Assembly (NCBI RefSeq): GCF_003074135.1
Contig: NZ_PPDK01000001.1
Location: 992,001-1,056,000, forward strand
Direction of reading: 5' to 3'
DNA length: 64,000 nt
Source: Euzebya tangerina
Lineage (GTDB): Bacteria; Actinomycetota; Nitriliruptoria; Euzebyales; Euzebyaceae
A model generated the notes under the pieces. The model made no database searches, was not told where the DNA came from, and was given only the letters and a program-made list of their open reading frames with translations. Position 1 is the first letter of the stretch, and each line of letters starts with the position of its first letter. This document shows positions 1 to 64,000 of the stretch, piece after piece. The position numbers were made by a program, and so were the translations under genes.

Positions 1-767
1 TCACTGACCTCGGGGTGGTCGAGGACCTGGAACGCCGCGACGGCAGCCGTATCGGATACCAACAGGTAGTTGGCGTGACGGACCTGCTTGGGATAGTGGG
101 AGGTGCGGGTGTCGGCCGTCCCGACCAGATCGGTCAGGCCGATCTCGGCCAGCACGTCGAAGGTCTCGCTGTCCGGCAGCAGGTTGAAGTCGCCTACGAC
201 CACGATCAGGTCGTCGGGCTCCTGGGCCCACACGATCAGGTCGCGCAGCGCCTTGGCCTGTGCACGTCGGGCGGCCGTGTCGCCCTTGCCCTCGGCATCT
301 CGCACGCCGTGCAGATGGGCGATGAGGACCCCTCGGTGGGCATCCCGGTCGATGACTCGGACGGTTTGGGCCAGGCGCGGGCGGTGCGACGCTGGCCAGG
401 TGTCGCGGTGGTCGGTGAAGGCCCCGGTGATCGGCGCGGTGGCCTGACCGACGACCGGCAGGCGGTCGGCGATGAACAGGGCCAGACCGAAGTCCTGACG
501 GTGGATGATCCCGTCCCGGTCGACGGGGCCGGCGTCGTGTGCCACGAAGGACGCCTGGTGGTCGGGCAGCAGGCCACGGATGTCGCCGAACAGGTCGGCG
601 CGCTGGGACTGCGCGTGCTCGCCGTCGTCGTAGGCGACCCAGCCGTCCAGTCCGGGACTCCGCGTGACTTCCTGCACACAGAGCACGTCAGCCCCGCAGG
701 TGGGAAGCCAGGCGGCCAGCGGTTCGAAGAGGGTCCCGCACCAGGCGTTGAGCGAGACGATGCGCAT
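1..767 (-). CDS. Endonuclease/exonuclease/phosphatase (EEP) family protein, C-terminus beyond window
   Basis: The reading frame opens at ATG (767) with MRIVSLNAW and stays open to the window edge, giving about 255 residues; the C-terminal end lies outside. EEP-superfamily landmarks are visible: an N-terminal LNAW strand, LCVQEV (metal-binding Glu) near residue 37, IAHLHG in the middle and VVVGDFNLLPDSE late in the fragment. The family hydrolyses phosphodiester or phosphomonoester bonds (AP endonucleases, sphingomyelinases, inositol phosphatases), and the substrate cannot be told here. No signal peptide is seen, so it is probably cytosolic. The family call is fairly sure; the exact role is unknown. 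Confidence 0.8.
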   Translation of the reverse strand, partial: MRIVSLNAWCGTLFEPLAAWLPTCGADVLCVQEVTRSPGLDGWVAYDDGEHAQSQRADLFGDIRGLLPDHQASFVAHDAGPVDRDGIIHRQDFGLALFIADRLPVVGQATAPITGAFTDHRDTWPASHRPRLAQTVRVIDRDAHRGVLIAHLHGVRDAEGKGDTAARRAQAKALRDLIVWAQEPDDLIVVVGDFNLLPDSETFDVLAEIGLTDLVGTADTRTSHYPKQVRHANYLLVSDTAAVAAFQVLDHPEVS

Positions 768-868
768 GAGAGACACCGTATCGGCGACCGACCTCGTCGT
801 TGCGAGTTATGTCCTCGTGAGCGGGATCGTTGTGGCCTGGTCGAAGCCCGTGCGTCCTGCTGCTCTGC

Positions 869-1852
869 TCAGCGGCCCCCCGCCTGACGGTGATCGAGGT
901 AGGACACGGCGAGGACGTGTGGGAACGTGACGGCTGCCGTGACCTGGAGCGCCAGCGCCGCGAGGTCGACCGGTGACCAGGATGGGGCAACACGTAGCGC
1001 CAATCCGAGCGCCCCGACTGCGATCAGCGTCGGAGGGATGGCATCCCGGACGAATCGCCGGAACGAGGCCGCGGCTCCGTGTTCCAGCCACACAATCCGG
1101 TACGGGGGCTCCTCGGTCAGCATGCGTGCGATGTGACGGGGCGCGTGCCACAGACCGAAGTAGACGGCGAAGGCCCAGACCGGCGGAGCCACGACGAAGA
1201 GTGCGCCGACCAGCAGCAGGTCCACGACGGCGTGGTAGCGCCGCGCCATCGACTCGACGACCACTGCCGCCGCCAGAACGACTGTCGTGCTCCAACCGAC
1301 CGTCGCCACGACCGGTGGTTGCAGCAGGAAGACTAAATCCGGACTGAGTTCCGCAGCCAGCGGTCGCAGTTCGGAGGCCCCGAAGACCATGAGGCCAGCA
1401 ATGGGGATCAGACCCGCCGCGGCGCCATGCAGCCGGGACGGGCGTCGTCGGCCCGCAGAGAGAGAGACCCTGTCAGCAGTCCCGAAGTGCCAAGCCGAGA
1501 TGAGCAGGAAGGCGGGCCAGACGATGCCGGGGAAGAGGCCCGCGGCGACAAAGACCCCGATGGCCAGGAGGGCGTAGCAGAGCGTGCCGACGCCGATGCC
1601 CAGCCACCCGCCAATTCTGCGGGCTAGCAGGACGTGGTCGACGGCCCCGTGCGGGAGCCCCGCGATGAGCGCGACTGAGAGAGGTAGGAGGGACATGCCA
1701 CCAAGCCAGCCAGCAGCGGCAAACACAATGGCAGCGGCCAGGAGCAGCCGGGTCCAGCGCTGCGTCACTGATTCGCCGGTCCAAGGCAAAGCCGGACCTC
1801 CCCCTGCCACAGTGGGCTGCAGGGGGGAGGTGGTTTGGGAGCTCGTCCGCAC
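869..1852 (-). CDS. blh: Brp/Blh-family beta-carotene 15,15'-dioxygenase
   Basis: This is an integral membrane enzyme that cleaves beta-carotene into two retinal molecules, the chromophore of the rhodopsin encoded 16 bp upstream. The 327-residue product has about eight hydrophobic segments and the conserved His motifs of the family: GLPHGAVDH near residue 66, AWHFG near 120, FGLWHAPRH near 233 and FPHVLAVSYLDHR close to the C-terminus. The annotated start is a GTG without a good ribosome-binding site, so a start slightly further in is possible. Tight coupling to the rhodopsin gene indicates one transcript. No carotenoid biosynthesis gene is visible in the window, so beta-carotene must come from elsewhere in the genome. 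Confidence 0.93.
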   Translation of the reverse strand: MRTSSQTTSPLQPTVAGGGPALPWTGESVTQRWTRLLLAAAIVFAAAGWLGGMSLLPLSVALIAGLPHGAVDHVLLARRIGGWLGIGVGTLCYALLAIGVFVAAGLFPGIVWPAFLLISAWHFGTADRVSLSAGRRRPSRLHGAAAGLIPIAGLMVFGASELRPLAAELSPDLVFLLQPPVVATVGWSTTVVLAAAVVVESMARRYHAVVDLLLVGALFVVAPPVWAFAVYFGLWHAPRHIARMLTEEPPYRIVWLEHGAAASFRRFVRDAIPPTLIAVGALGLALRVAPSWSPVDLAALALQVTAAVTFPHVLAVSYLDHRQAGGR

Positions 1853-1868
1853 GAGGACCGTGGTGCGC

Positions 1869-2678
1869 CTAGGGAGCCGTCACACGGACAGACTCTCCGT
1901 CGGTCAAGTCGACCTCGCCCGCTTCGATCAACTCGGCGGTCTTGACCAACGCGATCTGCGCGATGAGCACACCGAACAGCGCCTTGGCGAGTATGTCGGC
2001 CAGGGCATAGCCGACCTCGCGTCCGACGAGGAGGCTAGCGGATGCCTCGGATGCGAAGACAGGGAGCAGATAGGCGATCGGATAGACGCCCCAGGTGCCG
2101 AGCAAGAGCAGGCGGAGGTTGCGGAACTTCACCCTGACCGCGTCGGACTGGCGTGACAGTGCCGAACCCATCTCGGTCCACAACACGTAGAGCATGTACA
2201 GGAAGGGAATGGTTGACAGCGTTCCCCACACCAGGCGCGGGCCAGTCGTCTCGGCGATCTCACCCGGGTACCCCAGCGCAATCATGAGGGCAGCGGCGGG
2301 CACCAACTTGATCAGCAGTGAGCGCTTCTCGGCCTTGGCGAGCGCCAGTACGGCAATCGTCTCGATGACCAGGAGCGGAACGGTCAAGAACCAGTCGACG
2401 TAGCGGTAGGCGTTGTTGAAGGAATCGCCGGTTGGCTCGGCGACGTCGCCGCTGACGGCGAAGGCACCCTGGAAGGAGCCGTAGATGCGCCAGTAGTGGT
2501 AACCGGCAATGGCAAGCACAACCGCTGAGACCAGCAGAGCCGGTTGGAAGCGCCGCGCGACCTGGCTTCGCATGCCGAGGAGGTAGATGAACCCGCCGAG
2601 GAAGGCGGCGATCGTCATCGAGAACAGGTTGAGGACCAATTCGTACTGGCCCACGGTTAATGTGACATCTTCAAGCAC
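1869..2678 (-). CDS. Xanthorhodopsin-like light-driven proton pump
   Basis: Seven-helix microbial rhodopsin of 269 residues. Helix C reads RYVDWFLTVPLLVIE, giving D95 (proton acceptor), T99 and E106 (proton donor): the DTE signature of outward proton pumps. Helix G has ADILAKALFG with D228 and the retinal Schiff-base lysine K232. H61 in GYHYWRI matches the counter-ion-linked histidine. L103, at the proteorhodopsin-105 position, predicts green absorption. G152 in VWGTLSTIPF matches the glycine that opens the carotenoid-binding fenestration in xanthorhodopsin. GTG at 2678 is preferred because AAGGAG lies 8 bases before it and the N-terminus MLEDVTLTVGQY then matches xanthorhodopsin; GTG at 2687 would sit on the ribosome-binding site. 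It is followed directly by blh. Confidence 0.95.
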   Translation of the reverse strand: MLEDVTLTVGQYELVLNLFSMTIAAFLGGFIYLLGMRSQVARRFQPALLVSAVVLAIAGYHYWRIYGSFQGAFAVSGDVAEPTGDSFNNAYRYVDWFLTVPLLVIETIAVLALAKAEKRSLLIKLVPAAALMIALGYPGEIAETTGPRLVWGTLSTIPFLYMLYVLWTEMGSALSRQSDAVRVKFRNLRLLLLGTWGVYPIAYLLPVFASEASASLLVGREVGYALADILAKALFGVLIAQIALVKTAELIEAGEVDLTDGESVRVTAP

Positions 2679-2710
2679 GACAAACACTCCTTCATTCGGT
2701 GCACAGCAAA

Positions 2711-2724
2711 CAAGGCCGGCCTTG
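2711..2724. promoter_or_regulatory. Perfect 14-bp palindrome upstream of the rhodopsin gene
   Basis: CAAGGCCGGCCTTG is a perfect inverted repeat 33 bases upstream of the rhodopsin start codon, inside the 215-bp gap between the rhodopsin gene and the response regulator gene. It could be an operator or a short hairpin in the leader. GC-rich palindromes of this length occur by chance in such genomes, so this is only a candidate. Confidence 0.35.
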
Positions 2725-2893
2725 AGCCGAATCGGCCTCGCTCACCGATGGGATTGTGTCGATAGGTTCGCCAGATCGATGTCCCCCAACCCGCGGATTC
2801 GATCCCACTCTGCTCCCGTCGATGCCAATAGGACTGCGTCTGTGCGCGACTCGGCGGCCCGGGAGACAATCTATGGACGGTCGAGCTGTGGAT

Positions 2894-3553
2894 TCACCGT
2901 GCCGGCACACGCCCCGTCTCGTAGGCCCACATCGCGATCTCCACCCGATTGCGGGCCCCCAGCTTCGACATCAGGTTCGCCAGGTGGGTCTTGGTGGTGC
3001 TCATCGAGATGTGCAGTCGGTCGGCGATCTCGGCATTGGTCAGGCCCTGCGCCACGGTGAGGATGACCTCCTCCTCCCGCTCGGTCAGCGGGTCCAGTGG
3101 CTGGCGCGGATCGGCCGGAGTTGATGCGTCGGCGAAGGCCTCCAGCAGTCGCACGGCGACGCTGGGCGCGATCAGCGCATCACCTCGCGCGGCGGCGTGG
3201 ACGGCCTGCACCAGCAGATCGGGGCCGGCGTCCTTCAGCAGGAATCCCCGGGCCCCGAGGCGCAGCGCATCGTGGACGTGCTGGTCGGTGTCGAACGTGG
3301 TGATGACCACGACGGCCATCGGATCGACGACATCGGGTCCTGCCAGGATTCGAGTGGCCTCGAGCCCATCCAGGCGCGGCATCCGGATGTCGAACAAGCA
3401 CACGTCTGGGCGCAGCCGGCGAGCCTCGGCCACCGCCTCACGCCCGTCGCCGGCCTGACCGACCACCTCGATGTCGGCTTGAGCGTCCAGGATCATCGCA
3501 AGGCCGGTCCGGATCAGGTCCTGGTCGTCGGCGATCAGGACTCGAACCGTCAC
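2894..3553 (-). CDS. NarL/LuxR-family response regulator
   Basis: Cytoplasmic DNA-binding response regulator of 219 residues. The receiver domain (about 1-120) has the acidic pair DD at 9-10, the phospho-acceptor D55 in FDIRMP, T85/T86 in the ITT strand and K107 in LLKDAG. The C-terminal LuxR-type helix-turn-helix (about 150-212) contains LTEREEEVILTVAQGLTNAE and the recognition region STTKTHLANLMSKL. Its start overlaps the stop of the histidine kinase gene in an ATGA, so the two are translated together and form a pair. Likely targets are the divergent MmpL exporter gene or its own promoter (inference). The rhodopsin operon lies downstream on the same strand after 215 bp, probably with its own promoter. 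Confidence 0.95.
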   Translation of the reverse strand: MTVRVLIADDQDLIRTGLAMILDAQADIEVVGQAGDGREAVAEARRLRPDVCLFDIRMPRLDGLEATRILAGPDVVDPMAVVVITTFDTDQHVHDALRLGARGFLLKDAGPDLLVQAVHAAARGDALIAPSVAVRLLEAFADASTPADPRQPLDPLTEREEEVILTVAQGLTNAEIADRLHISMSTTKTHLANLMSKLGARNRVEIAMWAYETGRVPAR

Positions 3554-4791
3554 GGCGCCATCCCGCGCCCCAGCGGCAGCGTCGCCCGAACGCGCCAGCC
3601 TGAGGGACCCGATCCGGCGTGGAAGGTCCCGCCGAGGACCGAGGCCCGCTCTGCCATCCCGATCAGGCCGTAGCTCAACTCACCCCGACCGGCGCGGTCC
3701 GTCGGCCGGCCTGCCAGGACGGGCGCCCGCTGTGCAGCTGCCCGGCCGTCGTCGACCACGTCGATCTGGACCTGCTGCCGTCCGATCCGCACCGCCACAT
3801 GGATCGATGTGGCGTCCACCGCGTGCCGCCGCGCGTTGGTGATGGACTCCTGGACGATCCGGTAGATCGCGCTGCCGGTCGACTCAGGCACCGGCTCCGT
3901 CGGGCCGGTCACCTGGATGATCACGGGCGGGCCGTGGCCCACCGGGCGTCCCAGGCCCTCGAGGTCGGCCAGACCCGGCGTCGGGCTCCGCTGGGCCGGC
4001 ACCTGCTGCGGCGTCCCCGCTGCAGCAGTCGGGTCCTGGCCACCTCCGAAGGCGTGGGTGTCGTCGGTCCGCAACGATCCGACGAGGCTGCGCATGGCTC
4101 CGAGGGTCCGCGACGCCGCCTCCTCGATCCGCTCGAGCGCACCGACGGCCGCCTCCGGATCTGTCGCTGCAACCGTCTTGCCAGCCTGAGCGGTCACCGC
4201 GATCGCGGACACGTGATGAGCAACCGTGTCGTGCAACTCACGCGCGATCCGCTCGCGCTCGAGGGATCTGGCCGACGCCAGCGCCGCCCGCCGCGATCGG
4301 TCCTGCAGCCGGACGAGCCATCCGGTCTCGACGATGGCGCCGAGGGCGACGATGCCGCCGACCATGTCGCCCACGGACGAGCCCTCGGCGAGCGAACTGA
4401 CGCCCCACGAGTACAGCAGCACACCCAGACCGACGGCGGCATCCCGGCCCGAAGCCCACCGCGACAGTGCGTAGGCAACCGTGATCAGCGGAAAGGCCGA
4501 GTACATCGAGGCCGGCCCGCCGGTCACCAGCGCAACGACCGCCATCACCGTCGTGACCACGCCGAACGCGTACACGACGGCTGCCAATGGTTGGGATCGC
4601 CTGACCAGCAGCGGCCAGACCAACGTGAGGGTGACCACCACCGTGAGCGGTCGCAACGAGAGGTCTTGACGAAGCGCGCCTTCCACGAGCGTGCCGAGGA
4701 CCAGCACCGCGACCAGGACCCAGTCACGCCAGACACGAACGGGCGCGCCGGGTGCCCGAGGCTCGGCCAGCGCGGCAGCAAGGCGGGACAT
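3550..4791 (-). CDS. Two-component sensor histidine kinase, HisKA_3 type
   Basis: Membrane sensor kinase of 413 residues from the chosen ATG (MSRLAAALAE). About six hydrophobic segments between residues 24 and 160 form the membrane sensor part. The dimerisation/phospho-acceptor helix has RERIARELHDTVAHHV with H187 as predicted phosphorylation site. The ATPase domain shows the N-box IVQESITNARRHA, DVVDDG and SYGLIGMAERASVLGG. This architecture is typical of NarL-type actinobacterial kinases that sense cell-envelope stress. A longer reading frame to 4980 exists, but its N-terminal part lacks family features. The kinase is divergent from the MmpL gene, with 213 bp between the starts, which suggests regulation of that exporter. 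Confidence 0.92.
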   Translation of the reverse strand: MSRLAAALAEPRAPGAPVRVWRDWVLVAVLVLGTLVEGALRQDLSLRPLTVVVTLTLVWPLLVRRSQPLAAVVYAFGVVTTVMAVVALVTGGPASMYSAFPLITVAYALSRWASGRDAAVGLGVLLYSWGVSSLAEGSSVGDMVGGIVALGAIVETGWLVRLQDRSRRAALASARSLERERIARELHDTVAHHVSAIAVTAQAGKTVAATDPEAAVGALERIEEAASRTLGAMRSLVGSLRTDDTHAFGGGQDPTAAAGTPQQVPAQRSPTPGLADLEGLGRPVGHGPPVIIQVTGPTEPVPESTGSAIYRIVQESITNARRHAVDATSIHVAVRIGRQQVQIDVVDDGRAAAQRAPVLAGRPTDRAGRGELSYGLIGMAERASVLGGTFHAGSGPSGWRVRATLPLGRGMAP

Positions 4792-5004
4792 GAACGCAGC
4801 GTACGGACTCCGAGGCGGCTGCGGATCAGCCAGAAGGACGATCTGATGACCGTCACTCCGGCCGAGGTGATTGGGGCCGATCGACGGAGGTGATCGGTGC
4901 CGCCATGGACCACCGTCGATGACACCCAGCTCGCCGCTTGCGGCCCCGAGTTGGTCAGAACGCGTGGACACCCGGTGCACGCGACACCCGACAGGAGTTT
5001 CGTC

Positions 5005-7185
5005 ATGCGTGTGCTCACCCGAATTGGCCGGTTCTCGGCCTCCCGGCCATGGACCGTGATCGGCATCTGGTTGGTGCTCGCCACCGGCGTCGTGGGTGCC
5101 TCAGCGACCGTTGGAGCAGAACTCGAGGACACCATCGAGGTGCCCGGCGTGGACTCCCAAGCGGCGCTGGATCTTCTGGAGGAGACCGGTGCGACGCAAG
5201 CCGGCGTCACCGCGCAGGTCGTGGTGGCTGCACCGAACGGGTCCACCATCACCGACGCCGCCAGCCAACAGGAGGTGCAGCGGGTCACGACCGCCGTTGA
5301 GGACCTGGACCACGTCGTCGGAACCACGGTCACCATCGCCCCGGCGGGAACGGTCGCGCTGGTCGGCGTGCAGTACGACACGATGGACGCACTGGACGTC
5401 TCCGACCTCACCGCCCTCGAAGCTCTCGTGGAGGCACAGGACGCGATGGGTCGGGTGCAGGTCGAAGCCGGCGGCGAGCTCTTCTTCGCCTTCGACGAGG
5501 GCGAGACCGGCACCGCAGAACTCATCGGTCTCGGTGCCGCCGTGGTCATCCTGCTGCTCGCGTTCGGGTCGGTCATCGCGATGGGGCTGCCGATCGGGAT
5601 GGCCGTCTTCGGGCTGGCACTCGGCGTCAGCCTCATGTCGCTGCTGGCCCTGGTCATCGACGTGCCCTCCTTCGCCCCGCAGATGGCCACGATGATCGGA
5701 CTGGGCGTCGGGATCGACTACGCCCTGTTCCTGGTCACCCGACACCGCGAGCACCTGACGGCCGGCATGTCGGTGGTCGAGGCTGCTTCGAGGGCAGTCG
5801 GCACCGCCGGGCAGGCCGTGGTCTTCGCGGGCGGAACGGTCGTCATCGCGATCCTCGGGCTGGCGGTGGCCGGGCTGCCATTCATGACGGCGGCGGCGAT
5901 CGCCACGTCGGTGATCGTCGGGATCATGGTGCTCGCGTCGGTCACGCTGCTCCCGGCCTTCCTCGGTCTGGCGGGCCACCGCATCGATCGGCTCGCCATC
6001 CATCGCCGCGGCGCGGCCCCCCGTGGCGCGTCGGCCGGGTGGGAGCGGTGGGGGCGGCACGTCGCCCGACGTCGCTGGACCTACGCGATCGGTGCCAGCG
6101 TGCTGCTCGTTGCCATGGCTGCCCCGCTGCTGGGACTGCGGCTGGGCTTCCCGGACGACGGGACCGCCGCCCCGGACTCGACTCGCCGACAGGCCTACGA
6201 CCTGATCGCCGAGGGCTTCGGCCCGGGCTTCAACGGGCCGCTGCTCGTGGCGATGGACACGGCCGGGGACGACGGCGTGGTGGCGGCCGTGGCAGCTGCC
6301 GTCGCGGCTGACCGTGGGGTCTCGGCGGTGGCGCCGGCCACGATGGATGAGGCGTCCGGAGTCGCGGTCCTGACCGCCATACCGAGCACCGCCCCACAGG
6401 ACGAGGCAACGGTCGAGACCATCCAGCGGCTCCGGGCCGAGGTCTTCCCCGACATCGTGGCGGGGACCGAGGCCACCATCCACCTCGGTGGGTCAACCGC
6501 CAGCTTCGTCGACATGGGCAGCCGGGTCGGGGACCGGCTGCCGGCCTTCGTCGCCGCTGTCGTCGGGCTGTCCCTGGTGGTCCTCGTTGCCGTGTTCCGC
6601 TCGATCTGGGTGGCGGTCAAGGCTGCGGTGCTGAACCTGCTGAGCATCGGCGCGGCCTATGGCGTCCTGGTGGCCGTGTTCCAGTGGGGCTGGGGCCTGG
6701 AGTTGCTGGGCCTCGAGTCCACCGTCCCGATCGTCGCGTTCATCCCGATGTTCATGTTCGCGGTGCTCTTCGGCCTGTCGATGGACTACGAGGTGTTCCT
6801 GCTCTCCCGCGTCCGGGAGGAGTACGTGGTGTCCGGGGACAACGACACCGCCGTGATCCGCGGCCTCGCGGGGACCGCGCGGGTGATCACCTCGGCGGCC
6901 CTGATCATGGTGGCCGTGTTCGGCGGCTTTGTGCTGGGGAACGACCCCATCATCAAGATGCTCGGCCTGGGCCTGGCCACGGCCATCGCCGTCGACGCAA
7001 CGATCGTCCGGGTCGTCCTCGTGCCGGCCACGATGAGTCTGATGGGCGACCGGAACTGGTGGCTGCCCGCCTGGCTGGATCGATTGCTCCCGCACATCGA
7101 CCTGGACGGCGGGTCGACGACGATGCCGGACCTGAGTGAGCCGACGGCCGATGAGGAGGATCCGCAGCCGGCCACGGTGGGCTGA
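5005..7185 (+). CDS. MmpL/HAE2-type RND transporter
   Basis: Inner-membrane proton-driven exporter of 726 residues. ATG 5005 is preferred because ACAGGAG lies 8 bases before it and MRVLTRIGRFSASRPW matches the usual N-terminus of the family. Two repeats each hold one membrane helix, a large external domain and five further helices. The proton-relay motifs are present in both halves: GLGVGIDYALFLVTRHREHL near residue 235 and FGLSMDYEVFLLSRVREEYV near 590. Homologues move lipids, siderophores or drugs across the membrane; the substrate is not predictable. The gene is divergent from a two-component system that probably controls it. The C-terminus is short and polar, unlike MmpL proteins with long cytoplasmic tails. 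Confidence 0.93.
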   Translation: MRVLTRIGRFSASRPWTVIGIWLVLATGVVGASATVGAELEDTIEVPGVDSQAALDLLEETGATQAGVTAQVVVAAPNGSTITDAASQQEVQRVTTAVEDLDHVVGTTVTIAPAGTVALVGVQYDTMDALDVSDLTALEALVEAQDAMGRVQVEAGGELFFAFDEGETGTAELIGLGAAVVILLLAFGSVIAMGLPIGMAVFGLALGVSLMSLLALVIDVPSFAPQMATMIGLGVGIDYALFLVTRHREHLTAGMSVVEAASRAVGTAGQAVVFAGGTVVIAILGLAVAGLPFMTAAAIATSVIVGIMVLASVTLLPAFLGLAGHRIDRLAIHRRGAAPRGASAGWERWGRHVARRRWTYAIGASVLLVAMAAPLLGLRLGFPDDGTAAPDSTRRQAYDLIAEGFGPGFNGPLLVAMDTAGDDGVVAAVAAAVAADRGVSAVAPATMDEASGVAVLTAIPSTAPQDEATVETIQRLRAEVFPDIVAGTEATIHLGGSTASFVDMGSRVGDRLPAFVAAVVGLSLVVLVAVFRSIWVAVKAAVLNLLSIGAAYGVLVAVFQWGWGLELLGLESTVPIVAFIPMFMFAVLFGLSMDYEVFLLSRVREEYVVSGDNDTAVIRGLAGTARVITSAALIMVAVFGGFVLGNDPIIKMLGLGLATAIAVDATIVRVVLVPATMSLMGDRNWWLPAWLDRLLPHIDLDGGSTTMPDLSEPTADEEDPQPATVG

Positions 7186-7217
7186 GGCTGCGACCCGACC
7201 AGGGGAACCGAGGGGTG

Positions 7218-7817
7218 CTACATCCCGAAGTCGTACGCCTCGGACTCCGTGACCCCGCTCTCCCGCACTGGCGCCAGGGCCTTGGTGTACTCGAGCAGGA
7301 TCGGCAGGGCCCACTCGATCCGATCGCGCAGGTAGGCGTCCGCATCGTTGGACTCGTCGACGTCGTCGTTCAGGACGGTCTTGACCTTGCGGATGATGAT
7401 CTGCTCGGGGACGAAGCAGATCCGAGTGTTCTTGGAGACTGCCGAGCGGATCTCGGCCAGCGGGTAGGAGCCGCCGTAGGTTGCCGAGACGCCAACCAGC
7501 ATCGCCGCCTTGTGGGCCATCGTCGTGCCGACGTGGAGGAGCATGTTCTTCAGCCCCGGCGAGGCCATGCCGTGCCACTCGGGCGTCACGATCAGGTAGC
7601 CCTCCGCGGCGGCCAGCCTGGTCTTGACGTCAGAGACGAGCTCCTGCTGCGCCTCGTCGGACCACACCTCGCCCATCATCGCGGACAGGCCCAGGTCGTG
7701 GATGGTCAGCACGTCGACGTCGCAGTCGAGTGCCCGCAGGCGTGCGGTCAGGTACCGCGCAACCTTCTCGGACTGCGAGCCGGGTCGTTGACTGCCGGCA
7801 ATGACGGTGATCTTCAC
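7218..7817 (-). CDS. NADPH-dependent FMN reductase family protein
   Basis: Flavodoxin-like cytosolic reductase of 199 residues. The N-terminal strand and FMN phosphate loop read ITVIAGSQRPGSQSEKVARYL; the second flavin-binding region is LIVTPEWHGMASPGLKNMLLHV, and ATYGGSYPLAEIR corresponds to the third. The length is normal for the family, which uses NAD(P)H to reduce flavins, quinones, azo dyes or metal ions. It stands alone, convergent with the MmpL gene (32 bp between stops). Whether it supplies reduced flavin to the monooxygenase encoded further along the same strand is open, because two unrelated genes lie between. Confidence 0.87.
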   Translation of the reverse strand: MKITVIAGSQRPGSQSEKVARYLTARLRALDCDVDVLTIHDLGLSAMMGEVWSDEAQQELVSDVKTRLAAAEGYLIVTPEWHGMASPGLKNMLLHVGTTMAHKAAMLVGVSATYGGSYPLAEIRSAVSKNTRICFVPEQIIIRKVKTVLNDDVDESNDADAYLRDRIEWALPILLEYTKALAPVRESGVTESEAYDFGM

Positions 7818-7916
7818 GGGGGTGGTCCCTTTGGGGTCGAACGGTCGGACCCTGCACTCATACCCAAGCTCCCGTCGCGCGCCACGGGCCGGGTGACGAT
7901 GACTGCCGTCCGCTGG

Positions 7917-8321
7917 TTACGAGAACTGTGCAACGAGCACCAGCCCTGCTGGCACTGCGGCGCCGGCAAGCACCACGGCACACGTCCGGATCACATTCGT
8001 GCGTCGAGGTCGGGGACGTCCTGAGACCGCGGTGACGATTGCCGGGCCACCCGCGACGAGCAGCGCGACCGCGGCCAGCAGCAGCACGTCGCCGCCGAGG
8101 TCTTCGAAGTCCTGGGTACAGCCGAGGACGACCGCTGGATCGCAGACCTGCTTGAACCGGTTGAACCCGTGGAGCACGACCGCGAAGGCCGCTGTGACGA
8201 GGCTGAGCGTCAACCCGCCGAGGAACAGCGCGCCGTGCGCGAGTCGCTGTCCAACCGTCAGGTCGGGTGGCCGGGTCGGAGTGGTCGTGTGGGACGTCAT
8301 GGAGCCACCGTCCGCGAGCAC
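7917..8321 (-). CDS. Small uncharacterised membrane protein
   Basis: Not recognised as a named family. The 134-residue product (or 127 if translation begins at ATG 8300, MTSHTTTP) has three hydrophobic segments: one near residues 30-50, one near 75-95 and one at the C-terminus. The loop after the first helix carries two cysteines (QVCDPAVVLGCTQ) and may face the outside. The GTG at 8321 has a GGAGG 11 bases upstream, whereas ATG 8300 has only a weak ribosome-binding site, so the start is undecided. It lies between the FMN reductase gene and an uncharacterised gene on the same strand, with gaps of 99 and 31 bp. Confidence 0.6.
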   Translation of the reverse strand: MLADGGSMTSHTTTPTRPPDLTVGQRLAHGALFLGGLTLSLVTAAFAVVLHGFNRFKQVCDPAVVLGCTQDFEDLGGDVLLLAAVALLVAGGPAIVTAVSGRPRPRRTNVIRTCAVVLAGAAVPAGLVLVAQFS

Positions 8322-8352
8322 CCTGGTGGGCGCCTCCGGGATGACCCCCGGA

Positions 8353-9480
8353 TCACCCCTGAGCCGGCTCCGGCGACGGATCGACTTCGGTGGCCGTGAT
8401 GGGCCCGGGCCAGTCCGGCACCACGGCGACGGAGTGGATGGTGCGATCCGCCACCCCCATCACGATCGCAAGGCCTGGCGTGCCTGCGCCGTCGGTGCCG
8501 ATGGACAGGACCAGGGCGTCCTCCCCGGCCAGCACGTCGGTGCTCCGCAGCTCCGGACCGTGGCCGGCGACGACGCTCGCCAGCAGCGATGCCGCCTCGC
8601 CTCGAGTCATCGTCCGGACCGGCGCCCGACCACCACCCGACCGGCCGTCCTTCACGGTCACCTGGGCGTCGAGCAGCGACTCGAGTGCGTCCCACCGACC
8701 ACGGCGCGCCGCCATGAGCACACGCGAAGCGGTCTGCTTGACACCCAACTCGAAGCTGTCCGACCGTCGCACGTGCATCGCGAAGAGCGGCTCGGACGTC
8801 CGCTGGGCTGCGCGCTCGATGCGCATGCCAAGCCCCTCGGAGAACGCCCGCGCCATGTCTGCCAGCGGGCTCTCGGTGCCGGTCATCCGCTCCATGGCGC
8901 CCGGCAGATCGTCACCGGTCCAGTGGATGAGGAGCATGTCGGGCAGATCGTCGCGAGCGTGCTGCAGCCACACCCACTCCTCGCGGACATCGGCCAGTTC
9001 CAGGAACTCGGCGTGGGACCGCATGAGGTCACCGGAGTCCAACCGGTCCAGCAGTTGGCGCACGGTCGACAGCTTCTCAGGAGGAACGGGCAGCGCGAAC
9101 ATGGTCTGCGTGTCGGCGATCGCCGTCGCCTGGGTGGTCGTCCCCGAGACGACCTCGGTCTGCGGGAACCGGAACGTCGGCAGGGACTGGCCGTGGTAGG
9201 TCCCGAGGACGGTGTAGAACAACCAGTCCTCATGCGCGCTACGAGCGGTCTTGGCTGGCGGCCGCGTGGCCACGTCCAGGTCGTCGCAGTCCCACATCAC
9301 CAGGGTCAGGTCGGGTAGATCACAGGACGTCTGCGCCCACATGCGCTCGCGGAGGATGCCGCGACCCAACATGAATCGCCGGTGATCGGTGTTGTCGGTC
9401 TCGGGCAACCGGCGCGCTGCCTCCTTCCACGACGGCCCCTGTCCGGGGGCATGGGGCAGGGCGTAGGCGACGCGAGGCAC
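8353..9480 (-). CDS. Uncharacterised protein with duplicated N-terminal module and SnoaL/NTF2-like C-terminus
   Basis: A 375-residue cytosolic protein starting from GTG 9480; the frame is open further upstream, but that part only mirrors the neighbouring monooxygenase gene. Two similar segments occur at residues 48-71 and 171-194, sharing W-x-Q, DLPD, a hydrophobic strand, W and DDL, which suggests an internally duplicated alpha/beta module. Residues about 253-365 resemble a SnoaL/NTF2-like fold of the kind fused to some ECF sigma factors, ending in GLAIVMGVADRTIHSVAVVPDW. No sigma-factor or catalytic domain is seen. Function is unknown; a small-ligand sensor or scaffold is possible (inference). 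Confidence 0.6.
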   Translation of the reverse strand: MPRVAYALPHAPGQGPSWKEAARRLPETDNTDHRRFMLGRGILRERMWAQTSCDLPDLTLVMWDCDDLDVATRPPAKTARSAHEDWLFYTVLGTYHGQSLPTFRFPQTEVVSGTTTQATAIADTQTMFALPVPPEKLSTVRQLLDRLDSGDLMRSHAEFLELADVREEWVWLQHARDDLPDMLLIHWTGDDLPGAMERMTGTESPLADMARAFSEGLGMRIERAAQRTSEPLFAMHVRRSDSFELGVKQTASRVLMAARRGRWDALESLLDAQVTVKDGRSGGGRAPVRTMTRGEAASLLASVVAGHGPELRSTDVLAGEDALVLSIGTDGAGTPGLAIVMGVADRTIHSVAVVPDWPGPITATEVDPSPEPAQG

Positions 9481-9554
9481 TGCTCGAACAGTACGGCACC
9501 GCCCCGACCGTGTCCGGGCCTGGACGGGTACCGCTGGCCGTGATTCCCGCAGCG

Positions 9555-11468
9555 CTACCCGGATGCGGAGAGGTGGTAGTCCTCGAGGTCCACCGTCCGG
9601 GTCATGTGCCAGTAGTCGACCAGCCGCCACGGCGTGTTGACGATCACCCTGCCCTTGGAGTTCTTGTACCAGTTCCGCATCCCGTCGTGGGCCCACACCA
9701 TGTTCGACAGGATCTCGTCGATCCGGGTGTTGTAGCGCTCGTAGGCCTCCCGGGTGACCTCCAGCTGTCCGCCGGTCTCGGCCAACTCGGCGATGCACTG
9801 CACGGCGTAGTGCACCTGCGCCTCGGTCTGGAAGATCGTCGAGCCGCCGTGCCCCAGACCCGTGTTCGGCCCGAAGATCACGAACAGGTTGGGGAAGTTC
9901 GGGACGGTGATGCCGAGATAGGCCCGGGGGTCCTCCTCGCCCCACAGTTCGGCGAGGGTCACGCCATAACGGCCGACGACCTCGATCGGGAAGATCGGCC
10001 GGGTCACGTGGAAGCCCGTCCCGTACACCACGACGTCGACCGGGTGATGCGCGCCGGAGGTGTCCACCACGCCATCGGCCGTGAAGGACTCAACCGCCTC
10101 GGGGACCAGCGTGACGTCGTCGGCGGTGATCAGGTCCAACCACCCGTTGTCCATCAGCATCCGCTTGCCGTACGGGGGGTAGGTCGGCACGCAGTGCTCC
10201 AGCAGCTCCGGATGCCCCTCCAGCTTGGACTCGATGTAGGCGGTCAGGAACTTGCGGTGCCGCTCGTTGGCAGCGTTCATGGACCGCTCGGGGTGCTCCC
10301 ACTCGGGGTCAGCGTGCAACGACGGGTACAGCCCGTCGCCGAACCGCCAGAACAGCATGAACCGGTACCAGGTCGCGTAGAACGGCACGACGTCCAGCAG
10401 GTACTGCTTCTCCGGGGACACCTGTCGGTGGTAGTCGGCGTTCGGCGCCAGCCACTGCGGGGAGCGTTGGAAGATGGTGAGGTGCGCGGCTGAGCGGGCG
10501 ATCGCGCGGCCCGACTGCACGCCGCTCGCGCCGGTCCCGACCAGCCCGACGTGTTTGCCGGTCAGGTCGACGTCGTGGCGCCACTCGGCGGTGTGGAAGG
10601 CAGGCCCCTCGAAGTCCTCCGAGCCGTCGATGTCGGGCACCTTCGGCTTGTTCAGCTGGCCGACGGCGAAGAGGACGACGTCGGCCTCCAGCACCTCGTC
10701 CGTACCGGACGTGTTGGTTGTCGTGACCGACCAGGTCCCATCGTCCCAGACGGCCCGGGTGACGGTTGAGTTGAACCGGATGTGGTCGTAGACGCCGGTG
10801 TCGCGGGCCGTGTCGATCAGGTACTCGAGGATCTCCTCCTGCTTGGAGAAGTACGACGACCACCGGTGCCGCTGGTTGAAGGAGAAGGAGTAGAAGTGGT
10901 TGGGCGTGTCGACCCCGCAGTCCGGATAGGTGTTGTTGAACCACGTCCCGCCCACCTCGGGGTTCTTCTCGAGGATCACGTAGGAGATGCCGGCGCGAGA
11001 CAGCTGGACCCCGGTGCAGATCCCCGACAGGCCGGCACCGATCACGATGGCGGTCGGCCGCTCGTCCTCCTCGACCCTGCGGATCGCGTCCGTGGCTGAG
11101 GTGTCGGGGTCGCGGAACCCCATCTCCTCCATGAAGAGGGGGACGTACTCCTCGCTGACCTCCTCGGCGACGGCCACCGACATCATCCGCGCCAGCGTCG
11201 CGGTCGGTAGGTCCACCGGTTCCGCCCCGGACAGCACGGCCTCGAAGACCGCGTCGCGCAGGTCCTGTTGAGCCTGCTCGGTCAGGCCACCGGACTCGTC
11301 GGGGAACAGTCGGACGTCGCGGGCCGGCTGGTACGGCTCCTCGATCCACCGGCGGTCGCCGGTCAGGTGGACCATCACCATCGCGAGGACCGGCATGTCG
11401 GCCTCCGAGAGCGCCTGACGGAGCTGGTCGGCGTCCAGTGGCGCGAGGGGCTCGGCCGGGTCGATCAT
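9555..11468 (-). CDS. Flavin-containing monooxygenase, Baeyer-Villiger type
   Basis: Cytosolic FAD- and NADPH-dependent oxygenase of 637 residues from ATG 11468 (MIDPAEPL), whose start overlaps the TetR stop in an ATGA. The FAD Rossmann loop is GAGLSG at 144-149 and the NADPH loop GTGASG at 311-316. Between them FEGPAFHTAEW (286-296) matches the FxGxxxHxxxW fingerprint of Baeyer-Villiger monooxygenases, which insert oxygen next to a ketone to form esters or lactones. About 135 residues precede the flavin fold, a helical extension seen in some actinobacterial members. As last gene of an operon with a nitroreductase-like enzyme and an acyl-CoA ligase, it probably belongs to catabolism of a cyclic ketone, steroid-like or aromatic compound (inference). 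Confidence 0.93.
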   Translation of the reverse strand: MIDPAEPLAPLDADQLRQALSEADMPVLAMVMVHLTGDRRWIEEPYQPARDVRLFPDESGGLTEQAQQDLRDAVFEAVLSGAEPVDLPTATLARMMSVAVAEEVSEEYVPLFMEEMGFRDPDTSATDAIRRVEEDERPTAIVIGAGLSGICTGVQLSRAGISYVILEKNPEVGGTWFNNTYPDCGVDTPNHFYSFSFNQRHRWSSYFSKQEEILEYLIDTARDTGVYDHIRFNSTVTRAVWDDGTWSVTTTNTSGTDEVLEADVVLFAVGQLNKPKVPDIDGSEDFEGPAFHTAEWRHDVDLTGKHVGLVGTGASGVQSGRAIARSAAHLTIFQRSPQWLAPNADYHRQVSPEKQYLLDVVPFYATWYRFMLFWRFGDGLYPSLHADPEWEHPERSMNAANERHRKFLTAYIESKLEGHPELLEHCVPTYPPYGKRMLMDNGWLDLITADDVTLVPEAVESFTADGVVDTSGAHHPVDVVVYGTGFHVTRPIFPIEVVGRYGVTLAELWGEEDPRAYLGITVPNFPNLFVIFGPNTGLGHGGSTIFQTEAQVHYAVQCIAELAETGGQLEVTREAYERYNTRIDEILSNMVWAHDGMRNWYKNSKGRVIVNTPWRLVDYWHMTRTVDLEDYHLSASG

Positions 11469-12088
11469 GCTGACGGCCTTCCGACGTCTGCGCTCTGCAG
11501 CAGACCGTCCAGGGCCATGGTCACGTAGTGATCGGCCAAGCTCTCGAGGTCGATGGGACCGTCGGGTCGAAACCACACGTTGATCCCGTTGACCGCGTCG
11601 AGCACGGCGAAGGCGGCGAGTGCCGGGGAGCCCACCTGGAACTCGCCCGCCGCACAGCCGGCGGTGATCGCCGCCGTCACCGCCTGGTGGTACGCGCGTC
11701 GTGCGGTCTGGATGTCGTCCAGCACCGCCGGCGGAAGTGAGGCCATGTCACGACGGGTGATCGCCTCCTCCTGCCGGTGATCGTGGAAGTACCGGATGTG
11801 GTGGTGGAGGACGGCGGCCAGCCGGTCGCGAGGCGACCCCGGACCCTCCAGCGTTGCCAGCGCATCCGTGGTGAAGCGGGACGTCGCCGCGTGGGCGATC
11901 TCGCTGAGCAGTGCCGCCTTGGAGTCGAAGTGGTGGTACAGGCTGGCCGGCTTCACGCCGACCGCGTCGGCGATGGAGCGGATCCCCACCGCGTGATAGC
12001 CGTGTTCGGCGAAGAGCTCAGTCGCCGTGCGCAGCACCGTCTCACGTGTCGTCTCGACCCCCTTGGCAGCCACGGCCAGCTCAGGCAT
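11465..12088 (-). CDS. TetR-family transcriptional regulator
   Basis: Repressor-type regulator of 207 residues. The N-terminal helix-turn-helix (about 22-62) reads ATELFAEHGYHAVGIRSIAD followed by VGVKPASLYHHFDSKAALL. The helical C-terminal ligand domain contains a VNGINVWFRPDGP stretch like those of KstR2-type regulators of acyl-CoA-linked catabolism. Its start lies inside the end of the ligase gene (8-bp overlap) and its end overlaps the monooxygenase start, so it is encoded within the operon it probably controls. A palindrome in front of the first gene of the operon (14451-14466) is a fitting operator. The inducer is probably a CoA ester made by the ligase (inference). Confidence 0.92.
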   Translation of the reverse strand: MPELAVAAKGVETTRETVLRTATELFAEHGYHAVGIRSIADAVGVKPASLYHHFDSKAALLSEIAHAATSRFTTDALATLEGPGSPRDRLAAVLHHHIRYFHDHRQEEAITRRDMASLPPAVLDDIQTARRAYHQAVTAAITAGCAAGEFQVGSPALAAFAVLDAVNGINVWFRPDGPIDLESLADHYVTMALDGLLQSADVGRPSA

Positions 12089-13727
12089 CGGCTGGTGCCG
12101 ACGTCCCTCGGAGTTCCCGCTTCAGCGTCTTCCCCTGGCTGTCCTTGGGCAGGGAGTCCACCACGTTGACGGTCTTCGGGACCTTGAACGGGGCAAGTCG
12201 GTCCCGGCACCAGGCCCGGATCTCCTCGCCATCGAAGTCCTCGCCCGGACGCGCGGTCACGAACGCGGTCACGGCCTGCCCCCAGTACTCGTCGTCCAAG
12301 CCGACCACGGCGACCTCCATCACGCCGTCGTGGGTGTAGATGGCGCGCTCGACCTCGACCGAGGACACGTTCAGGCCACCGGACTTGATCATGTCCTTGC
12401 GGCGGTCCCGGAAGAAGAGGTTCCGGTCGGCGTCGATCTCGACGATGTCGCCGGTGTGCAGCCAGCCGTCGCGAAGCACCTCGGCGGTCTTCTCCGGGTC
12501 GTTCAGGTAGCCGCGCATCACACCGGGGCTGCGGCACAGCAGTTCGCCGTGGGTGGCGTCGTTGCCGTCATCGTCCACGACACGGATCTCCAGCGTGCTG
12601 GAGGCCTGCCCGATCCACGACGGGTCCTGTCGTGGGATGTCCTCGAGTGAGCTGAAGCGGCCGACCGTCGGGGTCTGGGCCAACTCCGACTGCGACCAGA
12701 ACGTGACCCACTCCATGTTGGGGGCGACGGCAGCGAAGGACTCGAACATCACGCGGGGCATCGTCCCGCCGTAGGTCACCATGCGGCGGAGCTGGCTGAG
12801 CTCAGCCGAGACGAAGTCCTCGAGCTTGATCATCTGCAGGAAGAACGTGGGAGTCTGCGCGCTGCAGGTCACGCTCTCGGCCACCCAGCTGTCCAGCGCC
12901 CGCTGCGGGTCGGTCGAGTACGGCAGCACGATGGTGTTGCCCAGGGAGATCAAGGCGATCTGCAGGCCGAGACCGGCGATCGTGTGCATCGGCAGCAGGT
13001 AGTACCAGACGTCCTGCTCGACCAGTCCGACGGACGTGACGAAGGCGGGCATCATGCCGACCAGGTAGTTGCGCTGCGGGATCAGCACCGCCTTCGGGAG
13101 GGCCTCGGTACCGCTGGTGTAGGGAATCAGGCCGATGGTGTGCTCGGAGACGTCGCCGGACGGCTCCGGCTCTGAGACATCGCTGCTGACCGCGAGCAGC
13201 CGGCTCCAGCGCAGCCACTCCTCCCCGGCCTCGTCGGTGTCGGTGTCGAGGGAGATCCGGACCGCAAGGTTGTCCAGCGGGTCGAGCTCCTCGTCCTCTG
13301 CGATCGCATCGATCGTCGGCGTCAGCGAGTCCTCGCAGACCAGCACGCTGGCCCCGGAGTGGCTGAGCTGATAGTGGAGCTCGCCGGGCAGGAAGGTGTA
13401 GTTGAGCCCGGTCACTGCTGCGCCGAGCTTGGCGCAGGCCCAGAAGGTCGTGATCAGCTCGGGGCTGTTGCGACCCATGATCGCAACCACATCACCCGTC
13501 TCGAGGCCATGGTCGGCGAGCGCGTGGGCGATCTGGTTCGCCCGCTCGTCCAGCTGCCGGTAGGTCAGCTCCCGGCGGTCATGTGCCGGACTGTCCAGCG
13601 CCACCACCGCCAGCTTGTCGGGGTGCCGCCTCGCGTTGCGCCGCAGCTGATCTCCGAATGTGGCGCGGCGGACCGGCGCGTCGATGTCGGGGTGAATGGT
13701 CGCGGACTCGAGTGCCTCGGTCGCCAT
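12081..13727 (-). CDS. AMP-binding acyl-CoA ligase
   Basis: Adenylate-forming enzyme of 548 residues that activates a carboxylic acid to acyl-AMP and then acyl-CoA. The AMP-binding loop is YTSGTEALPKAV (203-213 region; the usual TTG is replaced by TEA). Later motifs are GWLHTGDIVEI, the hinge FRDRRKDMIKSGGLNVSS and the catalytic lysine segment QGKTLKREL near the C-terminus. It follows the nitroreductase gene by 9 bp and overlaps the TetR gene, so these are one transcript. The substrate is unknown; an aromatic, alicyclic or medium-chain acid is plausible given the monooxygenase partner. Catalytic residues look intact despite the altered loop. Confidence 0.92.
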   Translation of the reverse strand: MATEALESATIHPDIDAPVRRATFGDQLRRNARRHPDKLAVVALDSPAHDRRELTYRQLDERANQIAHALADHGLETGDVVAIMGRNSPELITTFWACAKLGAAVTGLNYTFLPGELHYQLSHSGASVLVCEDSLTPTIDAIAEDEELDPLDNLAVRISLDTDTDEAGEEWLRWSRLLAVSSDVSEPEPSGDVSEHTIGLIPYTSGTEALPKAVLIPQRNYLVGMMPAFVTSVGLVEQDVWYYLLPMHTIAGLGLQIALISLGNTIVLPYSTDPQRALDSWVAESVTCSAQTPTFFLQMIKLEDFVSAELSQLRRMVTYGGTMPRVMFESFAAVAPNMEWVTFWSQSELAQTPTVGRFSSLEDIPRQDPSWIGQASSTLEIRVVDDDGNDATHGELLCRSPGVMRGYLNDPEKTAEVLRDGWLHTGDIVEIDADRNLFFRDRRKDMIKSGGLNVSSVEVERAIYTHDGVMEVAVVGLDDEYWGQAVTAFVTARPGEDFDGEEIRAWCRDRLAPFKVPKTVNVVDSLPKDSQGKTLKRELRGTSAPADA

Positions 13728-13736
13728 CGCTCCTCC

Positions 13737-14411
13737 TCAGACGGTCAGTGGCGTGTCGAAGTTCTCCATGAAGGCGATCTCCTCCACGGGGAGCCGGGTC
13801 AGCGTGGAGGGGAAGCCATCTCGCGGGTATCCGGCGAAGAGGTGACAGGCGGTTGCGAGGTGGTCGGGGATGTCCAGCAGCTCCTTCACCTGCTCCTCGA
13901 ACATCACCAGCAGCGTGGTCCAGGTGGTGGCCACACCCTCGGCTCTGAGCGCCAACGCCAGGTTCTGGACCGTCGGGTAGATCGACGCACCGCCGACGAC
14001 GCTCAGCCGTCCGAGGTCGGTGTCCGTCGGGTGGGTCTCGGACAGGTCGGCGCAGGCGATGATGATGGCCGGGTGGTTCGGGATGTTCTCGGCGAAGTCG
14101 TTGGCCGCGTGCACCGACTTCTGCGACATCATCGCCTTCGTGGCCTTGGTGTCTCCGCTCTCGGCGGTGAGGGCCTCACCGGTGCTCGTGGCCATCTCGT
14201 AGTACTGGCTCCACGGCACCATGTACCACTCCGCGAGCTGCTTCTTCTTCTCGGGGTCGGTGACGATCAGGAAGCGCACGGGCTGCCGGTTGCCGCCCTG
14301 CGGGCCGAAGCGGGCGTTGTCGATGGCCCGGTAGAGCACCTCGTGGGGGATCGGATCGTCCTTGTAGTACCGCATCGCGGGGCAAGTACGCATTGCTTCG
14401 GCTAGTTCCAT
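13737..14411 (-). CDS. Nitroreductase-family FMN oxidoreductase
   Basis: Cytosolic FMN enzyme of 224 residues. The N-terminal half has the family pattern with a basic stretch near MRYYKDD, then RFGPQGGNRQPVRFLIV (flavin contact) and a central SVVGGASIYPTVQNLALAL helix, with GVATTWTT shortly after. Members reduce nitro groups, quinones, enones or halogenated rings with NAD(P)H. It is the first gene of a four-gene operon with acyl-CoA ligase, TetR and a Baeyer-Villiger-type monooxygenase. In that setting a ring- or enone-reducing step is more likely than detoxification of nitro compounds (inference). The ATG is preceded by GGAGCC; the leader contains a TetR-like palindrome. Confidence 0.9.
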   Translation of the reverse strand: MELAEAMRTCPAMRYYKDDPIPHEVLYRAIDNARFGPQGGNRQPVRFLIVTDPEKKKQLAEWYMVPWSQYYEMATSTGEALTAESGDTKATKAMMSQKSVHAANDFAENIPNHPAIIIACADLSETHPTDTDLGRLSVVGGASIYPTVQNLALALRAEGVATTWTTLLVMFEEQVKELLDIPDHLATACHLFAGYPRDGFPSTLTRLPVEEIAFMENFDTPLTV

Positions 14412-14450
14412 GGTGGCTCCTTCACCTCAAGTACTCGACCGTCGGACCTA

Positions 14451-14466
14451 CCGAACGATCGTTAGG
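14451..14466. promoter_or_regulatory. Candidate TetR operator in front of the nitroreductase operon
   Basis: The sequence CCGAACGATCGTTAGG contains the perfect 10-bp palindrome AACGATCGTT (14454-14463) and further imperfect symmetry outside it. It lies about 40 bp upstream of the first gene of an operon that encodes a TetR regulator, and between divergent transcription units. Size and position suit a TetR dimer site. The assignment is inferred from symmetry and context only. Confidence 0.55.
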
Positions 14467-14538
14467 GACGCTAGGCGACCGTCTCAGAGGTGTCAATGGC
14501 GACCGCTCAACCCCGGGTGTCGCCGCCCGATAGAGGGT

Positions 14539-16917
14539 GTGGTGGCTCCCGCATCCGACCGCGAACCCCTCGTCACGGGTGCTGGGGTGTTCCAACACCT
14601 GACGATCCGCTACGTCGTGGCGCTGCTGATCGTCGCCGTCCTCTCCGTCGGCGCACATGTCGCGATCACAGCGGCCGTGCTGACGCAGGACGGCAACGCG
14701 ACGGACATCAACCGCTCGGGACGCCAGCGGATGCTCTCCCAGCGGATCGCGCTCGGCCTCGCCGGTCTGGACGACGTCGGCGCACGAGCGAACTCCCTGG
14801 ATGCCGCCACACTCTCCGGGCTGGTTGATCTGATGGAGCGCTCACATGACCAACTGATCCACGGCCACGGTCCTGCAGATCCGCGCGGCGATCGCTCGAG
14901 TCAGCTCCCACCCGTGGTCGAGGACGTCTTCTTCGGCCCGGACGACCTCGATGCCAAGGTCCGCAGCTACCTCGCCGACGTCCGTGAGGTCCTGGATCTC
15001 AGCACCCGCGGGGAGGACCACGCAGCCGAGACCGAGGCCATCGTCCGGACCGCCGGGGACACCAGTGACGATGGGCTCCTGGCGACGCTCGACCGTGCCG
15101 TCAGCGCCTACGAGGAGGACGCGGACGCCGACGTCACGGGAGTGCTGACCGTCGCCCGTGTCGTCCTCGCGGTCACGCTGATCACCCTGCTCCTGGAGGG
15201 CATCTTCGTCTTCCGCCCGTTCGTCCGGTCGCTGCGGACCCGAACCGAAGAACTCGACAGCGCCAGGGCGCGCCTGCAGGCGGTCCTCGACAATGCCCTC
15301 GTCGGCGTCCTCACCCTGGATGAGGCGGGTCGGATCGCAGACGCGAACCGGACCGCGCAGGTGCTGTTGGAGCGGCACGTCGATGCCTTGGCCGCAATCG
15401 ACTTGGCCGCGCTGGGGGCAACCTCGGGAGATTCGGCCGCGCTGGTGGAGATGGTCGAGCGGAGCCAGCGCTCGGCGGTTCCACCGACCGAGGTCGAACT
15501 TCGCCGTGGGACGGGCTCCTTCCTGGCACACGTGAGCGCCAAGCGTGGCCTGGAGCAGACCGGCGGGTTCGTCAGCGTCGTCATGACGGACGAGACCGAG
15601 CGTGCACACGCTGAGAAGCAACTGCGCCACGAAGCCAATCACGACAGTCTCACGGGGCTGCCGAACCGAGCGACGTTCCGGCGCCGGGTCTCTGCGGCGA
15701 TCGAGCGCGCCGACTCGACGACGAGCACCTTCGCGGTCATATTCATCGACCTCGACGACTTCAAGACCGTGAACGACTCGCTCGGTCACGAGATCGGGGA
15801 TGCCCTGCTCGTGGAGGTCGCGGCACGGATCGTGCACAGCCTGAGGGGTCACGATCTCGCAGCGCGTCTCGGTGGCGACGAGTTCGCCGTCCTGCTCACG
15901 GGACTCGAGGAGGTGGCGATCGCCACGACCGTCGCCGAGCGCATCCTTGCGGCCCTGCAGGCTCCGGTGGTCGTCGCTGACCGGCCCCTCTCCGTTGCAG
16001 CCAGCATCGGCATCGTGGCCGGGACCGATGCCTCGGACACCGTGTCGCTGCTGAGTGACGCGGACAGTGCGATGTACGACGCCAAGCGTCGCGGGAAGAA
16101 CCAGATCGCCGTGTTCAACGACGCCATCCGTGAGCGGGTCACGCAGCGACTCGGCTTCGCCGATGATGTGCGTCGCGCGATCGCCGATGACGAGTTCGCA
16201 CTGCACTACCAGCCGATCGTGGACCTCGACACCGGAGCGACGCTGGGCCTGGAAGCCCTGATCAGGTGGACCCATCCCGAACGGGGATTCATTCCGCCCG
16301 ACAGCTTCATCCCGCTGGCCGAAGAGACCGGGCAGATCATCCCCATCGGCTGGTGGGTGCTGCAGCGCAGCATCACGCAGACGTTCGAGCTGCGCACAGA
16401 TCTTGGTCCGGCGGCACCCGAGTACGTCAGTGTGAACGTCTCGCCGATCCAACTCACCGCGCCGGACTTCGTGTCAGGCGTGGCCGACCTCATGGACGGT
16501 CGACTTCCGCCGGAAGCCCTGGTCCTGGAGCTGACCGAGACCGCGTTCATGTCCGATCCGGTGTCCATCCGTCGGGTCCTGGAGGACCTCCGCGCCATGG
16601 GCGTGCGTGTCGCGATCGACGACTTCGGGACCGGGTACTCCTCGCTGGCCTACTTGGAATCCCTGCCGATCGACCTGGTCAAGATCGACCGCGAGTTCGT
16701 CAGTCAGGTGGACGGCAGTGCCCGTCAGCAGGCACTGGTCGCGGGCATGCTGCAGATGGCCAACTCGTTGCGACTGACTGCCATCACCGAGGGGATCGAG
16801 ACCGACGGCCAACGGTCGGCGCTCACGGAGATCGGCTATCGGATGGGCCAGGGCTACCACTTCGCGCGGCCGATGCCGTTGGCCGAGTTCCGTCGGACGA
16901 TCCCAGCTCGGGGGTGA
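14539..16917 (+). CDS. Membrane PilJ-PAS-GGDEF-EAL cyclic-di-GMP turnover protein
   Basis: About 792 residues from GTG 14539; GTG 14542 or 14587 are equally possible, and the frame runs further upstream without domain features. A first membrane helix (VALLIVAVLSVGAHVAITAAV) precedes a PilJ-type sensor region with TDINRSGRQRMLSQRIAL, then a second helix, a PAS-like domain, GGDEF and EAL. The cyclase half has FIDLDDFKTVNDSLGHEIG and an intact GGDEF. The phosphodiesterase half has GLEALIRW, NVSPIQL, ELTETAFM, IDDFGTGYSSLAYL and KIDREF, so both activities look possible. An external or membrane signal probably sets the balance. It is divergent from the nitroreductase operon and convergent with the conservon. 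Confidence 0.92.
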   Translation: MVAPASDREPLVTGAGVFQHLTIRYVVALLIVAVLSVGAHVAITAAVLTQDGNATDINRSGRQRMLSQRIALGLAGLDDVGARANSLDAATLSGLVDLMERSHDQLIHGHGPADPRGDRSSQLPPVVEDVFFGPDDLDAKVRSYLADVREVLDLSTRGEDHAAETEAIVRTAGDTSDDGLLATLDRAVSAYEEDADADVTGVLTVARVVLAVTLITLLLEGIFVFRPFVRSLRTRTEELDSARARLQAVLDNALVGVLTLDEAGRIADANRTAQVLLERHVDALAAIDLAALGATSGDSAALVEMVERSQRSAVPPTEVELRRGTGSFLAHVSAKRGLEQTGGFVSVVMTDETERAHAEKQLRHEANHDSLTGLPNRATFRRRVSAAIERADSTTSTFAVIFIDLDDFKTVNDSLGHEIGDALLVEVAARIVHSLRGHDLAARLGGDEFAVLLTGLEEVAIATTVAERILAALQAPVVVADRPLSVAASIGIVAGTDASDTVSLLSDADSAMYDAKRRGKNQIAVFNDAIRERVTQRLGFADDVRRAIADDEFALHYQPIVDLDTGATLGLEALIRWTHPERGFIPPDSFIPLAEETGQIIPIGWWVLQRSITQTFELRTDLGPAAPEYVSVNVSPIQLTAPDFVSGVADLMDGRLPPEALVLELTETAFMSDPVSIRRVLEDLRAMGVRVAIDDFGTGYSSLAYLESLPIDLVKIDREFVSQVDGSARQQALVAGMLQMANSLRLTAITEGIETDGQRSALTEIGYRMGQGYHFARPMPLAEFRRTIPARG

Positions 16918-16932
16918 CCGGGACCTCTCGAC

Positions 16933-17535
16933 CTAGACGGCGCCGGTCAGCTGCTTGGCCCGGCTGAGGACCTGGTGCAGCAACGCGAGGATGGCGGCCT
17001 TGACGGAGTCGCGGTCCCGGGCGTCGACGCTGACGACGGGGACGGAGGGGTCCACGTTCGTCGCCTCCCGGACCTCCTCCAGGGTCATGCCGGTTCGGCC
17101 CTCGAACTGGTTCACGGCGACCACGATCGGTAGATCGCGCGACTCGAAGTAGTCCAACGCGGTGTAGCAGTCGGCCAGTCGGCTGGGGTCGACCAACACG
17201 AGACCCCCGAGGGCGCCGTCGGCCAAGTCGTTCCACATGAAGCCGAAGCGGTCCTGACCGGGGGTCCCGAACAGGTAGAGCACCAGGCTCTGGTCAATCG
17301 TGATCCGCCCGAAGTCCATCGCCACGGTGGTCGTGGTCTTCTGACTGCCATCGCCAGCGAAGTCGATGCCGGTGCTGGCCGTGGTCATGGCCGCCTCGGT
17401 GTCGAGGGGCTTGAACTCGCTCAGGGCGTGGACCAGCGTGGTCTTGCCGGCGCCGAAGCCGCCGGAGACCAGGACCTTGACGGGGATCGGCGGCGCCGCG
17501 GTCGGAGCCATCGTGTCAGATTGCAGCGAAGCCAT
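16933..17535 (-). CDS. cvnD: Conservon Ras-like GTP/ATP-binding protein (CvnD)
   Basis: Small GTPase of the MglA-like group, 200 residues. The P-loop is GGFGAGKTTLV (about 25-35), the switch II region is LFGTPGQDRFGFMW, and VAVNQFEG stands where NKxD is usual, a substitution common in this family. Conservons are four-gene actinobacterial units encoding a membrane-associated complex compared to eukaryotic G-protein-coupled systems; CvnD is the nucleotide-binding switch. Its start lies 20 bp inside the DUF742 gene, which shows translational coupling. It is the last gene of the unit, 15 bp from the convergent GGDEF-EAL gene. Confidence 0.94.
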   Translation of the reverse strand: MASLQSDTMAPTAAPPIPVKVLVSGGFGAGKTTLVHALSEFKPLDTEAAMTTASTGIDFAGDGSQKTTTTVAMDFGRITIDQSLVLYLFGTPGQDRFGFMWNDLADGALGGLVLVDPSRLADCYTALDYFESRDLPIVVAVNQFEGRTGMTLEEVREATNVDPSVPVVSVDARDRDSVKAAILALLHQVLSRAKQLTGAV

Positions 17536-17971
17536 GGATCAGCCTTTCGAGGGTGGCGACGTCGTGGGTCACGGGGACGTGGTTGGTGGTGGCACCTGCA
17601 GCGGTGGACATGATCAGGGCACCAGCCGCCACCAGGTCGGCGACCAGCACGCGGATCACCCCGAGCGGGAGACCGGTGAGGGAGGACAACTCGGCGACCC
17701 CGATGGCGGTGTCCGCGAGTTCGATGATCTGCCGCCGCTCCAATGCGTGGTCCCCGCTGCGGACGCCCGCGGCGGCGACGACGAGGGTCTCGACCGGGAT
17801 GTGGATGTCGCCCTTCGTCCTGCCTCCCGTCATCAGGTAGGGACGGGCCGCGGCCGTCTGCTCCACGGAAGGGGCCTGGGTGTCCGGCTTGGCGGGCGAG
17901 AGAGCGCGCCCCAAGAACGGGCGGGCGAACTGGTCGTCCACCGCCTCGCCGCCGAGTCGGTCGTCCATCAC
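17516..17971 (-). CDS. cvnC: Conservon DUF742 protein (CvnC)
   Basis: DUF742 protein of 151 residues, the third component of the conservon. Typical features are the middle stretch VRPYLMTGGRTKG-like segment (ARPYLMTGGRTKGDIHIPVETLV) and a C-terminal winged-helix-like part containing ELADTAIGVAELSSLTGLPLGVIRVLVADLVAAG. The family is thought to connect the roadblock protein and sensor to the GTPase and may bind DNA through the winged helix. Overlaps of 4 bp with cvnB and 20 bp with cvnD show tight coupling. The N-terminal 50 residues are less conserved and partly disordered. Confidence 0.93.
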   Translation of the reverse strand: MMDDRLGGEAVDDQFARPFLGRALSPAKPDTQAPSVEQTAAARPYLMTGGRTKGDIHIPVETLVVAAAGVRSGDHALERRQIIELADTAIGVAELSSLTGLPLGVIRVLVADLVAAGALIMSTAAGATTNHVPVTHDVATLERLIHGFAAI

Positions 17972-18417
17972 AGCTGCAGGCTCATCTTCAGTTCGGTGAT
18001 CAACTCGGGCGTGAGGACGGCACCGACCCGCTCGGCCAGCATCGTGATCTCATAGCCGATCAGACCGAGGTCGGCCTCAGCGCCGGTCACGACGCCAAGT
18101 CGGGACCCACCACTGATGGCACAGACGACCAGGTAGCCACCACCGAACTCGATGATGACCTGACTGAGCGCACCCTTGTTGAGCTGACCCGACGCGCTGA
18201 TGGCCAGGCTCGCAAGGCCGGAGACCACCGCAGCGAACTTGTCTGCCTCGTCGCGGGGCATCGTGGCCGCAACAGCCATCAGCAGTCCGTCCGAAGACAC
18301 ACCGATCGCCTGCTCGACACCGTGGGTGTCCCGGACGAAGTTCTCGAGCAGCCAGTTGACGTTGGCGGCACCTTGGCTGAGTTGACGGCCGGCAGGGGCC
18401 TGGACAGGGGCGTTCAT
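17968..18417 (-). CDS. cvnB: Conservon roadblock/LC7 protein (CvnB)
   Basis: Roadblock/LC7 protein of 149 residues, the second conservon component. Visible family features are LSQGAANVNWLLENFVRDTHGVEQAIGVSSDGLLMAVAATM, the middle DEADKFAAVVSGLASLAISASGQLN and the C-terminal YLVVCAISGGSRLGVVTGAEADLGLIGYEI. Such proteins act as regulators or scaffolds of Ras-like GTPases, here CvnD. The start overlaps the sensor gene stop by 4 bp and the end overlaps cvnC by 4 bp. Confidence 0.95.
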   Translation of the reverse strand: MNAPVQAPAGRQLSQGAANVNWLLENFVRDTHGVEQAIGVSSDGLLMAVAATMPRDEADKFAAVVSGLASLAISASGQLNKGALSQVIIEFGGGYLVVCAISGGSRLGVVTGAEADLGLIGYEITMLAERVGAVLTPELITELKMSLQL

Positions 18418-21293
18418 CGGGTACCTCCGGGGATGGTGTTGGGGTCGGTGTCCTGAGCCTCTCGACGGGCACGGGAAACACTTGACTGGAAGCCGGCAAG
18501 CGAGGAGCGCACCTGGTCCGCGGGGCGGTGGGTGGCACTGCCCGCCTGGTCGTCTGGCCCTGTGTCGGGCATCTGCGCACCGCGCACGCGCGGCGCAGGC
18601 GCCGCCGTCCCACCCGCTGGATCTGCGGCGGGCGGCTGCTGGACCGTGGAGCTCTTGCGTGCCATCGACACCCCTCGCTGCAGGCCAGCCAGGGAGTTGC
18701 GGACGTGCTCGGGCTCACGCTGGGGCAGCTGCTGGGAGGCCACCGGACCGGTGTCGGGCAGCTGCGCTCCCCGGACGCGTCGTCCGACACCGGCGCCGTT
18801 CGGCTGTGCGCTGCCGGGGCGGCGCTGCGGGCGCGTGGGCAGCTCGCCCGCCGGTGCGTCCCCTGTCCCTGCTGAGCGGCTGTCGGCCGAGACGCCGCCT
18901 GCCGGAGTCGTGGCGGGGGAGTGGCGGTTCGCGGTCGCGACGCTGGCGTCGACGGGCGTGCGGGCCGGCAGGTCGGGCCACCCGTCCGCAGCAGTCGGCT
19001 GTGGCGCTTGGTGGGGCTGCCGCTGCGGGAAGGAGCCCCACTCCGACGGGATGTTGCCGTGCTCCTCGCGGAGCGGTGTCACGCGCCGAGGCTGCTCCGG
19101 GGCGGTGGTCTCTGGCACCGCAGGGGCCTCCCGGCCGGGCTCGAAGCTCGGCAGCTCGGCCGCCGAGGAGGCCGGCGCGGTCGGCGCAGCCGTCCTGGCC
19201 GGTAGCTCCGTTCCGTTCTGGGCCAGGGTCGACCACTCGTCGGCGGACGCGGCTGGGGCAAGCGGAGCAGGGGTCTGTGGCTGGGCCGGGAACGGTGCCG
19301 GGGCCGGCGTCTCCGACGCGGGCTGTGGCTGCGCCTGCGCGGCGGCCACCGGCTGCGGGTCGGTCGGCGCGTCGAACACCGGCTGGGGCTGCGCGACGGG
19401 CTGCGGCTGCGGTCCCGCCTGGGGGTGCAGTTCCGGCGTTGCGGGCTCGGTCGGCACCAGCAGGTGCTGAGGCAGGCCAACCCGGACGGTCACGCCGCCC
19501 ATGTCGTTGGCCAGCAACTCCACGCCGATATCACGTCGACCGGCCAGACGACCGACCACGTAGTGCCCCAGGACCTTGCTGTCCGGGCGATCCAGGCCTG
19601 CCCGACGGATCCGACGGTTGGCCTCGGCCAGTTCCTGCTCGCCCATGCCGATGCCGCGGTCGGTGATGCTGAGGATGTAGCTGTCCTGCGCCATCCGGCC
19701 GACGATCGTGACCCGTTCCTCATCGGACGAGAAGCGGGTGGCGTTCTCCATCAGCTCCGCGAGCAGGTGGGCCACGTCCGCGACGACCGACCCGTTGACC
19801 TTGACCTCCTCGACGGTGTGGAGGTCGATGCGCTCGTACTCCTCGATCTCGGAGAGCGAGGAGCGCAGCACGTCGATCATCGCGACGGGCGCGCGCCAGG
19901 TGCGGGTCTGCTCGGAGCCTGCGAGGACCAGCATGGACTCGGCGTTCCGACGGATGCGGGTGGCCAGGTGGTCCAGACGGAAGAGCTGTTCGAGCGTCTC
20001 GTTGTCCTCCTCGTCGCGCTCGAGCTCCGACAGGTAGGACAGGGTCCGGTTGAGCAGGGCCTGGTTCCGCCGACCCAAGTTGACCAGCATCTCCTGAGCA
20101 GCTCGCTCGTTCTGGTTCTGCTCGTAGGCGGCGTCGAGCGCCGAGTCCTGGATCCGGGTGAGCGCCTGGGCCATGGTGCCGAGCTCGTCGGCGGTCCCCG
20201 ACCGGAATGGCTGCAGCTCGGGGCGGGGGTCGCCCTCCTCGAGCAGACGGATCTGCTCCACCGCCTCGGGCAGGTCCGTCTCCGCAACGCGGCGGGCAGA
20301 GAGAGTCAGGTTGCGGACGTTGTCCGACAGGGTGCGGGCCATCAGGAACGACAGACCCATGACGGCCAGGATCACCACGGTGCCGGCCAGCGCGAGGAAC
20401 AGCGCGGAGATCTGCTGGCTCTGACCTGACTCGTCGGCGTCGGCGACGAGGGACGCACCGATGGCTGCCCGGGCGTTGCCCAGCTCCTCCAACCACGTCG
20501 AGCTGCGCTCCACGAAGCCCTGGACGTCGGCATTCTCCTCGCCCGCTTGGAGCGCGTCTCGGATCTGGGCCACCTCAGCAGCCGCCGCCTCCGATGTGGC
20601 GGCCGTCAGCGTGGCCTGGGTGGCCTCGTCGACCGATTCGCCGGCTTCGGCGAGGAAGGCGGTCGCGGCACCGCGGGTCCCGACCGCCTGCTCGTACAGG
20701 TCGTCGTCGAAGGTGCCCACGATCAGCGCGGCGTTCAGGATGTCGCGCTCTTGGGCCAGCAGGTCGATGCCCCTGGTCAGGGCACCGATGGCCTCAGAGG
20801 ATTCGCTGTCCACGACCCGTTCGAGGTTCTCGATCACGGCGTCGTTGACCTCGTTCAGGTCCTCCACGACCTCGTCGTAGGAGGCCAGCACGCCGACGAC
20901 GTCGGCCCCGGCGGCTTCTGCTCGGGCAGCGTCGATCTCGGCGCGCAGGTCCGACGACGTCAGGAGTTCGGCAGACTCCTCGCTGAGGTCCTGTCGGATG
21001 AACTCGTAGGCATCGATCCGCTCGTCGGTGTCTGCCTGCGTGGCGGCGACAGCCTCAGCGGTGGTGTCGTCGCCGGACGCCGTGGCCGTCACGACGGCGC
21101 TGCGTTCGGCCTGCACCGCTTCGAGCACCGCGGCCGCCTCGGCGGCCACACCAGCCTCGCTGGTGACCTCGAGGACGTTCTGGGCATCACCGATGCTGCG
21201 CTGGACGTTGACGGCTGCCAGGGCCAGCAGGGCAACGAGTGGGATCGCGACGATCAGCAGCAACTTGACGCCGATGGGCAGATTCCTGAACAT
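18414..21293 (-). CDS. cvnA: Conservon sensor ATPase with nitrate/nitrite-sensing-like domain (CvnA)
   Basis: Membrane sensor kinase-like protein of 959 residues. A first helix (about 10-30) and a second (about 297-320) flank an external NIT-like helical domain. A HAMP-like linker and the segment LFRLDHLATRIRRNAESMLVLAG, typical of actinobacterial conservon sensors, follow. The GHKL ATPase part shows LLAELMENATRFSS, SITDRGIGMGEQEL and GHYVVGRLAGRRDIGVELL. From about 625 the protein is proline- and glutamine-rich and likely disordered. Near the C-terminus a module of about 40 residues occurs twice (839-879 and 902-941), each beginning RVRGAQ(L/M)PDTGP. It is the first gene of the conservon, 33 bp after the MHYT gene, which is probably cotranscribed. 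Confidence 0.95.
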   Translation of the reverse strand: MFRNLPIGVKLLLIVAIPLVALLALAAVNVQRSIGDAQNVLEVTSEAGVAAEAAAVLEAVQAERSAVVTATASGDDTTAEAVAATQADTDERIDAYEFIRQDLSEESAELLTSSDLRAEIDAARAEAAGADVVGVLASYDEVVEDLNEVNDAVIENLERVVDSESSEAIGALTRGIDLLAQERDILNAALIVGTFDDDLYEQAVGTRGAATAFLAEAGESVDEATQATLTAATSEAAAAEVAQIRDALQAGEENADVQGFVERSSTWLEELGNARAAIGASLVADADESGQSQQISALFLALAGTVVILAVMGLSFLMARTLSDNVRNLTLSARRVAETDLPEAVEQIRLLEEGDPRPELQPFRSGTADELGTMAQALTRIQDSALDAAYEQNQNERAAQEMLVNLGRRNQALLNRTLSYLSELERDEEDNETLEQLFRLDHLATRIRRNAESMLVLAGSEQTRTWRAPVAMIDVLRSSLSEIEEYERIDLHTVEEVKVNGSVVADVAHLLAELMENATRFSSDEERVTIVGRMAQDSYILSITDRGIGMGEQELAEANRRIRRAGLDRPDSKVLGHYVVGRLAGRRDIGVELLANDMGGVTVRVGLPQHLLVPTEPATPELHPQAGPQPQPVAQPQPVFDAPTDPQPVAAAQAQPQPASETPAPAPFPAQPQTPAPLAPAASADEWSTLAQNGTELPARTAAPTAPASSAAELPSFEPGREAPAVPETTAPEQPRRVTPLREEHGNIPSEWGSFPQRQPHQAPQPTAADGWPDLPARTPVDASVATANRHSPATTPAGGVSADSRSAGTGDAPAGELPTRPQRRPGSAQPNGAGVGRRVRGAQLPDTGPVASQQLPQREPEHVRNSLAGLQRGVSMARKSSTVQQPPAADPAGGTAAPAPRVRGAQMPDTGPDDQAGSATHRPADQVRSSLAGFQSSVSRARREAQDTDPNTIPGGTR

Positions 21294-21326
21294 GAGAGGC
21301 TCCCGGTGTGGCTGGTTGGTGGCGGT

Positions 21327-22112
21327 CTAGGCCGCGGCTGGGGCGGTGTCGGCGTCGGGCACGAGTCCCGCGTCCACTCGGAGGTAGTCGATCCCGACGG
21401 CGATGGCACCCATGACGAGCACGACGAGCGCGCCTGACGCGACTGCCAGGGTCACGTCGGTCTCGGAGAAGGCGTTCTCGGGGACGTTGATGACCTCGCC
21501 GGTCATCGTCATCCGCATGGCGAACATCCCGGTGTAGTGCATGGCGCAGACGGCCAGTCCCATTACGGGGGCGGCGGCCCAGCGCAGGGCGCCGTCGATC
21601 TTGACGGCGATGAACAGCGCAGCGGTTCCGGCGGCGATGGCGAGGATGACGGAGAGCCCGACGAGGAGATAGTTGTAGCTCATCTGCCCACCGCTCATGA
21701 CCATGGCCTCCATGCCCGTGTAGTGCATGCCGACGACACCGGCCGCAATCAGACCTCCGGCGATCACCAGTCGGGAGAGCTTGAACTCCTGCACGACCAG
21801 CCAGACGCCGATCGACGTGGCGATGACCGCAGGGATGGCGGACACCACGCTCATGCCGGTGTTGTAGTAGACGTCCATCTGCGGCTGGTAGGCCAACATC
21901 CCGACGAAGTGCATCACCCAGACGCCGACGCCGCCGAGCATGACGCCGGCCACGGCCGACCACACCATCCGCTCGCGGCCGTCCTTCTTCGACGCGACCT
22001 TCACGGCGGTGAGGGCCAACGCAGAGCCGAGCACCGAGAAGGCGAACGACAGGATGACGAAGGGCATGACGAAGTCACTGAGAGTGACGCTCATGGTGTG
22101 CGTCTCGGGCAT
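21327..22112 (-). CDS. MHYT-domain integral membrane sensor
   Basis: Seven-helix membrane protein of about 261 residues from ATG 22112 (MPETHTMS), which follows a GTGAGG ribosome-binding site; the frame allows an earlier start at 22184. The three MHYT copies show their metal-binding motifs: MHFVGM, MHYTGMEAM and MHYTGMFAM. MHYT domains are proposed to bind copper and to sense oxygen, CO or NO, and are often fused to GGDEF-EAL. Here the domain is free-standing, 33 bp upstream of the conservon sensor gene on the same strand, and near several cyclic-di-GMP genes. It may feed a redox or gas signal into the conservon (inference). Confidence 0.92.
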   Translation of the reverse strand: MPETHTMSVTLSDFVMPFVILSFAFSVLGSALALTAVKVASKKDGRERMVWSAVAGVMLGGVGVWVMHFVGMLAYQPQMDVYYNTGMSVVSAIPAVIATSIGVWLVVQEFKLSRLVIAGGLIAAGVVGMHYTGMEAMVMSGGQMSYNYLLVGLSVILAIAAGTAALFIAVKIDGALRWAAAPVMGLAVCAMHYTGMFAMRMTMTGEVINVPENAFSETDVTLAVASGALVVLVMGAIAVGIDYLRVDAGLVPDADTAPAAA

Positions 22113-22241
22113 GGGTACCTCACGATCTGATGGCAGCACGGGCTGCTGGTTGGAGGCCTCGAATGAAGGCTGCCCCGAACTCATCGACCGGCCCGTTGGC
22201 GATCTTTAGTCGCTGTCGCCAGGAAGTCGTGGCAGGGTCGA

Positions 22242-22631
22242 TCAGGCGTCGGGGCGCAGCATGGCCGCGATCTCGGCGGCGACGCCACCCGTCTCGCTCC
22301 GCGGTGGCGCCGGGCTCGGCGTCTCCGGCTCCGCAGCGGGCGCTGCGCTCGGCCCGGATCGCATCAACTCGATGCCGACCTGATCCCCCTGGTTGCTGAC
22401 ACGGACCCGGAGGTCGGAGTTGCCCACGATCGCCACGTCGGCCGTGAACCCTGGCGCCTTGATGGCGACCGCGGCCAGTGCAGCGACCGCGTCCACGAGG
22501 AACCCGTCAGGGTCGACGACGTCCAGGCCGCTTCCGGTGTGCTGTCGAGCCAGCTCGTCCAATCGCGAGGCGCTCGAGCTCACGGCCTGCAGCTTCTGGG
22601 CCACCGCATGACGACGGTCGACGTGCTTCAT
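22242..22631 (-). CDS. Small uncharacterised cytosolic protein next to the conservon
   Basis: A 129-residue protein from ATG 22631, chosen because a strong AGAGGAGG lies just upstream; the frame is open beyond it without features. The N-terminus is helical (HAVAQKLQAVSSSASRLDELARQ). The middle holds short strands: GLDVVDPDGFLVDAVAALAAVAIKAPGF and VAIVGNSDLRVRVSNQGDQVGIELM. A Pro/Glu-rich linker and a short C-terminal helix GVAAEIAAMLRPDA follow. No family is recognised. It lies upstream of the MHYT-conservon unit on the same strand with a 129-bp gap, so a signalling link is possible but unproven. Confidence 0.65.
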   Translation of the reverse strand: MKHVDRRHAVAQKLQAVSSSASRLDELARQHTGSGLDVVDPDGFLVDAVAALAAVAIKAPGFTADVAIVGNSDLRVRVSNQGDQVGIELMRSGPSAAPAAEPETPSPAPPRSETGGVAAEIAAMLRPDA

Positions 22632-22766
22632 GTATGGCCTCCTCTCCAGCAGGGCGAACGGCGGGATCACTTCTCCCGCCCCGTTATCGACCGAACAACG
22701 GCAGAAGTTGAGCAGGTCACTGAGGGTGGCGCTCAAGGAGGGGCCACGGGGCGCCGATGCAGGCTC

Positions 22767-25121
22767 GTGTCCCAACTGCCGTCGCCGCTGACGCCCGACC
22801 CCGGGCCACGTTGGGCTGTGCTCGGATGGGTCATCGGTGAGATGGCCGCGGCGACGTCTCAGGACGACCTGCTGAACACCGTCGCCAGCCACCTGCGCGC
22901 CATTGTCCCGTGTGACCGCGGTGCCATCGGTCTGCGCAGCGTCACCGGTGAGTCACGCGAACTCGTGCTGTTCGGGCCGCTCCAGTTGATCGACGGTGGC
23001 AGCGAACCGGCGACTGCTGGCACGGTCGATCCGCTGGTCCTCAATGAAGCCGTCCGACGTCGCCGACGCCTGCGTGGACGGGCCGGGTTGGCCCTCTCCC
23101 AGGAGGACACCGACCGGTTCGTCCAACTGCCGCTGCGGCAGACCCACTCGACGCCAGTCCGCGACGGCAGACGGCAGTTGGCGACCCTCGAACTCGCCCG
23201 CCAGACCGACGATCCCTTCGACAGCGAGGACGTGGCCCTGCTCACCCGCCTGGCGGATCTGCTCGGCCTGGCCATGGGTCGGCTCCTGTCCCGCGGCGAA
23301 GCTGCGGCTGCACGCGAGTCCTCGACCGAGGACGCCCGCCGGCTGGGCATCCTCTCCGAGATCGGTGGCGAGTTGGCGTCGATCGTGACCCAGGACGAGG
23401 TCTACACGATCGTTGATCGGGCCGCCCGTGCCATCATCCCGAACCACCGCCTCAGCTACGCCGAAGTCGACACCGAGGAGGGGATGTTCCACGTCACCCA
23501 GATGTCCGGGAGTGGCCGGGGGTTCCCCGTGGACCAGGCCGTCCCGCTGGATGACACGATCGTCCACCTCACCCTGGAAGATGGTCAGCCGGTGTACAGC
23601 CCCGACCTCCGCATGTTGTCCAATCCCGACGCCGAGATGTTGGCCGAGGCGGGTGTCGTCAGCGCGCTGACCCTGCCCGTGCTCGCCGGTGACAGCGCGC
23701 TCGGGGTCCTGACGGTCACCGCCGAGAAGCCGGATGCGCTGTCGATGGCGGATCGGGAGCTTCTCGGCTCGATCGCTCGCCTGATGGGGTCGGCGCTGGA
23801 CCGTGTCCGCAACGCAGAGCGCGTCAGCTACACGCAACGACACGACGATCTGACCGGGCTTCCCAATCGGCAGGAGATCGTACGCCAGATCGGCGGGCAC
23901 GCCTCGCTCGTCGTGCGCGGACGCGCCACCGGGTCGGTGCTGGTCCTGGATCTCGACCACTTCAAGGCGATCAACGACAGCTTCGGCCACGACGTGGGCG
24001 ACGCCTACCTGGTCGATCTGGTCGGGCGGGTGCGTGGTGTGCTGGGCGATGAGGGTGTCCTCGCGCGGATCGGCGGCGACCAGTTCGCGGCGCTCCTCCC
24101 GGGCGCCGACGCTGCCGCCGCGGCCGAGACGGCCGAGCAGGTGAGAGCCCACGTCGAGGGGACGGTCTTTCGGTGGGAGGGCCGTCGTCTGCCGGTGACG
24201 GTCAGCATCGGCGCGGCGGCCATCGACTCGGCCGGAGGCTACGCGGCCCTGCGGGGCGCTGAAGCGGCCTGCAGTCGAGCCAAGCGCGACGGCCGCAACC
24301 GGGTCGTGGTCGGGCAGCCGCACGGGGCTGACGGCCGCTTCGACGCCGACGGCGACTGGGTCGCCCGCATCGTCGATGCCCTGGAGAGCGACCGCTTCGA
24401 GCTGTTCGCCCAGCCCATCCAGCCACTTGGCTCCCCCCGCAGTCGCTCGGCTCCGATGGAGCCCATCTTCGAGCTGTTGGTGCGCATGGTCGACGGCGAT
24501 GGCGACTTCATCACCCCGGGCCGCTTCATGCGGGTGGCCGAGGACTACGGCCTCATGAGCCGGATCGACAACTGGGTGATCCGCCAGGGCTTGGCGTGGA
24601 TGGCGGGACCGGACGCGCCGGCGACCGGACTGTGCTCCATCAACGTGAGCGCCCACTCGCTCGAGAGCGCGTCCTTCCTCGACGACGTCTTGGCGCTGCT
24701 CGAGAACGCCTCGGTCGAACCCGAGCGGTTGTTGTTCGAGATCACCGAGACCGCGGCCACGCGCAACGTGGACCGGGCCGTGCAGTTCATCACGACGCTG
24801 AAGAGCCTGGGATGCCGGTTCGTCATGGACGACTTCGGCAACGGCTTCGGCTCCGTCGCGGCGCTCAAGCGACTACCCGTCGACGCCATCAAGATCGACG
24901 GACAGCTGGTCCGCGACATCCACTCCGACCCGGTCGACCTGGCAGCGGTCTGCGCCGTCAAGACGCTGGCAGACGCCATGGGGATGTGGACGATGGCCGA
25001 GCTCGTGGAGTCGGAGGAGGCGCTCATCCGTCTTCGGGAGATCGGCGTCGACTACGCACAGGGGTACCACGTCGGGCGGCCCCAGCCCCTCGCCTTCCTC
25101 TCCAACCTGCAGGCTCTCTAG
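22767..25121 (+). CDS. GAF-GAF-GGDEF-EAL protein with degenerate cyclase motif
   Basis: Cytosolic protein of about 784 residues from GTG 22767; the frame is open upstream, and an AAGGAGG 25 bases before this GTG leaves the start uncertain. Two GAF-like regions cover roughly residues 30-180 and 195-350. The GGDEF domain keeps LDLDHFKAINDSFGHDVGD, but the signature reads GGDQF, replacing the catalytic Glu, so cyclase activity is probably lost. The EAL domain keeps FELLVRM (ExLxR), NVSAHSL, EITETAAT, MDDFGNGFGS and KIDGQLV, so phosphodiesterase activity is likely. It is divergent from the small protein gene at 22242-22631. A related protein is encoded at 32373-34718. Confidence 0.92.
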   Translation: MSQLPSPLTPDPGPRWAVLGWVIGEMAAATSQDDLLNTVASHLRAIVPCDRGAIGLRSVTGESRELVLFGPLQLIDGGSEPATAGTVDPLVLNEAVRRRRRLRGRAGLALSQEDTDRFVQLPLRQTHSTPVRDGRRQLATLELARQTDDPFDSEDVALLTRLADLLGLAMGRLLSRGEAAAARESSTEDARRLGILSEIGGELASIVTQDEVYTIVDRAARAIIPNHRLSYAEVDTEEGMFHVTQMSGSGRGFPVDQAVPLDDTIVHLTLEDGQPVYSPDLRMLSNPDAEMLAEAGVVSALTLPVLAGDSALGVLTVTAEKPDALSMADRELLGSIARLMGSALDRVRNAERVSYTQRHDDLTGLPNRQEIVRQIGGHASLVVRGRATGSVLVLDLDHFKAINDSFGHDVGDAYLVDLVGRVRGVLGDEGVLARIGGDQFAALLPGADAAAAAETAEQVRAHVEGTVFRWEGRRLPVTVSIGAAAIDSAGGYAALRGAEAACSRAKRDGRNRVVVGQPHGADGRFDADGDWVARIVDALESDRFELFAQPIQPLGSPRSRSAPMEPIFELLVRMVDGDGDFITPGRFMRVAEDYGLMSRIDNWVIRQGLAWMAGPDAPATGLCSINVSAHSLESASFLDDVLALLENASVEPERLLFEITETAATRNVDRAVQFITTLKSLGCRFVMDDFGNGFGSVAALKRLPVDAIKIDGQLVRDIHSDPVDLAAVCAVKTLADAMGMWTMAELVESEEALIRLREIGVDYAQGYHVGRPQPLAFLSNLQAL

Positions 25122-25147
25122 CTCGCCCCGCGGTCCCTCGTGCTGCT

Positions 25148-26503
25148 CTAGTGAGGTCGGCTGATGCCGGCCGGCGGCGGGTCGACCAGCATCCGAACGG
25201 GTGGGCCGTCCGGTGGTGGCCAAGGAGACTCCGCGACCGCCCGCACGGACGGACCCGGCGAGGGTTCGTCCGAGGATCCCCTGGATGTGGCAGCGACCTC
25301 CCCCGCGGGAGCGGGGGCGTCGACCTCGGATGGCGCGAGCAGGGCCAGGAGCCCGGCGCTGATCAGCACCAGCACACCGGGAGAGGCGTAGGCCGCCGCC
25401 GGTCCGAACAGGTCCGAGATGCCGCCGACGATCACGGAGCCGATGCCCTCGGCCAGCATCACGGTCGTGATGGCGGAGGCGATGACGGCCCCGATCCGGT
25501 CCTTCGGTGCCCGACGGGTGATGGCGGTCTGCCCGAGGACCATGACGCTGAACGCCGCGCCGAGCAGGAAGTTGGCACCGGTCAGCGCCCACGGCGCCCA
25601 ACCGACCACGAGCGCGCCGAGCAGCAGGAGGGCTCCGCTCAGGCCCAGACCCGTGATCAGCACCCGCGCCCGCTCGAGATCCCGGCGATGGCCGATCAGG
25701 AGACCACCGGCGGCGGTGCCGAGCGCCTGGCTGGACACGACCGCCGCGAACCAGGCGCTGTCACCGACGATCTCCGGGGCGAGCGTCTCGGGCAGTGCAC
25801 CGACGGCCGCAATGGCGGCGATGACCAGCATGATGCTCCGCAGCGCCGGGTCGCGAAGCCAGACGGCGTAGCCCCGGAAGGGCGACCGGCGGACGTCCAT
25901 GGCGCCTCGCCCGCGAGGGAGCGTCAGCACCAACACGCCCGCGGCCAGGAACGTCAGCGAATCCAACCCGAGCGACAACGACGGTCCGATGAAGACCGTC
26001 AACAGCCCACCGGTTGCCAGACCGATGGCCGCCGTCACGTCGCCCGTGGCCTTCTGGAGCGCAACCACGGGGCCGAGCAACGCTGAGTCGAGTTCGTTGC
26101 CGGCGATGGCGTGCCGGAGCGCAGCGGACGTGGGGCGCAGGATCCCGACCATCGTCGAGGCGGCGATGACGGCCCACAGGCCGCTGAACAGCAGGGGGAG
26201 GGTGACGCTGGCGGCACCGATGACGTAGCAGACGGTCAGGGCACGCGCCCGGTCGAAGCGATCGAGCTGCGGTCCGAGGAGCGACGTTGCGGTGATGGCC
26301 CCCAACCCCTGGACCAAGAACAGCGCGCCCGGCCCGACGCTGGACCCGGAACGCTCGAATGCGAGCACGACCAACGCCGCCAGACCGACCCAGTCGCCCA
26401 GGCCGGACACGGCGGCGGATGTGAAGAGAGCCCGGGCGGTCTTGTCCCGAAAGACCTCTTGGTAGTGGCGCATCAACAAGTGTCCCCAACGAGATGATTC
26501 CAT
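25148..26503 (-). CDS. Major facilitator superfamily transporter
   Basis: Membrane protein of about 451 residues with 10-12 hydrophobic helices from ATG 26503 (MESSRWGHLLMRHYQEV); ATG 26473 is an alternative and the longer frame adds no features. The first helices (TSAAVSGLGDWVGLAALVVLAF) and the LGPQLDRFDRARALTVCYV loop match MFS drug-exporter-like proteins of the MFS_3/MdfA-like group. The C-terminal 60 residues are hydrophilic, rich in Pro, Gly and Ser. The substrate is unknown. It is divergent from the PIG-L gene and convergent with the GAF-GGDEF-EAL gene. The 136-bp gap to PIG-L holds no clear operator. Confidence 0.87.
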   Translation of the reverse strand: MESSRWGHLLMRHYQEVFRDKTARALFTSAAVSGLGDWVGLAALVVLAFERSGSSVGPGALFLVQGLGAITATSLLGPQLDRFDRARALTVCYVIGAASVTLPLLFSGLWAVIAASTMVGILRPTSAALRHAIAGNELDSALLGPVVALQKATGDVTAAIGLATGGLLTVFIGPSLSLGLDSLTFLAAGVLVLTLPRGRGAMDVRRSPFRGYAVWLRDPALRSIMLVIAAIAAVGALPETLAPEIVGDSAWFAAVVSSQALGTAAGGLLIGHRRDLERARVLITGLGLSGALLLLGALVVGWAPWALTGANFLLGAAFSVMVLGQTAITRRAPKDRIGAVIASAITTVMLAEGIGSVIVGGISDLFGPAAAYASPGVLVLISAGLLALLAPSEVDAPAPAGEVAATSRGSSDEPSPGPSVRAVAESPWPPPDGPPVRMLVDPPPAGISRPH

Positions 26504-26639
26504 GAAAGCACGCTCGTTGCAGGCCGCGATGTGCGTTTCGCCTGGTAGGACGTGCCCGGTCGTACCCGTTCGGACAGGTGCGGCGTGCCGTGACTTGCTC
26601 CCGGTGTAGGAGCCAGTCCCGCGGGGCACACCCTGAGGC

Positions 26640-27365
26640 ATGCCCGTCCCGGACGCTGACATCACCCGTGCCCTCGTGGTCGCGGCACATCCCGACGACA
26701 TCGACTTCGGCTGCGCCGCCACGGTGGCCTCCTGGATCGCTGCCGGGACCACCGTCACCTACCTACTGGTCACAAGGGGGGAGCAGGGTGGCTTCGACGA
26801 CACCCCCCGCGAGGCGATGCCAGCCCTGCGGGAGGCAGAGCAGCGGGCCGCGGCGGCGGCCGTCGACGTCGCCGATGTGCGGTTCCTGGATGGGTATCGC
26901 GACGGTCACGTCGAGCCCACCCCGAATCTGGTCCGGGACATCTCACGAGTCATCCGGGATGTGCGGCCGCAGCGGATGCTGATCCCGTCTCCCGAACGGA
27001 ACTACGACCGGCTGCCGTCCTCCCACCCCGATCACATGGCGACGGGTGAGGCGTGCGTCCGCGCCATCTACCCGGCTGCTCGCAACCCGTTCGCCTTCCC
27101 GGAGTTGATCGAGGAGGAGGGGCTGGCGGACTGGGTTGTCTCCGAGGTGTTCATGATGGCGCACCCCGGGGGCGATCACGCCGTCGATGTGACGGAGTTC
27201 TTCGACACCAAGATCAGTGCGTTGCGGCAGCATGTCAGCCAGACCGCACATCGCGCCGACACCCTGGCTGACATGGTCAGGGAGTGGATGGCCGGCGCTG
27301 CCGAGAAGGCCGGCTTGCCCGAGGGTCGTCTGGCCGAGACGTACAAGGTCATGCACCTCTCATGA
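26640..27365 (+). CDS. PIG-L family N-deacetylase
   Basis: Zinc-dependent deacetylase-like protein of 241 residues, LmbE/PIG-L fold. The metal-binding motif AHPDD is at 16-20 and the second one, HPDH, at 129-132, with NYDRLPSSHPDH around it. Homologues remove acetyl groups from GlcNAc-containing compounds (mycothiol and bacillithiol pathways, glycan or antibiotic processing). Its stop overlaps the start of an oxidoreductase gene in ATGA, so it is translationally coupled to two Gfo/Idh/MocA genes. This suggests a pathway for an N-acetylated sugar or glycoside rather than mycothiol synthesis (inference). Confidence 0.92.
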   Translation: MPVPDADITRALVVAAHPDDIDFGCAATVASWIAAGTTVTYLLVTRGEQGGFDDTPREAMPALREAEQRAAAAAVDVADVRFLDGYRDGHVEPTPNLVRDISRVIRDVRPQRMLIPSPERNYDRLPSSHPDHMATGEACVRAIYPAARNPFAFPELIEEEGLADWVVSEVFMMAHPGGDHAVDVTEFFDTKISALRQHVSQTAHRADTLADMVREWMAGAAEKAGLPEGRLAETYKVMHLS

Positions 27366-29005
27366 GCCACCGCCAGACCCTGCAGCCCGTCGCGCAGCCG
27401 GCGGGGCTGCCCGAGGAGTGCGGCCCGGTCGTGGTGACCCGGCCGGCGGCCTGGGGCCCGACCGAGATCGCCCGCGCTCGACGGTACGCCGAGGCGGGCG
27501 GGGCCGTGGTGGTTCCCGTGGCCGATCGACCGTCTTCCGACGAGGCCGGCGTCATGGCCGGCTGGCTCGACCTGCTCGGGGTGACGCGGGGCCCCGATCT
27601 GCCCGCCGCGGAGGTCGTCGTGGAGCCCGTGCCCCACACCGTCACGCGGAACATCGTGCCGACCGTCCTCGATCTCGGGTCGGCGCCTCACGATGCCCGC
27701 CGATTGCGGACGGCCGCGATGACGACGGTCGAGGCGATCCCGGTCCTGACGACCCCGCTGGGCCTGCAGGACCACACCCTGGTCAGCGAGCGTCCCATGG
27801 GGTCGGGCCGTGTTGTCGGCGTCGCGGTGCCGGGATGGCTGGACCTGCCGGCAGTTCATGCGGTCCGCAGGGTCGTCGACCGATTGGCCCGGCAGGCGTA
27901 TGACTCGGCTGCCACCACCTCGCTTGGCCTGGGGATCGTCGGGTACGGGCAGCACGGTGGGATGGGCTGGCTGCACGGGCGCGCCTGCGGCGAGGTGGAG
28001 GGACTGCACCTGGCAGCCATCGCGGAGCTGGACCAGCACCGGCTCAGCGACGCCAGTGAGCGCTTCCCGGAGGCCTCGCCCCACACGCGGATCGAGAGCC
28101 TGTTGGCCGACGACTCCGTCGATGTCGTGGTTGTCGCCACCCCTCCCTCCACGCACTACGAGTTGACCTGCCGCGTCATCGAGGCCGGCCGGCATGTGGT
28201 GGTCGAGAAGCCGCTCTGCTTCACCGCGGCAGAGGCAGACGACCTGATCGGCCGGGCGGCCTCAGCTGGCGTCACGCTGACGGTGCACCAGAACCGCCGC
28301 TGGGATGCCGACTACCGAGCGATCTCCCGCCTGATCCGGTCGGGCCGACTGGGCGAGGTCTTCAACATCGAGACGTTCGTGGGCAGCTTCGAGCATCCCT
28401 GCACCCTGTGGCACTCCGACCGGGAGGTGTCCGGGGGGCGGCTCTACGACTGGGGCGCACACCTGATCGACCAGATCCTCCAACTGTTCGGTGGAGCCGC
28501 CCCGACCGTGGTGGCGGCCACGGGGCACAAGCGGGTGTGGCACGACGTGACGAACCTGGACCAGGTGCGCGTGAGGATGCGCTTCGCTGACGGCCGCGAG
28601 GCCGAGTTCCTCGACTCCGATGTCCTGGCCGTCAGGCGCCCGAAGTACCTCGTCCAGGGGACTCGAGGCACGGTGGTCGGTGAGTACCAACCGGTGGTGG
28701 AGGAGCGCGTCACTGCTGATCACGGCTATCAGCTGACCGAGCACCACCACGCCGAGGGCCCGGCACGCCTGCGCTTCGCCGAGCACCACACCGGCTGGGG
28801 TCTGCAGGACACCGTCGTGCCCGGCTTGCCGGCCGCCTCCTTCCCGTTCCACCGTGCGCTGGCCGACCACCTGCAACTGGGTGATGCGGTCCCGGTGGAT
28901 CCCGCGGGTGTCCGCACCGTCATCGCCGTGTTGGAGGCGGCGACCGTCAGCGCACGGGACGGGGGCCGGCCGGTCGAGCTGGTCGAGCCAAGTGGGGATC
29001 AGTGA
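27362..29005 (+). CDS. Gfo/Idh/MocA oxidoreductase with extra N-terminal amidotransferase-like domain
   Basis: A 547-residue protein, larger than usual for the family (about 350). Residues 1-180 look like a ThuA/class I glutamine-amidotransferase-type alpha/beta domain: VVVTRPAAWGPTEIARARRY, EAGGAVVVPVADRP, then PVLTTPLGLQ and SGRVVGVAVPGW; no catalytic Cys-His-Glu triad is apparent. From about 185 a typical Gfo/Idh/MocA enzyme begins with GIVGYGQHGGMGWLHG, followed by VVVVATPPSTHYEL and HVVVEKPLC with the conserved EKP lysine. The family oxidises or epimerises sugars with NAD(P). ATG 27362 overlaps the PIG-L stop. A second oxidoreductase gene follows. Confidence 0.9.
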   Translation: MSHRQTLQPVAQPAGLPEECGPVVVTRPAAWGPTEIARARRYAEAGGAVVVPVADRPSSDEAGVMAGWLDLLGVTRGPDLPAAEVVVEPVPHTVTRNIVPTVLDLGSAPHDARRLRTAAMTTVEAIPVLTTPLGLQDHTLVSERPMGSGRVVGVAVPGWLDLPAVHAVRRVVDRLARQAYDSAATTSLGLGIVGYGQHGGMGWLHGRACGEVEGLHLAAIAELDQHRLSDASERFPEASPHTRIESLLADDSVDVVVVATPPSTHYELTCRVIEAGRHVVVEKPLCFTAAEADDLIGRAASAGVTLTVHQNRRWDADYRAISRLIRSGRLGEVFNIETFVGSFEHPCTLWHSDREVSGGRLYDWGAHLIDQILQLFGGAAPTVVAATGHKRVWHDVTNLDQVRVRMRFADGREAEFLDSDVLAVRRPKYLVQGTRGTVVGEYQPVVEERVTADHGYQLTEHHHAEGPARLRFAEHHTGWGLQDTVVPGLPAASFPFHRALADHLQLGDAVPVDPAGVRTVIAVLEAATVSARDGGRPVELVEPSGDQ

Positions 29006-29013
29006 CCGCCACA

Positions 29014-29053
29014 TGCTGGGGAACCTGACCTCGTGCTGGGGAACCTGACCTCG
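29014..29053 (+). repeat. Exact tandem duplication of a 20-bp unit
   Basis: TGCTGGGGAACCTGACCTCG occurs twice in direct contact (29014-29033 and 29034-29053) in the gap between the two oxidoreductase genes. It ends immediately before GTGATG of the downstream gene and so occupies the ribosome-binding region, where no ordinary Shine-Dalgarno sequence is visible. The 14-base core GGGGAACCTGACCT also occurs at about 40901-40914 inside the nurA-like gene. Confidence 0.9.
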
Positions 29054-29055
29054 TG

Positions 29056-30036
29056 ATGGCTGAACGCGCGCTGCACTTCGGGGTCCTCGGTGCCACGTCG
29101 ATGGTCTATCGGGCGGTCGTCGCCGACGCCATCCAGGCGACTGCTGGTACCGCGGTCGTCCACGAGGCCAGTTCCTCCGCGGCGTCGCCCTGCGTCACCG
29201 GAGCGAGGCTGTCCCGGTCCTACGAGGCCGTGCTCGCCGACCCGGAGGTGGATGTGGTCTACCTCCCGCTCCCCAACCACCTGCACGAGGAGTGGGTCGT
29301 GCTGGCCGCCCAGGCGGGAAAGCACGTGCTCTGCGAGAAGCCGTTGGCCATGGACGCCCGCGCTGCCGCCCGGATGGCAGCCGCGTGTGCCGACGCCGGT
29401 GTCGTGCTGCTGGAGGCCTACATGTCACCGTTCCACCCTCGGTCGGTGGCGCTCCAGCAGGCGGTCGCACGAGGAGACATCGGCCGCGTCGTCAACGGTG
29501 AGGCTCGCATGTCAGGTGTCCTACCGACGGACAACCATCGGTGGCATGTGGCCAACGGGGGCGGGGCCCTGCTGGACGTCGGCATCTACTGCCTCGAGCC
29601 GATTCTCGATGCGATCGAGTGGGACGGCTCCCCCGCAGCGTCGGTCGCTGCGTCCTCCGTCATACGAGGCGATGTGGATGAGACCACCGCCGCCCTGCTC
29701 ACCTTCGCCGACGGTCGCACCGCGTCGCTGTGGGTCAGCTTCGCCGCACCTGATCAGCAGCGGCTGCAGTTGACCGGAACGGCTGGGGCCATCGAGGTGG
29801 ACGTGCGCCACGCGACACCGGATCGCCGGGACAGCGGCTACCGACGGCGGGCCCTGGACGGCACCGTGGAGGTCGTTCCGACCGGGACGGGGAACTGCTA
29901 CGAGGGCATGATCGCCCACGTCCGCGATGTCATCAGTGGTGCGCGCGAGCCACTGCGCGGCCCCTCCCGCTCCGTGGCGGTCGCGAGGCTGCTGGACCAG
30001 ATCGCCGTGGCCGCGGCGCACCCACGGACGTGCTGA
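29056..30036 (+). CDS. Gfo/Idh/MocA family oxidoreductase
   Basis: NAD(P)-dependent sugar-type dehydrogenase of 326 residues (327 if the preceding GTG is used). The Rossmann start reads LHFGVLGATSMVYRAVVADA, followed by VDVVYLPLPNHLHEEW and KHVLCEKPLAMDA with the conserved EKP motif. GGGALLDVGIYCLEPI is the later substrate-site region and contains the D-x-G-x-Y pattern of family members. It follows the fused oxidoreductase gene on the same strand and probably acts in the same pathway. A duplicated 20-bp unit directly precedes the start. Confidence 0.9.
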   Translation: MAERALHFGVLGATSMVYRAVVADAIQATAGTAVVHEASSSAASPCVTGARLSRSYEAVLADPEVDVVYLPLPNHLHEEWVVLAAQAGKHVLCEKPLAMDARAAARMAAACADAGVVLLEAYMSPFHPRSVALQQAVARGDIGRVVNGEARMSGVLPTDNHRWHVANGGGALLDVGIYCLEPILDAIEWDGSPAASVAASSVIRGDVDETTAALLTFADGRTASLWVSFAAPDQQRLQLTGTAGAIEVDVRHATPDRRDSGYRRRALDGTVEVVPTGTGNCYEGMIAHVRDVISGAREPLRGPSRSVAVARLLDQIAVAAAHPRTC

Positions 30037-30072
30037 ACAGGTCGTGACCCCTGCGCCGTCTAGGCTGCACCG

Positions 30073-30738
30073 ATGCCCGATGCGCTGACCCGTCATCTCC
30101 GCGAGTGGGTCGGTGCCTGGCCGCCGACGCAGAAGGTCCAGGTGGTCGGCAACCCCGCCCGGGAGGAGCCGGGCTGGGACGGCAGGGTGTTCCCCCTGGT
30201 GGGGGTCGGGGATGGCATCAACCACGTGATCGGTGTCTCCCCCTCCTCCGCGGAGGCCGTGAGGCGGGTCATCGGGACGGACCTGACCGACCCGACCTTG
30301 GGGGAGCGCCTCTCGCCGATCCTGGGCCGGCGCGGGGCGGTGTTCGGCTCGGCGGTGTTCCGCTGGACCCACCTGGTCAACCCGGTACCCGACGTGGGCG
30401 TGTGGATGGACCCGGCCGACCTGCAGATGCCGGCGTGGCTGCGGCCCTTCAACGGACGGCGACTGGTGGCCAGGGACGTCCACGGCCGCTACCTCGCCGG
30501 TGTGGGGATCAAGGTGCACGATGACCACGGGCAGGAACTCAGCGTCGTCACCTCCCCGGCTGCGCGCGGGAGGGGACTGGCGACCGGCCTGGTCGCGACA
30601 GCCGCCCGCCGGGTCATCTCGGACGGCTCCGTGCCGACCTACCTGCACGAACGGTCGAACATCGGCAGCGCCAAGGTCGCTGCGGCGGTCGGCTTCCCGG
30701 ATCGGGGCTGGCAGGTCCACGGACTCTGGGGCGGCTGA
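30073..30738 (+). CDS. GNAT-family N-acetyltransferase
   Basis: A 221-residue protein whose C-terminal half is a GNAT fold: LAGVGIKVHDDHGQELSVVT leads into the acetyl-CoA pyrophosphate loop SPAARGRGLATGLV, and YLHERSNIGSAKVAAAVGF is the usual final motif. The N-terminal 100 residues are a separate domain (GVGDGINHVIGVSPSSAEAV) as in two-domain actinobacterial acetyltransferases. The acceptor is unknown. It follows the oxidoreductase gene by 36 bp and precedes a DNA methyltransferase gene by 36 bp on the same strand. Confidence 0.87.
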   Translation: MPDALTRHLREWVGAWPPTQKVQVVGNPAREEPGWDGRVFPLVGVGDGINHVIGVSPSSAEAVRRVIGTDLTDPTLGERLSPILGRRGAVFGSAVFRWTHLVNPVPDVGVWMDPADLQMPAWLRPFNGRRLVARDVHGRYLAGVGIKVHDDHGQELSVVTSPAARGRGLATGLVATAARRVISDGSVPTYLHERSNIGSAKVAAAVGFPDRGWQVHGLWGG

Positions 30739-30774
30739 CCTCCGCGCGGGATCGTCCTCCGTACGCTTGAACCG

Positions 30775-32376
30775 ATGGGCACCGCTGCACGCCGGGAGTT
30801 CCTGGCAGCCGTGGCGGCGCTCGACCGTCCCGGCGGGGAGGTGATCACCGACCTCGCGGAGGCCCTCGCCGGCCGTCGCGACCACCGGGATGCCGACCTG
30901 CCCACGATCCCCGAGGCCATCGCGGACCCCTGGTTGCTCGGCCAGGTGCGTGAGGTCCTGCACGACGATCGGCGGCGGACCGAGCTGGGTGCCTGGTTCA
31001 CACCCGTCGAGGTCGTCCGGGACCTGGTCCGAACCGTGAGCTTCCCCGATCCGAACCGGATCCTCGACCCGGCGTGTGGCGGCGGAGCGTTCCTGTTGGC
31101 CGCACACGAACGGTTCCCGACGGCCACGCTCATGGGCGTCGATGTGGACCCGGTGGCGGTCGAGACGACCCGGCTGGCGCTGGCCGCCGCCGGAGCCGGG
31201 GACGTGGACATCCGGGTCGGAGACGGGTTGACGGCCGATCTGCCACCGGCGGACCTCGTGATCGGCAACCCGCCGTTCCTGTCCCAGCTCCGCTCATCCA
31301 CGGCGCGGGACGCGGCGCGCCGGGTCGCCCTGCACGACCTGCTCGGCCCCGCCGCGTCCGGCTACGTGGACGAGGCCATGCTGTTCCTGCTCCACGCCGT
31401 CACCTCCCGTGTCGGGCCGGGCGGAGAGGTGGTGATGGTGATGCCCGAGGCGGCGATGGCAACCACCACCGCCGGACGGGCTCGGGCGGAGATCGAGGCG
31501 GCGGCGCTGGTCGACGTGGTGTGGCGTGACCGGGTGCGGGCCTTCCCCGGCACACCGACGTGCGCCGTCCGGCTGCGCCGACGAGCCCGGACCGTCCCGG
31601 CCGACGACCACGGAACCTCCGCCTGGTCCCGCCTCCTCCTCCCCGCAGACGACGAGTCGCCGCACGACCGCGTCCTGCAGACGCTTGCCACGGGTGGTCC
31701 GACCGTCGCGACGATCGCGACGGCCACGGCGGACTTCCGTCAGGCGTACTACCTGGTGGCGGACCACGTGACAGAAGCCGACTCGACGGCAGCCGGGATC
31801 CCGCATCATCCGATCGTGCCCGTCGGTCTGATCGATCCGGCCGATGTCCGCTGGGGTCGCACACCGGTCCGGTTCGCCAAGCGTCGGTGGGAGCGGCCGG
31901 TCGCCGCGGGCCTGCCGGACGGGTTCGGACGGGAACGGCTGGGCCCGAAGGTGCTGCTGGCGACGCAGACGCGGGTCCTCGAAGCCGTGGTCGACGACGA
32001 GGGGCGGTGGCTGCCGACCACGCCGGTGATCACGCTGCGCTCCGCTCAGCCCTGGCGTCTGGCCGCGGCCCTGACCTCTCCGGTGCTGTCCCGGGTGGCG
32101 CTGCTTCGTCACGCCGGGGCGGGTCGTTCCCGCGGCGCCCTCAAGCTGTCGGCCAAGCAGGTGCTGGCGCTCCCCCTTCCGCCGGACACGGCCGACGCCG
32201 CCGCGGCGTGGGACCGGGCGGCGACGGCGGTCAGGTCTGCTCACTCGGCGACCAGGCCGGTCGAGCGGCGCGCCCACCTGATCGCGTGCGGCGAACTGAT
32301 GATGGCCGCCTACGAGGTCGACCACCCCCAGCTGCTCGCTTGGTGGGTCGAGCGGCTGCCCGAGCGGTCGACCTAG
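30775..32376 (+). CDS. N6-adenine-type DNA methyltransferase, apparently without restriction partner
   Basis: SAM-dependent methyltransferase of 533 residues of the N6_Mtase/TaqI-like class. An entry segment LGAWFTPVEVVRDLV precedes motif I DPACGGGAF (98-106) and the acidic ribose-binding VDVDPVAVE; motif IV is GNPPF (164-168), the NPPF form of adenine-N6 or glutamine methyltransferases. The C-terminal half, from about 310, could be a target-recognition domain, with VGLIDPADVRWGRTPVRFAKRRW. No restriction endonuclease or specificity subunit is encoded next to it, so an orphan or regulatory role, or a self-contained type IIG-like protein lacking a visible nuclease, is possible. Its stop overlaps the stop of the convergent GAF-GGDEF-EAL gene. 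Confidence 0.88.
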   Translation: MGTAARREFLAAVAALDRPGGEVITDLAEALAGRRDHRDADLPTIPEAIADPWLLGQVREVLHDDRRRTELGAWFTPVEVVRDLVRTVSFPDPNRILDPACGGGAFLLAAHERFPTATLMGVDVDPVAVETTRLALAAAGAGDVDIRVGDGLTADLPPADLVIGNPPFLSQLRSSTARDAARRVALHDLLGPAASGYVDEAMLFLLHAVTSRVGPGGEVVMVMPEAAMATTTAGRARAEIEAAALVDVVWRDRVRAFPGTPTCAVRLRRRARTVPADDHGTSAWSRLLLPADDESPHDRVLQTLATGGPTVATIATATADFRQAYYLVADHVTEADSTAAGIPHHPIVPVGLIDPADVRWGRTPVRFAKRRWERPVAAGLPDGFGRERLGPKVLLATQTRVLEAVVDDEGRWLPTTPVITLRSAQPWRLAAALTSPVLSRVALLRHAGAGRSRGALKLSAKQVLALPLPPDTADAAAAWDRAATAVRSAHSATRPVERRAHLIACGELMMAAYEVDHPQLLAWWVERLPERST

Positions 32377-34718
32377 GCGGCTGCGTCCGGGGTCAGCAGC
32401 ACCAGCGGCTGCGGGCGACCCAGGCCATAGCCCTGGCCGTAGGTCACGCCGATCTCGGTCAGGCGGACCCGGGAGGCGTCGTCCTCCACGAACTCGGCGA
32501 TGGTGACGATGCCGAGTGCATCTGCCAGCGCCTGGATCGCACGCACGGCAGCGTCGTTGACGGCCTCGGTGCAGATGTCGATCACCAGGCTGCCGTCGAT
32601 CTTGATGAAGTCGACCGGTAGGCGCTTCAGCGTGGCGAAGGAGGAGAAGCCGCTGCCGAAGTCGTCGAGCGCGAAGGTGCAGCCACGATCTGACAGCGCC
32701 GAGATGAAGTCGAGGGCACGGTCCACGTAGCGGACGGCGGCCGTCTCGGTGATCTCGAAGCAGATGCGCTTCGCGTCGACGGTGGTGGCGTCCATCTTGT
32801 CCAGGACGTTCTGGAGGAAGGTCTTGGACTCGAGCGAGTGGGCGCTGACGTTGATCGTGCACATGCCCATGGGCGGCACGAAGTCGCTGGACAACCACTC
32901 CAGTGTGTGCTGCAGGACCCACTCGTCGATGCGGCGGATCAACCCGTAGTGCTCGGCGACGGGGATGAACACGCCCGGCGGGATGAGCACGCCGTCGTCT
33001 GAGCGCATCCGGATGAGGACCTCGTAGGCCCACTGCTCCGTCGGGTCGCCGTCGAGGGCGAGTCGCTTGATCGGCTGGGCATACAGCTCGAAGCCGTCGG
33101 TCCGGAGCGCGTGGTCGATACGGGTGACCCAGTCACCTTCGTGGTAGCCGACCAGGGCATCGGCGTCGGAGAGGGTCGAGACGACCCGGTTGCGACCGTC
33201 TCGCTTGGCCTGGTTGCAGGCGGCGTCGGCGTCCCGCATCGCGGCCAGCGCACCGGCCGCGGTCAGCTCGACGATGCCGATGCTGACCGTGACGGGGAAG
33301 CGCCGTCCGCCGGACTCGAAGATCAGGTTCTCGGCCCGCTCGCGCAGCCGTTCGGCGACCCCGTTGGCGTCCTGTGGGTTGTCGGTCTGCAGGAGCACGG
33401 CGAACTCGTCCCCGGAGAGCCGCGCGAAGACGTCGGTGTCCTTCACCCCGGCCCGGAGGTGGGTGGCCAGCTCCACGAGGAGGGCATCCCCGGCGGCGTG
33501 TCCCATGCTGTCGTTGACGGCGGTGAAGTGGTCGATGTCGATGACCAGGACGCTGGTGGTGCCGAACTGCCCCAGCTCCTGCACGGCCCGCTCCATGAGC
33601 GAGTGGAACTCGCGGCGGTTCGGCAGCTCGGTCAGATCGTCGTGGCGGGCTCGATGGTCCAGCAGGGCCGCGCCCTTGACCCGCTCGAGTGTCGAGCTCA
33701 TGAGCCGGGCGAACATGGTCAGCAGGTCGCGGTCCTGCTTGCTGAACGCGTTCTGCACCTTTGCGCCGAAGTTGAGCGAGCCGGTGATCTTGCCGCCCAT
33801 GCGGACCGGGATGCAGAAGCCCGTGTTGATCCCGTTCATCGACAGCATGAGGGCGTCCTCGCCACCACGCTGCGTCATGTCGGGCGTGTAGAGCGGTCGA
33901 CCACGGATGATGGACCGGCCGACGGTCGTCGTCGACATCGGCATGATCGTCGGCTCTGCCTGGGTGAACTCGCCGTCGGTGGTGATCTCGGTGATCTGGA
34001 GGTCCATGCCGTTCGGCTCGACGCGCGCGAAGCTCAGCCGGTCGTGCGGGACGATGCGCTCAGCGGCATCGGAGAGGACGCGGTAGACCTTCTCCTCGGT
34101 GGTGGCGGAGGCCAGCTCCTGGCTGATGTCGTACAGCGTCTCGAGTCGGCTTGCGTAGGACTCGGCCACGGAGGCGTGCTCGAGGGTGGTCGTCTGCAGG
34201 TCGATTCGATCCAGCGCGACCGTCACCAGGTCCCCGACCTGGGCCAGGAGTCGGAGGTCGGACTCCTCGTAGGCGCCGGCCTCCTTCTTGCCCACGTTGA
34301 TCGTCCCGTAGGCCTCGCGTTGACGCATGAGCGGCACGTTGAGGATCGCCGTGAAGCCCTGCTCGGCCAGGGTCCGGTGGTCGCTGTAGACCGACTCCGG
34401 CGTGACGAGCGAGGACCAGGACTCGCCCTCACGGACGACCTTGGTCAAGGCCAGGTCATCGGTCTTGGCGATGATGTCGTCCTCGACCTCGGCGCCTCGG
34501 AGCATCACGATCTCGACAGCGTGGCTGTCAGCATCGAAGAAGGCCAGGCTGGCCCTGTCGAGGGGAACGACGTCCGGCAGGAGCGTGCTGACGGCGGCGA
34601 AGACATCGGCTCGGGAGCTGGCCCGGGCCAGCTCGTGGATGAGCATGCCCAGTGCGGCGAACGTCCCCGGGTCGGGACCGTTGCTGGGCGCGGCGCCCAC
34701 AGTTGCGGTACTCACCAT
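32373..34718 (-). CDS. GAF-GAF-GGDEF-EAL cyclic-di-GMP protein
   Basis: Cytosolic protein of 781 residues from ATG 34718 (MVSTATVG). Two GAF domains (about 20-180 and 190-360) include GTINVGKKEAGAYEESDLRLLAQ and GSLNFGAKVQNAFSKQDRDLL. The GGDEF domain has IDIDHFTAVNDSMGHAAGDALL and the signature SGDEF, a variant compatible with cyclase activity. The EAL domain has YEVLIRM (ExLxR), NVSAHSLES, EITETAAV, ALDDFGSGFSSFATLKRLP and KIDGSLV. It resembles the protein encoded at 22767-25121 along its whole length, and the two are probably paralogues, but this copy keeps the acidic cyclase residue. It is divergent from the herA-like gene, with 142 bp between the starts. Confidence 0.94.
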   Translation of the reverse strand: MVSTATVGAAPSNGPDPGTFAALGMLIHELARASSRADVFAAVSTLLPDVVPLDRASLAFFDADSHAVEIVMLRGAEVEDDIIAKTDDLALTKVVREGESWSSLVTPESVYSDHRTLAEQGFTAILNVPLMRQREAYGTINVGKKEAGAYEESDLRLLAQVGDLVTVALDRIDLQTTTLEHASVAESYASRLETLYDISQELASATTEEKVYRVLSDAAERIVPHDRLSFARVEPNGMDLQITEITTDGEFTQAEPTIMPMSTTTVGRSIIRGRPLYTPDMTQRGGEDALMLSMNGINTGFCIPVRMGGKITGSLNFGAKVQNAFSKQDRDLLTMFARLMSSTLERVKGAALLDHRARHDDLTELPNRREFHSLMERAVQELGQFGTTSVLVIDIDHFTAVNDSMGHAAGDALLVELATHLRAGVKDTDVFARLSGDEFAVLLQTDNPQDANGVAERLRERAENLIFESGGRRFPVTVSIGIVELTAAGALAAMRDADAACNQAKRDGRNRVVSTLSDADALVGYHEGDWVTRIDHALRTDGFELYAQPIKRLALDGDPTEQWAYEVLIRMRSDDGVLIPPGVFIPVAEHYGLIRRIDEWVLQHTLEWLSSDFVPPMGMCTINVSAHSLESKTFLQNVLDKMDATTVDAKRICFEITETAAVRYVDRALDFISALSDRGCTFALDDFGSGFSSFATLKRLPVDFIKIDGSLVIDICTEAVNDAAVRAIQALADALGIVTIAEFVEDDASRVRLTEIGVTYGQGYGLGRPQPLVLLTPDAAA

Positions 34719-34860
34719 GGATGTCTGATCGGTCGGTCGGGCCTCGAACTTGAGGAAAGCCTCCGCCGTCGGGAAACAGCTCGAGGGACCGTCACCAGCG
34801 CGGCCTCGGCCTCGTGGGACTTCCGCGGTCATGTCGCACTCACTTCGTATCGTCGTGGGC

Positions 34861-36570
34861 ATGACGGACCACCAGCCAGTTGCCGGGCGGGTCATCGGGA
34901 CAGAGGCGGCGCGACCGCTCGAGTTCCACGTCCACGTCGCGGCCGACCAGTTCCTCCAACTCGACGACATCGTGGCGGTCAGTCGACCGGTCCCGGGACG
35001 CGGGGAGATCGAGCTGTACGGGGTGGTCACGGAGGTCCGCGGGTTCCACGAGGGGCTCGAGCACCACTCCGATGTGGAGCGGGTGATGGCGGGGCAGATG
35101 TACGGGCGGGCCTCCGAGGTTGCGACGGTCCTCACGACCCGGATCGAGCCAGAGGTCTTCCTGCCGCCGATTCCGGGCAATCCCGTCCACAAGGTGGCGG
35201 GCGCACAGCGCGATCGTGCGATGTTCCTGGACAAGATCGAGCCCTCCCGGCGACTGGCGGCGGGGCTGCACCGGGCCGGTGGGCCCGTGTTCGTCGACGC
35301 CGACTTCCTCGATGGCACCAGCGGAGCCCACGTCAACATCTCCGGCGTCTCCGGGGTGGCGACCAAGACGTCCTACGCCACGTTCCTGCTGCACTCGCTG
35401 TTCCACCGCGGCTCGACCGTTCTCGGCCGGTCGAAGAAGCACGCGCGTGCGCTGATCTTCAACGTGAAGGGTCAGGATCTGCTCTACCTGGACCAGGCCA
35501 ACAACAAGCTCACGGTCGAGCAGCGGGCCAAGTGGGCGGAGCTCGGTCTGCCGGCCGAGCCATTCGACTCCGTCGCCATGTGGTCGCCGCCGGTGAAGGG
35601 GGCGGTCTCTCCGACACCGGCCAGCGCGCGGAAGGACAAGGTTCGCGGCTACTGGTGGTCGCTGGCCGACTTCTGCGCCGAGGAGATGCTCGGCCTGCTC
35701 TTCGCCGACACCGACGACGAGCGACAGCAGTACACGGCCGTGGCCCGCAACGTCGCCGTTGCTCTGGCCCGGTTCGCCACCCCACTGCAGCAGGGCGGGG
35801 TCCAGATCGGCGCCCAGCAGGCCACGACCTTCGACGATCTGGTTCGCATCATCCGGGACTACGCCGAGGACGAGGACCCGCAGTGGGTGGGCCGGTTCGC
35901 AACCTCCGGCTCCATCGGCGCCTTCATGCGCCGGCTGGACTCGGCCGCCGACCACGTCGGCCATCTCATCCGCGGCGATCAGGACGGCTGGCAGCGGCAC
36001 CGGGTCAAGGTCATGGACTCCGACGAGCAGGTCAACGTCGTGGACCTCACGCCCCTCAGCGGCCGGGCCCAGCGCTTCGTCGTGGGCGCGCTGCTGCAGC
36101 AGGAGTTCACGGCCAAGGAGGCCCGGGGGACCCGCGACCCGCTGCTGTTCGTGGTCCTCGACGAGCTGAACAAGTACGCGCCGCGCCAGGGCAACTCGCC
36201 GATCAAGTCCACGCTGACCGAGATCGCCGAACGTGGCCGGTCGCTCGGCATCATCCTGATCGGCGCCCAGCAGACCGCGTCGGCGGTGGCAGAAGCGGTG
36301 GTGACCAACGCCGCAGTCAAGGTCGTGGGGCGACTCGACCCGGCTGAGGCGGCCCGCAACGAGTACCGCTGGATGCCCGAGAGCCAGCGCGACCGGGCCA
36401 TGCTGATCAATCCGGGGACCATGATCCTGAAGCAGCCTCGCGTCCCCGCCCCGCTGGTGGTCAACTTCCCCATGCCGGCCTGGGCCACGCGGGCCGAGGA
36501 GGTCGCGATGGACGTGACCTTGGGGGACGACGACGTCTTCGCCAGCGACCCCTTCTTGCGCGGTGGCTGA
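34861..36570 (+). CDS. herA: HerA-type DNA-translocating ATPase
   Basis: A 569-residue hexameric-helicase-like ATPase of the HerA/FtsK group. The N-terminal 100 residues fit a HAS-barrel (RVIGTEAARPLEFHVHVAADQFLQLDDIV). The P-loop GVSGVATKTS (162-171) is the variant Walker A of this group. Walker B is LLFVVLDELNKYAP (428-441), followed by AERGRSLGIILIGAQQTASAV, a HerA hallmark. HerA works with the NurA nuclease to resect DNA ends; a nurA-like gene lies four genes downstream with sbcD and sbcC between. ATG 34861 starts the conserved part; the upstream 37 codons of the open frame are probably not translated. Some bacterial HerA proteins act in phage defence, which cannot be excluded. Confidence 0.88.
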   Translation: MTDHQPVAGRVIGTEAARPLEFHVHVAADQFLQLDDIVAVSRPVPGRGEIELYGVVTEVRGFHEGLEHHSDVERVMAGQMYGRASEVATVLTTRIEPEVFLPPIPGNPVHKVAGAQRDRAMFLDKIEPSRRLAAGLHRAGGPVFVDADFLDGTSGAHVNISGVSGVATKTSYATFLLHSLFHRGSTVLGRSKKHARALIFNVKGQDLLYLDQANNKLTVEQRAKWAELGLPAEPFDSVAMWSPPVKGAVSPTPASARKDKVRGYWWSLADFCAEEMLGLLFADTDDERQQYTAVARNVAVALARFATPLQQGGVQIGAQQATTFDDLVRIIRDYAEDEDPQWVGRFATSGSIGAFMRRLDSAADHVGHLIRGDQDGWQRHRVKVMDSDEQVNVVDLTPLSGRAQRFVVGALLQQEFTAKEARGTRDPLLFVVLDELNKYAPRQGNSPIKSTLTEIAERGRSLGIILIGAQQTASAVAEAVVTNAAVKVVGRLDPAEAARNEYRWMPESQRDRAMLINPGTMILKQPRVPAPLVVNFPMPAWATRAEEVAMDVTLGDDDVFASDPFLRGG

Positions 36571-36610
36571 TCGGGTTCACCGGACCACGCATGCGGGGTA
36601 GGACGTCTCC

Positions 36611-36823
36611 ATGGCATACCAACATCACATCGGCGACACCGTGGAGTGGCAGTGGGGCGACGGCACCGCCTCCGGTGAGATCACCGAGCGCTTCACCGAG
36701 AAGGTCACTCGGACCATCGATGGCAACGAGGTGACGCGGGATGCGTCGGAGGACGAGCCCGCGTACCTGATCGAGCAGGATGACGGCCAGCGGGTGCTCA
36801 AGTCGGCGTCCGAGCTGAGCTGA
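36611..36823 (+). CDS. Small DUF2945/Tudor-like protein
   Basis: A 70-residue acidic protein of the hypervirulence-associated Tudor-domain family (DUF2945). Its strands read IGDTVEWQWGDGTASGEITERF, KVTRTIDGNEVTRDASEDEPAYLIEQDDG and QRVLKSASEL, a complete small beta-barrel. Family members are widespread and mostly uncharacterised; Tudor-like folds bind nucleic acid or modified peptides. It lies 40 bp after herA and 82 bp before sbcD on the same strand, so it may be cotranscribed with the repair genes. A link to DNA-end processing is inferred from location only. Confidence 0.87.
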   Translation: MAYQHHIGDTVEWQWGDGTASGEITERFTEKVTRTIDGNEVTRDASEDEPAYLIEQDDGQRVLKSASELS

Positions 36824-36905
36824 CCGCGTCGGGCTGACCCTTCGGCTGACGCCGGCCGGGGACGGCTCCGCGGGCCTGTCGCACCCCCTCGCTACGGTGA
36901 GGGAG

Positions 36906-38132
36906 ATGAAGGTTCTGCACACCGCCGACTGGCACGTCGGGCGCACGATACGGGGTCGGTCCCGGGCGGAGGAGCACCGTGCGGCCCTCGCTCAGATCGC
37001 CGAGGTGGCCCGGGATCGGGCCGTCGACGTCGCCGTCGTCGCGGGTGACCAGTTCGACGTGCAGGCCCCATCACCCGAGGCGGAGCAGATCGTGTGGTCA
37101 GCCCTGCAGGCGCTGGCAGAGGTGGCTCCGGTCGTGGTGGTTGCCGGGAACCACGACAACCCGCGGCGGCTGGACGCGGTCCGCAACCTCCTGACGGCCA
37201 ACCAGGTCCACGCCGTCGGCCAGGTCCAGCGGCCCCAGGACGGGGGAGTCGTCCGCATCGAGACGGGATCAGAGTCCGTGGCCGTCGCGATGCTGCCGTT
37301 CCTCCACCACCGCAGCGCCGTGCGGGCCGCCGACCTGCTCGACCCGCAGCGGGGCGACGCCGAGTACGGGGCGTCCTACAACGACCTGTTCGCCCGCTAC
37401 TCCCACGGGCTGTGCCGGGATCTCGGCGACGACGAGTTGTCGATCCTGGTGAGCCACGTGACCTGCTTCGGCGGCGCTCGTGGCGGCGGCGAACGCGAGG
37501 CCCACTCGATCGAGCGGTACTGCGTCGACCCTCGCGCCTTCCCAGGGCAGCTCGACTATGTGGCCCTGGGGCATCTCCACCTGGCGCAGCAGGTGGGCTC
37601 GGCCCCACCGGTCCACTACTCCGGGGCCCCCTTGATGATGGACTTCGGCGAGAGCGACAAACCCTGCTCGGTCAACCTGGTCGAGTTGCGGGCTGGGAGG
37701 CCGGCGTCGGTCGAGGTCGTGCCCGTGACGACTGGTCGGCCCCTGCGGACGCTGCGCGGGACGTTGGACGAGGTCATGGAACTGCCGGCACCTGACGACG
37801 AGCCGTGGCTGCGGGTGCTGCTGTCCGGTGCCGTTCCGGCCGGCGTGGCGGAGACCGTCCGCGGGCACCTCGGCGAGGGCGTGGTCGACGTCCGCCTCGA
37901 GAGCCGGGAAGAGGCGCAGGCCGTCACCGGTGGCGAGCGTCTCGGCACCCCCCCGCAGGAGCTGTTCGGGCGGTTCCTCGCCGAGCAGCAGGTCGCGGAC
38001 GAGCGGGTGCCGGCCCTCTTCGCGGAGTTGATCGACGAGGAGTTCCAGCAGTCTGGCGAGGATCCGACCGGCTCGGAGACCGACGGCTCGGCTGGAGCGA
38101 CCGGGGGAGGAGAGGTCCGTGCGTCCGCTTGA
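36906..38132 (+). CDS. sbcD: SbcD/Mre11-type DNA exonuclease subunit
   Basis: Manganese-dependent nuclease subunit of 408 residues, a normal SbcD length. Phosphoesterase motifs are in order: HTADWHVGR (5-13), VVAGDQFDVQ, VVVAGNHDNPRRLD, SHVTCFGG and LGHLHLAQQ; all metal ligands look intact. With SbcC it opens hairpins, trims protein-blocked ends and resects double-strand breaks. ATG 36906 lies behind GGTGAGGGAG. The last 14 bp overlap the sbcC start, showing coupled synthesis of the complex. Placement after herA and before nurA is unusual for bacteria, where sbcCD is normally linked to neither. Confidence 0.96.
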   Translation: MKVLHTADWHVGRTIRGRSRAEEHRAALAQIAEVARDRAVDVAVVAGDQFDVQAPSPEAEQIVWSALQALAEVAPVVVVAGNHDNPRRLDAVRNLLTANQVHAVGQVQRPQDGGVVRIETGSESVAVAMLPFLHHRSAVRAADLLDPQRGDAEYGASYNDLFARYSHGLCRDLGDDELSILVSHVTCFGGARGGGEREAHSIERYCVDPRAFPGQLDYVALGHLHLAQQVGSAPPVHYSGAPLMMDFGESDKPCSVNLVELRAGRPASVEVVPVTTGRPLRTLRGTLDEVMELPAPDDEPWLRVLLSGAVPAGVAETVRGHLGEGVVDVRLESREEAQAVTGGERLGTPPQELFGRFLAEQQVADERVPALFAELIDEEFQQSGEDPTGSETDGSAGATGGGEVRASA

Positions 38133-40530
38133 GCTGACCATGAGCGGCCTGACGTCGTTCACCGATCGTGTGACGGTGGACTTCGATGGCGCCTCGCTGT
38201 TCGCGCTCGTCGGGCCCACGGGTGCGGGGAAGTCCTCGGTCGTGGATGCGATGACCCTGGCCCTGTATGGCCGCATCCCGCGTCTGCACGCCAACGAGGT
38301 CGCGCCGGTGATCTCGACCGCGGCGTCGGAGTGCACGGTGGCGCTGACCTTCACCGTCCGGGCGCAGCGCTATCAGGCGGTCCGCACCATTCGGCGGACC
38401 AAGACCGGGGCGAGCACCGTCGAAGCCGTCCTGGACCAGTTGACCGATGACGGGCAGGTCGCAACCACCCTCGCCGGGACCGCCGACGACGTCACGACCA
38501 CCGTCGAGTCGGTGATCGGGCTGTCCTTCGACGAGTTCACGCGAGCCGTGGTGCTGCCCCAGGGGGCCTTCGCCCGCGTCCTCAAGGCCAAGGCGTCAGA
38601 ACGCCAGAGCCTGCTGGCCCGGCTGCTGGGCACCGGGATCTACGACCGTGTCAAGCAGCGCGCCGGGGTTCACGCCAAGGCCGCACAGACCCGTGCGGAG
38701 CAGACCGCCCATCAGATCGCCCAACTCGGCGGCGTGGATGCCGCGCAGATCGAGCCGCTCAAGAACCGGGTGTCCGAGTTGGACCGGCTGGTCGCCTCGC
38801 TGGCCGAGGACACGACCACGCTGCTCGACATCCGCGAGCGGTTCCGCACGGCCAAGGACGCGGCCAGCGAAGCCCGTGAGCAGGTGAAACGACTGTCGGC
38901 GATCGGCCAGCCGCCCGAGGAGGTCGCTCAGGTCGCCGCACACATCGCCCAGGCCGATGCGGCGCTGGCGCAGGCTCGGACCACACTCGAAGCCGCCGAG
39001 CAGCAGGTGGCCGACGCCGAGGATGCTGCCGGCGACCCCGAGACCATCGACCGGCTGACCCGTCTGCAGGCCGCCCACCAACGAACCGGGGAGCTGACCG
39101 CCGCGCTGGCACAGGCTGATGCGGCGCTCCCGCCGATCCGTGCGCTGGCCGAGACGCTCGAGGGGGACCAGAGCTCCTCCGCCGACGCGGTCCAGCGTGC
39201 GCAGAAGGCGCAGACACAGGTCCATCGCGAGCATGCGGCCGTCCAGGCCGTCGACGGGCTGGGGCCGGGACAGGACTGTCCGGTGTGCGCGACACCGCTT
39301 AGCCCGCAGGCCCCGGCGCTGCTGCTCGACCAGGCCGCGGGCCAGGAAGCGGTGTCCTCCGCGGCCCAGGCCGTGACCGCCGCGGTGGCTGCTCACACCG
39401 CTCTCACCACCCGGCTGGACCGGGCCAAGGCCGACCTCCGGACGGCCGCGGTCGAGCGGGACCGGGCCAAGGTGGCGCTGGCTGATCATGTCGCGGCGCT
39501 GGAGGGCGAGCCCTCCCCGCGTGAGGTCGCGGAGCAACTGGCCGCGGCCCGACAGGTGCAGAGCAAGCTCGGCGAGCTGCGCACGGTCGCTCGACAGGCA
39601 CGGCAGCACCTCAAGGACACCGAGGCGTCCCGGGAGAAGCTGCTCGCCCAGTCCAGTGGGCTCTCCGCCAAGCTGGACCGGCTTCGGCTTGCCGTGGGTG
39701 AGCTGGAGCCACCGGCGACAACCGGCGCGGTAGCCCGCGACTGGGAGCAACTGCACGAGTGGAGCCAGACGCAGCTACCGTCCGCCACCCTCCGCGCGGC
39801 CGAGGCTGACGAGGCGGTCGAGGCGGTCGAGGTCGAGGGTCGTCAGCTGCGTGAGGCGATGGAACAGGCGTGCGCCGATGCCGAGGTGCCGGCTGGCGAG
39901 GGGGACCCACGTGATCGTGCGGTCCAGGCTCGTGCCGACGCGGCAGCTGAGGCCGCCCGGCTGGAGCAGGTCGCGGCAATGGTGGCGAACCTCAAGCTCG
40001 ATGAAGCGGATGCGCGTGAGCAGGCCCAGGTCGGCGCGGAACTGGCGCGCCTGCTGCGGGCCGACCAGTTCCAGAAGTGGCTGCTGGACGGGGCGACGAG
40101 ATCCTTGGTCACGGGTGCCTCCGCGCAGTTGCGGCAGCTCTCCAGCGGCCGCTACGAGCTGAATCTGGATCGTCGCGGTGCCATCGAGGTCGTCGACCTG
40201 GCCAGCGCGGGGATGACCCGCAGCGTGCGGACGCTCTCGGGCGGCGAGACCTTCCTGGCGTCGCTGGCACTCGCGCTCAGCCTGGCCGAGCAGATCGCCC
40301 TGTCTGCGGCTGGGCCGGTTGCGCTCGAGTCGCTCTTCATCGATGAGGGATTCGGGGCACTGGACCCGGAGACCCTCGACATCGCCGCCGGGGCCATCGA
40401 GCAGCTCGGCGCGGGGGACCGGACCGTGGGCGTGATCACCCACGTGGCCGAGATGGCCGACCGGCTGCCCACGCGCTTCGTCGTCGGCCGATCGGCTGGC
40501 GGGAGCCACGTGACCAGGATGGACGTGTAG
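38119..40530 (+). CDS. sbcC: SbcC/Rad50-type ATPase subunit
   Basis: SMC-like ATPase of 803 residues, shorter than the Escherichia coli protein because its coiled coil is shorter. Walker A is GPTGAGKSS near residue 32. Two long Ala/Glu/Gln-rich coiled coils flank the zinc hook CPVC (in GQDCPVCATPL) near residue 391. The signature motif is LSGGETFLASLALALSLAEQ, and Walker B LFIDEGFGALDPETLD lies near the C-terminus. GTG 38119 follows GGGGGAGGAGAGG. It clamps DNA and controls the SbcD nuclease. The stop is 2 bp before the next start. Confidence 0.96.
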   Translation: MRPLELTMSGLTSFTDRVTVDFDGASLFALVGPTGAGKSSVVDAMTLALYGRIPRLHANEVAPVISTAASECTVALTFTVRAQRYQAVRTIRRTKTGASTVEAVLDQLTDDGQVATTLAGTADDVTTTVESVIGLSFDEFTRAVVLPQGAFARVLKAKASERQSLLARLLGTGIYDRVKQRAGVHAKAAQTRAEQTAHQIAQLGGVDAAQIEPLKNRVSELDRLVASLAEDTTTLLDIRERFRTAKDAASEAREQVKRLSAIGQPPEEVAQVAAHIAQADAALAQARTTLEAAEQQVADAEDAAGDPETIDRLTRLQAAHQRTGELTAALAQADAALPPIRALAETLEGDQSSSADAVQRAQKAQTQVHREHAAVQAVDGLGPGQDCPVCATPLSPQAPALLLDQAAGQEAVSSAAQAVTAAVAAHTALTTRLDRAKADLRTAAVERDRAKVALADHVAALEGEPSPREVAEQLAAARQVQSKLGELRTVARQARQHLKDTEASREKLLAQSSGLSAKLDRLRLAVGELEPPATTGAVARDWEQLHEWSQTQLPSATLRAAEADEAVEAVEVEGRQLREAMEQACADAEVPAGEGDPRDRAVQARADAAAEAARLEQVAAMVANLKLDEADAREQAQVGAELARLLRADQFQKWLLDGATRSLVTGASAQLRQLSSGRYELNLDRRGAIEVVDLASAGMTRSVRTLSGGETFLASLALALSLAEQIALSAAGPVALESLFIDEGFGALDPETLDIAAGAIEQLGAGDRTVGVITHVAEMADRLPTRFVVGRSAGGSHVTRMDV

Positions 40531-40532
40531 GC

Positions 40533-41543
40533 GTGGACTTCAGACTCGACAGTTGGCAGTCGGACTACGCCTTCCCCTACGAGGTCGGCGAGCAGGCCGA
40601 TGAGGGCCCGGACCTCGATCAGGTCGACGTCACCGTCGAGGCGCCAGCCCACGACTGGGCAGCCATTCGACCGTCAGCGGACACGGCGCCGTTCGACGTG
40701 GTCCGGTTCGTCGATGGTGTGCAGGCCTCTGATGCGGTCATCTGGATCCATGACGACGGCCGGGCCGAGCCGTTTCCCGGACTTGTGGCGTCCTGGGGTG
40801 CGGGTGTCATCACCTCCTATCGCGATCACGTCGAGCTCGAGCGGGTGGTCATCGAACGAGGGGTGTTCTCCGACGCCCGAAGTCTGGGGCCGATCATGGC
40901 GGGGAACCTGACCTGGCGGCCCCGCCCACCCGACACCACAGGTGGGGAAGGGTTGTCCGAGCCTGCTGGGGACCCGGGCGCGCTGCGGGAGCGGCTCGGC
41001 GCGGCCCGGCGACGCCTGGAGGACGCGGTCGGGCAGGTGACGCCGGGATCCGAGGACGGCCTCACGGTGTACGACGGCCTGTTGCATGCCTCGTCGGCCC
41101 CCCTGACCGCAGTCGGACTGGCCAAGCGAGCACACCGGATCTACTTGCCCGTGGCGCTGCGCCCCCTCCAGCGGCACCTGGCCCGGGGCGAACGCACGCC
41201 GCTGTTCAGCACCGACCCCCAGCGTCGGAAGCTGTCGTTCTACTTGGCGCTGTCGGATCCGCTCCCACCTGCCGTCGCGGAACCTGGCTCGTGTGTTGCC
41301 CGGATGGAGTTGCGCATCGGTCCCGATACGACGGTCGGCGATGCCGCGGCCTTCGCCGACCGCGTGGCGGCAACCATTCCCCGCTACGCTTCAGAGCCTC
41401 ATGTCGACCCGCGGGCGCCCCAGAACCTGATGCCGATCCGCAGCCTGGAGAACGAACTGCGTCGACGGCTGGGACGCCCAGCCGTGCTCCGCCCGCTCTT
41501 GGCGGGCCAGGCGGCCGCCGGTCGAGCGGCTGCCCGAGTCTGA
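40533..41543 (+). CDS. nurA: NurA-like DNA-end nuclease
   Basis: A 336-residue protein with the pattern of the NurA 5'-3' nuclease and endonuclease family. Motif I FVDGVQ has D61 where NurA has its first metal ligand, YDGLL has D181 as second Asp, GLAKRAHR has K199, and RYASEPHVDPRAPQNLMPI has H290 close to the C-terminus. The last segment SLENELRRRLG matches actinobacterial NurA-domain proteins. NurA acts as a dimer docked on a HerA hexamer, and herA lies upstream in the same cluster. GTG 40533 starts 2 bp after the sbcC stop and the helicase gene follows without a gap, so it is an operon member. Sequence similarity is limited to motifs, so the call is strong but not proven. Confidence 0.8.
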   Translation: MDFRLDSWQSDYAFPYEVGEQADEGPDLDQVDVTVEAPAHDWAAIRPSADTAPFDVVRFVDGVQASDAVIWIHDDGRAEPFPGLVASWGAGVITSYRDHVELERVVIERGVFSDARSLGPIMAGNLTWRPRPPDTTGGEGLSEPAGDPGALRERLGAARRRLEDAVGQVTPGSEDGLTVYDGLLHASSAPLTAVGLAKRAHRIYLPVALRPLQRHLARGERTPLFSTDPQRRKLSFYLALSDPLPPAVAEPGSCVARMELRIGPDTTVGDAAAFADRVAATIPRYASEPHVDPRAPQNLMPIRSLENELRRRLGRPAVLRPLLAGQAAAGRAAARV

Positions 41544-44285
41544 GTGGGGGCTCGGGAGTCCACGGCCAACTCTTCCGCTGTGCGTGTTGCGGGTGGGGAC
41601 GTCGGCTCCGGATCGGCTGAGGCCCCCAGGCCGTTCGGTCGCGGCGCGATCGTCCAGGAGGGCCAGCAGGCGCCCACGCACCTGGCGACGGCCCAGCGCG
41701 TCCGTCTCGACGGCTCGGCGCTGGCCCGGCCGCAGGCCGTGATCGACCGGCTGCACCGGGCGTGGGCCAGCAGGACGCCGGTGGTGGTCGAGTTGGTTGT
41801 CGACCCGGCTGAGCTGACCGTGCAGGAGCGGTCGACCGAGCCCGTGCACAGCCATCGCCCGACGATGCTCTTCCCCCGCGAGCGGCTGCGGCATCTGGTG
41901 TGGGCCAACAGCCTCGACTGTCGTGGCGGCGCCCCGATCTGGTGGCATGCGGTGAAGGCCGCCCGGGCCAGCGGCGGCCGGGTGGTGGCGGGCGGCCCGG
42001 CTGATGCGCTGGTGGTGGCCGCGGACGGCGAGGAGGTCCCGGTGTGGATCGACGGCGGTCCACGCCGGTCATGGGACGTGGAGCACCCGGTTCTGCACCG
42101 CGAGGACACGCAACGGGGCACCGTGATCCTCCCCACCGGTGCGGGGAGGGTTGGCGTCGGAGCGGCCCCGACCGGGTTGGCGCCGGATCAGGCCGCCGCT
42201 GTCCAGGCCCCCGGCGGGTCCGTGCGCGTGGCGGCACCCGCGGGCTCCGGCAAGACGCGCGTGCTGACGGCCAGACTCCAGGAACTCCTCGGACACCGCC
42301 AGGCCCCACCGGGCACCGTCCTGGCGCTGGCCTACAACACCAAGGCAGCCGCTGAGATGCGGGCCCGGAGTCGGGCCGGACGCGGCAGCCGCCGCGCCCA
42401 GGTGGCCACAGTTCACTCACACGCGCTGGCGATACTGCGGCGCCATCGGCCAGGGATCACCGTCCTCGACGAGCGCGATGTCAGAGCCCTGCTCGGGCAG
42501 CTGATCGAGCCACCTCGGCGCGCCAACGTCGACCCCCTCCAGCCCTACATCGATGCGCTGGAGACCGTCCGGACAGCGCTGAAGGACCCGGCGGAGGTCC
42601 AGGAGGACCGCGACGACGTCGAGGACCTCGACCGCATCTTCGGGGCCTATCGGGCCGTCCTGGCCGACCGCAACGCCGTCGACTTCCCGGAGATGGTCTA
42701 CGCCGCCATCGAACGCCTGCTGGTCGATCCTGCGGCCCGAGCCGCCGAGCAGTCCCACGCCGAGCAGGTCCTGGTGGACGAGTTCCAGGACCTCACCCCC
42801 GCCTACCTGCTCCTCATCAGACTGCTGGCCAGCCCGCAGCTGCAGTGCTTCGGGGTTGGCGACGACGACCAGGTCATCTACGGCCACGCGGGCGCCACGC
42901 CGCAGTACCTGCTGGACTTCGATCAGCTCTTCCCCGGCTCTGAGGACCACCCCCTCACCGTCAACTATCGCTGCCCCGCCCCGGTGGTCCGCGGTGCCGT
43001 GGCCTTGCTGGACAACAACGCCGTGCGGCTGGACAAGCAGATCAATCCAGGCCCCGACGCCGGCCAGAACGAGATCGCAGTGCACCGGGTCCACACCACC
43101 GAGCAGGCCAGGACAGCAGGATCGGTCATCGCGGATGCGCTGGATGCCGGCAGAGGTGCAGACGACCTCGCCGTGCTGGCCCGCATCAAGGTTGCGCTGC
43201 TCGGCACGCAAGCCGACCTCGCCGGTCGCGGGATCCCCACCCGCAGTCCCATCGGGGAGTGGCTGTTGCAACGTACGACGGTCCGGGCGGCCCTGGCCTA
43301 CCTCCGACTGGCGACAGACGACCACCTCGGTGGAGAGGACCTGGCAGAGATCCTCCACCGGCCCCTTCGTGCCATCCCCGGTGCCATGCGCGACACGCTT
43401 CGCCGCCGCGACTGGACTCCCCAGGGCTTCGGCGACTTCTGTCACAGCACCCCAGGCCGATCTGGACGGGCGCTCCAACGCATGGAACGGGATCTCACAG
43501 CCCTCCGCGGCCGAGCCCAGCGGCAACCGACGACGGAGGTGCTGCGGTACGTCGCAGACGTCATTGGCCTTGGAGATGTCGCTGCATCGCTGGACGCCTC
43601 CGCGGGAGATCAGATCGCCGCCAGCCACATCGACGACCTCGATGCCCTGCTGCAGGTCGCCGACCACTGCCCCGAGCCGACTGCGTTCGAGCGATTTCTC
43701 ACCGACGTCGTCCGGCAGCCCGATCCCGGTGGTCCAGCCGTGACCCTGTCCACCATCCACAGCGTGAAGGGGCTGGAGTGGCCACACGTCGTCGTGGTGG
43801 GGGCGGGCGAAGGGGTCAACCCGCATCGCCTGGCCACGACGCCACCGCAGATCGAGGAAGAACGACGTGTCTTCCACGTCGCCATGACCCGTGCGGGTGA
43901 CCAACTGACCGTCATCGCGCCACAGACCGGAACGTCCCGCTTCGTGGACGAGATGCTCGGCAAGACCCCACTGGTGGGGGCCTCGGCTGCGGCTCGCCCA
44001 GCCGTGGGACGCGCGACGACGACCCAGCCCAGGGCCACCCGGCCCAAGGTGACCCGGGAGGGGACCGGCAGCCGGCGCACCGCAACCGCCACACCCGCGC
44101 GCCCACAGTTCCGGGCAGCACCAGGACTGGCCCTCAAGGCCTCCGGCGGTCTGGAAGGGGTCGTCGAGTCCGTCACCGACGACGGGGCACTGGTCCGCAC
44201 ACCGCGTGGTTCCCTGCTGCGAGTCACCTTCGGCAGCGAGGTCCGCGTCGACGGTGACTTCGGCACCCTGACGCGCCCCACCTAG
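41544..44285 (+). CDS. UvrD/Rep-family helicase with added N-terminal domain
   Basis: Superfamily 1A DNA helicase of 913 residues. The Q-motif region GLAPDQAAAVQAPGGSVRVA precedes Walker A APAGSGKT (231-238). Walker B is VLVDEFQDL near 412, then VGDDDQVIYGHAGATPQYLLDF, the LTVNYRCP motif, TLSTIHSVKGLEWPHVVVVG near 735 and FHVAMTRA near 778. About 210 residues precede the helicase core and match no usual UvrD region. The C-terminus ends with a basic linker and a Tudor-like barrel, GVVESVTDDGALVRTPRGSLLRV, as in UvrD/PcrA. It begins with GTG directly after the TGA of nurA. A helicase at the end of a herA-sbcDC-nurA locus suggests a dedicated end-processing machine (inference). Confidence 0.93.
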   Translation: MGARESTANSSAVRVAGGDVGSGSAEAPRPFGRGAIVQEGQQAPTHLATAQRVRLDGSALARPQAVIDRLHRAWASRTPVVVELVVDPAELTVQERSTEPVHSHRPTMLFPRERLRHLVWANSLDCRGGAPIWWHAVKAARASGGRVVAGGPADALVVAADGEEVPVWIDGGPRRSWDVEHPVLHREDTQRGTVILPTGAGRVGVGAAPTGLAPDQAAAVQAPGGSVRVAAPAGSGKTRVLTARLQELLGHRQAPPGTVLALAYNTKAAAEMRARSRAGRGSRRAQVATVHSHALAILRRHRPGITVLDERDVRALLGQLIEPPRRANVDPLQPYIDALETVRTALKDPAEVQEDRDDVEDLDRIFGAYRAVLADRNAVDFPEMVYAAIERLLVDPAARAAEQSHAEQVLVDEFQDLTPAYLLLIRLLASPQLQCFGVGDDDQVIYGHAGATPQYLLDFDQLFPGSEDHPLTVNYRCPAPVVRGAVALLDNNAVRLDKQINPGPDAGQNEIAVHRVHTTEQARTAGSVIADALDAGRGADDLAVLARIKVALLGTQADLAGRGIPTRSPIGEWLLQRTTVRAALAYLRLATDDHLGGEDLAEILHRPLRAIPGAMRDTLRRRDWTPQGFGDFCHSTPGRSGRALQRMERDLTALRGRAQRQPTTEVLRYVADVIGLGDVAASLDASAGDQIAASHIDDLDALLQVADHCPEPTAFERFLTDVVRQPDPGGPAVTLSTIHSVKGLEWPHVVVVGAGEGVNPHRLATTPPQIEEERRVFHVAMTRAGDQLTVIAPQTGTSRFVDEMLGKTPLVGASAAARPAVGRATTTQPRATRPKVTREGTGSRRTATATPARPQFRAAPGLALKASGGLEGVVESVTDDGALVRTPRGSLLRVTFGSEVRVDGDFGTLTRPT

Positions 44286-44320
44286 CACCGCCGCCAGCTC
44301 GCTTCGGCGCGCCGGGATAC

Positions 44321-44359
44321 CAGGGGAAACCCTGATGGGGGTCTATCCGGGCAACCCCC
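44321..44359 (+). other. Two adjacent inverted repeats between helicase and pspC
   Basis: CAGGG-GAAA-CCCTG (44321-44334) is a perfect 5-bp stem with a GNRA-type tetraloop, followed by GGGGGT (44337-44342) pairing with ACCCCC (44354-44359) across 11 bases. They could be a weak terminator of the helicase operon or leader structures of pspC. No U-run follows. Confidence 0.4.
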
Positions 44360-44440
44360 AACAGACACCGAAGGTGCAGTTCCGTACCGTCCTTGTTGTC
44401 GCCGGATCCACCGCGACACCCACCGACCTCGAAGGACACG

Positions 44441-44932
44441 ATGACCATGTCAACCGCCACCGCCCCTACGACCTCCCGTCGCCTGTACCGCTCCACTCGT
44501 GACTCCCGTCTGGGCGGGGTCTGCGGCGGCTTGGCGGAGATGATGGGCTGGGACCCGACGACCGTTCGTCTGGTCGCCGTCCTCTCGCTCCTGCTGCCCG
44601 GCCCCCAGGCCATCATCTACCTGGCCGCCTGGGCGATCATCCCCACCGACGCCACGGTGTTCGGCTGGAACGACCGGCCGTCGGGCTACCAACCGAACGG
44701 CGCTCCGCCACACCCGCCGGCCCCGTCGATGCCGACCCCGCCGGCGCAGGCGTCTCCCGCTCCGGCTGCTCACGCCGACGCCGTCGTCGACGAGGCGGCT
44801 CAGGCACAGGAGGAGGCGCGCGCGGAGGTCGAGGCGGCGGACGTGACCAACCACGTGGGGGCTGACACCGACGCCTCCCACGACGCAGGTGCTGACACCG
44901 CAGGCACCGACACCGACGGCCCCACGGCCTAG
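44441..44932 (+). CDS. PspC-domain membrane protein
   Basis: A 163-residue protein with an N-terminal PspC domain: RRLYRSTRDSRLGGVCGGLAEMMGWDPTTVRL, followed by a single membrane helix LVAVLSLLLPGPQAIIYLAAWAIIP. The second half is a disordered tail rich in Pro, Ala, Asp and Thr. PspC proteins take part in envelope-stress responses; in actinobacteria they are often stand-alone or fused to sensor kinases. ATG 44441 has GAAGGA 10 bases before it. It is separated from the helicase operon by 155 bp and ends before a strong terminator. Confidence 0.9.
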   Translation: MTMSTATAPTTSRRLYRSTRDSRLGGVCGGLAEMMGWDPTTVRLVAVLSLLLPGPQAIIYLAAWAIIPTDATVFGWNDRPSGYQPNGAPPHPPAPSMPTPPAQASPAPAAHADAVVDEAAQAQEEARAEVEAADVTNHVGADTDASHDAGADTAGTDTDGPTA

Positions 44933-44962
44933 ACCTCCGTCGCGCTCCGGACGCCCACATCT

Positions 44963-44991
44963 GACGACCCGCCCGATTCGGGCGGGTCGTC
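44963..44991. terminator. Bidirectional terminator hairpin
   Basis: GACGACCCGCCCGA and its exact reverse complement are separated by one base, a stem of up to 14 bp, with a weak T-rich tail (GTTGTG) on the plus strand. It lies between the convergent pspC and SF2 helicase genes and can serve both. Confidence 0.88.
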
Positions 44992-45002
44992 GTTGTGCCG
45001 CC

Positions 45003-46613
45003 CTAGAGTCTGGCCAACCACTTCTCCCCGACGGCCAGCCGACGTTCGAGGTCCGCCACGGTGGCGTCGGAGATCCGGGAGATGCCGGACTGCTTGTTCA
45101 GTTCGGCGTTCACCGATCGGTGGTTCAGGCCCGCCCTGCGGGCCAGCACCCGGGCGAGGTCGGCGTTGCGCTGTCGCATCTGGGTCTTGGTGAGGTGCCG
45201 CGGAGCAGGGCCAGACGCTCCCTCGTCGATGGCGTGCACCACACCTCCTGGCGTCGGTGGCGGGAGCAACTCCAGCGGGACCCCGACCTGGTCGGATTGG
45301 GGAAAGGCCGAGGTGTCGAACCACTCCGGTTCCTCGGTGTCAGTGGTCGCCGTCGACGCAACAGCCTGGAAGAGCGAGATCTGCTCACCGTCGGCAACGA
45401 GGCCGGCCAGCGGATCCTCGACCTCCTCCGCCTCAGCACCGTCATCCTCTCGGCGGCGCAGCAGGTGACGACGGGCTTCGGCGATGCCCAGCGCGTGCGC
45501 ACGGAGCCGGGGATCATCCGGCAGGAACATCATCGACCGCTGCCCGCGCGTCTCGGGCGTGACCCGCACCAAGCGACCGACGGCTTGCCGGAAGAACAGT
45601 TCGGTGGAGGTGTTGGTCGCGAACACCCCAACCCGCAGCCGGGGGATGTCCACACCCTCGCTCACCATTCTCACGGCGACGATCCACGGGGCCGAGGAGC
45701 CGGCGAAGGCCCCGATCTTGGCGGAGGCATCCGGGTCTTCGGAGGTCGTGACGACGGCCTCCACCCCGCACCGCTCGCGGAGGATCCGGGCCACACCGCG
45801 GGCATGCTCGGTGTCCATGGTGATGGCAAGCCCACCGGCATCGGCTTGGTGCTGTCGCAGTCGCATGAGGCTCTGGTTGGCCCGGGTCAGCACGGCGGGC
45901 AGCCACTCACCGTCCAGCGAGAGGGCGGTTCGGAGCCGCTGGGCCGACAGCGTCCGGTCCAACTCGTCGGCGAACGAGGCGGCGTGATGGGAGCCGTCGG
46001 GCGACACCCACTCCATGTCCCCCTCCACGCGAGGGAAGTAGACAGGTCGGACCACGCCGTCGGCCAGGGCATCGGCGTAGCCGTACTCGACATCCGGCAT
46101 GGCCTCGTCGAGGTCGTAGCGCACGAAGGGGATGGCCTGCGTATCGGACCGGAACGGCGTACCCGACAGCCCGATGCGGCGACGGGTGTCGGCGAAGGCC
46201 GTGGCGACCCCGTCCCCCCAGGCTCGGTCATCGCCCGCGTGATGGATCTCGTCGAGGACGACCACGCCGCCAGCGGAGCGCGCGCGCAGCTCGCCGGCCG
46301 CGCTGGCCACCTGCTGATAGGTGGTGACGATGCCGTGCATGTCGGCCCCGAACGGTTCGCCGGTCTGCCAGGCCGGATTGAGGTGCAGGCCAAGCCGGGC
46401 CGCGGCGTCCGCCCACTGCACCTTCAGATGTGCGGTGGGCGCCACCACCACCGCAGGTGCGGGCCGCTGCAGCAATTCGCGGCTGATTGCGGCGAGGGCG
46501 AACGTGGTCTTCCCGGCGCCAGGCGTGGCCACGGCCAGGAAGTCGGGGTGGGGATGTGCCTGCAGGGTGGTGAGCGCACGTTGTTGCCAGGGGCGGAGCA
46601 TGAGAGCAGGCAC
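45003..46613 (-). CDS. Superfamily 2 DEAD/DEAH-type helicase
   Basis: ATP-dependent helicase or translocase of 536 residues. The entry motif LRPWQQRAL precedes Walker A ATPGAGKTT (about 29-37), AVVVAPTAHLKVQW (Ia), VVVLDEIHHAG (Walker B), IGLSGTPFRSD (III), VRMVSEGVDIPRLRVGV (V) and RQAVGRLVRVTPETRG (VI). The arrangement resembles RadD/XPB-like SF2 enzymes and helicase parts of restriction systems, but no nuclease domain is seen. The C-terminal 130 residues, with HLTKTQMRQRNADLARVLARRAGLNHRSVNAELN, look like a helical DNA-binding part. A DNA-repair role is plausible. It is convergent with pspC and divergent from the GGDEF gene. Confidence 0.92.
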   Translation of the reverse strand: MPALMLRPWQQRALTTLQAHPHPDFLAVATPGAGKTTFALAAISRELLQRPAPAVVVAPTAHLKVQWADAAARLGLHLNPAWQTGEPFGADMHGIVTTYQQVASAAGELRARSAGGVVVLDEIHHAGDDRAWGDGVATAFADTRRRIGLSGTPFRSDTQAIPFVRYDLDEAMPDVEYGYADALADGVVRPVYFPRVEGDMEWVSPDGSHHAASFADELDRTLSAQRLRTALSLDGEWLPAVLTRANQSLMRLRQHQADAGGLAITMDTEHARGVARILRERCGVEAVVTTSEDPDASAKIGAFAGSSAPWIVAVRMVSEGVDIPRLRVGVFATNTSTELFFRQAVGRLVRVTPETRGQRSMMFLPDDPRLRAHALGIAEARRHLLRRREDDGAEAEEVEDPLAGLVADGEQISLFQAVASTATTDTEEPEWFDTSAFPQSDQVGVPLELLPPPTPGGVVHAIDEGASGPAPRHLTKTQMRQRNADLARVLARRAGLNHRSVNAELNKQSGISRISDATVADLERRLAVGEKWLARL

Positions 46614-46705
46614 GGGTCCGACAGGGTGCCATCCCGACGTGCGCCTCGCCCGGCACCGCCACCCGGCCCCGGTTGGTCAAGTCCGGTCGGCGACGGTCGA
46701 TACTG

Positions 46706-48310
46706 ATGGTCGGGATGGACGATTCTGCGGTCGAGCCGATGATGACCAGTCCACGAGTGGCCGAGTTGGTCAGCCGCGTGCAGTTCGGCGAGGCGGCGGC
46801 CGCCCGCCGGGAGGCGGAGCGCCTGCTCGCCGCTGGCTACGGCACCACCGACGACGCCACGATGTTGCAGGTGGTCATCGCGCTGGGCTGCATGATCGAG
46901 GAGGGACCCGAGGCCGCCGTGGCGTTGCTGCAGCGACGTCTGGACGAGTTGGACACGACCGACGCGTCATCGGCGGTGGAGCGGGGGTATCTCATCGGAC
47001 TCCGAGCCCACATGCTGGTCGTGCAGGACCAGACGCCACTGGCGCTGGAGGACCTCGTCACCGTCGAGACGCTGCTCGGAGCGCTGGACCACACACGGCA
47101 CGTCGTCCGGATGTTGTCCATGAACGTCGGCGTGACGTACGGCTTCTTGGCCATGTATCCGCTGGCGGAGGAGCACCTGGCGCCGCTGGTCGAACCACAT
47201 GGGGGCCCGTGGCGACAGGCAGACCAGATGCTGTGCTACCTGAACCTGTTCGACAACAGTCTTCGCTGGGCGCAGGAGCTTGAACGGGCCGGACTGGCAG
47301 ATGGTCCGGACGACGCAGGCTTCGGCGCGCACCTGGACGACGCCGAGCGCTGGTGCACAGCTGGGCTGGCCCTCCTCGACGATCTGCCCACCGACGACAT
47401 GGCCGCCTGGGGCCACCTGCTCCGTCGTGGCCACATCCTACTGCTGGCCTACCGGCACCCCAGCGCGGCCATCGGGCCGGCACGAAGTCAGCTGATGGAG
47501 GATCTGACCAGCGAGACCCCGGGCCATGCGGCGGCCATGGCGAGTGCGCTGTCGCTGGCCCTGCGCAGGACCGGTCAGACGGCAGAGGGGTACGACGTCG
47601 CCTGTCAGGCGGTCCAACTCGCCGCCGATGCCGACCGGGCGGTGGTGCTGCAGGCGACCTACCAACGGCACCTCGCCAGCATGGCCTTGGGCCGATCTGG
47701 CAGCGTCGACGCTCACGAGGCCCTGCGGGCGGCCCACCTGACGATCTGGCAGGGCCGCGAACAGGACGTGGAACACGTGCGGCGCCGTCGCGAGCTGTCA
47801 TCACTGCGAGCCCAGCATCGCGATGCGTTGGCCGAGGCCCGTCGGGACCCACTGACCGGTGTCGGCAACCGCCGGGCCCTTGACGAGTGGCTGCAGTGGC
47901 GTCCGATCGGCCCGGCGACGGCGTTCGTGATCGATCTGGACGCGTTCAAGCTGATCAACGACCGGCACGGCCACCACGTCGGGGACCGCGTGCTGCAGCT
48001 GGTTGCGACCGCGCTGCGGCAGGCCATCCGGGACGAGGACCTGTTGGTCAGGGCCGGAGGGGATGAGTTCGTGGTGGCCTGTGACGGGCGGGAGCACGAT
48101 CCGACCGCGATGTCGCTGCGGCTTGCCCGGTCCATCGCCTCCGTTGCCGTCCTGCCGGAGTTGCCGGCCGGGTCGGTGACCGGCTCCGTCGGGTATGCGG
48201 TGGCGGAGGTCGGTGAGGAGACCACCAAGCTGTTCAAGGGCGCCGACCGAATGATGTTCGAACGGAAGCAACCGCGGACGGACCGTCGTCGGTCCCGCTC
48301 GTCAGCCTGA
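46706..48310 (+). CDS. Diguanylate cyclase with helical repeat N-terminus
   Basis: Cytosolic protein of about 534 residues from ATG 46706 (ATG 46715 is nearly as good). Residues 1-340 are helical and resemble tetratricopeptide-type repeats without clear signatures (for example EGPEAAVALLQRRLDELD, YPLAEEHLAPLVEPHGG and AYRHPSAAIGPARSQLMEDL). A short coiled coil (VEHVRRRRELSSLRAQHRDALAEARRDPLTG) leads into the GGDEF domain with VIDLDAFKLINDRHGHHVGDRVL and an intact GGDEF in RAGGDEFVVACDG. No EAL domain is present, so it should only synthesise c-di-GMP. Its last 9 bp overlap the stop of the convergent SRPBCC gene. Confidence 0.92.
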   Translation: MVGMDDSAVEPMMTSPRVAELVSRVQFGEAAAARREAERLLAAGYGTTDDATMLQVVIALGCMIEEGPEAAVALLQRRLDELDTTDASSAVERGYLIGLRAHMLVVQDQTPLALEDLVTVETLLGALDHTRHVVRMLSMNVGVTYGFLAMYPLAEEHLAPLVEPHGGPWRQADQMLCYLNLFDNSLRWAQELERAGLADGPDDAGFGAHLDDAERWCTAGLALLDDLPTDDMAAWGHLLRRGHILLLAYRHPSAAIGPARSQLMEDLTSETPGHAAAMASALSLALRRTGQTAEGYDVACQAVQLAADADRAVVLQATYQRHLASMALGRSGSVDAHEALRAAHLTIWQGREQDVEHVRRRRELSSLRAQHRDALAEARRDPLTGVGNRRALDEWLQWRPIGPATAFVIDLDAFKLINDRHGHHVGDRVLQLVATALRQAIRDEDLLVRAGGDEFVVACDGREHDPTAMSLRLARSIASVAVLPELPAGSVTGSVGYAVAEVGEETTKLFKGADRMMFERKQPRTDRRRSRSSA

Positions 48311-48730
48311 GGTCTCTGCAGCCTGCTTCAGGCCGTCGGCGAACTGGTTGAAGCTCTCAGTCATGTCGGGAATCGACCTGGTGATGAGCCCCGCGAGGAG
48401 GCCGCTGAACTCCTCGGTCATCGAGAACCGGGTGACCCTGTCGGTCTCATCGAGTCGGAAGGTCCGCTCGCCGGTGAACAGACCCAAGGGCAAGCCGTCC
48501 GACCACACCAACCGGTTGGGCGCGGACATCTCGGTGACGGTGAGCTTGAACGTCCGCTTCGGGTTGACGATGGACCGCAGCTGGATGGTCCGGCCCAGCT
48601 CGATGGGTCCCGTGATGGAGACGACCGCGGGGTTCCAGTCCGGGTAGGAGGTGGCGTCGGTCAACAGGTCCCAGACGGCGCGAGCGGGAGCGTTGATGGT
48701 CCGCTCGACGTGGTAGCGCGTCACGGCCAT
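48302..48730 (-). CDS. SRPBCC-family (START-like) protein
   Basis: A 142-residue polyketide-cyclase/Bet v 1-like ligand-binding protein: YHVERTINAPARAVWDLLTDATSYPDWNPAVVSITGPIELGRTIQLR at the start and a C-terminal helix SIPDMTESFNQFADGLKQAAE. Members bind hydrophobic ligands or act as aromatase/cyclase or stress proteins. The start ATG 48730 is 2 bp after the stop of the uncharacterised gene at 48733-49152, so the two form an operon. The pair is divergent from a WYL regulator that probably controls it. The longer open frame up to 49225 is only a mirror of the upstream gene. Confidence 0.9.
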   Translation of the reverse strand: MAVTRYHVERTINAPARAVWDLLTDATSYPDWNPAVVSITGPIELGRTIQLRSIVNPKRTFKLTVTEMSAPNRLVWSDGLPLGLFTGERTFRLDETDRVTRFSMTEEFSGLLAGLITRSIPDMTESFNQFADGLKQAAETSG

Positions 48731-48732
48731 GG

Positions 48733-49152
48733 CTACAGCGCTCGCATGCGGTTGTTCCGAGCGTTGTGCTCGACCTCGGCCAGGCCAAGCGCTTCGAGCA
48801 CGGGCGGGACGTAGTTGGCGAACCGCCCACGCAAGCCCTTCTTCAGGCCGTACCAACCCCCGACCGGGTTGTCCGAGGAACGGCCCCAGGCCTCCACGGT
48901 TCCCTCGGCCGCGGTCTTCTGCTCGTCGGCGTTGCCCAGTGGGACCCAGTCGCCGTCCTCGACCAGCATGGCGTGCAGGTCCTCGATGCAGGACAGGTGG
49001 TAGCGCAGCTGCGTCTTGCCGACCTGCACGACGAGCGCGGCTGGATCTCCCTCGGGTTCGCGCCAGGCCTCGAAGCCGCTCCTGCCGGGTGGGGTGGTCA
49101 ACTGCCAGGGGTCGTCGACGGTGCCGATGCCCTCGATGTCGTCTCGTGTCAT
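48733..49152 (-). CDS. Uncharacterised protein upstream of the SRPBCC gene
   Basis: A 139-residue soluble protein from ATG 49152 (MTRDDIEGIGTVDDPWQLTTPPG). No catalytic motif is recognised. It contains LRYHLSCIEDLHAMLVEDGDWVPLGNADEQ and AEGTVEAWGRSSDNPVGGWYGLKKGLRGRFANYVPPVLEALGLAEVEHNARNNRMRAL, a pattern found in small conserved proteins that accompany WYL-type regulators. It is the first gene of a two-gene unit with an SRPBCC protein, and its promoter region contains the TGACA/TGTCA inverted repeat. Function is unknown. Confidence 0.72.
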   Translation of the reverse strand: MTRDDIEGIGTVDDPWQLTTPPGRSGFEAWREPEGDPAALVVQVGKTQLRYHLSCIEDLHAMLVEDGDWVPLGNADEQKTAAEGTVEAWGRSSDNPVGGWYGLKKGLRGRFANYVPPVLEALGLAEVEHNARNNRMRAL

Positions 49153-49176
49153 GTGACCACCGTGGCAGCCGATACC

Positions 49177-49191
49177 TGACATCTACTGTCA
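49177..49191. promoter_or_regulatory. Candidate operator TGACA-N5-TGTCA
   Basis: A perfect inverted repeat, TGACA-TCTAC-TGTCA, lies in the 60-bp gap between a divergent WYL-type regulator gene and the two-gene unit at 48302-49152. DeoR/YafY-WYL regulators commonly control a neighbouring gene from such a shared site. The role is inferred from symmetry and position. Confidence 0.6.
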
Positions 49192-49212
49192 TGGTCGGCA
49201 GGATTGTGTGGG

Positions 49213-49911
49213 ATGCGCGCGGCACGGGCTCTGGACATGCTGCTCTACCTGCAGCGGCAGGGGCAGACGACGGCGGGTCGCCTGGCCGAGGAGCTGGAGG
49301 TCTCCGAGCGCACCATCCTGCGCGACGTCGAGGTGCTCAGCGAGGCGGGCATCCCGATCTACACCGTCCAGGGGCCGGCGGGTGGGATCGCACTGCTGGA
49401 TGGGTTCCAGACGGACCTGACCGGATTGACGACCGACGACGTCCGGACGCTGTTCCTGGTGGGACAGCCGCGGGTCGCGCACCGGCTGGGGCTTGCCGCC
49501 GCAGCGCAGACGGTCCGAGCCAAGCTGGTGGCCGCACTGCCGACCGTGATGCGTGCTGAGGCTGACCGGCTCGGCGGGTGGTTCCTGCACGATCCGGACC
49601 CGTGGGAGGGGCATCAGATCCCGCACGGGGAGCTCCGCCGGGTCGCTCTCGCGATCACCCGCCGACGAGAGATCGAGTTGACACTGGCGGCGGGCCAGCC
49701 GGCGGTCCGGGTGCAGCCGCTCGGGTTGGTGCTGAAGGCCGGGGAGTGGCTCCTCGTCCATCAGTCCATCCAGGCCCCTGCTGTGGCCGTCACCAGCTTG
49801 CGGAGTCTGCGGGCAACGCGGCTGACCAGCCGTCCGTTCGTGGTGCCGGAGGGGTTCTCCCTTGACCGGTTCTGGCACGCGCACCTGGCTGAGGTCGGGA
49901 CGCGCCGCTGA
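49213..49911 (+). CDS. HTH/WYL-type transcriptional regulator
   Basis: YafY/PafC-like regulator of 232 residues from ATG 49213. The winged helix-turn-helix (about 1-60) reads ARALDMLLYLQRQGQTTAGRLAEELEVSERTILRDVEVLSEAGIPI. The C-terminal half resembles a WYL domain in divergent or shortened form: ELTLAAGQPAVRVQPLGLVLKAGEWLLVHQS, where the WYL triad is replaced by the WLL of EWLLV. The domain is thought to bind small ligands or oligonucleotides. The gene is divergent from the unit encoding an uncharacterised and an SRPBCC protein, with an inverted repeat between them, so local regulation is likely. Confidence 0.9.
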   Translation: MRAARALDMLLYLQRQGQTTAGRLAEELEVSERTILRDVEVLSEAGIPIYTVQGPAGGIALLDGFQTDLTGLTTDDVRTLFLVGQPRVAHRLGLAAAAQTVRAKLVAALPTVMRAEADRLGGWFLHDPDPWEGHQIPHGELRRVALAITRRREIELTLAAGQPAVRVQPLGLVLKAGEWLLVHQSIQAPAVAVTSLRSLRATRLTSRPFVVPEGFSLDRFWHAHLAEVGTRR

Positions 49912-49927
49912 TCACGCCGTGGGCGGG

Positions 49928-50575
49928 CTAGCGGTACTTCTTCGGCGCCCGCCGCATCTGCGGGCCCTTCGGCATCGGAAGGTCGGTGCTCTTCAGCGCC
50001 TCCAACTTGCGGTGGAGTGGGCCGACCTCCTTCGACTTGATCTCCCGCTTCAGCTTGGTGAGGTGGACCGTCAGACGCTGCAACTCGACCTGATCGTTGC
50101 CGTGGCCGACCAGCACCGGCGTGACCGTCGTGTCTCCGGCGGCCCGCTCGATGCGTCGCCGCTCCTTCGCCATCATCTGCTTCAACCGTGCCGGCGAGTC
50201 CCCCTCACCCACGAGCACCACACCGGGTGGGCCCACCGCCAGGTGGATCATGTCCTGCCGTCGGTTGACCGAGATGGCCGGGGTGACCTCCCACGCTCCG
50301 CGCATCGACTGCAGCACGGCGGCCGCCGCCCCCGGCTGACCCTCGATCGACGCCAGCTGATAGCTCTGCGCCCGTCGGCCGAGCACGATCGCGGCCACCA
50401 AGACCGCCACCAGGATCCCCAGGGGCAGCCACAACCACAGCGGTCCGACGAAGAGCCCCAGGAGGAGGAACACGAGCAGAGCCGCGAGGACGCCCCCGAC
50501 CATGATCGGGACCATCTTCGGGTCGTTGGCTCGGACGACGTTGAACGTCGCGATGAGTTGCTTGATCTGCTTCAT
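49928..50575 (-). CDS. DUF4191 membrane protein
   Basis: Actinobacteria-specific protein of 215 residues. The N-terminus KQIKQLIATFNVVRANDPKMVPIM is characteristic of the family, followed by two adjacent membrane helices (about 24-66) and a cytosolic domain with SIEGQPGAAAAVLQSMRGAWEVTPAISVNRRQDMIH and VGPPGVVLVGEGDSPARLKQMMAKERRRIER. A basic C-terminal tail with KGPQMRRAPKKYR follows. The function of DUF4191 is unknown; in related genomes it commonly lies near lipoate or glutamine metabolism genes, which is not the case here. It is divergent from the DM13 gene. Confidence 0.9.
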   Translation of the reverse strand: MKQIKQLIATFNVVRANDPKMVPIMVGGVLAALLVFLLLGLFVGPLWLWLPLGILVAVLVAAIVLGRRAQSYQLASIEGQPGAAAAVLQSMRGAWEVTPAISVNRRQDMIHLAVGPPGVVLVGEGDSPARLKQMMAKERRRIERAAGDTTVTPVLVGHGNDQVELQRLTVHLTKLKREIKSKEVGPLHRKLEALKSTDLPMPKGPQMRRAPKKYR

Positions 50576-50652
50576 GTGACGAACTCCTTACGGGACCGAC
50601 AGGCTAGCGGCAGGCGGGATGGAACCGACCGAGCGCCCGGTTCACCCCACGC

Positions 50653-51219
50653 ATGAGCACCACATCCAAGACCGTGATCGCCATCGGTGGCCTCCTCGCC
50701 CTCGCCATCGCCTACTGGCTGATCAGCCCGCTGTTCATCGACAACGAGGTCGATGAGGCCTTCCCGCTGTCCGCCCAGGCCGATGTCCCGGACGACATGA
50801 CGCAGGAGGAGGTGGAGGCCGAGATGGAGGCCGCGGCAGGATCAGACGTCGAAGAGGTCGAGGCCATGCCGGCGGGTGACCCGGTCGCCACCGTGCAGGG
50901 CGCCTTCGCCGGCGCCGACGCAGCACACCAAGGCCAGGGCGATGCCACCATCTACGACCTCGGTGATGGCAGCCACGTCCTCCGATTCGAGGACTTCGAG
51001 GTCACCAACGGGCCTGACCTGCACGTCTATTTGGCCCCTCTTGATGCAAACGGAGTGCCTAGTCTCGAGAGCGGTGCGGTCGATCTGGGACAGCTCAAGG
51101 GCAACATCGGTGACCAGAACTACACGATTCCGGCCGATTTCGACCTCGATCAGCCCCTAGGAGTAGTCATTTATTGCCAGCCTTTCCACGTGACGTTCGC
51201 GACCGCTGCGCTCAGCTGA
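50653..51219 (+). CDS. Membrane-anchored DM13-domain protein
   Basis: A 188-residue protein with one N-terminal membrane helix (7-27) and an external DM13 domain. An acidic linker (DMTQEEVEAEMEAAAGSDVEEVEAM) precedes the domain, which shows GAFAGADAAHQGQGDATIYD, VLRFEDFEVTNGPDLHVYLAP, VDLGQLKGNIGDQNYTIPADFDL and VVIYCQPFHVTFATAAL with the conserved cysteine of the family. DM13 is proposed to take part in extracellular redox or electron-transfer processes. The last 60 codons use many A/T-ending codons (TAT, CTT, GCA, CTA, GTA, ATT), unlike neighbouring genes. A terminator hairpin follows. Confidence 0.88.
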   Translation: MSTTSKTVIAIGGLLALAIAYWLISPLFIDNEVDEAFPLSAQADVPDDMTQEEVEAEMEAAAGSDVEEVEAMPAGDPVATVQGAFAGADAAHQGQGDATIYDLGDGSHVLRFEDFEVTNGPDLHVYLAPLDANGVPSLESGAVDLGQLKGNIGDQNYTIPADFDLDQPLGVVIYCQPFHVTFATAALS

Positions 51220-51275
51220 TCCCGCACCTGATTCCTACGTCCGTAGTTGGATGAGGCAAACTGGAGCCATAACCC

Positions 51276-51306
51276 CAACGCCCCCCGTCAACGGCGGGGG
51301 GCGTTG
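51276..51306 (+). terminator. Terminator hairpin after the DM13 gene
   Basis: CAACGCCCCCC pairs perfectly with GGGGGGCGTTG across a 9-base loop (11-bp stem), followed by CCAATTTGT. It lies 56 bp after the DM13 stop and 22 bp before the lipoprotein start, so it could also be a structure in the leader of the latter. Confidence 0.75.
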
Positions 51307-51328
51307 CCAATTTGTAGGGTTTGATCCC

Positions 51329-52618
51329 ATGCGGTCAACAACCGCGCTGGCCCTCTTCCTCCTCCTGGTCGGCGCCTGCTCCTCGGGGTCGGAGATCCCT
51401 GACTGGGCCCTGGCCCCAGCCCAGCCCACCGCCGACACCGGCACCGGCACGATCGACGAGCTGGCGACGGCGGTTGCGGCACCATCTCCAGCGGTCGAGG
51501 GCGTCGTCCTGGGGACCCCCGCCCCCCTCGCAACGCCGACTCCCGCCCCGACACCCACCCCCACGGCGACCCCATCGCCGCCGTCGGAGGTCCGGACGGT
51601 CACGTTCGACGACGGCGAGAGGGTGCAGTTCACGACGGAGCAGGGTGACCTCTCCTGGACGCTTGCCGTCGCCTCGTCACGCGCCGCTGGCCAGGTGTCG
51701 ATCATCCGCGTCCGCGCCCCCGATGGTGAGACCCTGTATCTGGCCGACCCGGACGGTGACCTCGTGCTGGTGGACACGCTGCATCCCTCGCTCCTGTCCG
51801 ACTCCGGGGCAGTCGGACTGTTCGTGACCGGTGAGGAGGGGCAGTCCCTCCCGATCGGGAGGTGGGAGGTCGACGTCACCGGAGCATCCGGCGGACGCGT
51901 CAGTCAGGTCGCGATCACATCAGGCAGCTTCGAGGAGCCACAGGTGATGGACATCGCCGTGTGGGGGACGGTGGCCATCGAGGAGATCCCGGACATCGAG
52001 GCGCTCCAGAACGGCTGGCGGATCAGCATGAGCGAGGTGCTCAGCCCACACCGTCTGGGAATCGGCCGCCTGGATCTTGTTCCAGCAGGAGACGCGGGGG
52101 CACCGTTCGCCACGCTCGACGTCGGCGACCCGGCTCAGCTGCGGGCGGCCTGCACGGCGGCGTCGGAGACGATCGATCCAGCACCCGGGACGGCTCTGGT
52201 GGTCCTGGTGGAGTCCCTGACCGGACTCACCGACGCGGAGGCCGGGGCTCCCTCCGCCATCCCGGGCACGTCATACCTCGGCCCCGCGTCGCACGGCTGT
52301 GCCATCGTCCCGGCTGGTGACGTGGCCGCAGAGCAGGGGGTGGTGGCGCTCCACCAGATCCTGCACCAGGCCGGTCTGGCGCAGCACACCACGGCCCGTG
52401 ACGGTCTGACCTTCGACGACCTGAGCGACACGCCCGAGTGTCCGCTGCGCGAGGCCGACCGCAACGCCGATCTGGAGGTCTCCGCGGAGGAGTGCGCCGC
52501 CGGGGGTGGAGCAGAGAACGTGATGTTCTGGGCCGACGGTGCCGAGCTGGAGGGGCCGCGGACGTTGACCCCGGGTCAGGCCGCTCGCGTGCGCGCCCAC
52601 CCCCTCACCCACTCCTGA
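51329..52618 (+). CDS. Secreted lipoprotein of unknown function
   Basis: A 429-residue protein with a lipoprotein signal: MRSTTALALFLLLVGACSS, lipobox LVGAC with C17 as lipidated residue. A Pro/Thr linker (about 65-85) leads into a domain with VRTVTFDDGERVQFTTEQGDLSWTLAVA, followed by a second region containing SMSEVLSPHRLGIGRLDLVPAG and a C-terminal part with QGVVALHQILHQAGLAQHTTARDGLTFDDLSDTPECP and two late cysteines. The last part resembles a secreted protease-like fold without a recognisable active site. Function is unknown. The gene is convergent with the ABC transporter gene. Confidence 0.82.
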   Translation: MRSTTALALFLLLVGACSSGSEIPDWALAPAQPTADTGTGTIDELATAVAAPSPAVEGVVLGTPAPLATPTPAPTPTPTATPSPPSEVRTVTFDDGERVQFTTEQGDLSWTLAVASSRAAGQVSIIRVRAPDGETLYLADPDGDLVLVDTLHPSLLSDSGAVGLFVTGEEGQSLPIGRWEVDVTGASGGRVSQVAITSGSFEEPQVMDIAVWGTVAIEEIPDIEALQNGWRISMSEVLSPHRLGIGRLDLVPAGDAGAPFATLDVGDPAQLRAACTAASETIDPAPGTALVVLVESLTGLTDAEAGAPSAIPGTSYLGPASHGCAIVPAGDVAAEQGVVALHQILHQAGLAQHTTARDGLTFDDLSDTPECPLREADRNADLEVSAEECAAGGGAENVMFWADGAELEGPRTLTPGQAARVRAHPLTHS

Positions 52619-52638
52619 TCGGGTCCACTCGCCGTGAG

Positions 52639-54429
52639 CTAGCCCACGTCCCGTCTGCCGGTCTGCACCGCCCACAAGGCCGCGTACCGCCCGCCGATCG
52701 CCACCAGCTCCTCGTGGGTCCCCGACTCGACGATCTGACCGTCGGCCATGACGTGGATCCGGTCGGCCGAGACGATGGTCGAGAGGCGGTGGGCGATGAC
52801 GATCGTCGTCCGCCCCTTCGCGACCTGGGTCAACGAGCGTTGGATGGCGGCCTCGGTCTCGTTGTCGACCGCCGAGGTCGCCTCGTCCAGCAGCAGGACG
52901 GTCGGGTCACGCAGGATCGCGCGAGCGATGGCCAGCCGCTGGCGTTGCCCGCCCGAGAGCTTCTGGCCGCGCTCGCCCACGACGGTATCCAGGCCGTCGG
53001 GCAGTGCGTCGATGAACTCCGACGCCTCCGCCAGGTCGGCGGCCCGGCGGACGTCGGCGTCGGCGGCGGCCGGGTCCCCGTAGCGGATGTTCTCCGCGAC
53101 CGTGCCGTGGAAGAGGAAGACGTCCTGGCTGACCAGTCCGAAGTGTTCACGGAGCGACCGAACCGGGACACCGCGCACGTCCACGCCGTCCAGCAGCACC
53201 CGCCCGTCGGTCGGGTCGTAGAGCCGCAGGACCATCCGGATGATCGTCGACTTCCCCGCCCCGGTCGCCCCGACCACGGCGTGGAGCTCACCGGCGGGGA
53301 CGACGAGGTCGACGCCGCGCAGCACGGACTCGCTGCGGTCGTCGTAGGCGAAGCTGACGCCCGCCAGCTCAACGGACCCCTCCACCACCTTTGGCAGCTC
53401 CCCGTCACCGTCGACGATGGTCGGTCGGTCGGCCAGCAGGCCCAGGACCCGCCGGGTCGAGGCCATCGCCCGCTGGTACTGGTCGAACACCTCACCCAGA
53501 TCGGTCAGCGGCCACAGCAGCCGCTGGGTGATGAAGACCAGCGTGGAGTACACGCCGACCTCGAGGTTGCCGTCCAGCGTCTGCAGGCCACCCAGAATGA
53601 GGATCGCGGTGAAGCTGAACAGGATGGCCATCCGGATGAGCGGGATGAAGGCGGAGGATGGTCGGATCGCGGTGTCGTTGACGGCGACGTAGTCCGCAGA
53701 GGCCTCACGGACCCGGTCCACCTCTCGGTCCTCGGCCGTGAACGCCTTGATCGTGGCCACGCCCCCGAGCGCGCCGGCCAAGGTCGCGTTGAGCTCGCCG
53801 ACCCGGTCACGAACCGCGGCGTACAGGGGCTCGAGCGTCCGCTGGAACCGGAAGGACCCGAGCAGGATCAGCGGGATCGGCGCCACCGCCCACCAGGCGA
53901 TGGAGGGTGCGACGAGGAAGAACCCTCCACCGATCACGATCACCGTGACCGCGACCTGGAGGATCTCGTTGGCCCCGCGGTCCAGGAAGCGTTCCAACTG
54001 GTTGATGTCGTCGTTCAGGATGGCCATCAGCCCACCGGTCGAGGCATCCGCGAAGCGCGCTTGGTCCTGATCCATCACGTGTGCGAACGCGTCAACGCGC
54101 AGGTCGTGCTGGATGCGCTGCGCCAGCCGCCGCCAGCTGACGGCGAAGAGGTACTCGAAGATGCTCTCGAGCAGCCAGACGACGGCCGTCAGGCCGGCGA
54201 GCGCGAACACCTGCCCGCGGGCGGTCTCTATGCCGAGCGACCCCATGAAGGAGGCCTCCCGACGGACGACCACGTCGACGGCCACGCCGATGAGGAGCGG
54301 GGGAGCGATGTCCATCAGCTTGTTGGCCACGCTCATCGCCGAGGCGTAGATGATCGACCCGCGGTGGTCGGTCGCGTGGTCCCACAGCCGCCGCAGCGGA
54401 TGGCCGGTCGACCGTCCGTCCTGAGTCAT
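52639..54429 (-). CDS. ABC exporter, fused permease-ATPase half transporter
   Basis: A 596-residue MsbA/MDR-type half transporter working as a dimer in the inner membrane. Six membrane helices (about 22-330) contain LLIGVAVDVVV and WWAVAPIPLILLGSF. The ATPase has Walker A GATGAGKST, the Q-loop GLVSQDVFLFHGTVAENIRYGD, the signature LSGGQRQRLAIARA, Walker B VLLLDEATSAVD and the H-loop IVIAHRLSTI. ATG 54429 (MTQDGRSTGHPLRRLW) is the chosen start; the frame extends upstream with no transporter features. The substrate is unknown; lipids, peptides or drugs are usual. It is a single half-transporter gene, so a homodimer is expected. Confidence 0.94.
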   Translation of the reverse strand: MTQDGRSTGHPLRRLWDHATDHRGSIIYASAMSVANKLMDIAPPLLIGVAVDVVVRREASFMGSLGIETARGQVFALAGLTAVVWLLESIFEYLFAVSWRRLAQRIQHDLRVDAFAHVMDQDQARFADASTGGLMAILNDDINQLERFLDRGANEILQVAVTVIVIGGGFFLVAPSIAWWAVAPIPLILLGSFRFQRTLEPLYAAVRDRVGELNATLAGALGGVATIKAFTAEDREVDRVREASADYVAVNDTAIRPSSAFIPLIRMAILFSFTAILILGGLQTLDGNLEVGVYSTLVFITQRLLWPLTDLGEVFDQYQRAMASTRRVLGLLADRPTIVDGDGELPKVVEGSVELAGVSFAYDDRSESVLRGVDLVVPAGELHAVVGATGAGKSTIIRMVLRLYDPTDGRVLLDGVDVRGVPVRSLREHFGLVSQDVFLFHGTVAENIRYGDPAAADADVRRAADLAEASEFIDALPDGLDTVVGERGQKLSGGQRQRLAIARAILRDPTVLLLDEATSAVDNETEAAIQRSLTQVAKGRTTIVIAHRLSTIVSADRIHVMADGQIVESGTHEELVAIGGRYAALWAVQTGRRDVG

Positions 54430-54505
54430 GCTGCGCCAGTCTGCCAGCGCCAACCGGAACAGTTCTCTCGACTGGACCGTGCCCGTCTTCCGGTAGGGGG
54501 AGGCC

Positions 54506-55273
54506 TCAGAGCAGGCCCAGGGGGTTGTCCGTGACCACCGCCACGACCCCGGCTGCGACCAAGCGGCGCGCGAAGAACGCACTGTTGACCGTCCAGGTGC
54601 GCACGGTCAGGCCCTGCTCGGTCAGGTGGCGGGTCGATCGGGACCGCAGCAGCGACGTGTGGTGGGGGTGGACCGCCGACATCCCGCGGTCCGCCGCCAT
54701 CGCCGCGATCTCATCCGTGCCCTGCCCCGGTGCCATGAGCAGCGCACCGTGGTCGGCATGGCGCTGTGACGTCTCGGCGAACACCGACACCGCGTCGTGG
54801 TCGAACGAGGACACGGCCACGACCTGGTCGGCGGCCCCGCCGGCCGCTCGCTGGTCCAGCAGCCCCGCCACCACACGGGCAGCCTGCTGGCTCGGGTCGT
54901 AGGTCCGCTCACCCGCCCCGTTTTTGATCTCGATGTTGAGGTCGAGGCGTCCGGCGGCGAGGTCGAGCACGTCGGTCAGGAGCGGCACCCGGACACCGGC
55001 GTCCAGCGGCACAGCCGTCACCTGCTCGGCGGTCATCCCGGCCACGGGGGTGTCGGGTCCGCCGTAGGCCTTCAGCGTCTCGTCGTGGACGCACACCAGG
55101 TGCCCGTCGGCCGTCAGGCGCACGTCGAACTCGACCGAGCGCACCCCGTTCTGGATCGCCCACTCGAAGCCCTCCAGAGAGTTCTCGGGCCGGACGTCCT
55201 TCGCGCCCCGATGACCCATGATCCACGGCGGGAGCTTGGTGACGGCTCCGGATGGGGTGTCCACCTCACGCAT
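54506..55273 (-). CDS. Glycerophosphodiester phosphodiesterase
   Basis: A 255-residue GDPD-family TIM-barrel enzyme that releases glycerol-3-phosphate from glycerophosphodiesters. Catalytic and calcium-binding elements are visible: WIMGHRGAKDVRPENS (general acid/base His and Glu), VEFDVRLTADGHLVCVHDETL (Glu, Asp and the second catalytic His) and LNIEIKNG (third metal ligand). The C-terminus VRTWTVNSAFFARRLVAAGVVAVVTDNP is typical. There is no signal peptide, so a cytosolic form. GDPD genes are frequent Pho-regulon members, and the divergent promoter contains an 11-bp-spaced direct repeat (55301-55318). Confidence 0.94.
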   Translation of the reverse strand: MREVDTPSGAVTKLPPWIMGHRGAKDVRPENSLEGFEWAIQNGVRSVEFDVRLTADGHLVCVHDETLKAYGGPDTPVAGMTAEQVTAVPLDAGVRVPLLTDVLDLAAGRLDLNIEIKNGAGERTYDPSQQAARVVAGLLDQRAAGGAADQVVAVSSFDHDAVSVFAETSQRHADHGALLMAPGQGTDEIAAMAADRGMSAVHPHHTSLLRSRSTRHLTEQGLTVRTWTVNSAFFARRLVAAGVVAVVTDNPLGLL

Positions 55274-55300
55274 GGTACGGGGCGCGACTCATCGCGGTCC

Positions 55301-55318
55301 CGCTAACGGCTCGCTAAC
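55301..55318. promoter_or_regulatory. Direct repeat CGCTAAC with 11-bp spacing
   Basis: CGCTAAC occurs at 55301-55307 and again at 55312-55318, one DNA turn apart, in the divergent region between the glycerophosphodiesterase gene and the first CWB2 gene. Direct repeats spaced by 11 bp are typical of OmpR/PhoB-family response-regulator sites, although this sequence differs from the known PHO-box consensus. Confidence 0.45.
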
Positions 55319-55371
55319 AGCGCAACGATTGCCCATTGGCTGTCACCCCCCGCCACCCTACGGTCAGTCAC

Positions 55372-57372
55372 ATGAGAGTTCTTCGCAGTTTCGTTGTTCT
55401 TGTCCTGCTCGTTTCCCTCGTGGCGGCCCCGGCGGGGGGCCAACCCGACGAGGGCCCATTCGGCGACGATGTCGCCTTCGTCGGTACCGCAGACACTCAG
55501 TTCAGCAGCACCGAGGTCAGCCTTGCCCTCTCCGCCGCCACCTTCGAGGACGGCAGCGTCGAGACCGTCCTGATCGGTCGGAACGACCTGTTCGCCGACT
55601 CGCTCGCCTCGGGTGTCGCGCAGTCCGGCAGCCCCCTGCTCCTGGTGGCGCCCACGGGGGCGATCAACGTGATCATCACGGATGAGATCGAGCGACTCGG
55701 TGCCAGCCGGGCCGTCATCCTCGGGGGCGTCGACGCCATCGCAGAGGACGTCGCCGACCAACTCACCGAGTTGGGCCTGACGGTCAGCCGACTGGAAGGC
55801 GCCAGCCGCATCGAGACGGCCATCGCGGTCGCCCAGGAAACGAGCCCGGACGCGACGACGGCTCTGCTCGCGCGATCCACCGCGGCGGAGGGCAACCCGA
55901 CGTCCGGCTTCGCCGACACCTTGGCGGCTGGCGGCTGGAGCGCCGCGTCCGGCTGGCCGACCCTGTTGACCCAGACCGAGGTCTTGACCGGCTCGACCCG
56001 GGACTACCTGGCGTCATCCTCCGTCACCACGGTCATCGTGCTCGGTGGGACCGCGGCGGTGTCCGACGACGTCGTGACGCAACTCGAGACACTGAACATC
56101 ACCGTGCAACGAGTCGCCGGTCCCGACCGAGCCGCAACTGCGGTGGCCATCGCCGCCGAACGCGGAGCAGAGAGCAGTGCCGACCTCGACGAGGTGATCG
56201 TGGTCGAAGGCTTCGGCGAGTTCGCGTGGGCGGCTGGCTTCGCCGCCGCTGCCCGGTCAGCGATCCTCGACTCACCGATCGTGCTGGGCAACGTCGACTC
56301 CGTGCCGCCCGCCACGTCGGAGTGGCTGGAGGAGGGACCGGAGGCGTTCACCTGCGGTGTTTCGCTCGAGGTCTGTGAGGCCGCACGTCTGCGCGTCGGG
56401 TTGCCACCGTCCATCGCGGTCCCGGTCCCGGTCGGTGCGCTCGCGTACACGGTCGCCGATGACGAGAACTCGGCGATCTACGCCGCCGCCTTCGACGGCG
56501 AGGTGCTGGGGCTGGCCTGGGACTGTGAGAGCCCGAACTGCGACCAGATCGACTTCGGAGACGACGGTGAGTACCTGGCGGTCCGAGAACCCGGAGACGG
56601 CACCTACGCCCTGTGGCAGGAGACCCTCGAGTTGCGGCAGTACGTCCTTCCCTGGCGTGAGGACACCCTCGGCAACGTCGTGTCACTCGACGCTGGCACC
56701 AACCGCGACGCTGAGACGAACGTCGCGACCCTGTCCGCCAACGGAGAGCGCTACACCCAGCGGGTGTCGCAGTTCGGCCAGTTCAGCAGCGGCGGATACA
56801 ACGCGGAGCGCTTCGCCTCGTTCCAAGCGGTGCGTCTCCACCCGGACGCCACGCTGGAGGGTTCTCCGACGGAGTTGGCGATCAGCGGCGGTCAACTGAT
56901 CACCAGCGACATCAACGTCGTCCCGCAGTTGCAGGCTCGCGCCGGCGCAGCCATCACGGGCGCAGCCTGGGCCAGCGACTACTCCGGGGACCTGGCGATC
57001 GTTGACGAGATCGGTGGCGAGGGTCTGCTGCGCACGGCAGCCCATCCCGACGGGCCAACGGTCGAGGCCGCGGATCTCGACGTCAACTCTGCCCCAGTCT
57101 GGTTGGCCGACAACACGGTGGCCGTGCTGGTCGACACCGCCGACGGTGTTGCGGTTGCCATCGTCGATCCGTCCGACGGGAGCTCTGAGATCGTTGTGGA
57201 GGACGCGGGCAACGCGTCGGGTGGGCGGATCTCGGGCGACGCCTCCGGCACCTTCATCGCGTGGCGGACCACCGGCGACATCCGGATCCTCGACACGCGC
57301 GACGGCTCGGTCGCGATCGTCGAGCCGCCAGCGGGCATGACGATCGCCGGAGGGCCCACCTTCCGCAACTAA
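55372..57372 (+). CDS. Secreted cell-wall-binding-repeat-2 protein with beta-propeller-like C-terminus
   Basis: A 666-residue exported protein with signal peptide MRVLRSFVVLVLLVSLVAAPAGG. Three CWB2 (PF04122-like) repeats cover about 35-330: VLIGRNDLFADSLASGVAQSGSPLLLVAPTG, RAVILGGVDAIAEDVADQL, RLEGASRIETAIAVAQ, and later VIVLGGTAAVSDDVVTQL and RVAGPDRAATAVAIAAERG. Such repeats bind anionic cell-wall polymers. From about 355 the sequence becomes repetitive (DDENSAIYAAAFDGEVLGLAWD, NTVAVLVDTADGVAVAIVDPSDGSSEIVV), resembling a TolB/WD-like propeller. No catalytic motif is recognised. It is followed by a terminator and by a second CWB2 gene. Confidence 0.9.
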   Translation: MRVLRSFVVLVLLVSLVAAPAGGQPDEGPFGDDVAFVGTADTQFSSTEVSLALSAATFEDGSVETVLIGRNDLFADSLASGVAQSGSPLLLVAPTGAINVIITDEIERLGASRAVILGGVDAIAEDVADQLTELGLTVSRLEGASRIETAIAVAQETSPDATTALLARSTAAEGNPTSGFADTLAAGGWSAASGWPTLLTQTEVLTGSTRDYLASSSVTTVIVLGGTAAVSDDVVTQLETLNITVQRVAGPDRAATAVAIAAERGAESSADLDEVIVVEGFGEFAWAAGFAAAARSAILDSPIVLGNVDSVPPATSEWLEEGPEAFTCGVSLEVCEAARLRVGLPPSIAVPVPVGALAYTVADDENSAIYAAAFDGEVLGLAWDCESPNCDQIDFGDDGEYLAVREPGDGTYALWQETLELRQYVLPWREDTLGNVVSLDAGTNRDAETNVATLSANGERYTQRVSQFGQFSSGGYNAERFASFQAVRLHPDATLEGSPTELAISGGQLITSDINVVPQLQARAGAAITGAAWASDYSGDLAIVDEIGGEGLLRTAAHPDGPTVEAADLDVNSAPVWLADNTVAVLVDTADGVAVAIVDPSDGSSEIVVEDAGNASGGRISGDASGTFIAWRTTGDIRILDTRDGSVAIVEPPAGMTIAGGPTFRN

Positions 57373-57406
57373 CCGATGGCAGCTGAGCGCAGTTGTGATC
57401 TGACGC

Positions 57407-57439
57407 ACGGTGCCGAGCGGTGAATCCGCTCGGCACCGT
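57407..57439 (+). terminator. Terminator hairpin after the first CWB2 gene
   Basis: ACGGTGCCGAGCGG (57407-57420) pairs perfectly with CCGCTCGGCACCGT (57426-57439) across a 5-base loop, 35 bp after the stop codon. The 14-bp stem separates the first CWB2 gene from the next promoter. Confidence 0.88.
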
Positions 57440-57452
57440 CATGTCGGGACTT

Positions 57453-57470
57453 CTTCACCCCCGGTTCACC
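57453..57470 (+). promoter_or_regulatory. PHO-box-like direct repeat
   Basis: CTTCACC (57453-57459) and GTTCACC (57464-57470) are spaced by exactly 11 bp. GTTCACC units at 11-bp spacing are the established PhoP-binding pattern in Streptomyces. The pair lies about 94 bp upstream of the start of a secreted metallophosphatase gene, a classical Pho-regulon function. Confidence 0.65.
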
Positions 57471-57563
57471 CGAACGCTTGTGTTGGCGCGGCTGGGCTGC
57501 CTACGGTGTGCCGCGCACGACGCGCCCAAGGGCGCTCACCCTCGATAACAGGATCAACTCCAC

Positions 57564-60437
57564 ATGACAGAACGAACACGCCCGGTGGTGATGGTTGCCC
57601 TGCTGGCACTCGTCGCCGCCCTCCTGGCCGCAGTCCCACTGGCCAGTCCAGCCGACGCCGAGAGCGGCGCACAAGCAGCACTCCTGCAGGACACCGGTAC
57701 CGACACGCGCGTCGCGGGAGATGACGCCGTCGGCACCGCAATCGCACTCGCGCTGGCGTCCTACGACACCGGCAGCGACACCCCGGTCGACACGGTGGTG
57801 CTCTCGCGAGTGGATGACTACGCCGACGCGCTGACCGGTGCCCCACTGGCAGCCGCCAACGATGCCCCGATGCTCTTCACCGACTCCGACGCCCTCTCCG
57901 ACGGGGTCCTCGATGCCATTCAGGCACTCGGCGCCTCCAACGTGATCATCCTCGGTGGCGTGGACGCGGTCAGTGCTGCGGTCGAGCAGGAGTTGACCAG
58001 CGAGGGGCTGGCGACCACCCGAGTCGGCGGATCCAACCGCTTCGAGACCGCCGCCCTCATCGCCGCCGATCTCACGGGCGGCGCGACCCCGGACACCGTG
58101 TTCTTCGTCGAGGGTGAGAACGCCGACGACACGCGCGGATGGCCGGACGCCATCAACATCGCCGCAGCGGCGGCCGCAACCGGTCAGGTCATCATCCCGG
58201 TGAATGCCGAGTACGTGCCGCCGGAGAGCCAGGCGCTGTGGGACAGCTACAACGTCGACCCGGAAACCGCTCCGACCGCCTGGGTCATCGGTGGGACCGA
58301 GGCCGTGACCGACACGGTCTCCGACACGCTGGCCGGTCCTGACGCGGAAGACCCCCTGCCGCGCCTGGCCGGACTGAACCGCTTCGAGACCTCCGCAGCG
58401 ACGTACGCCTACTCCGTCAGCGAAGCCCTGATGGACCCGGCCCACCAGCTGATCATCCCCGGCAACAGCTTCGTCGAGGGTCTGGCAGCCGGTGCCATCG
58501 GTGGGCAGACCAACATGCCGATGGTGATGGTCGACTCCGTGGACCCGGCCAACTCGCCGTCGACGATCGACTTGCTTGGCTCGGCGCTCGACATCAACGA
58601 GTCCTACACCTTGGTCGGCAACACCGACGCGATCAGCGATGACGTCGCCACGGCCATCCTGGCGGCCAAGAACCCCGCCCCCGTCACGGCTGACACCTGC
58701 CTGACGCTGTTGCACCACAACGACGGCGAGTCCCAGCTGCTCGGAACCGGGCCCGACAACAACTTCGGTGCCCTCTCCCGACTGGTCACCCTGGCCGGCG
58801 AGCAGCAGGATGCCGCGACCAACGCCGGCTGTGCGCCGGTCACGGTCACCTCGGGTGACAACTTCCTGGCCGGTCCCGAGCTGACCGCGTCCGACCCGCT
58901 GAACGGGACCGACCGGGTCCTGGACACCATCGGCCTCTCCGAGGTCGGCTACGACGCGTTGGCGATCGGCAACCACGACACCGACTTCGGTCCGGACTTC
59001 CTGGCCCGCTTCGTCGGTGACTTCGACCCGGCCGTGCCGTTCCTGTCGGCCAACCTCGACGTGTCGGCCGTGCCGTCACTGCAGGCGCTTGCTGACGACG
59101 ACCGGATCGCCCCGAGTGTGGTCGTCGATGCCGGTGGCACGGACGTCGCCATCATCGGTCTGACGACGCCGACCCTGCGCTCGATCTCCTCACCCGGGGA
59201 CATCGTCGTGGAGCAGGAGATCGTCGACATCGTGCAGACCGAGATCGACTCGGCCACCGACTCCGGCGTCGATCACGTCGTCCTCATCTCCCACCTCCAG
59301 GGCGTCAACGCCGACGCCGACCTGGTCGGCCAGCTGTCCGGGCTCGACGTCGTGGTCGCCGGTGGTGGAGACGAGGTCCTGTCCGAGCCGGCCGACCCGC
59401 TGGTCCCGGGCGACCTGGGTGATGTCTTCGACGCCTACCCGCTGCTGCTGACCGATGCCGACGGCGACACCGTCCCTGCCGTGACGACGGCCGGTGACTA
59501 CAAGTACCTGGGTCGCCTGACCCTGTACTTCGACGCCGACGGCAACCTCCTGCCAGACACGCCGTTCGAGGACTCGACCTCTCGGATGCTCCGCATCGCC
59601 GACGAGTCGCTGCCGGGCGGTGTCGAACGTGACCCGTTCGTCGTCACCGAGGTGGAGGAGCCCGTGGAGGAGTTCGTGGCCGACCTCGACTCCAACGTCA
59701 TCGCCACCTCCGAGGTCGGTCTGGACGGCTCCCGTCCAGCCATCCGTGACGATGAGACGAACCTCGGGAACCTCGTCGCCGACGCCCACGCCTTCACCGC
59801 GGAGGCCCAGGCGGCCGACTTCGGCCTTGATGAGACGGCGACGTTCGTCGGCTTCCAGAACGGGGGTGGCATCCGGAACAACTCGGTGATCGAGGCCGGA
59901 GACATCACCGAACTGGACACCTTCGACATCCTGCCGTTCTCCAACTTCATCGGTGTGGTGGAAGACTTCACCGTGGCCGACTTCAAGGACGTGTTGGAGC
60001 AGGGCTACTCGGCGGTGGAGTTCGCCTCCGGTGCCTTCATCCACGTGTCGGACAACGTCGAGGTCGAGATCGACCTGGACGCCACGGCTCAGGTGGTCGA
60101 GGTCGACGACACCGGTCAGGTCACGATCACCACGCCCGGTGAGCGGGTCCGGACCCTGACGATCGACGGAACCGAGGTGGTCACCGACGGCGTCGTCGTC
60201 GATGACACCTTCACGTTCTCCCTCACGACGGCTGACTTCAGCCTCCGCAATGGGGACGCCTACCCGTTCAACCTGGCAGACGACGAGTTCACCATCGTCG
60301 GCCAGTCCTACCAGCAATCCCTCGCCGGCTACCTTCAGGCCCCTGCGGCCGACGGCGGTCTCGAGGGCACGATCTCCGCTGCCGACTACCCGGCCGGCGG
60401 CGAGGGCCGTCTCACCATCACCGGTGGCGACAGCTAG
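57564..60437 (+). CDS. Secreted CWB2 protein fused to a UshA-type metallophosphatase/5'-nucleotidase
   Basis: A 957-residue exported protein: signal peptide MTERTRPVVMVALLALVAALLAAVPLASPADA, then CWB2 repeats (about 50-370: VVLSRVDDYADALTGAPLAAAN, VIILGGVDAVSAAVEQEL, RVGGSNRFETAALIAADL and RLAGLNRFETSAATYAY). A metallophosphatase follows, with LTLLHHNDGES, VTSGDNFLAGPEL, AIGNHDTDFGPDFL and VLISHLQG; the usual GGHxH motif reads GGGDE, as in a subgroup of the family. The 5'-nucleotidase C-terminal domain is clear: NLGNLVADAHAF, FQNGGGIRNNS and FDILPFSNFIGVVEDF. It likely releases phosphate from nucleotides or phosphoesters at the cell wall. A PHO-box-like repeat lies upstream and a strong terminator downstream. 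Confidence 0.93.
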   Translation: MTERTRPVVMVALLALVAALLAAVPLASPADAESGAQAALLQDTGTDTRVAGDDAVGTAIALALASYDTGSDTPVDTVVLSRVDDYADALTGAPLAAANDAPMLFTDSDALSDGVLDAIQALGASNVIILGGVDAVSAAVEQELTSEGLATTRVGGSNRFETAALIAADLTGGATPDTVFFVEGENADDTRGWPDAINIAAAAAATGQVIIPVNAEYVPPESQALWDSYNVDPETAPTAWVIGGTEAVTDTVSDTLAGPDAEDPLPRLAGLNRFETSAATYAYSVSEALMDPAHQLIIPGNSFVEGLAAGAIGGQTNMPMVMVDSVDPANSPSTIDLLGSALDINESYTLVGNTDAISDDVATAILAAKNPAPVTADTCLTLLHHNDGESQLLGTGPDNNFGALSRLVTLAGEQQDAATNAGCAPVTVTSGDNFLAGPELTASDPLNGTDRVLDTIGLSEVGYDALAIGNHDTDFGPDFLARFVGDFDPAVPFLSANLDVSAVPSLQALADDDRIAPSVVVDAGGTDVAIIGLTTPTLRSISSPGDIVVEQEIVDIVQTEIDSATDSGVDHVVLISHLQGVNADADLVGQLSGLDVVVAGGGDEVLSEPADPLVPGDLGDVFDAYPLLLTDADGDTVPAVTTAGDYKYLGRLTLYFDADGNLLPDTPFEDSTSRMLRIADESLPGGVERDPFVVTEVEEPVEEFVADLDSNVIATSEVGLDGSRPAIRDDETNLGNLVADAHAFTAEAQAADFGLDETATFVGFQNGGGIRNNSVIEAGDITELDTFDILPFSNFIGVVEDFTVADFKDVLEQGYSAVEFASGAFIHVSDNVEVEIDLDATAQVVEVDDTGQVTITTPGERVRTLTIDGTEVVTDGVVVDDTFTFSLTTADFSLRNGDAYPFNLADDEFTIVGQSYQQSLAGYLQAPAADGGLEGTISAADYPAGGEGRLTITGGDS

Positions 60438-60453
60438 CCGATCGCACACATGA

Positions 60454-60487
60454 CCGGGCCCCGACTCCAACTGGAGTCGGGGCCCGG
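60454..60487 (+). terminator. Strong terminator after the CWB2-phosphatase gene
   Basis: CCGGGCCCCGACTCCA pairs over 16 bp with TGGAGTCGGGGCCCGG across two bases, followed by CTCTTT. It lies 17 bp after the stop codon. Confidence 0.93.
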
Positions 60488-60491
60488 CTCT

Positions 60492-60518
60492 TTGGGGCGC
60501 CAACTGCGATCGCCCCAA
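60492..60518. other. Inverted repeat TTGGGGCG/CGCCCCAA
   Basis: An 8-bp perfect inverted repeat (60492-60499 and 60511-60518) with an 11-base spacer directly follows the terminator. It may be a second termination element or belong to readthrough protection for the minus-strand unit ending at 60686. The function is not determined. Confidence 0.4.
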
Positions 60519-60570
60519 CGATGCAGAGCGGGGACCACCTCCTGCTGGAACTGGGCCCGCGGGCTGCTCT

Positions 60571-60595
60571 GTGACGTTTAGTTTGTCAACGTCAC
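60571..60595. other. Inverted repeat GTGACGTT-N9-AACGTCAC
   Basis: Perfect 8-bp arms (60571-60578 and 60588-60595) flank a TTAGTTTGT-type A/T-rich centre in the 248-bp gene-free stretch between the CWB2-phosphatase gene and the marR gene. It lies downstream of the MarR stop, so it is either the terminator of that operon or an operator without visible gene. Nothing else was recognised in this stretch. Confidence 0.4.
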
Positions 60596-60685
60596 GGAGA
60601 GTCGTCTTCTTGAGTACCGGATTCCGAAATGGTCACAAGTGACTAGGCCTGTGGCCACGATGGACCAGAGGCGACATCAGGTGCG

Positions 60686-61186
60686 CTAGAACCGGTCGGG
60701 AGCCTCGGCCGAGTCGGCATCGACGATCGCCCGCATCGCATCCTCCAGCCCAGCCAACTGCGCGGCTGTGAGGTTGTCGATCACCAGGCGCCGGACGCTG
60801 GCGACGTGGCTGGGTGCGGCCGTCTCGATCCGGGCCCGGCCCGCGGGGGTCAAGACGGCGAACGCCCCTCGCGCATCGGTCTCGCACACCTCACGCGTCA
60901 CCAGGCCTTGCTTCTCGAGGCGCCGGAAGCGGTAGGTCACGTGGGCCTTGGGGACGCGGAGGATGTTGGCGAGCTCGCCGAACCGAAGCCGGTCGTCAGT
61001 CGCCTCCGACAGCATCGCGAGGATCCCGTAGTCGTCGACGGACAGGTCATGGGCTGCGAGCAGGTCAGAGTTGAGCTGGCGAGAGATGATCGAGATGCCG
61101 GTGACCAGGGCCCGCCAGGCCTGCTGTTCGGCGTCGTTCAGCCACTCGACCTCGGGGGTCGCGCCCTCAGGTGCTCCGTCCGCCAC
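60686..61186 (-). CDS. MarR-family transcriptional regulator
   Basis: A 166-residue winged-helix regulator. The N-terminal helix EQQAWRALVTGISIISRQLNSDLLAAHDLSVDDYGILAMLSEA leads into LRFGELANILRVPKAHVTYRFRRLEKQGLVTREVCETDARGAFAVLTPAGRARIE, a complete MarR winged helix with the wing DARGAFAVLT. It is the last gene on the minus strand after the gamma-glutamyltransferase and DUF2254 genes, 39 bp behind the latter, so it may be cotranscribed. Typical inducers are phenolic or oxidative compounds; the targets are unknown. Confidence 0.93.
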   Translation of the reverse strand: MADGAPEGATPEVEWLNDAEQQAWRALVTGISIISRQLNSDLLAAHDLSVDDYGILAMLSEATDDRLRFGELANILRVPKAHVTYRFRRLEKQGLVTREVCETDARGAFAVLTPAGRARIETAAPSHVASVRRLVIDNLTAAQLAGLEDAMRAIVDADSAEAPDRF

Positions 61187-61225
61187 ACCGGCAATCGTAC
61201 GACACGGACGTCACCGCGCCGTCGG

Positions 61226-62602
61226 TCAGGTGTCGTGGGCGTCCAACTCGTCCTCCACCACCGCCCGCGATCCCGCGTCTGGAAGACCGTCCAGGTTGGC
61301 CCGGATCCGGTCGAGTTGGTCGTCGATGCCGCTGGCGTCGATCGCCATCTCACAGCCTGCCTCTGCGCTGGCCAAAGCCTGCCGAAGCGTCCTGATGATC
61401 GCTCGGAGCACCACCGGGTCAGACGCGCCGTAGCGCCGGATGGGCTCGATCGCGGCTTCGACGTACTGGGATGTCGACAGGTGCCAGCCGCGTTCGACGC
61501 GACGCCGGTCCTGCGTGAGCACACGTTCGCCGATGTCGTGCTGCAGCAGCACGCCGAGGACCCCGCCGGTGCGGGCCACGGACTCGATGGCCGTATTCGG
61601 GTCGTTCACCCCTGGGGACAGGGCCCGGACGGCGATGTCGGTCAACTGCAGGAGGCCGAACGGGACGTCCTGTTGCAGGGTGCGGGTGGCCCGGACTTCG
61701 ATGACATCCTGCAGCTTCGGTCGCAGATCGGGCCAGTCGAGCTCATCGTCGGACCAGACGTAGGCCAGGAGCGCATGGGGGGTCACGTAGTGTCCGACCG
61801 GGGTCACGAGTCGGACGACCGCGCCACGCGGCAGCGCCTGGACGAGGCCGTCGATCGAGATCTGGGTCACCCACCCGACCCGATCCGCGCGCAGTTCGTG
61901 CGCGACGTTGGGGATGTCATCGGCGGAGCGAGCCTGCGACGTGATGCCGACGGGGGCATCCACGACCAGGGCGCGCTCGCCGTCCTCGTCGAGTCGCTCG
62001 AAACGCGATCTGATGGCGCGCACCGTCTCGGCTGCGACCTTGTCGAGCAGCGACCCGACCCGCAACGCCTTGGCCGTGTGATCGATCGACCCGAGGACCG
62101 CCAGCAGGGAGGCGACGGCGAGCACCACGGCGAGCAGCACCGACAAGCGGGGCAGATACGCCTGCACGTCGGTGGCGTCTGAGGGGTCTTGGACGACCCG
62201 CAGCACCAGCAGCGAGTAGGTGAAGGTGCCGACGACGATCCCGATCACGATCTGCTGGAACCGGTCGCCGAGGAACCCCCGTACCACGCGAGGTGAGAAC
62301 TGGGACGCGGCCAACTGCACCGCCACGAGCGTCAGCGAGAACACGATCGAGGCGGCGCCGATCGTGCCGCCGGCGATGGTGGACAGGATCGAGCGGGAGT
62401 TGTCGACCGTGGTGGAGAAGTAGGCCGGCAGCGCGGTGTCCACCAGCAGCTGGTCGAGCTGGGTCATGACCACGGCCAACGCCACGGCGCTGACCACGAA
62501 GATCGCCGGGAGGAAGAACAGGCTCTCCCTGAAGCGCGCGCTGGCCCCGCGAAGTCGGAGGAGGCCGACGCCGCCGTCGTTGTTCGGACTGCTGGAGCTC
62601 AC
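61226..62602 (-). CDS. DUF2254 membrane protein
   Basis: A 458-residue integral membrane protein of the DUF2254 family, with four hydrophobic segments in the N-terminal third: FLPAIFVVSAVALAVVMTQL, ILSTIAGGTIGAASIVFSLTLVAVQLA, IVIGIVVGTFTYSLLVL and LSVLLAVVLAVASLLAVL. A conserved soluble part follows with ADRVGWVTQISIDGLVQALPRGAVVRLVTPVGHYV, TRTLQQDVPFGLLQLTDIAVRALSPGVNDPNTAIES and the C-terminal helix region. GTG 62602 is chosen because the longer frame upstream only mirrors the gamma-glutamyltransferase gene. The function of DUF2254 is unknown. It starts 26 bp after the gamma-glutamyltransferase stop. Confidence 0.9.
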   Translation of the reverse strand: MSSSSPNNDGGVGLLRLRGASARFRESLFFLPAIFVVSAVALAVVMTQLDQLLVDTALPAYFSTTVDNSRSILSTIAGGTIGAASIVFSLTLVAVQLAASQFSPRVVRGFLGDRFQQIVIGIVVGTFTYSLLVLRVVQDPSDATDVQAYLPRLSVLLAVVLAVASLLAVLGSIDHTAKALRVGSLLDKVAAETVRAIRSRFERLDEDGERALVVDAPVGITSQARSADDIPNVAHELRADRVGWVTQISIDGLVQALPRGAVVRLVTPVGHYVTPHALLAYVWSDDELDWPDLRPKLQDVIEVRATRTLQQDVPFGLLQLTDIAVRALSPGVNDPNTAIESVARTGGVLGVLLQHDIGERVLTQDRRRVERGWHLSTSQYVEAAIEPIRRYGASDPVVLRAIIRTLRQALASAEAGCEMAIDASGIDDQLDRIRANLDGLPDAGSRAVVEDELDAHDT

Positions 62603-62628
62603 GGGCGAGCCGTACCCACCCGTGACCC

Positions 62629-63990
62629 TCAGCAGTCCCGCTGGGTCCCGCCGCGGCGTGAGTCCCCGGCGGCTCCGTCGTGGCCGGCAGCGCTCACACC
62701 ACCGAAGAAGTGGTGCCTGGTCGACCAGCGGTTGGGCCGGAAGCCGGCCGCGGCCAGACGGGCCTCGTCTTCCTCGGGCATGGTCGGCTCGATGTGGATG
62801 ACGCCGCCGGCCCGGTGCAGACGCGGAAGCTCCACGGCCGGCAGCGGTGCCAGACCCTGGCGAACGATGCCGTCGATGACACGCACCATGGCGCTCGGGA
62901 TGCGGCTCCCGCCCGCGGAGCCGACCGCGGTGAGCTTCCCGCCTGGCGACTGGACGACCGTCGGGGCCATCATGCTGCCCATCCGGGTCCGTGGGCGGAG
63001 GGGCCCGGCAAGGAGGTCCCGCTCGCCGAGCATCGAGTTGAGCTGGCAGCCGTGGAACCAGTCGCTGGTGCCGAGGCCGAGGCTCGCGGTGACGGCGCAC
63101 ACGTTGCCGTCCGCGTCGGCGGCGGCGAACGAGGTGGTGCCCGTCACCTTGGTCACGTGCGGCCGTTGGACCTGTGCCAGCGTGACGACGTCGACCTTGG
63201 CCTGCGGGTGGCCGGCCAGGTTGTCCAGGTAGTCGAGCAGTGGGGAGAGGCCGACGCGGGTGTGCGCCTGGTGTCCGAAGAGCGAGACCTGCGGGGGTCG
63301 ATGGGGGATGGCCTGGCAGGCGCGGAGGTCCGCTGCGGTCACCAGCGAACCCTGCTCCGCGCAGAACTCGGCCAGCGCGGCGGCGATCTCGCCGGTGTAG
63401 ACGGAGGAGGGCCCGTCCTGTGCCAGCACCTCGAGCAGGGGGCCGATGTCCGGCAGGCGGATGGTGTCGCCGCACTGCTTCAGTGACCCGTCCTCGTGAC
63501 AGAAGACCGACCGGCCGGTGTTCAGCGTCATGACCGGCTCGACCAGCTGGAGCAGGGAGTCGTCCTCGGCGGTCAGCTCCACACCCGTCCGGGCTAGCTC
63601 CAGGGCGGGCTCGACCAGCCGCGACCAGGGCATGCGCCCATCCCGCTCGTGGAGCAGGCCACACCCCGCCACCAGTCCGGGCACGCCGAACGTCGCCCCA
63701 CCCACCGTGTAGGGGATGGCCTCGGTCCCGAAGACCAGCTCGGTCTGGAAGGTCCGTCCACCCTCCGTGGTTCGGGGGACGTCCACGAACCCGTCGACGG
63801 CCATGACCGTGCCGTCGGACCTGCCGTGGATGGCGTGCATCCCCGAGAGCAGGGACACGACCATCGGTTCGGCGACCGACGCCGCCAGCGTCATCGCAAC
63901 GGCCGCGTCGGCGGCAGAGCCACCCTGGGCGAGGATGGCCGCACCAGCGTCAGCCGTGGCCGAGCTGTGTGCGGCGGTCCGACCCTGCAC
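62629..63990 (-). CDS. Gamma-glutamyltransferase-family N-terminal nucleophile hydrolase
   Basis: A 453-residue member of the gamma-glutamyltransferase family, shorter than the usual 520-580. The large-subunit part begins ATADAGAAILAQGGSAADAAVAMTLAASVAEP with a G-G-x-A-x-D-A-A pattern. The nucleophile Thr lies in TGTTSFAAADADGN, matching the TTHFSVVD cleavage site; GSMMAPTVV and VGSAGGSRIPSAM fit the small-subunit oxyanion region. No signal peptide is visible, which suggests a cytosolic hydrolase such as a cephalosporin-acylase-like or gamma-glutamyl hydrolase rather than exported GGT. GTG 63990 is complete within the window because a TGA lies in frame at 63994-63996. The pairing with DUF2254 and MarR is unusual. 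Confidence 0.88.
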   Translation of the reverse strand: MQGRTAAHSSATADAGAAILAQGGSAADAAVAMTLAASVAEPMVVSLLSGMHAIHGRSDGTVMAVDGFVDVPRTTEGGRTFQTELVFGTEAIPYTVGGATFGVPGLVAGCGLLHERDGRMPWSRLVEPALELARTGVELTAEDDSLLQLVEPVMTLNTGRSVFCHEDGSLKQCGDTIRLPDIGPLLEVLAQDGPSSVYTGEIAAALAEFCAEQGSLVTAADLRACQAIPHRPPQVSLFGHQAHTRVGLSPLLDYLDNLAGHPQAKVDVVTLAQVQRPHVTKVTGTTSFAAADADGNVCAVTASLGLGTSDWFHGCQLNSMLGERDLLAGPLRPRTRMGSMMAPTVVQSPGGKLTAVGSAGGSRIPSAMVRVIDGIVRQGLAPLPAVELPRLHRAGGVIHIEPTMPEEDEARLAAAGFRPNRWSTRHHFFGGVSAAGHDGAAGDSRRGGTQRDC

Positions 63991-64000
63991 TGGTCAGGCG

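Follow-up and report, generated by a model that had tools for sequence, protein, structure and literature searches.

The locus studied here raises the question of whether an open reading frame of Euzebya tangerina, at 40533-41543 of the window (the whole stretch of DNA analysed, 64,000 nucleotides), encodes a NurA nuclease, and what such an enzyme would do beside HerA and SbcCD. The ORF belongs to a series of genes on one strand, in the order herA-(TUDOR ORF)-sbcD-sbcC-nurA-uvrD-like:

34750-36570, + strand: herA, HerA/FtsK-type translocase ATPase (phmmer to 7f6d_B, E 4.5e-122 and 3.5e-122)
36611-36823, + strand: small ORF of 70 aa with a Hva1_TUDOR domain, between herA and sbcD (Pfam PF11160, E 2.7e-22)
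36897-38132, + strand: sbcD, Mre11 homologue (TIGR00619, E 2.4e-49, above the cut-off)
38119-40530, + strand: sbcC, Rad50 homologue (TIGR00618, E 3.2e-81, below the curated cut-off; Pfam AAA_23 and SbcC_Walker_B)
40533-41543, + strand: nurA, 336-aa bacterial-type NurA nuclease, GTG start, with D61, E163, D181, K198, H290 and R294
41544-44285, + strand: UvrD-like SF1 helicase of 913 aa (PF00580, E 1.2e-45), starting directly at the nurA stop

The true start of herA is probably downstream of the listed TTG. Its product carries the Walker A stretch SGVATKTS, identical to that of DrHerA, and the Walker B motif FVVLDE. A gap of 326 nt, which holds the small TUDOR ORF, separates herA from sbcD. SbcC (803 aa) has a CPVC hook motif in its sequence. 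The sbcC gene overlaps the end of sbcD, the GTG start of nurA lies 2 nt past the sbcC stop codon, and the next GTG ORF begins right at the nurA stop. These overlaps and gaps of 0-2 nt suggest that sbcD, sbcC, nurA and uvrD may be expressed in a coupled manner. The four genes of an operon of the mre11-rad50-herA-nurA type are thus contiguous on one strand, and the HerA linked to NurA has Walker A and B intact. All four genus members (L001-L004) have a UvrD-like gene next to nurA on its downstream side, an arrangement seen in 0/80 other loci. The N-terminal 200 aa of this helicase (41544-42149) have no Pfam domain match; homologues of the region occur in 31/61 relatives, mostly unlinked to nurA and, in other genera, located elsewhere.

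Searches of the NurA ORF against Pfam, NCBIfam and PADLOC returned no family name, and the Pfam NurA model (PF09376) found neither this protein nor any other in its genome. The miss reflects the limited reach of the model, and is a matter of detection, not a defining property, because a paralogue from another member of the genus exceeds the cut-off (E 2.3e-6). A single-sequence search of PDB sequences found D. radiodurans NurA (DrNurA) at E 4.3e-8. With a profile built from 20 homologues, hmmsearch detected DrNurA at E 4.5e-46, which rules out chance resemblance, and T. maritima TM1739 at E 4.9e-17; all significant profile matches were NurA proteins. A loose form of the combined NurA motif set appeared in 0/20,000 shuffles of the same protein. 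In light of the profile matches and of the fold described below, a weak match to DUF6456 (E 0.0066, below the cut-off) was dismissed as spurious.

The AlphaFold2 model of the protein (mean pLDDT 85.3) has the RNase H-like NurA fold with C-terminal helices. Foldseek ranked 7f6d and 1zup first, and VIA-align gave Z values of 24.2 to 1zup, 22.7 to 7f6d, and 14.7 and 12.0 to the archaeal NurA of Sulfolobus (2ygk) and Pyrococcus (3tai). The fold aligns best to solved NurA structures; an unrelated fold, which the original prediction had given as a refutation, was not obtained. That the protein is another RNase H-like nuclease merely resembling NurA, such as a relative of Endonuclease V, whose structures do appear lower in the fold list (Z ~9), has a negligible probability, as NurA structures lead widely, the profile matches are to NurA only and a HerA gene is linked.

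Within the genus, dN/dS of nurA is 0.06-0.32, a rough range since dS nears 1 in some pairs, and by this measure the gene is under purifying selection. The ORF is a real gene encoding a genuine bacterial-type NurA, and both this identity and the partnership with HerA can be regarded as almost certain. Membership of the family and the role of nuclease partner of HerA had been proposed in the original prediction, and both are supported by the profile, the predicted fold, the aligned catalytic residues and the operon context. Its description of the protein as having little overall similarity holds for pairwise comparison (~20% identity to DrNurA) and for the PF09376 miss, but not for profile searches. 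The Euzebya NurA is a further member of a known family, ordinary as a protein.

FVDG (D61), YDGLL (D181) and EPH (H290) are all at the positions first assigned to them; the lysine had been misplaced by one residue, as residue 199 is R and the conserved lysine is K198. By alignment, D61, K198 and R294 correspond to D53, K201 and R309 of DrNurA, and E163 and D181 to its E155 and D184, in a numbering whose 20-residue tag offset was inferred from the chain numbering and reproduces the published positions. Each of the substitutions D53A, K201A and R309A abolishes DrNurA nuclease activity (PMC9960219). TM1739 (PDB 1zup), the best structural match to the Euzebya protein at 18-20% identity, has D61, E152, D169, K189 and R280 (chain numbering) in place of D61, E163, D181, K198 and R294, but no residue aligned with H290. 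Across 102 homologues D61, E163, D181, K198 and R294 are invariant and H290 is kept in 101, although the conservation of H290, D292 and R294-L299 is partly by construction in loci L026-L105, which were picked with the pattern H[KRV]DxRAP[QV]NL. Among 22 relatives not chosen by this pattern, R294 is invariant and H290 is lost once. E163 and R294, absent from the residues first listed, are conserved more strongly than H290. The monomer model predicts an N-terminal strand at residues 3-7, with W8 present and residues 10-24 of low confidence. W8 is kept in 97/97 homologues reaching that position; in DrNurA it matters for resection (PMC9960219).

The YDGLL motif had been taken as a replacement of the usual DGPL. 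It is present, but is restricted to the genus (DGLL in 4/4 genus members and 0/98 other homologues) and marks no general divergence of the family. Proline occupies the DGPL-type position in 96/102 homologues, and DGRL and DGAL are also found outside the genus, with the Asp intact. From the alignment, DGLL is a genus-level change that leaves D181 intact. Further genus-specific changes lie near the site, with GLAKRAH in place of GYVKTHH and an insertion around residues 133-147. Such substitutions could be expected of a NurA relative whose catalysis was lost or altered in the genus, and which would cap HerA in a structural role. We regard this as very improbable, since all six residues (D61, E163, D181, K198, H290 and R294) are kept, the gene shows signs of purifying selection within the genus, and other homologues vary at the same motif without losing the Asp.

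Recurrence of the operon was counted over 80 loci from genome contigs, with the loci having enough flank as denominators. SbcC is encoded directly upstream of nurA in 62/66 loci, SbcD is present in 58/59 and HerA in 45/57, being not found in the flank of the other 12. The herA-sbcD gaps are mostly <210 nt. By record title, the carriers are mainly Acidimicrobiia and other Actinomycetota, and some loci come from MAGs labelled Gemmatimonadota, Acidobacteria and Gammaproteobacteria. Cultivable relatives with the block include Labedaea rhizosphaerae (L095) and Nocardioides sp. URHA0020 (L099). The herA-sbcD-sbcC-nurA arrangement, best known from archaea, is common in a group of bacteria that are under-annotated. 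The finding is moderately interesting at the level of the operon and ordinary at that of the protein. No description of a bacterial four-gene operon was found in the literature searched, which is an incomplete set, and we do not claim newness.

The HerA-NurA of D. radiodurans (PDB 7f6d; PMC9960219) resembles the Euzebya pair in combining a bacterial-type NurA with HerA, in the aligned D53, K201 and R309, and in the predicted N-terminal strand with a tryptophan at position 8. The two HerA proteins are strongly similar (E 3.5e-122), while the two NurA proteins share the low identity given above. In the literature searched, bacterial HerA-NurA is assigned to Deinococcus-Thermus, where two genes form the unit and knockouts have confusing phenotypes. 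There the unit is a herA-nurA operon, and D. radiodurans lacks Mre11-Rad50 (PMC12977600); the phylum also lacks RecBCD/AddAB (PMC9960219). In contrast, Euzebya has sbcD-sbcC between herA and nurA, plus RecBCD. The archaeal mre11-rad50-herA-nurA cluster (Sulfolobus, Thermococcales; PMC2288612, PMC12977600) likewise holds the four functions in one operon, and its NurA has the same RNase H-like core. However, the Euzebya HerA resembles the Deinococcus protein, with archaeal HerA (4d2i) barely detected by sequence (E 0.79), and the best-scoring families for SbcD and SbcC are bacterial. One chain of TdpAB (PDB 8wet, 8wfd) also matches the NurA model (Z 12.5), but far more weakly than bacterial NurA does, and no specific similarity was found.

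A genome without RecBCD/AddAB, as in Deinococcus-Thermus (PMC9960219), was the expectation, which was rejected. A complete recC-recB-recD cluster lies on the same contig (L122:4297-13380, G000:C1), ~8 kb beyond the window end. The HerA-NurA module therefore adds to RecBCD instead of replacing it, and is not the sole resection enzyme of the genome. A simple substitution for AdnAB-like enzymes is not favoured either by a survey of PF12705 over 61 relatives, because several NurA-bearing genomes show, by inspection, paired long PF12705 frames.

If the system works as in D. radiodurans (PMC9960219), HerA would pass duplex to a NurA dimer, and 5' ends would be resected as the DNA is translocated. 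In the mechanism proposed, two NurA subunits would cap the HerA hexamer, which would move dsDNA into the NurA dimer, driven by ATP hydrolysis. The duplex would be split near the NurA N-terminal strand and pin. Two-metal RNase H-like sites (D61, E163, D181) would then cut the strands, K198 and R294 contacting phosphates, and the outcome would be resection of 5' ends. Hairpin or blocked ends may be opened or trimmed by SbcCD from the same operon, which would let HerA-NurA load, possibly with help from the UvrD-like helicase in this genus. We infer nuclease activity, complex formation, polarity, the hand-off from SbcCD, and repair rather than DNA destruction. Taken as a whole, it is likely that a catalytically competent bacterial-type NurA works with HerA and SbcCD in end resection. 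Against this count the presence of RecBCD, the different surroundings of the active site in the genus (DGLL, GLAKRAH) and the 12/57 loci with HerA missing from the flank. Deletions in Deinococcus and Thermus, which gave mild or even resistance phenotypes (PMC9960219), also count against it, as does the HerA-NurA of T. kodakarensis, which degrades both strands, and whose authors doubt that HerA-NurA acts in end resection at all and suggest an antiviral role (PMC12977600).

The last of these reports is in line with another reading, that HerA-NurA-SbcCD is mainly a DNA-destroying defence against phages and plasmids, in which HerA feeds foreign DNA and NurA degrades both strands. Such a role would also fit the availability of RecBCD for repair and the patchy distribution of the family, which is carried by 74/396 sampled genomes of the phylum. 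One copy sits on a plasmid of Streptomyces sp. BB1-1-1 (L137:2439-10008, + strand), in herA-sbcD-sbcC-nurA order with a restriction endonuclease gene nearby. In a congener, a paralogous NurA-HerA pair adjoins a GmrSD_N/Schlafen-AlbA gene, and GajA/GajB, type IV REase or SoFic-like neighbours occur at a few operons. However, no homologue was found in viral contigs or among 50,697 phage records, and the plasmid records with the family number only 4, the Streptomyces plasmid among them. Among 133 flanking proteins, strong matches to defence models are mostly single members (raw counts), and no Pfam family occurs in more than 3 of the 133, so that the flanks share no gene family. Genes for PspC and GGDEF proteins lie near the window operon, with no recognised defence island; yet an SF2 helicase similar to PbeA and Dnd-type restriction helicases (45003-46613, - strand) adjoins it. 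The linkage to SbcCD itself points to end processing and, because it is strong, end processing with SbcCD is favoured and mainly defensive use appears unlikely.

In a wider sense, the locus may represent a Mre11-Rad50-HerA-NurA style module that combines bacterial-type proteins with the archaeal gene set. Among Actinomycetota, and in some bacteria of other groups, it could commonly serve as an alternative resection system that works beside RecBCD and, in this genus, includes a UvrD-like helicase as well; we put this generalisation forward tentatively, at somewhat less than an even chance. Mesophilic actinobacteria that have herA, nurA and the SbcCD genes in one operon, with RecBCD as well in at least one genome, would allow a repair role to be told apart from a defence role. 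Annotation is affected too: Pfam NurA misses the family, and at least one plasmid record in the public databases, that of Streptomyces sp. BB1-1-1, lists its nurA as a 'hypothetical protein'.

Some relatives carry these genes in other arrangements. The paralogous pair of the congener (G003), in nurA-herA order (L124:5914-8705 and 8846-11158, both - strand), has the GmrSD_N and Schlafen-AlbA_2 gene directly upstream, and its NurA is the paralogue that matches Pfam NurA. A similar nurA-herA pair is found in G017 (L127:2334-5155, - strand). G016, a genome of the same taxonomic order as that of Euzebya, has a nurA-herA-sbcD-sbcC series (L126:9551-16267, + strand), in which the NurA scores below the Pfam cut-off and sbcD and sbcC are named from N-terminal sequence only.
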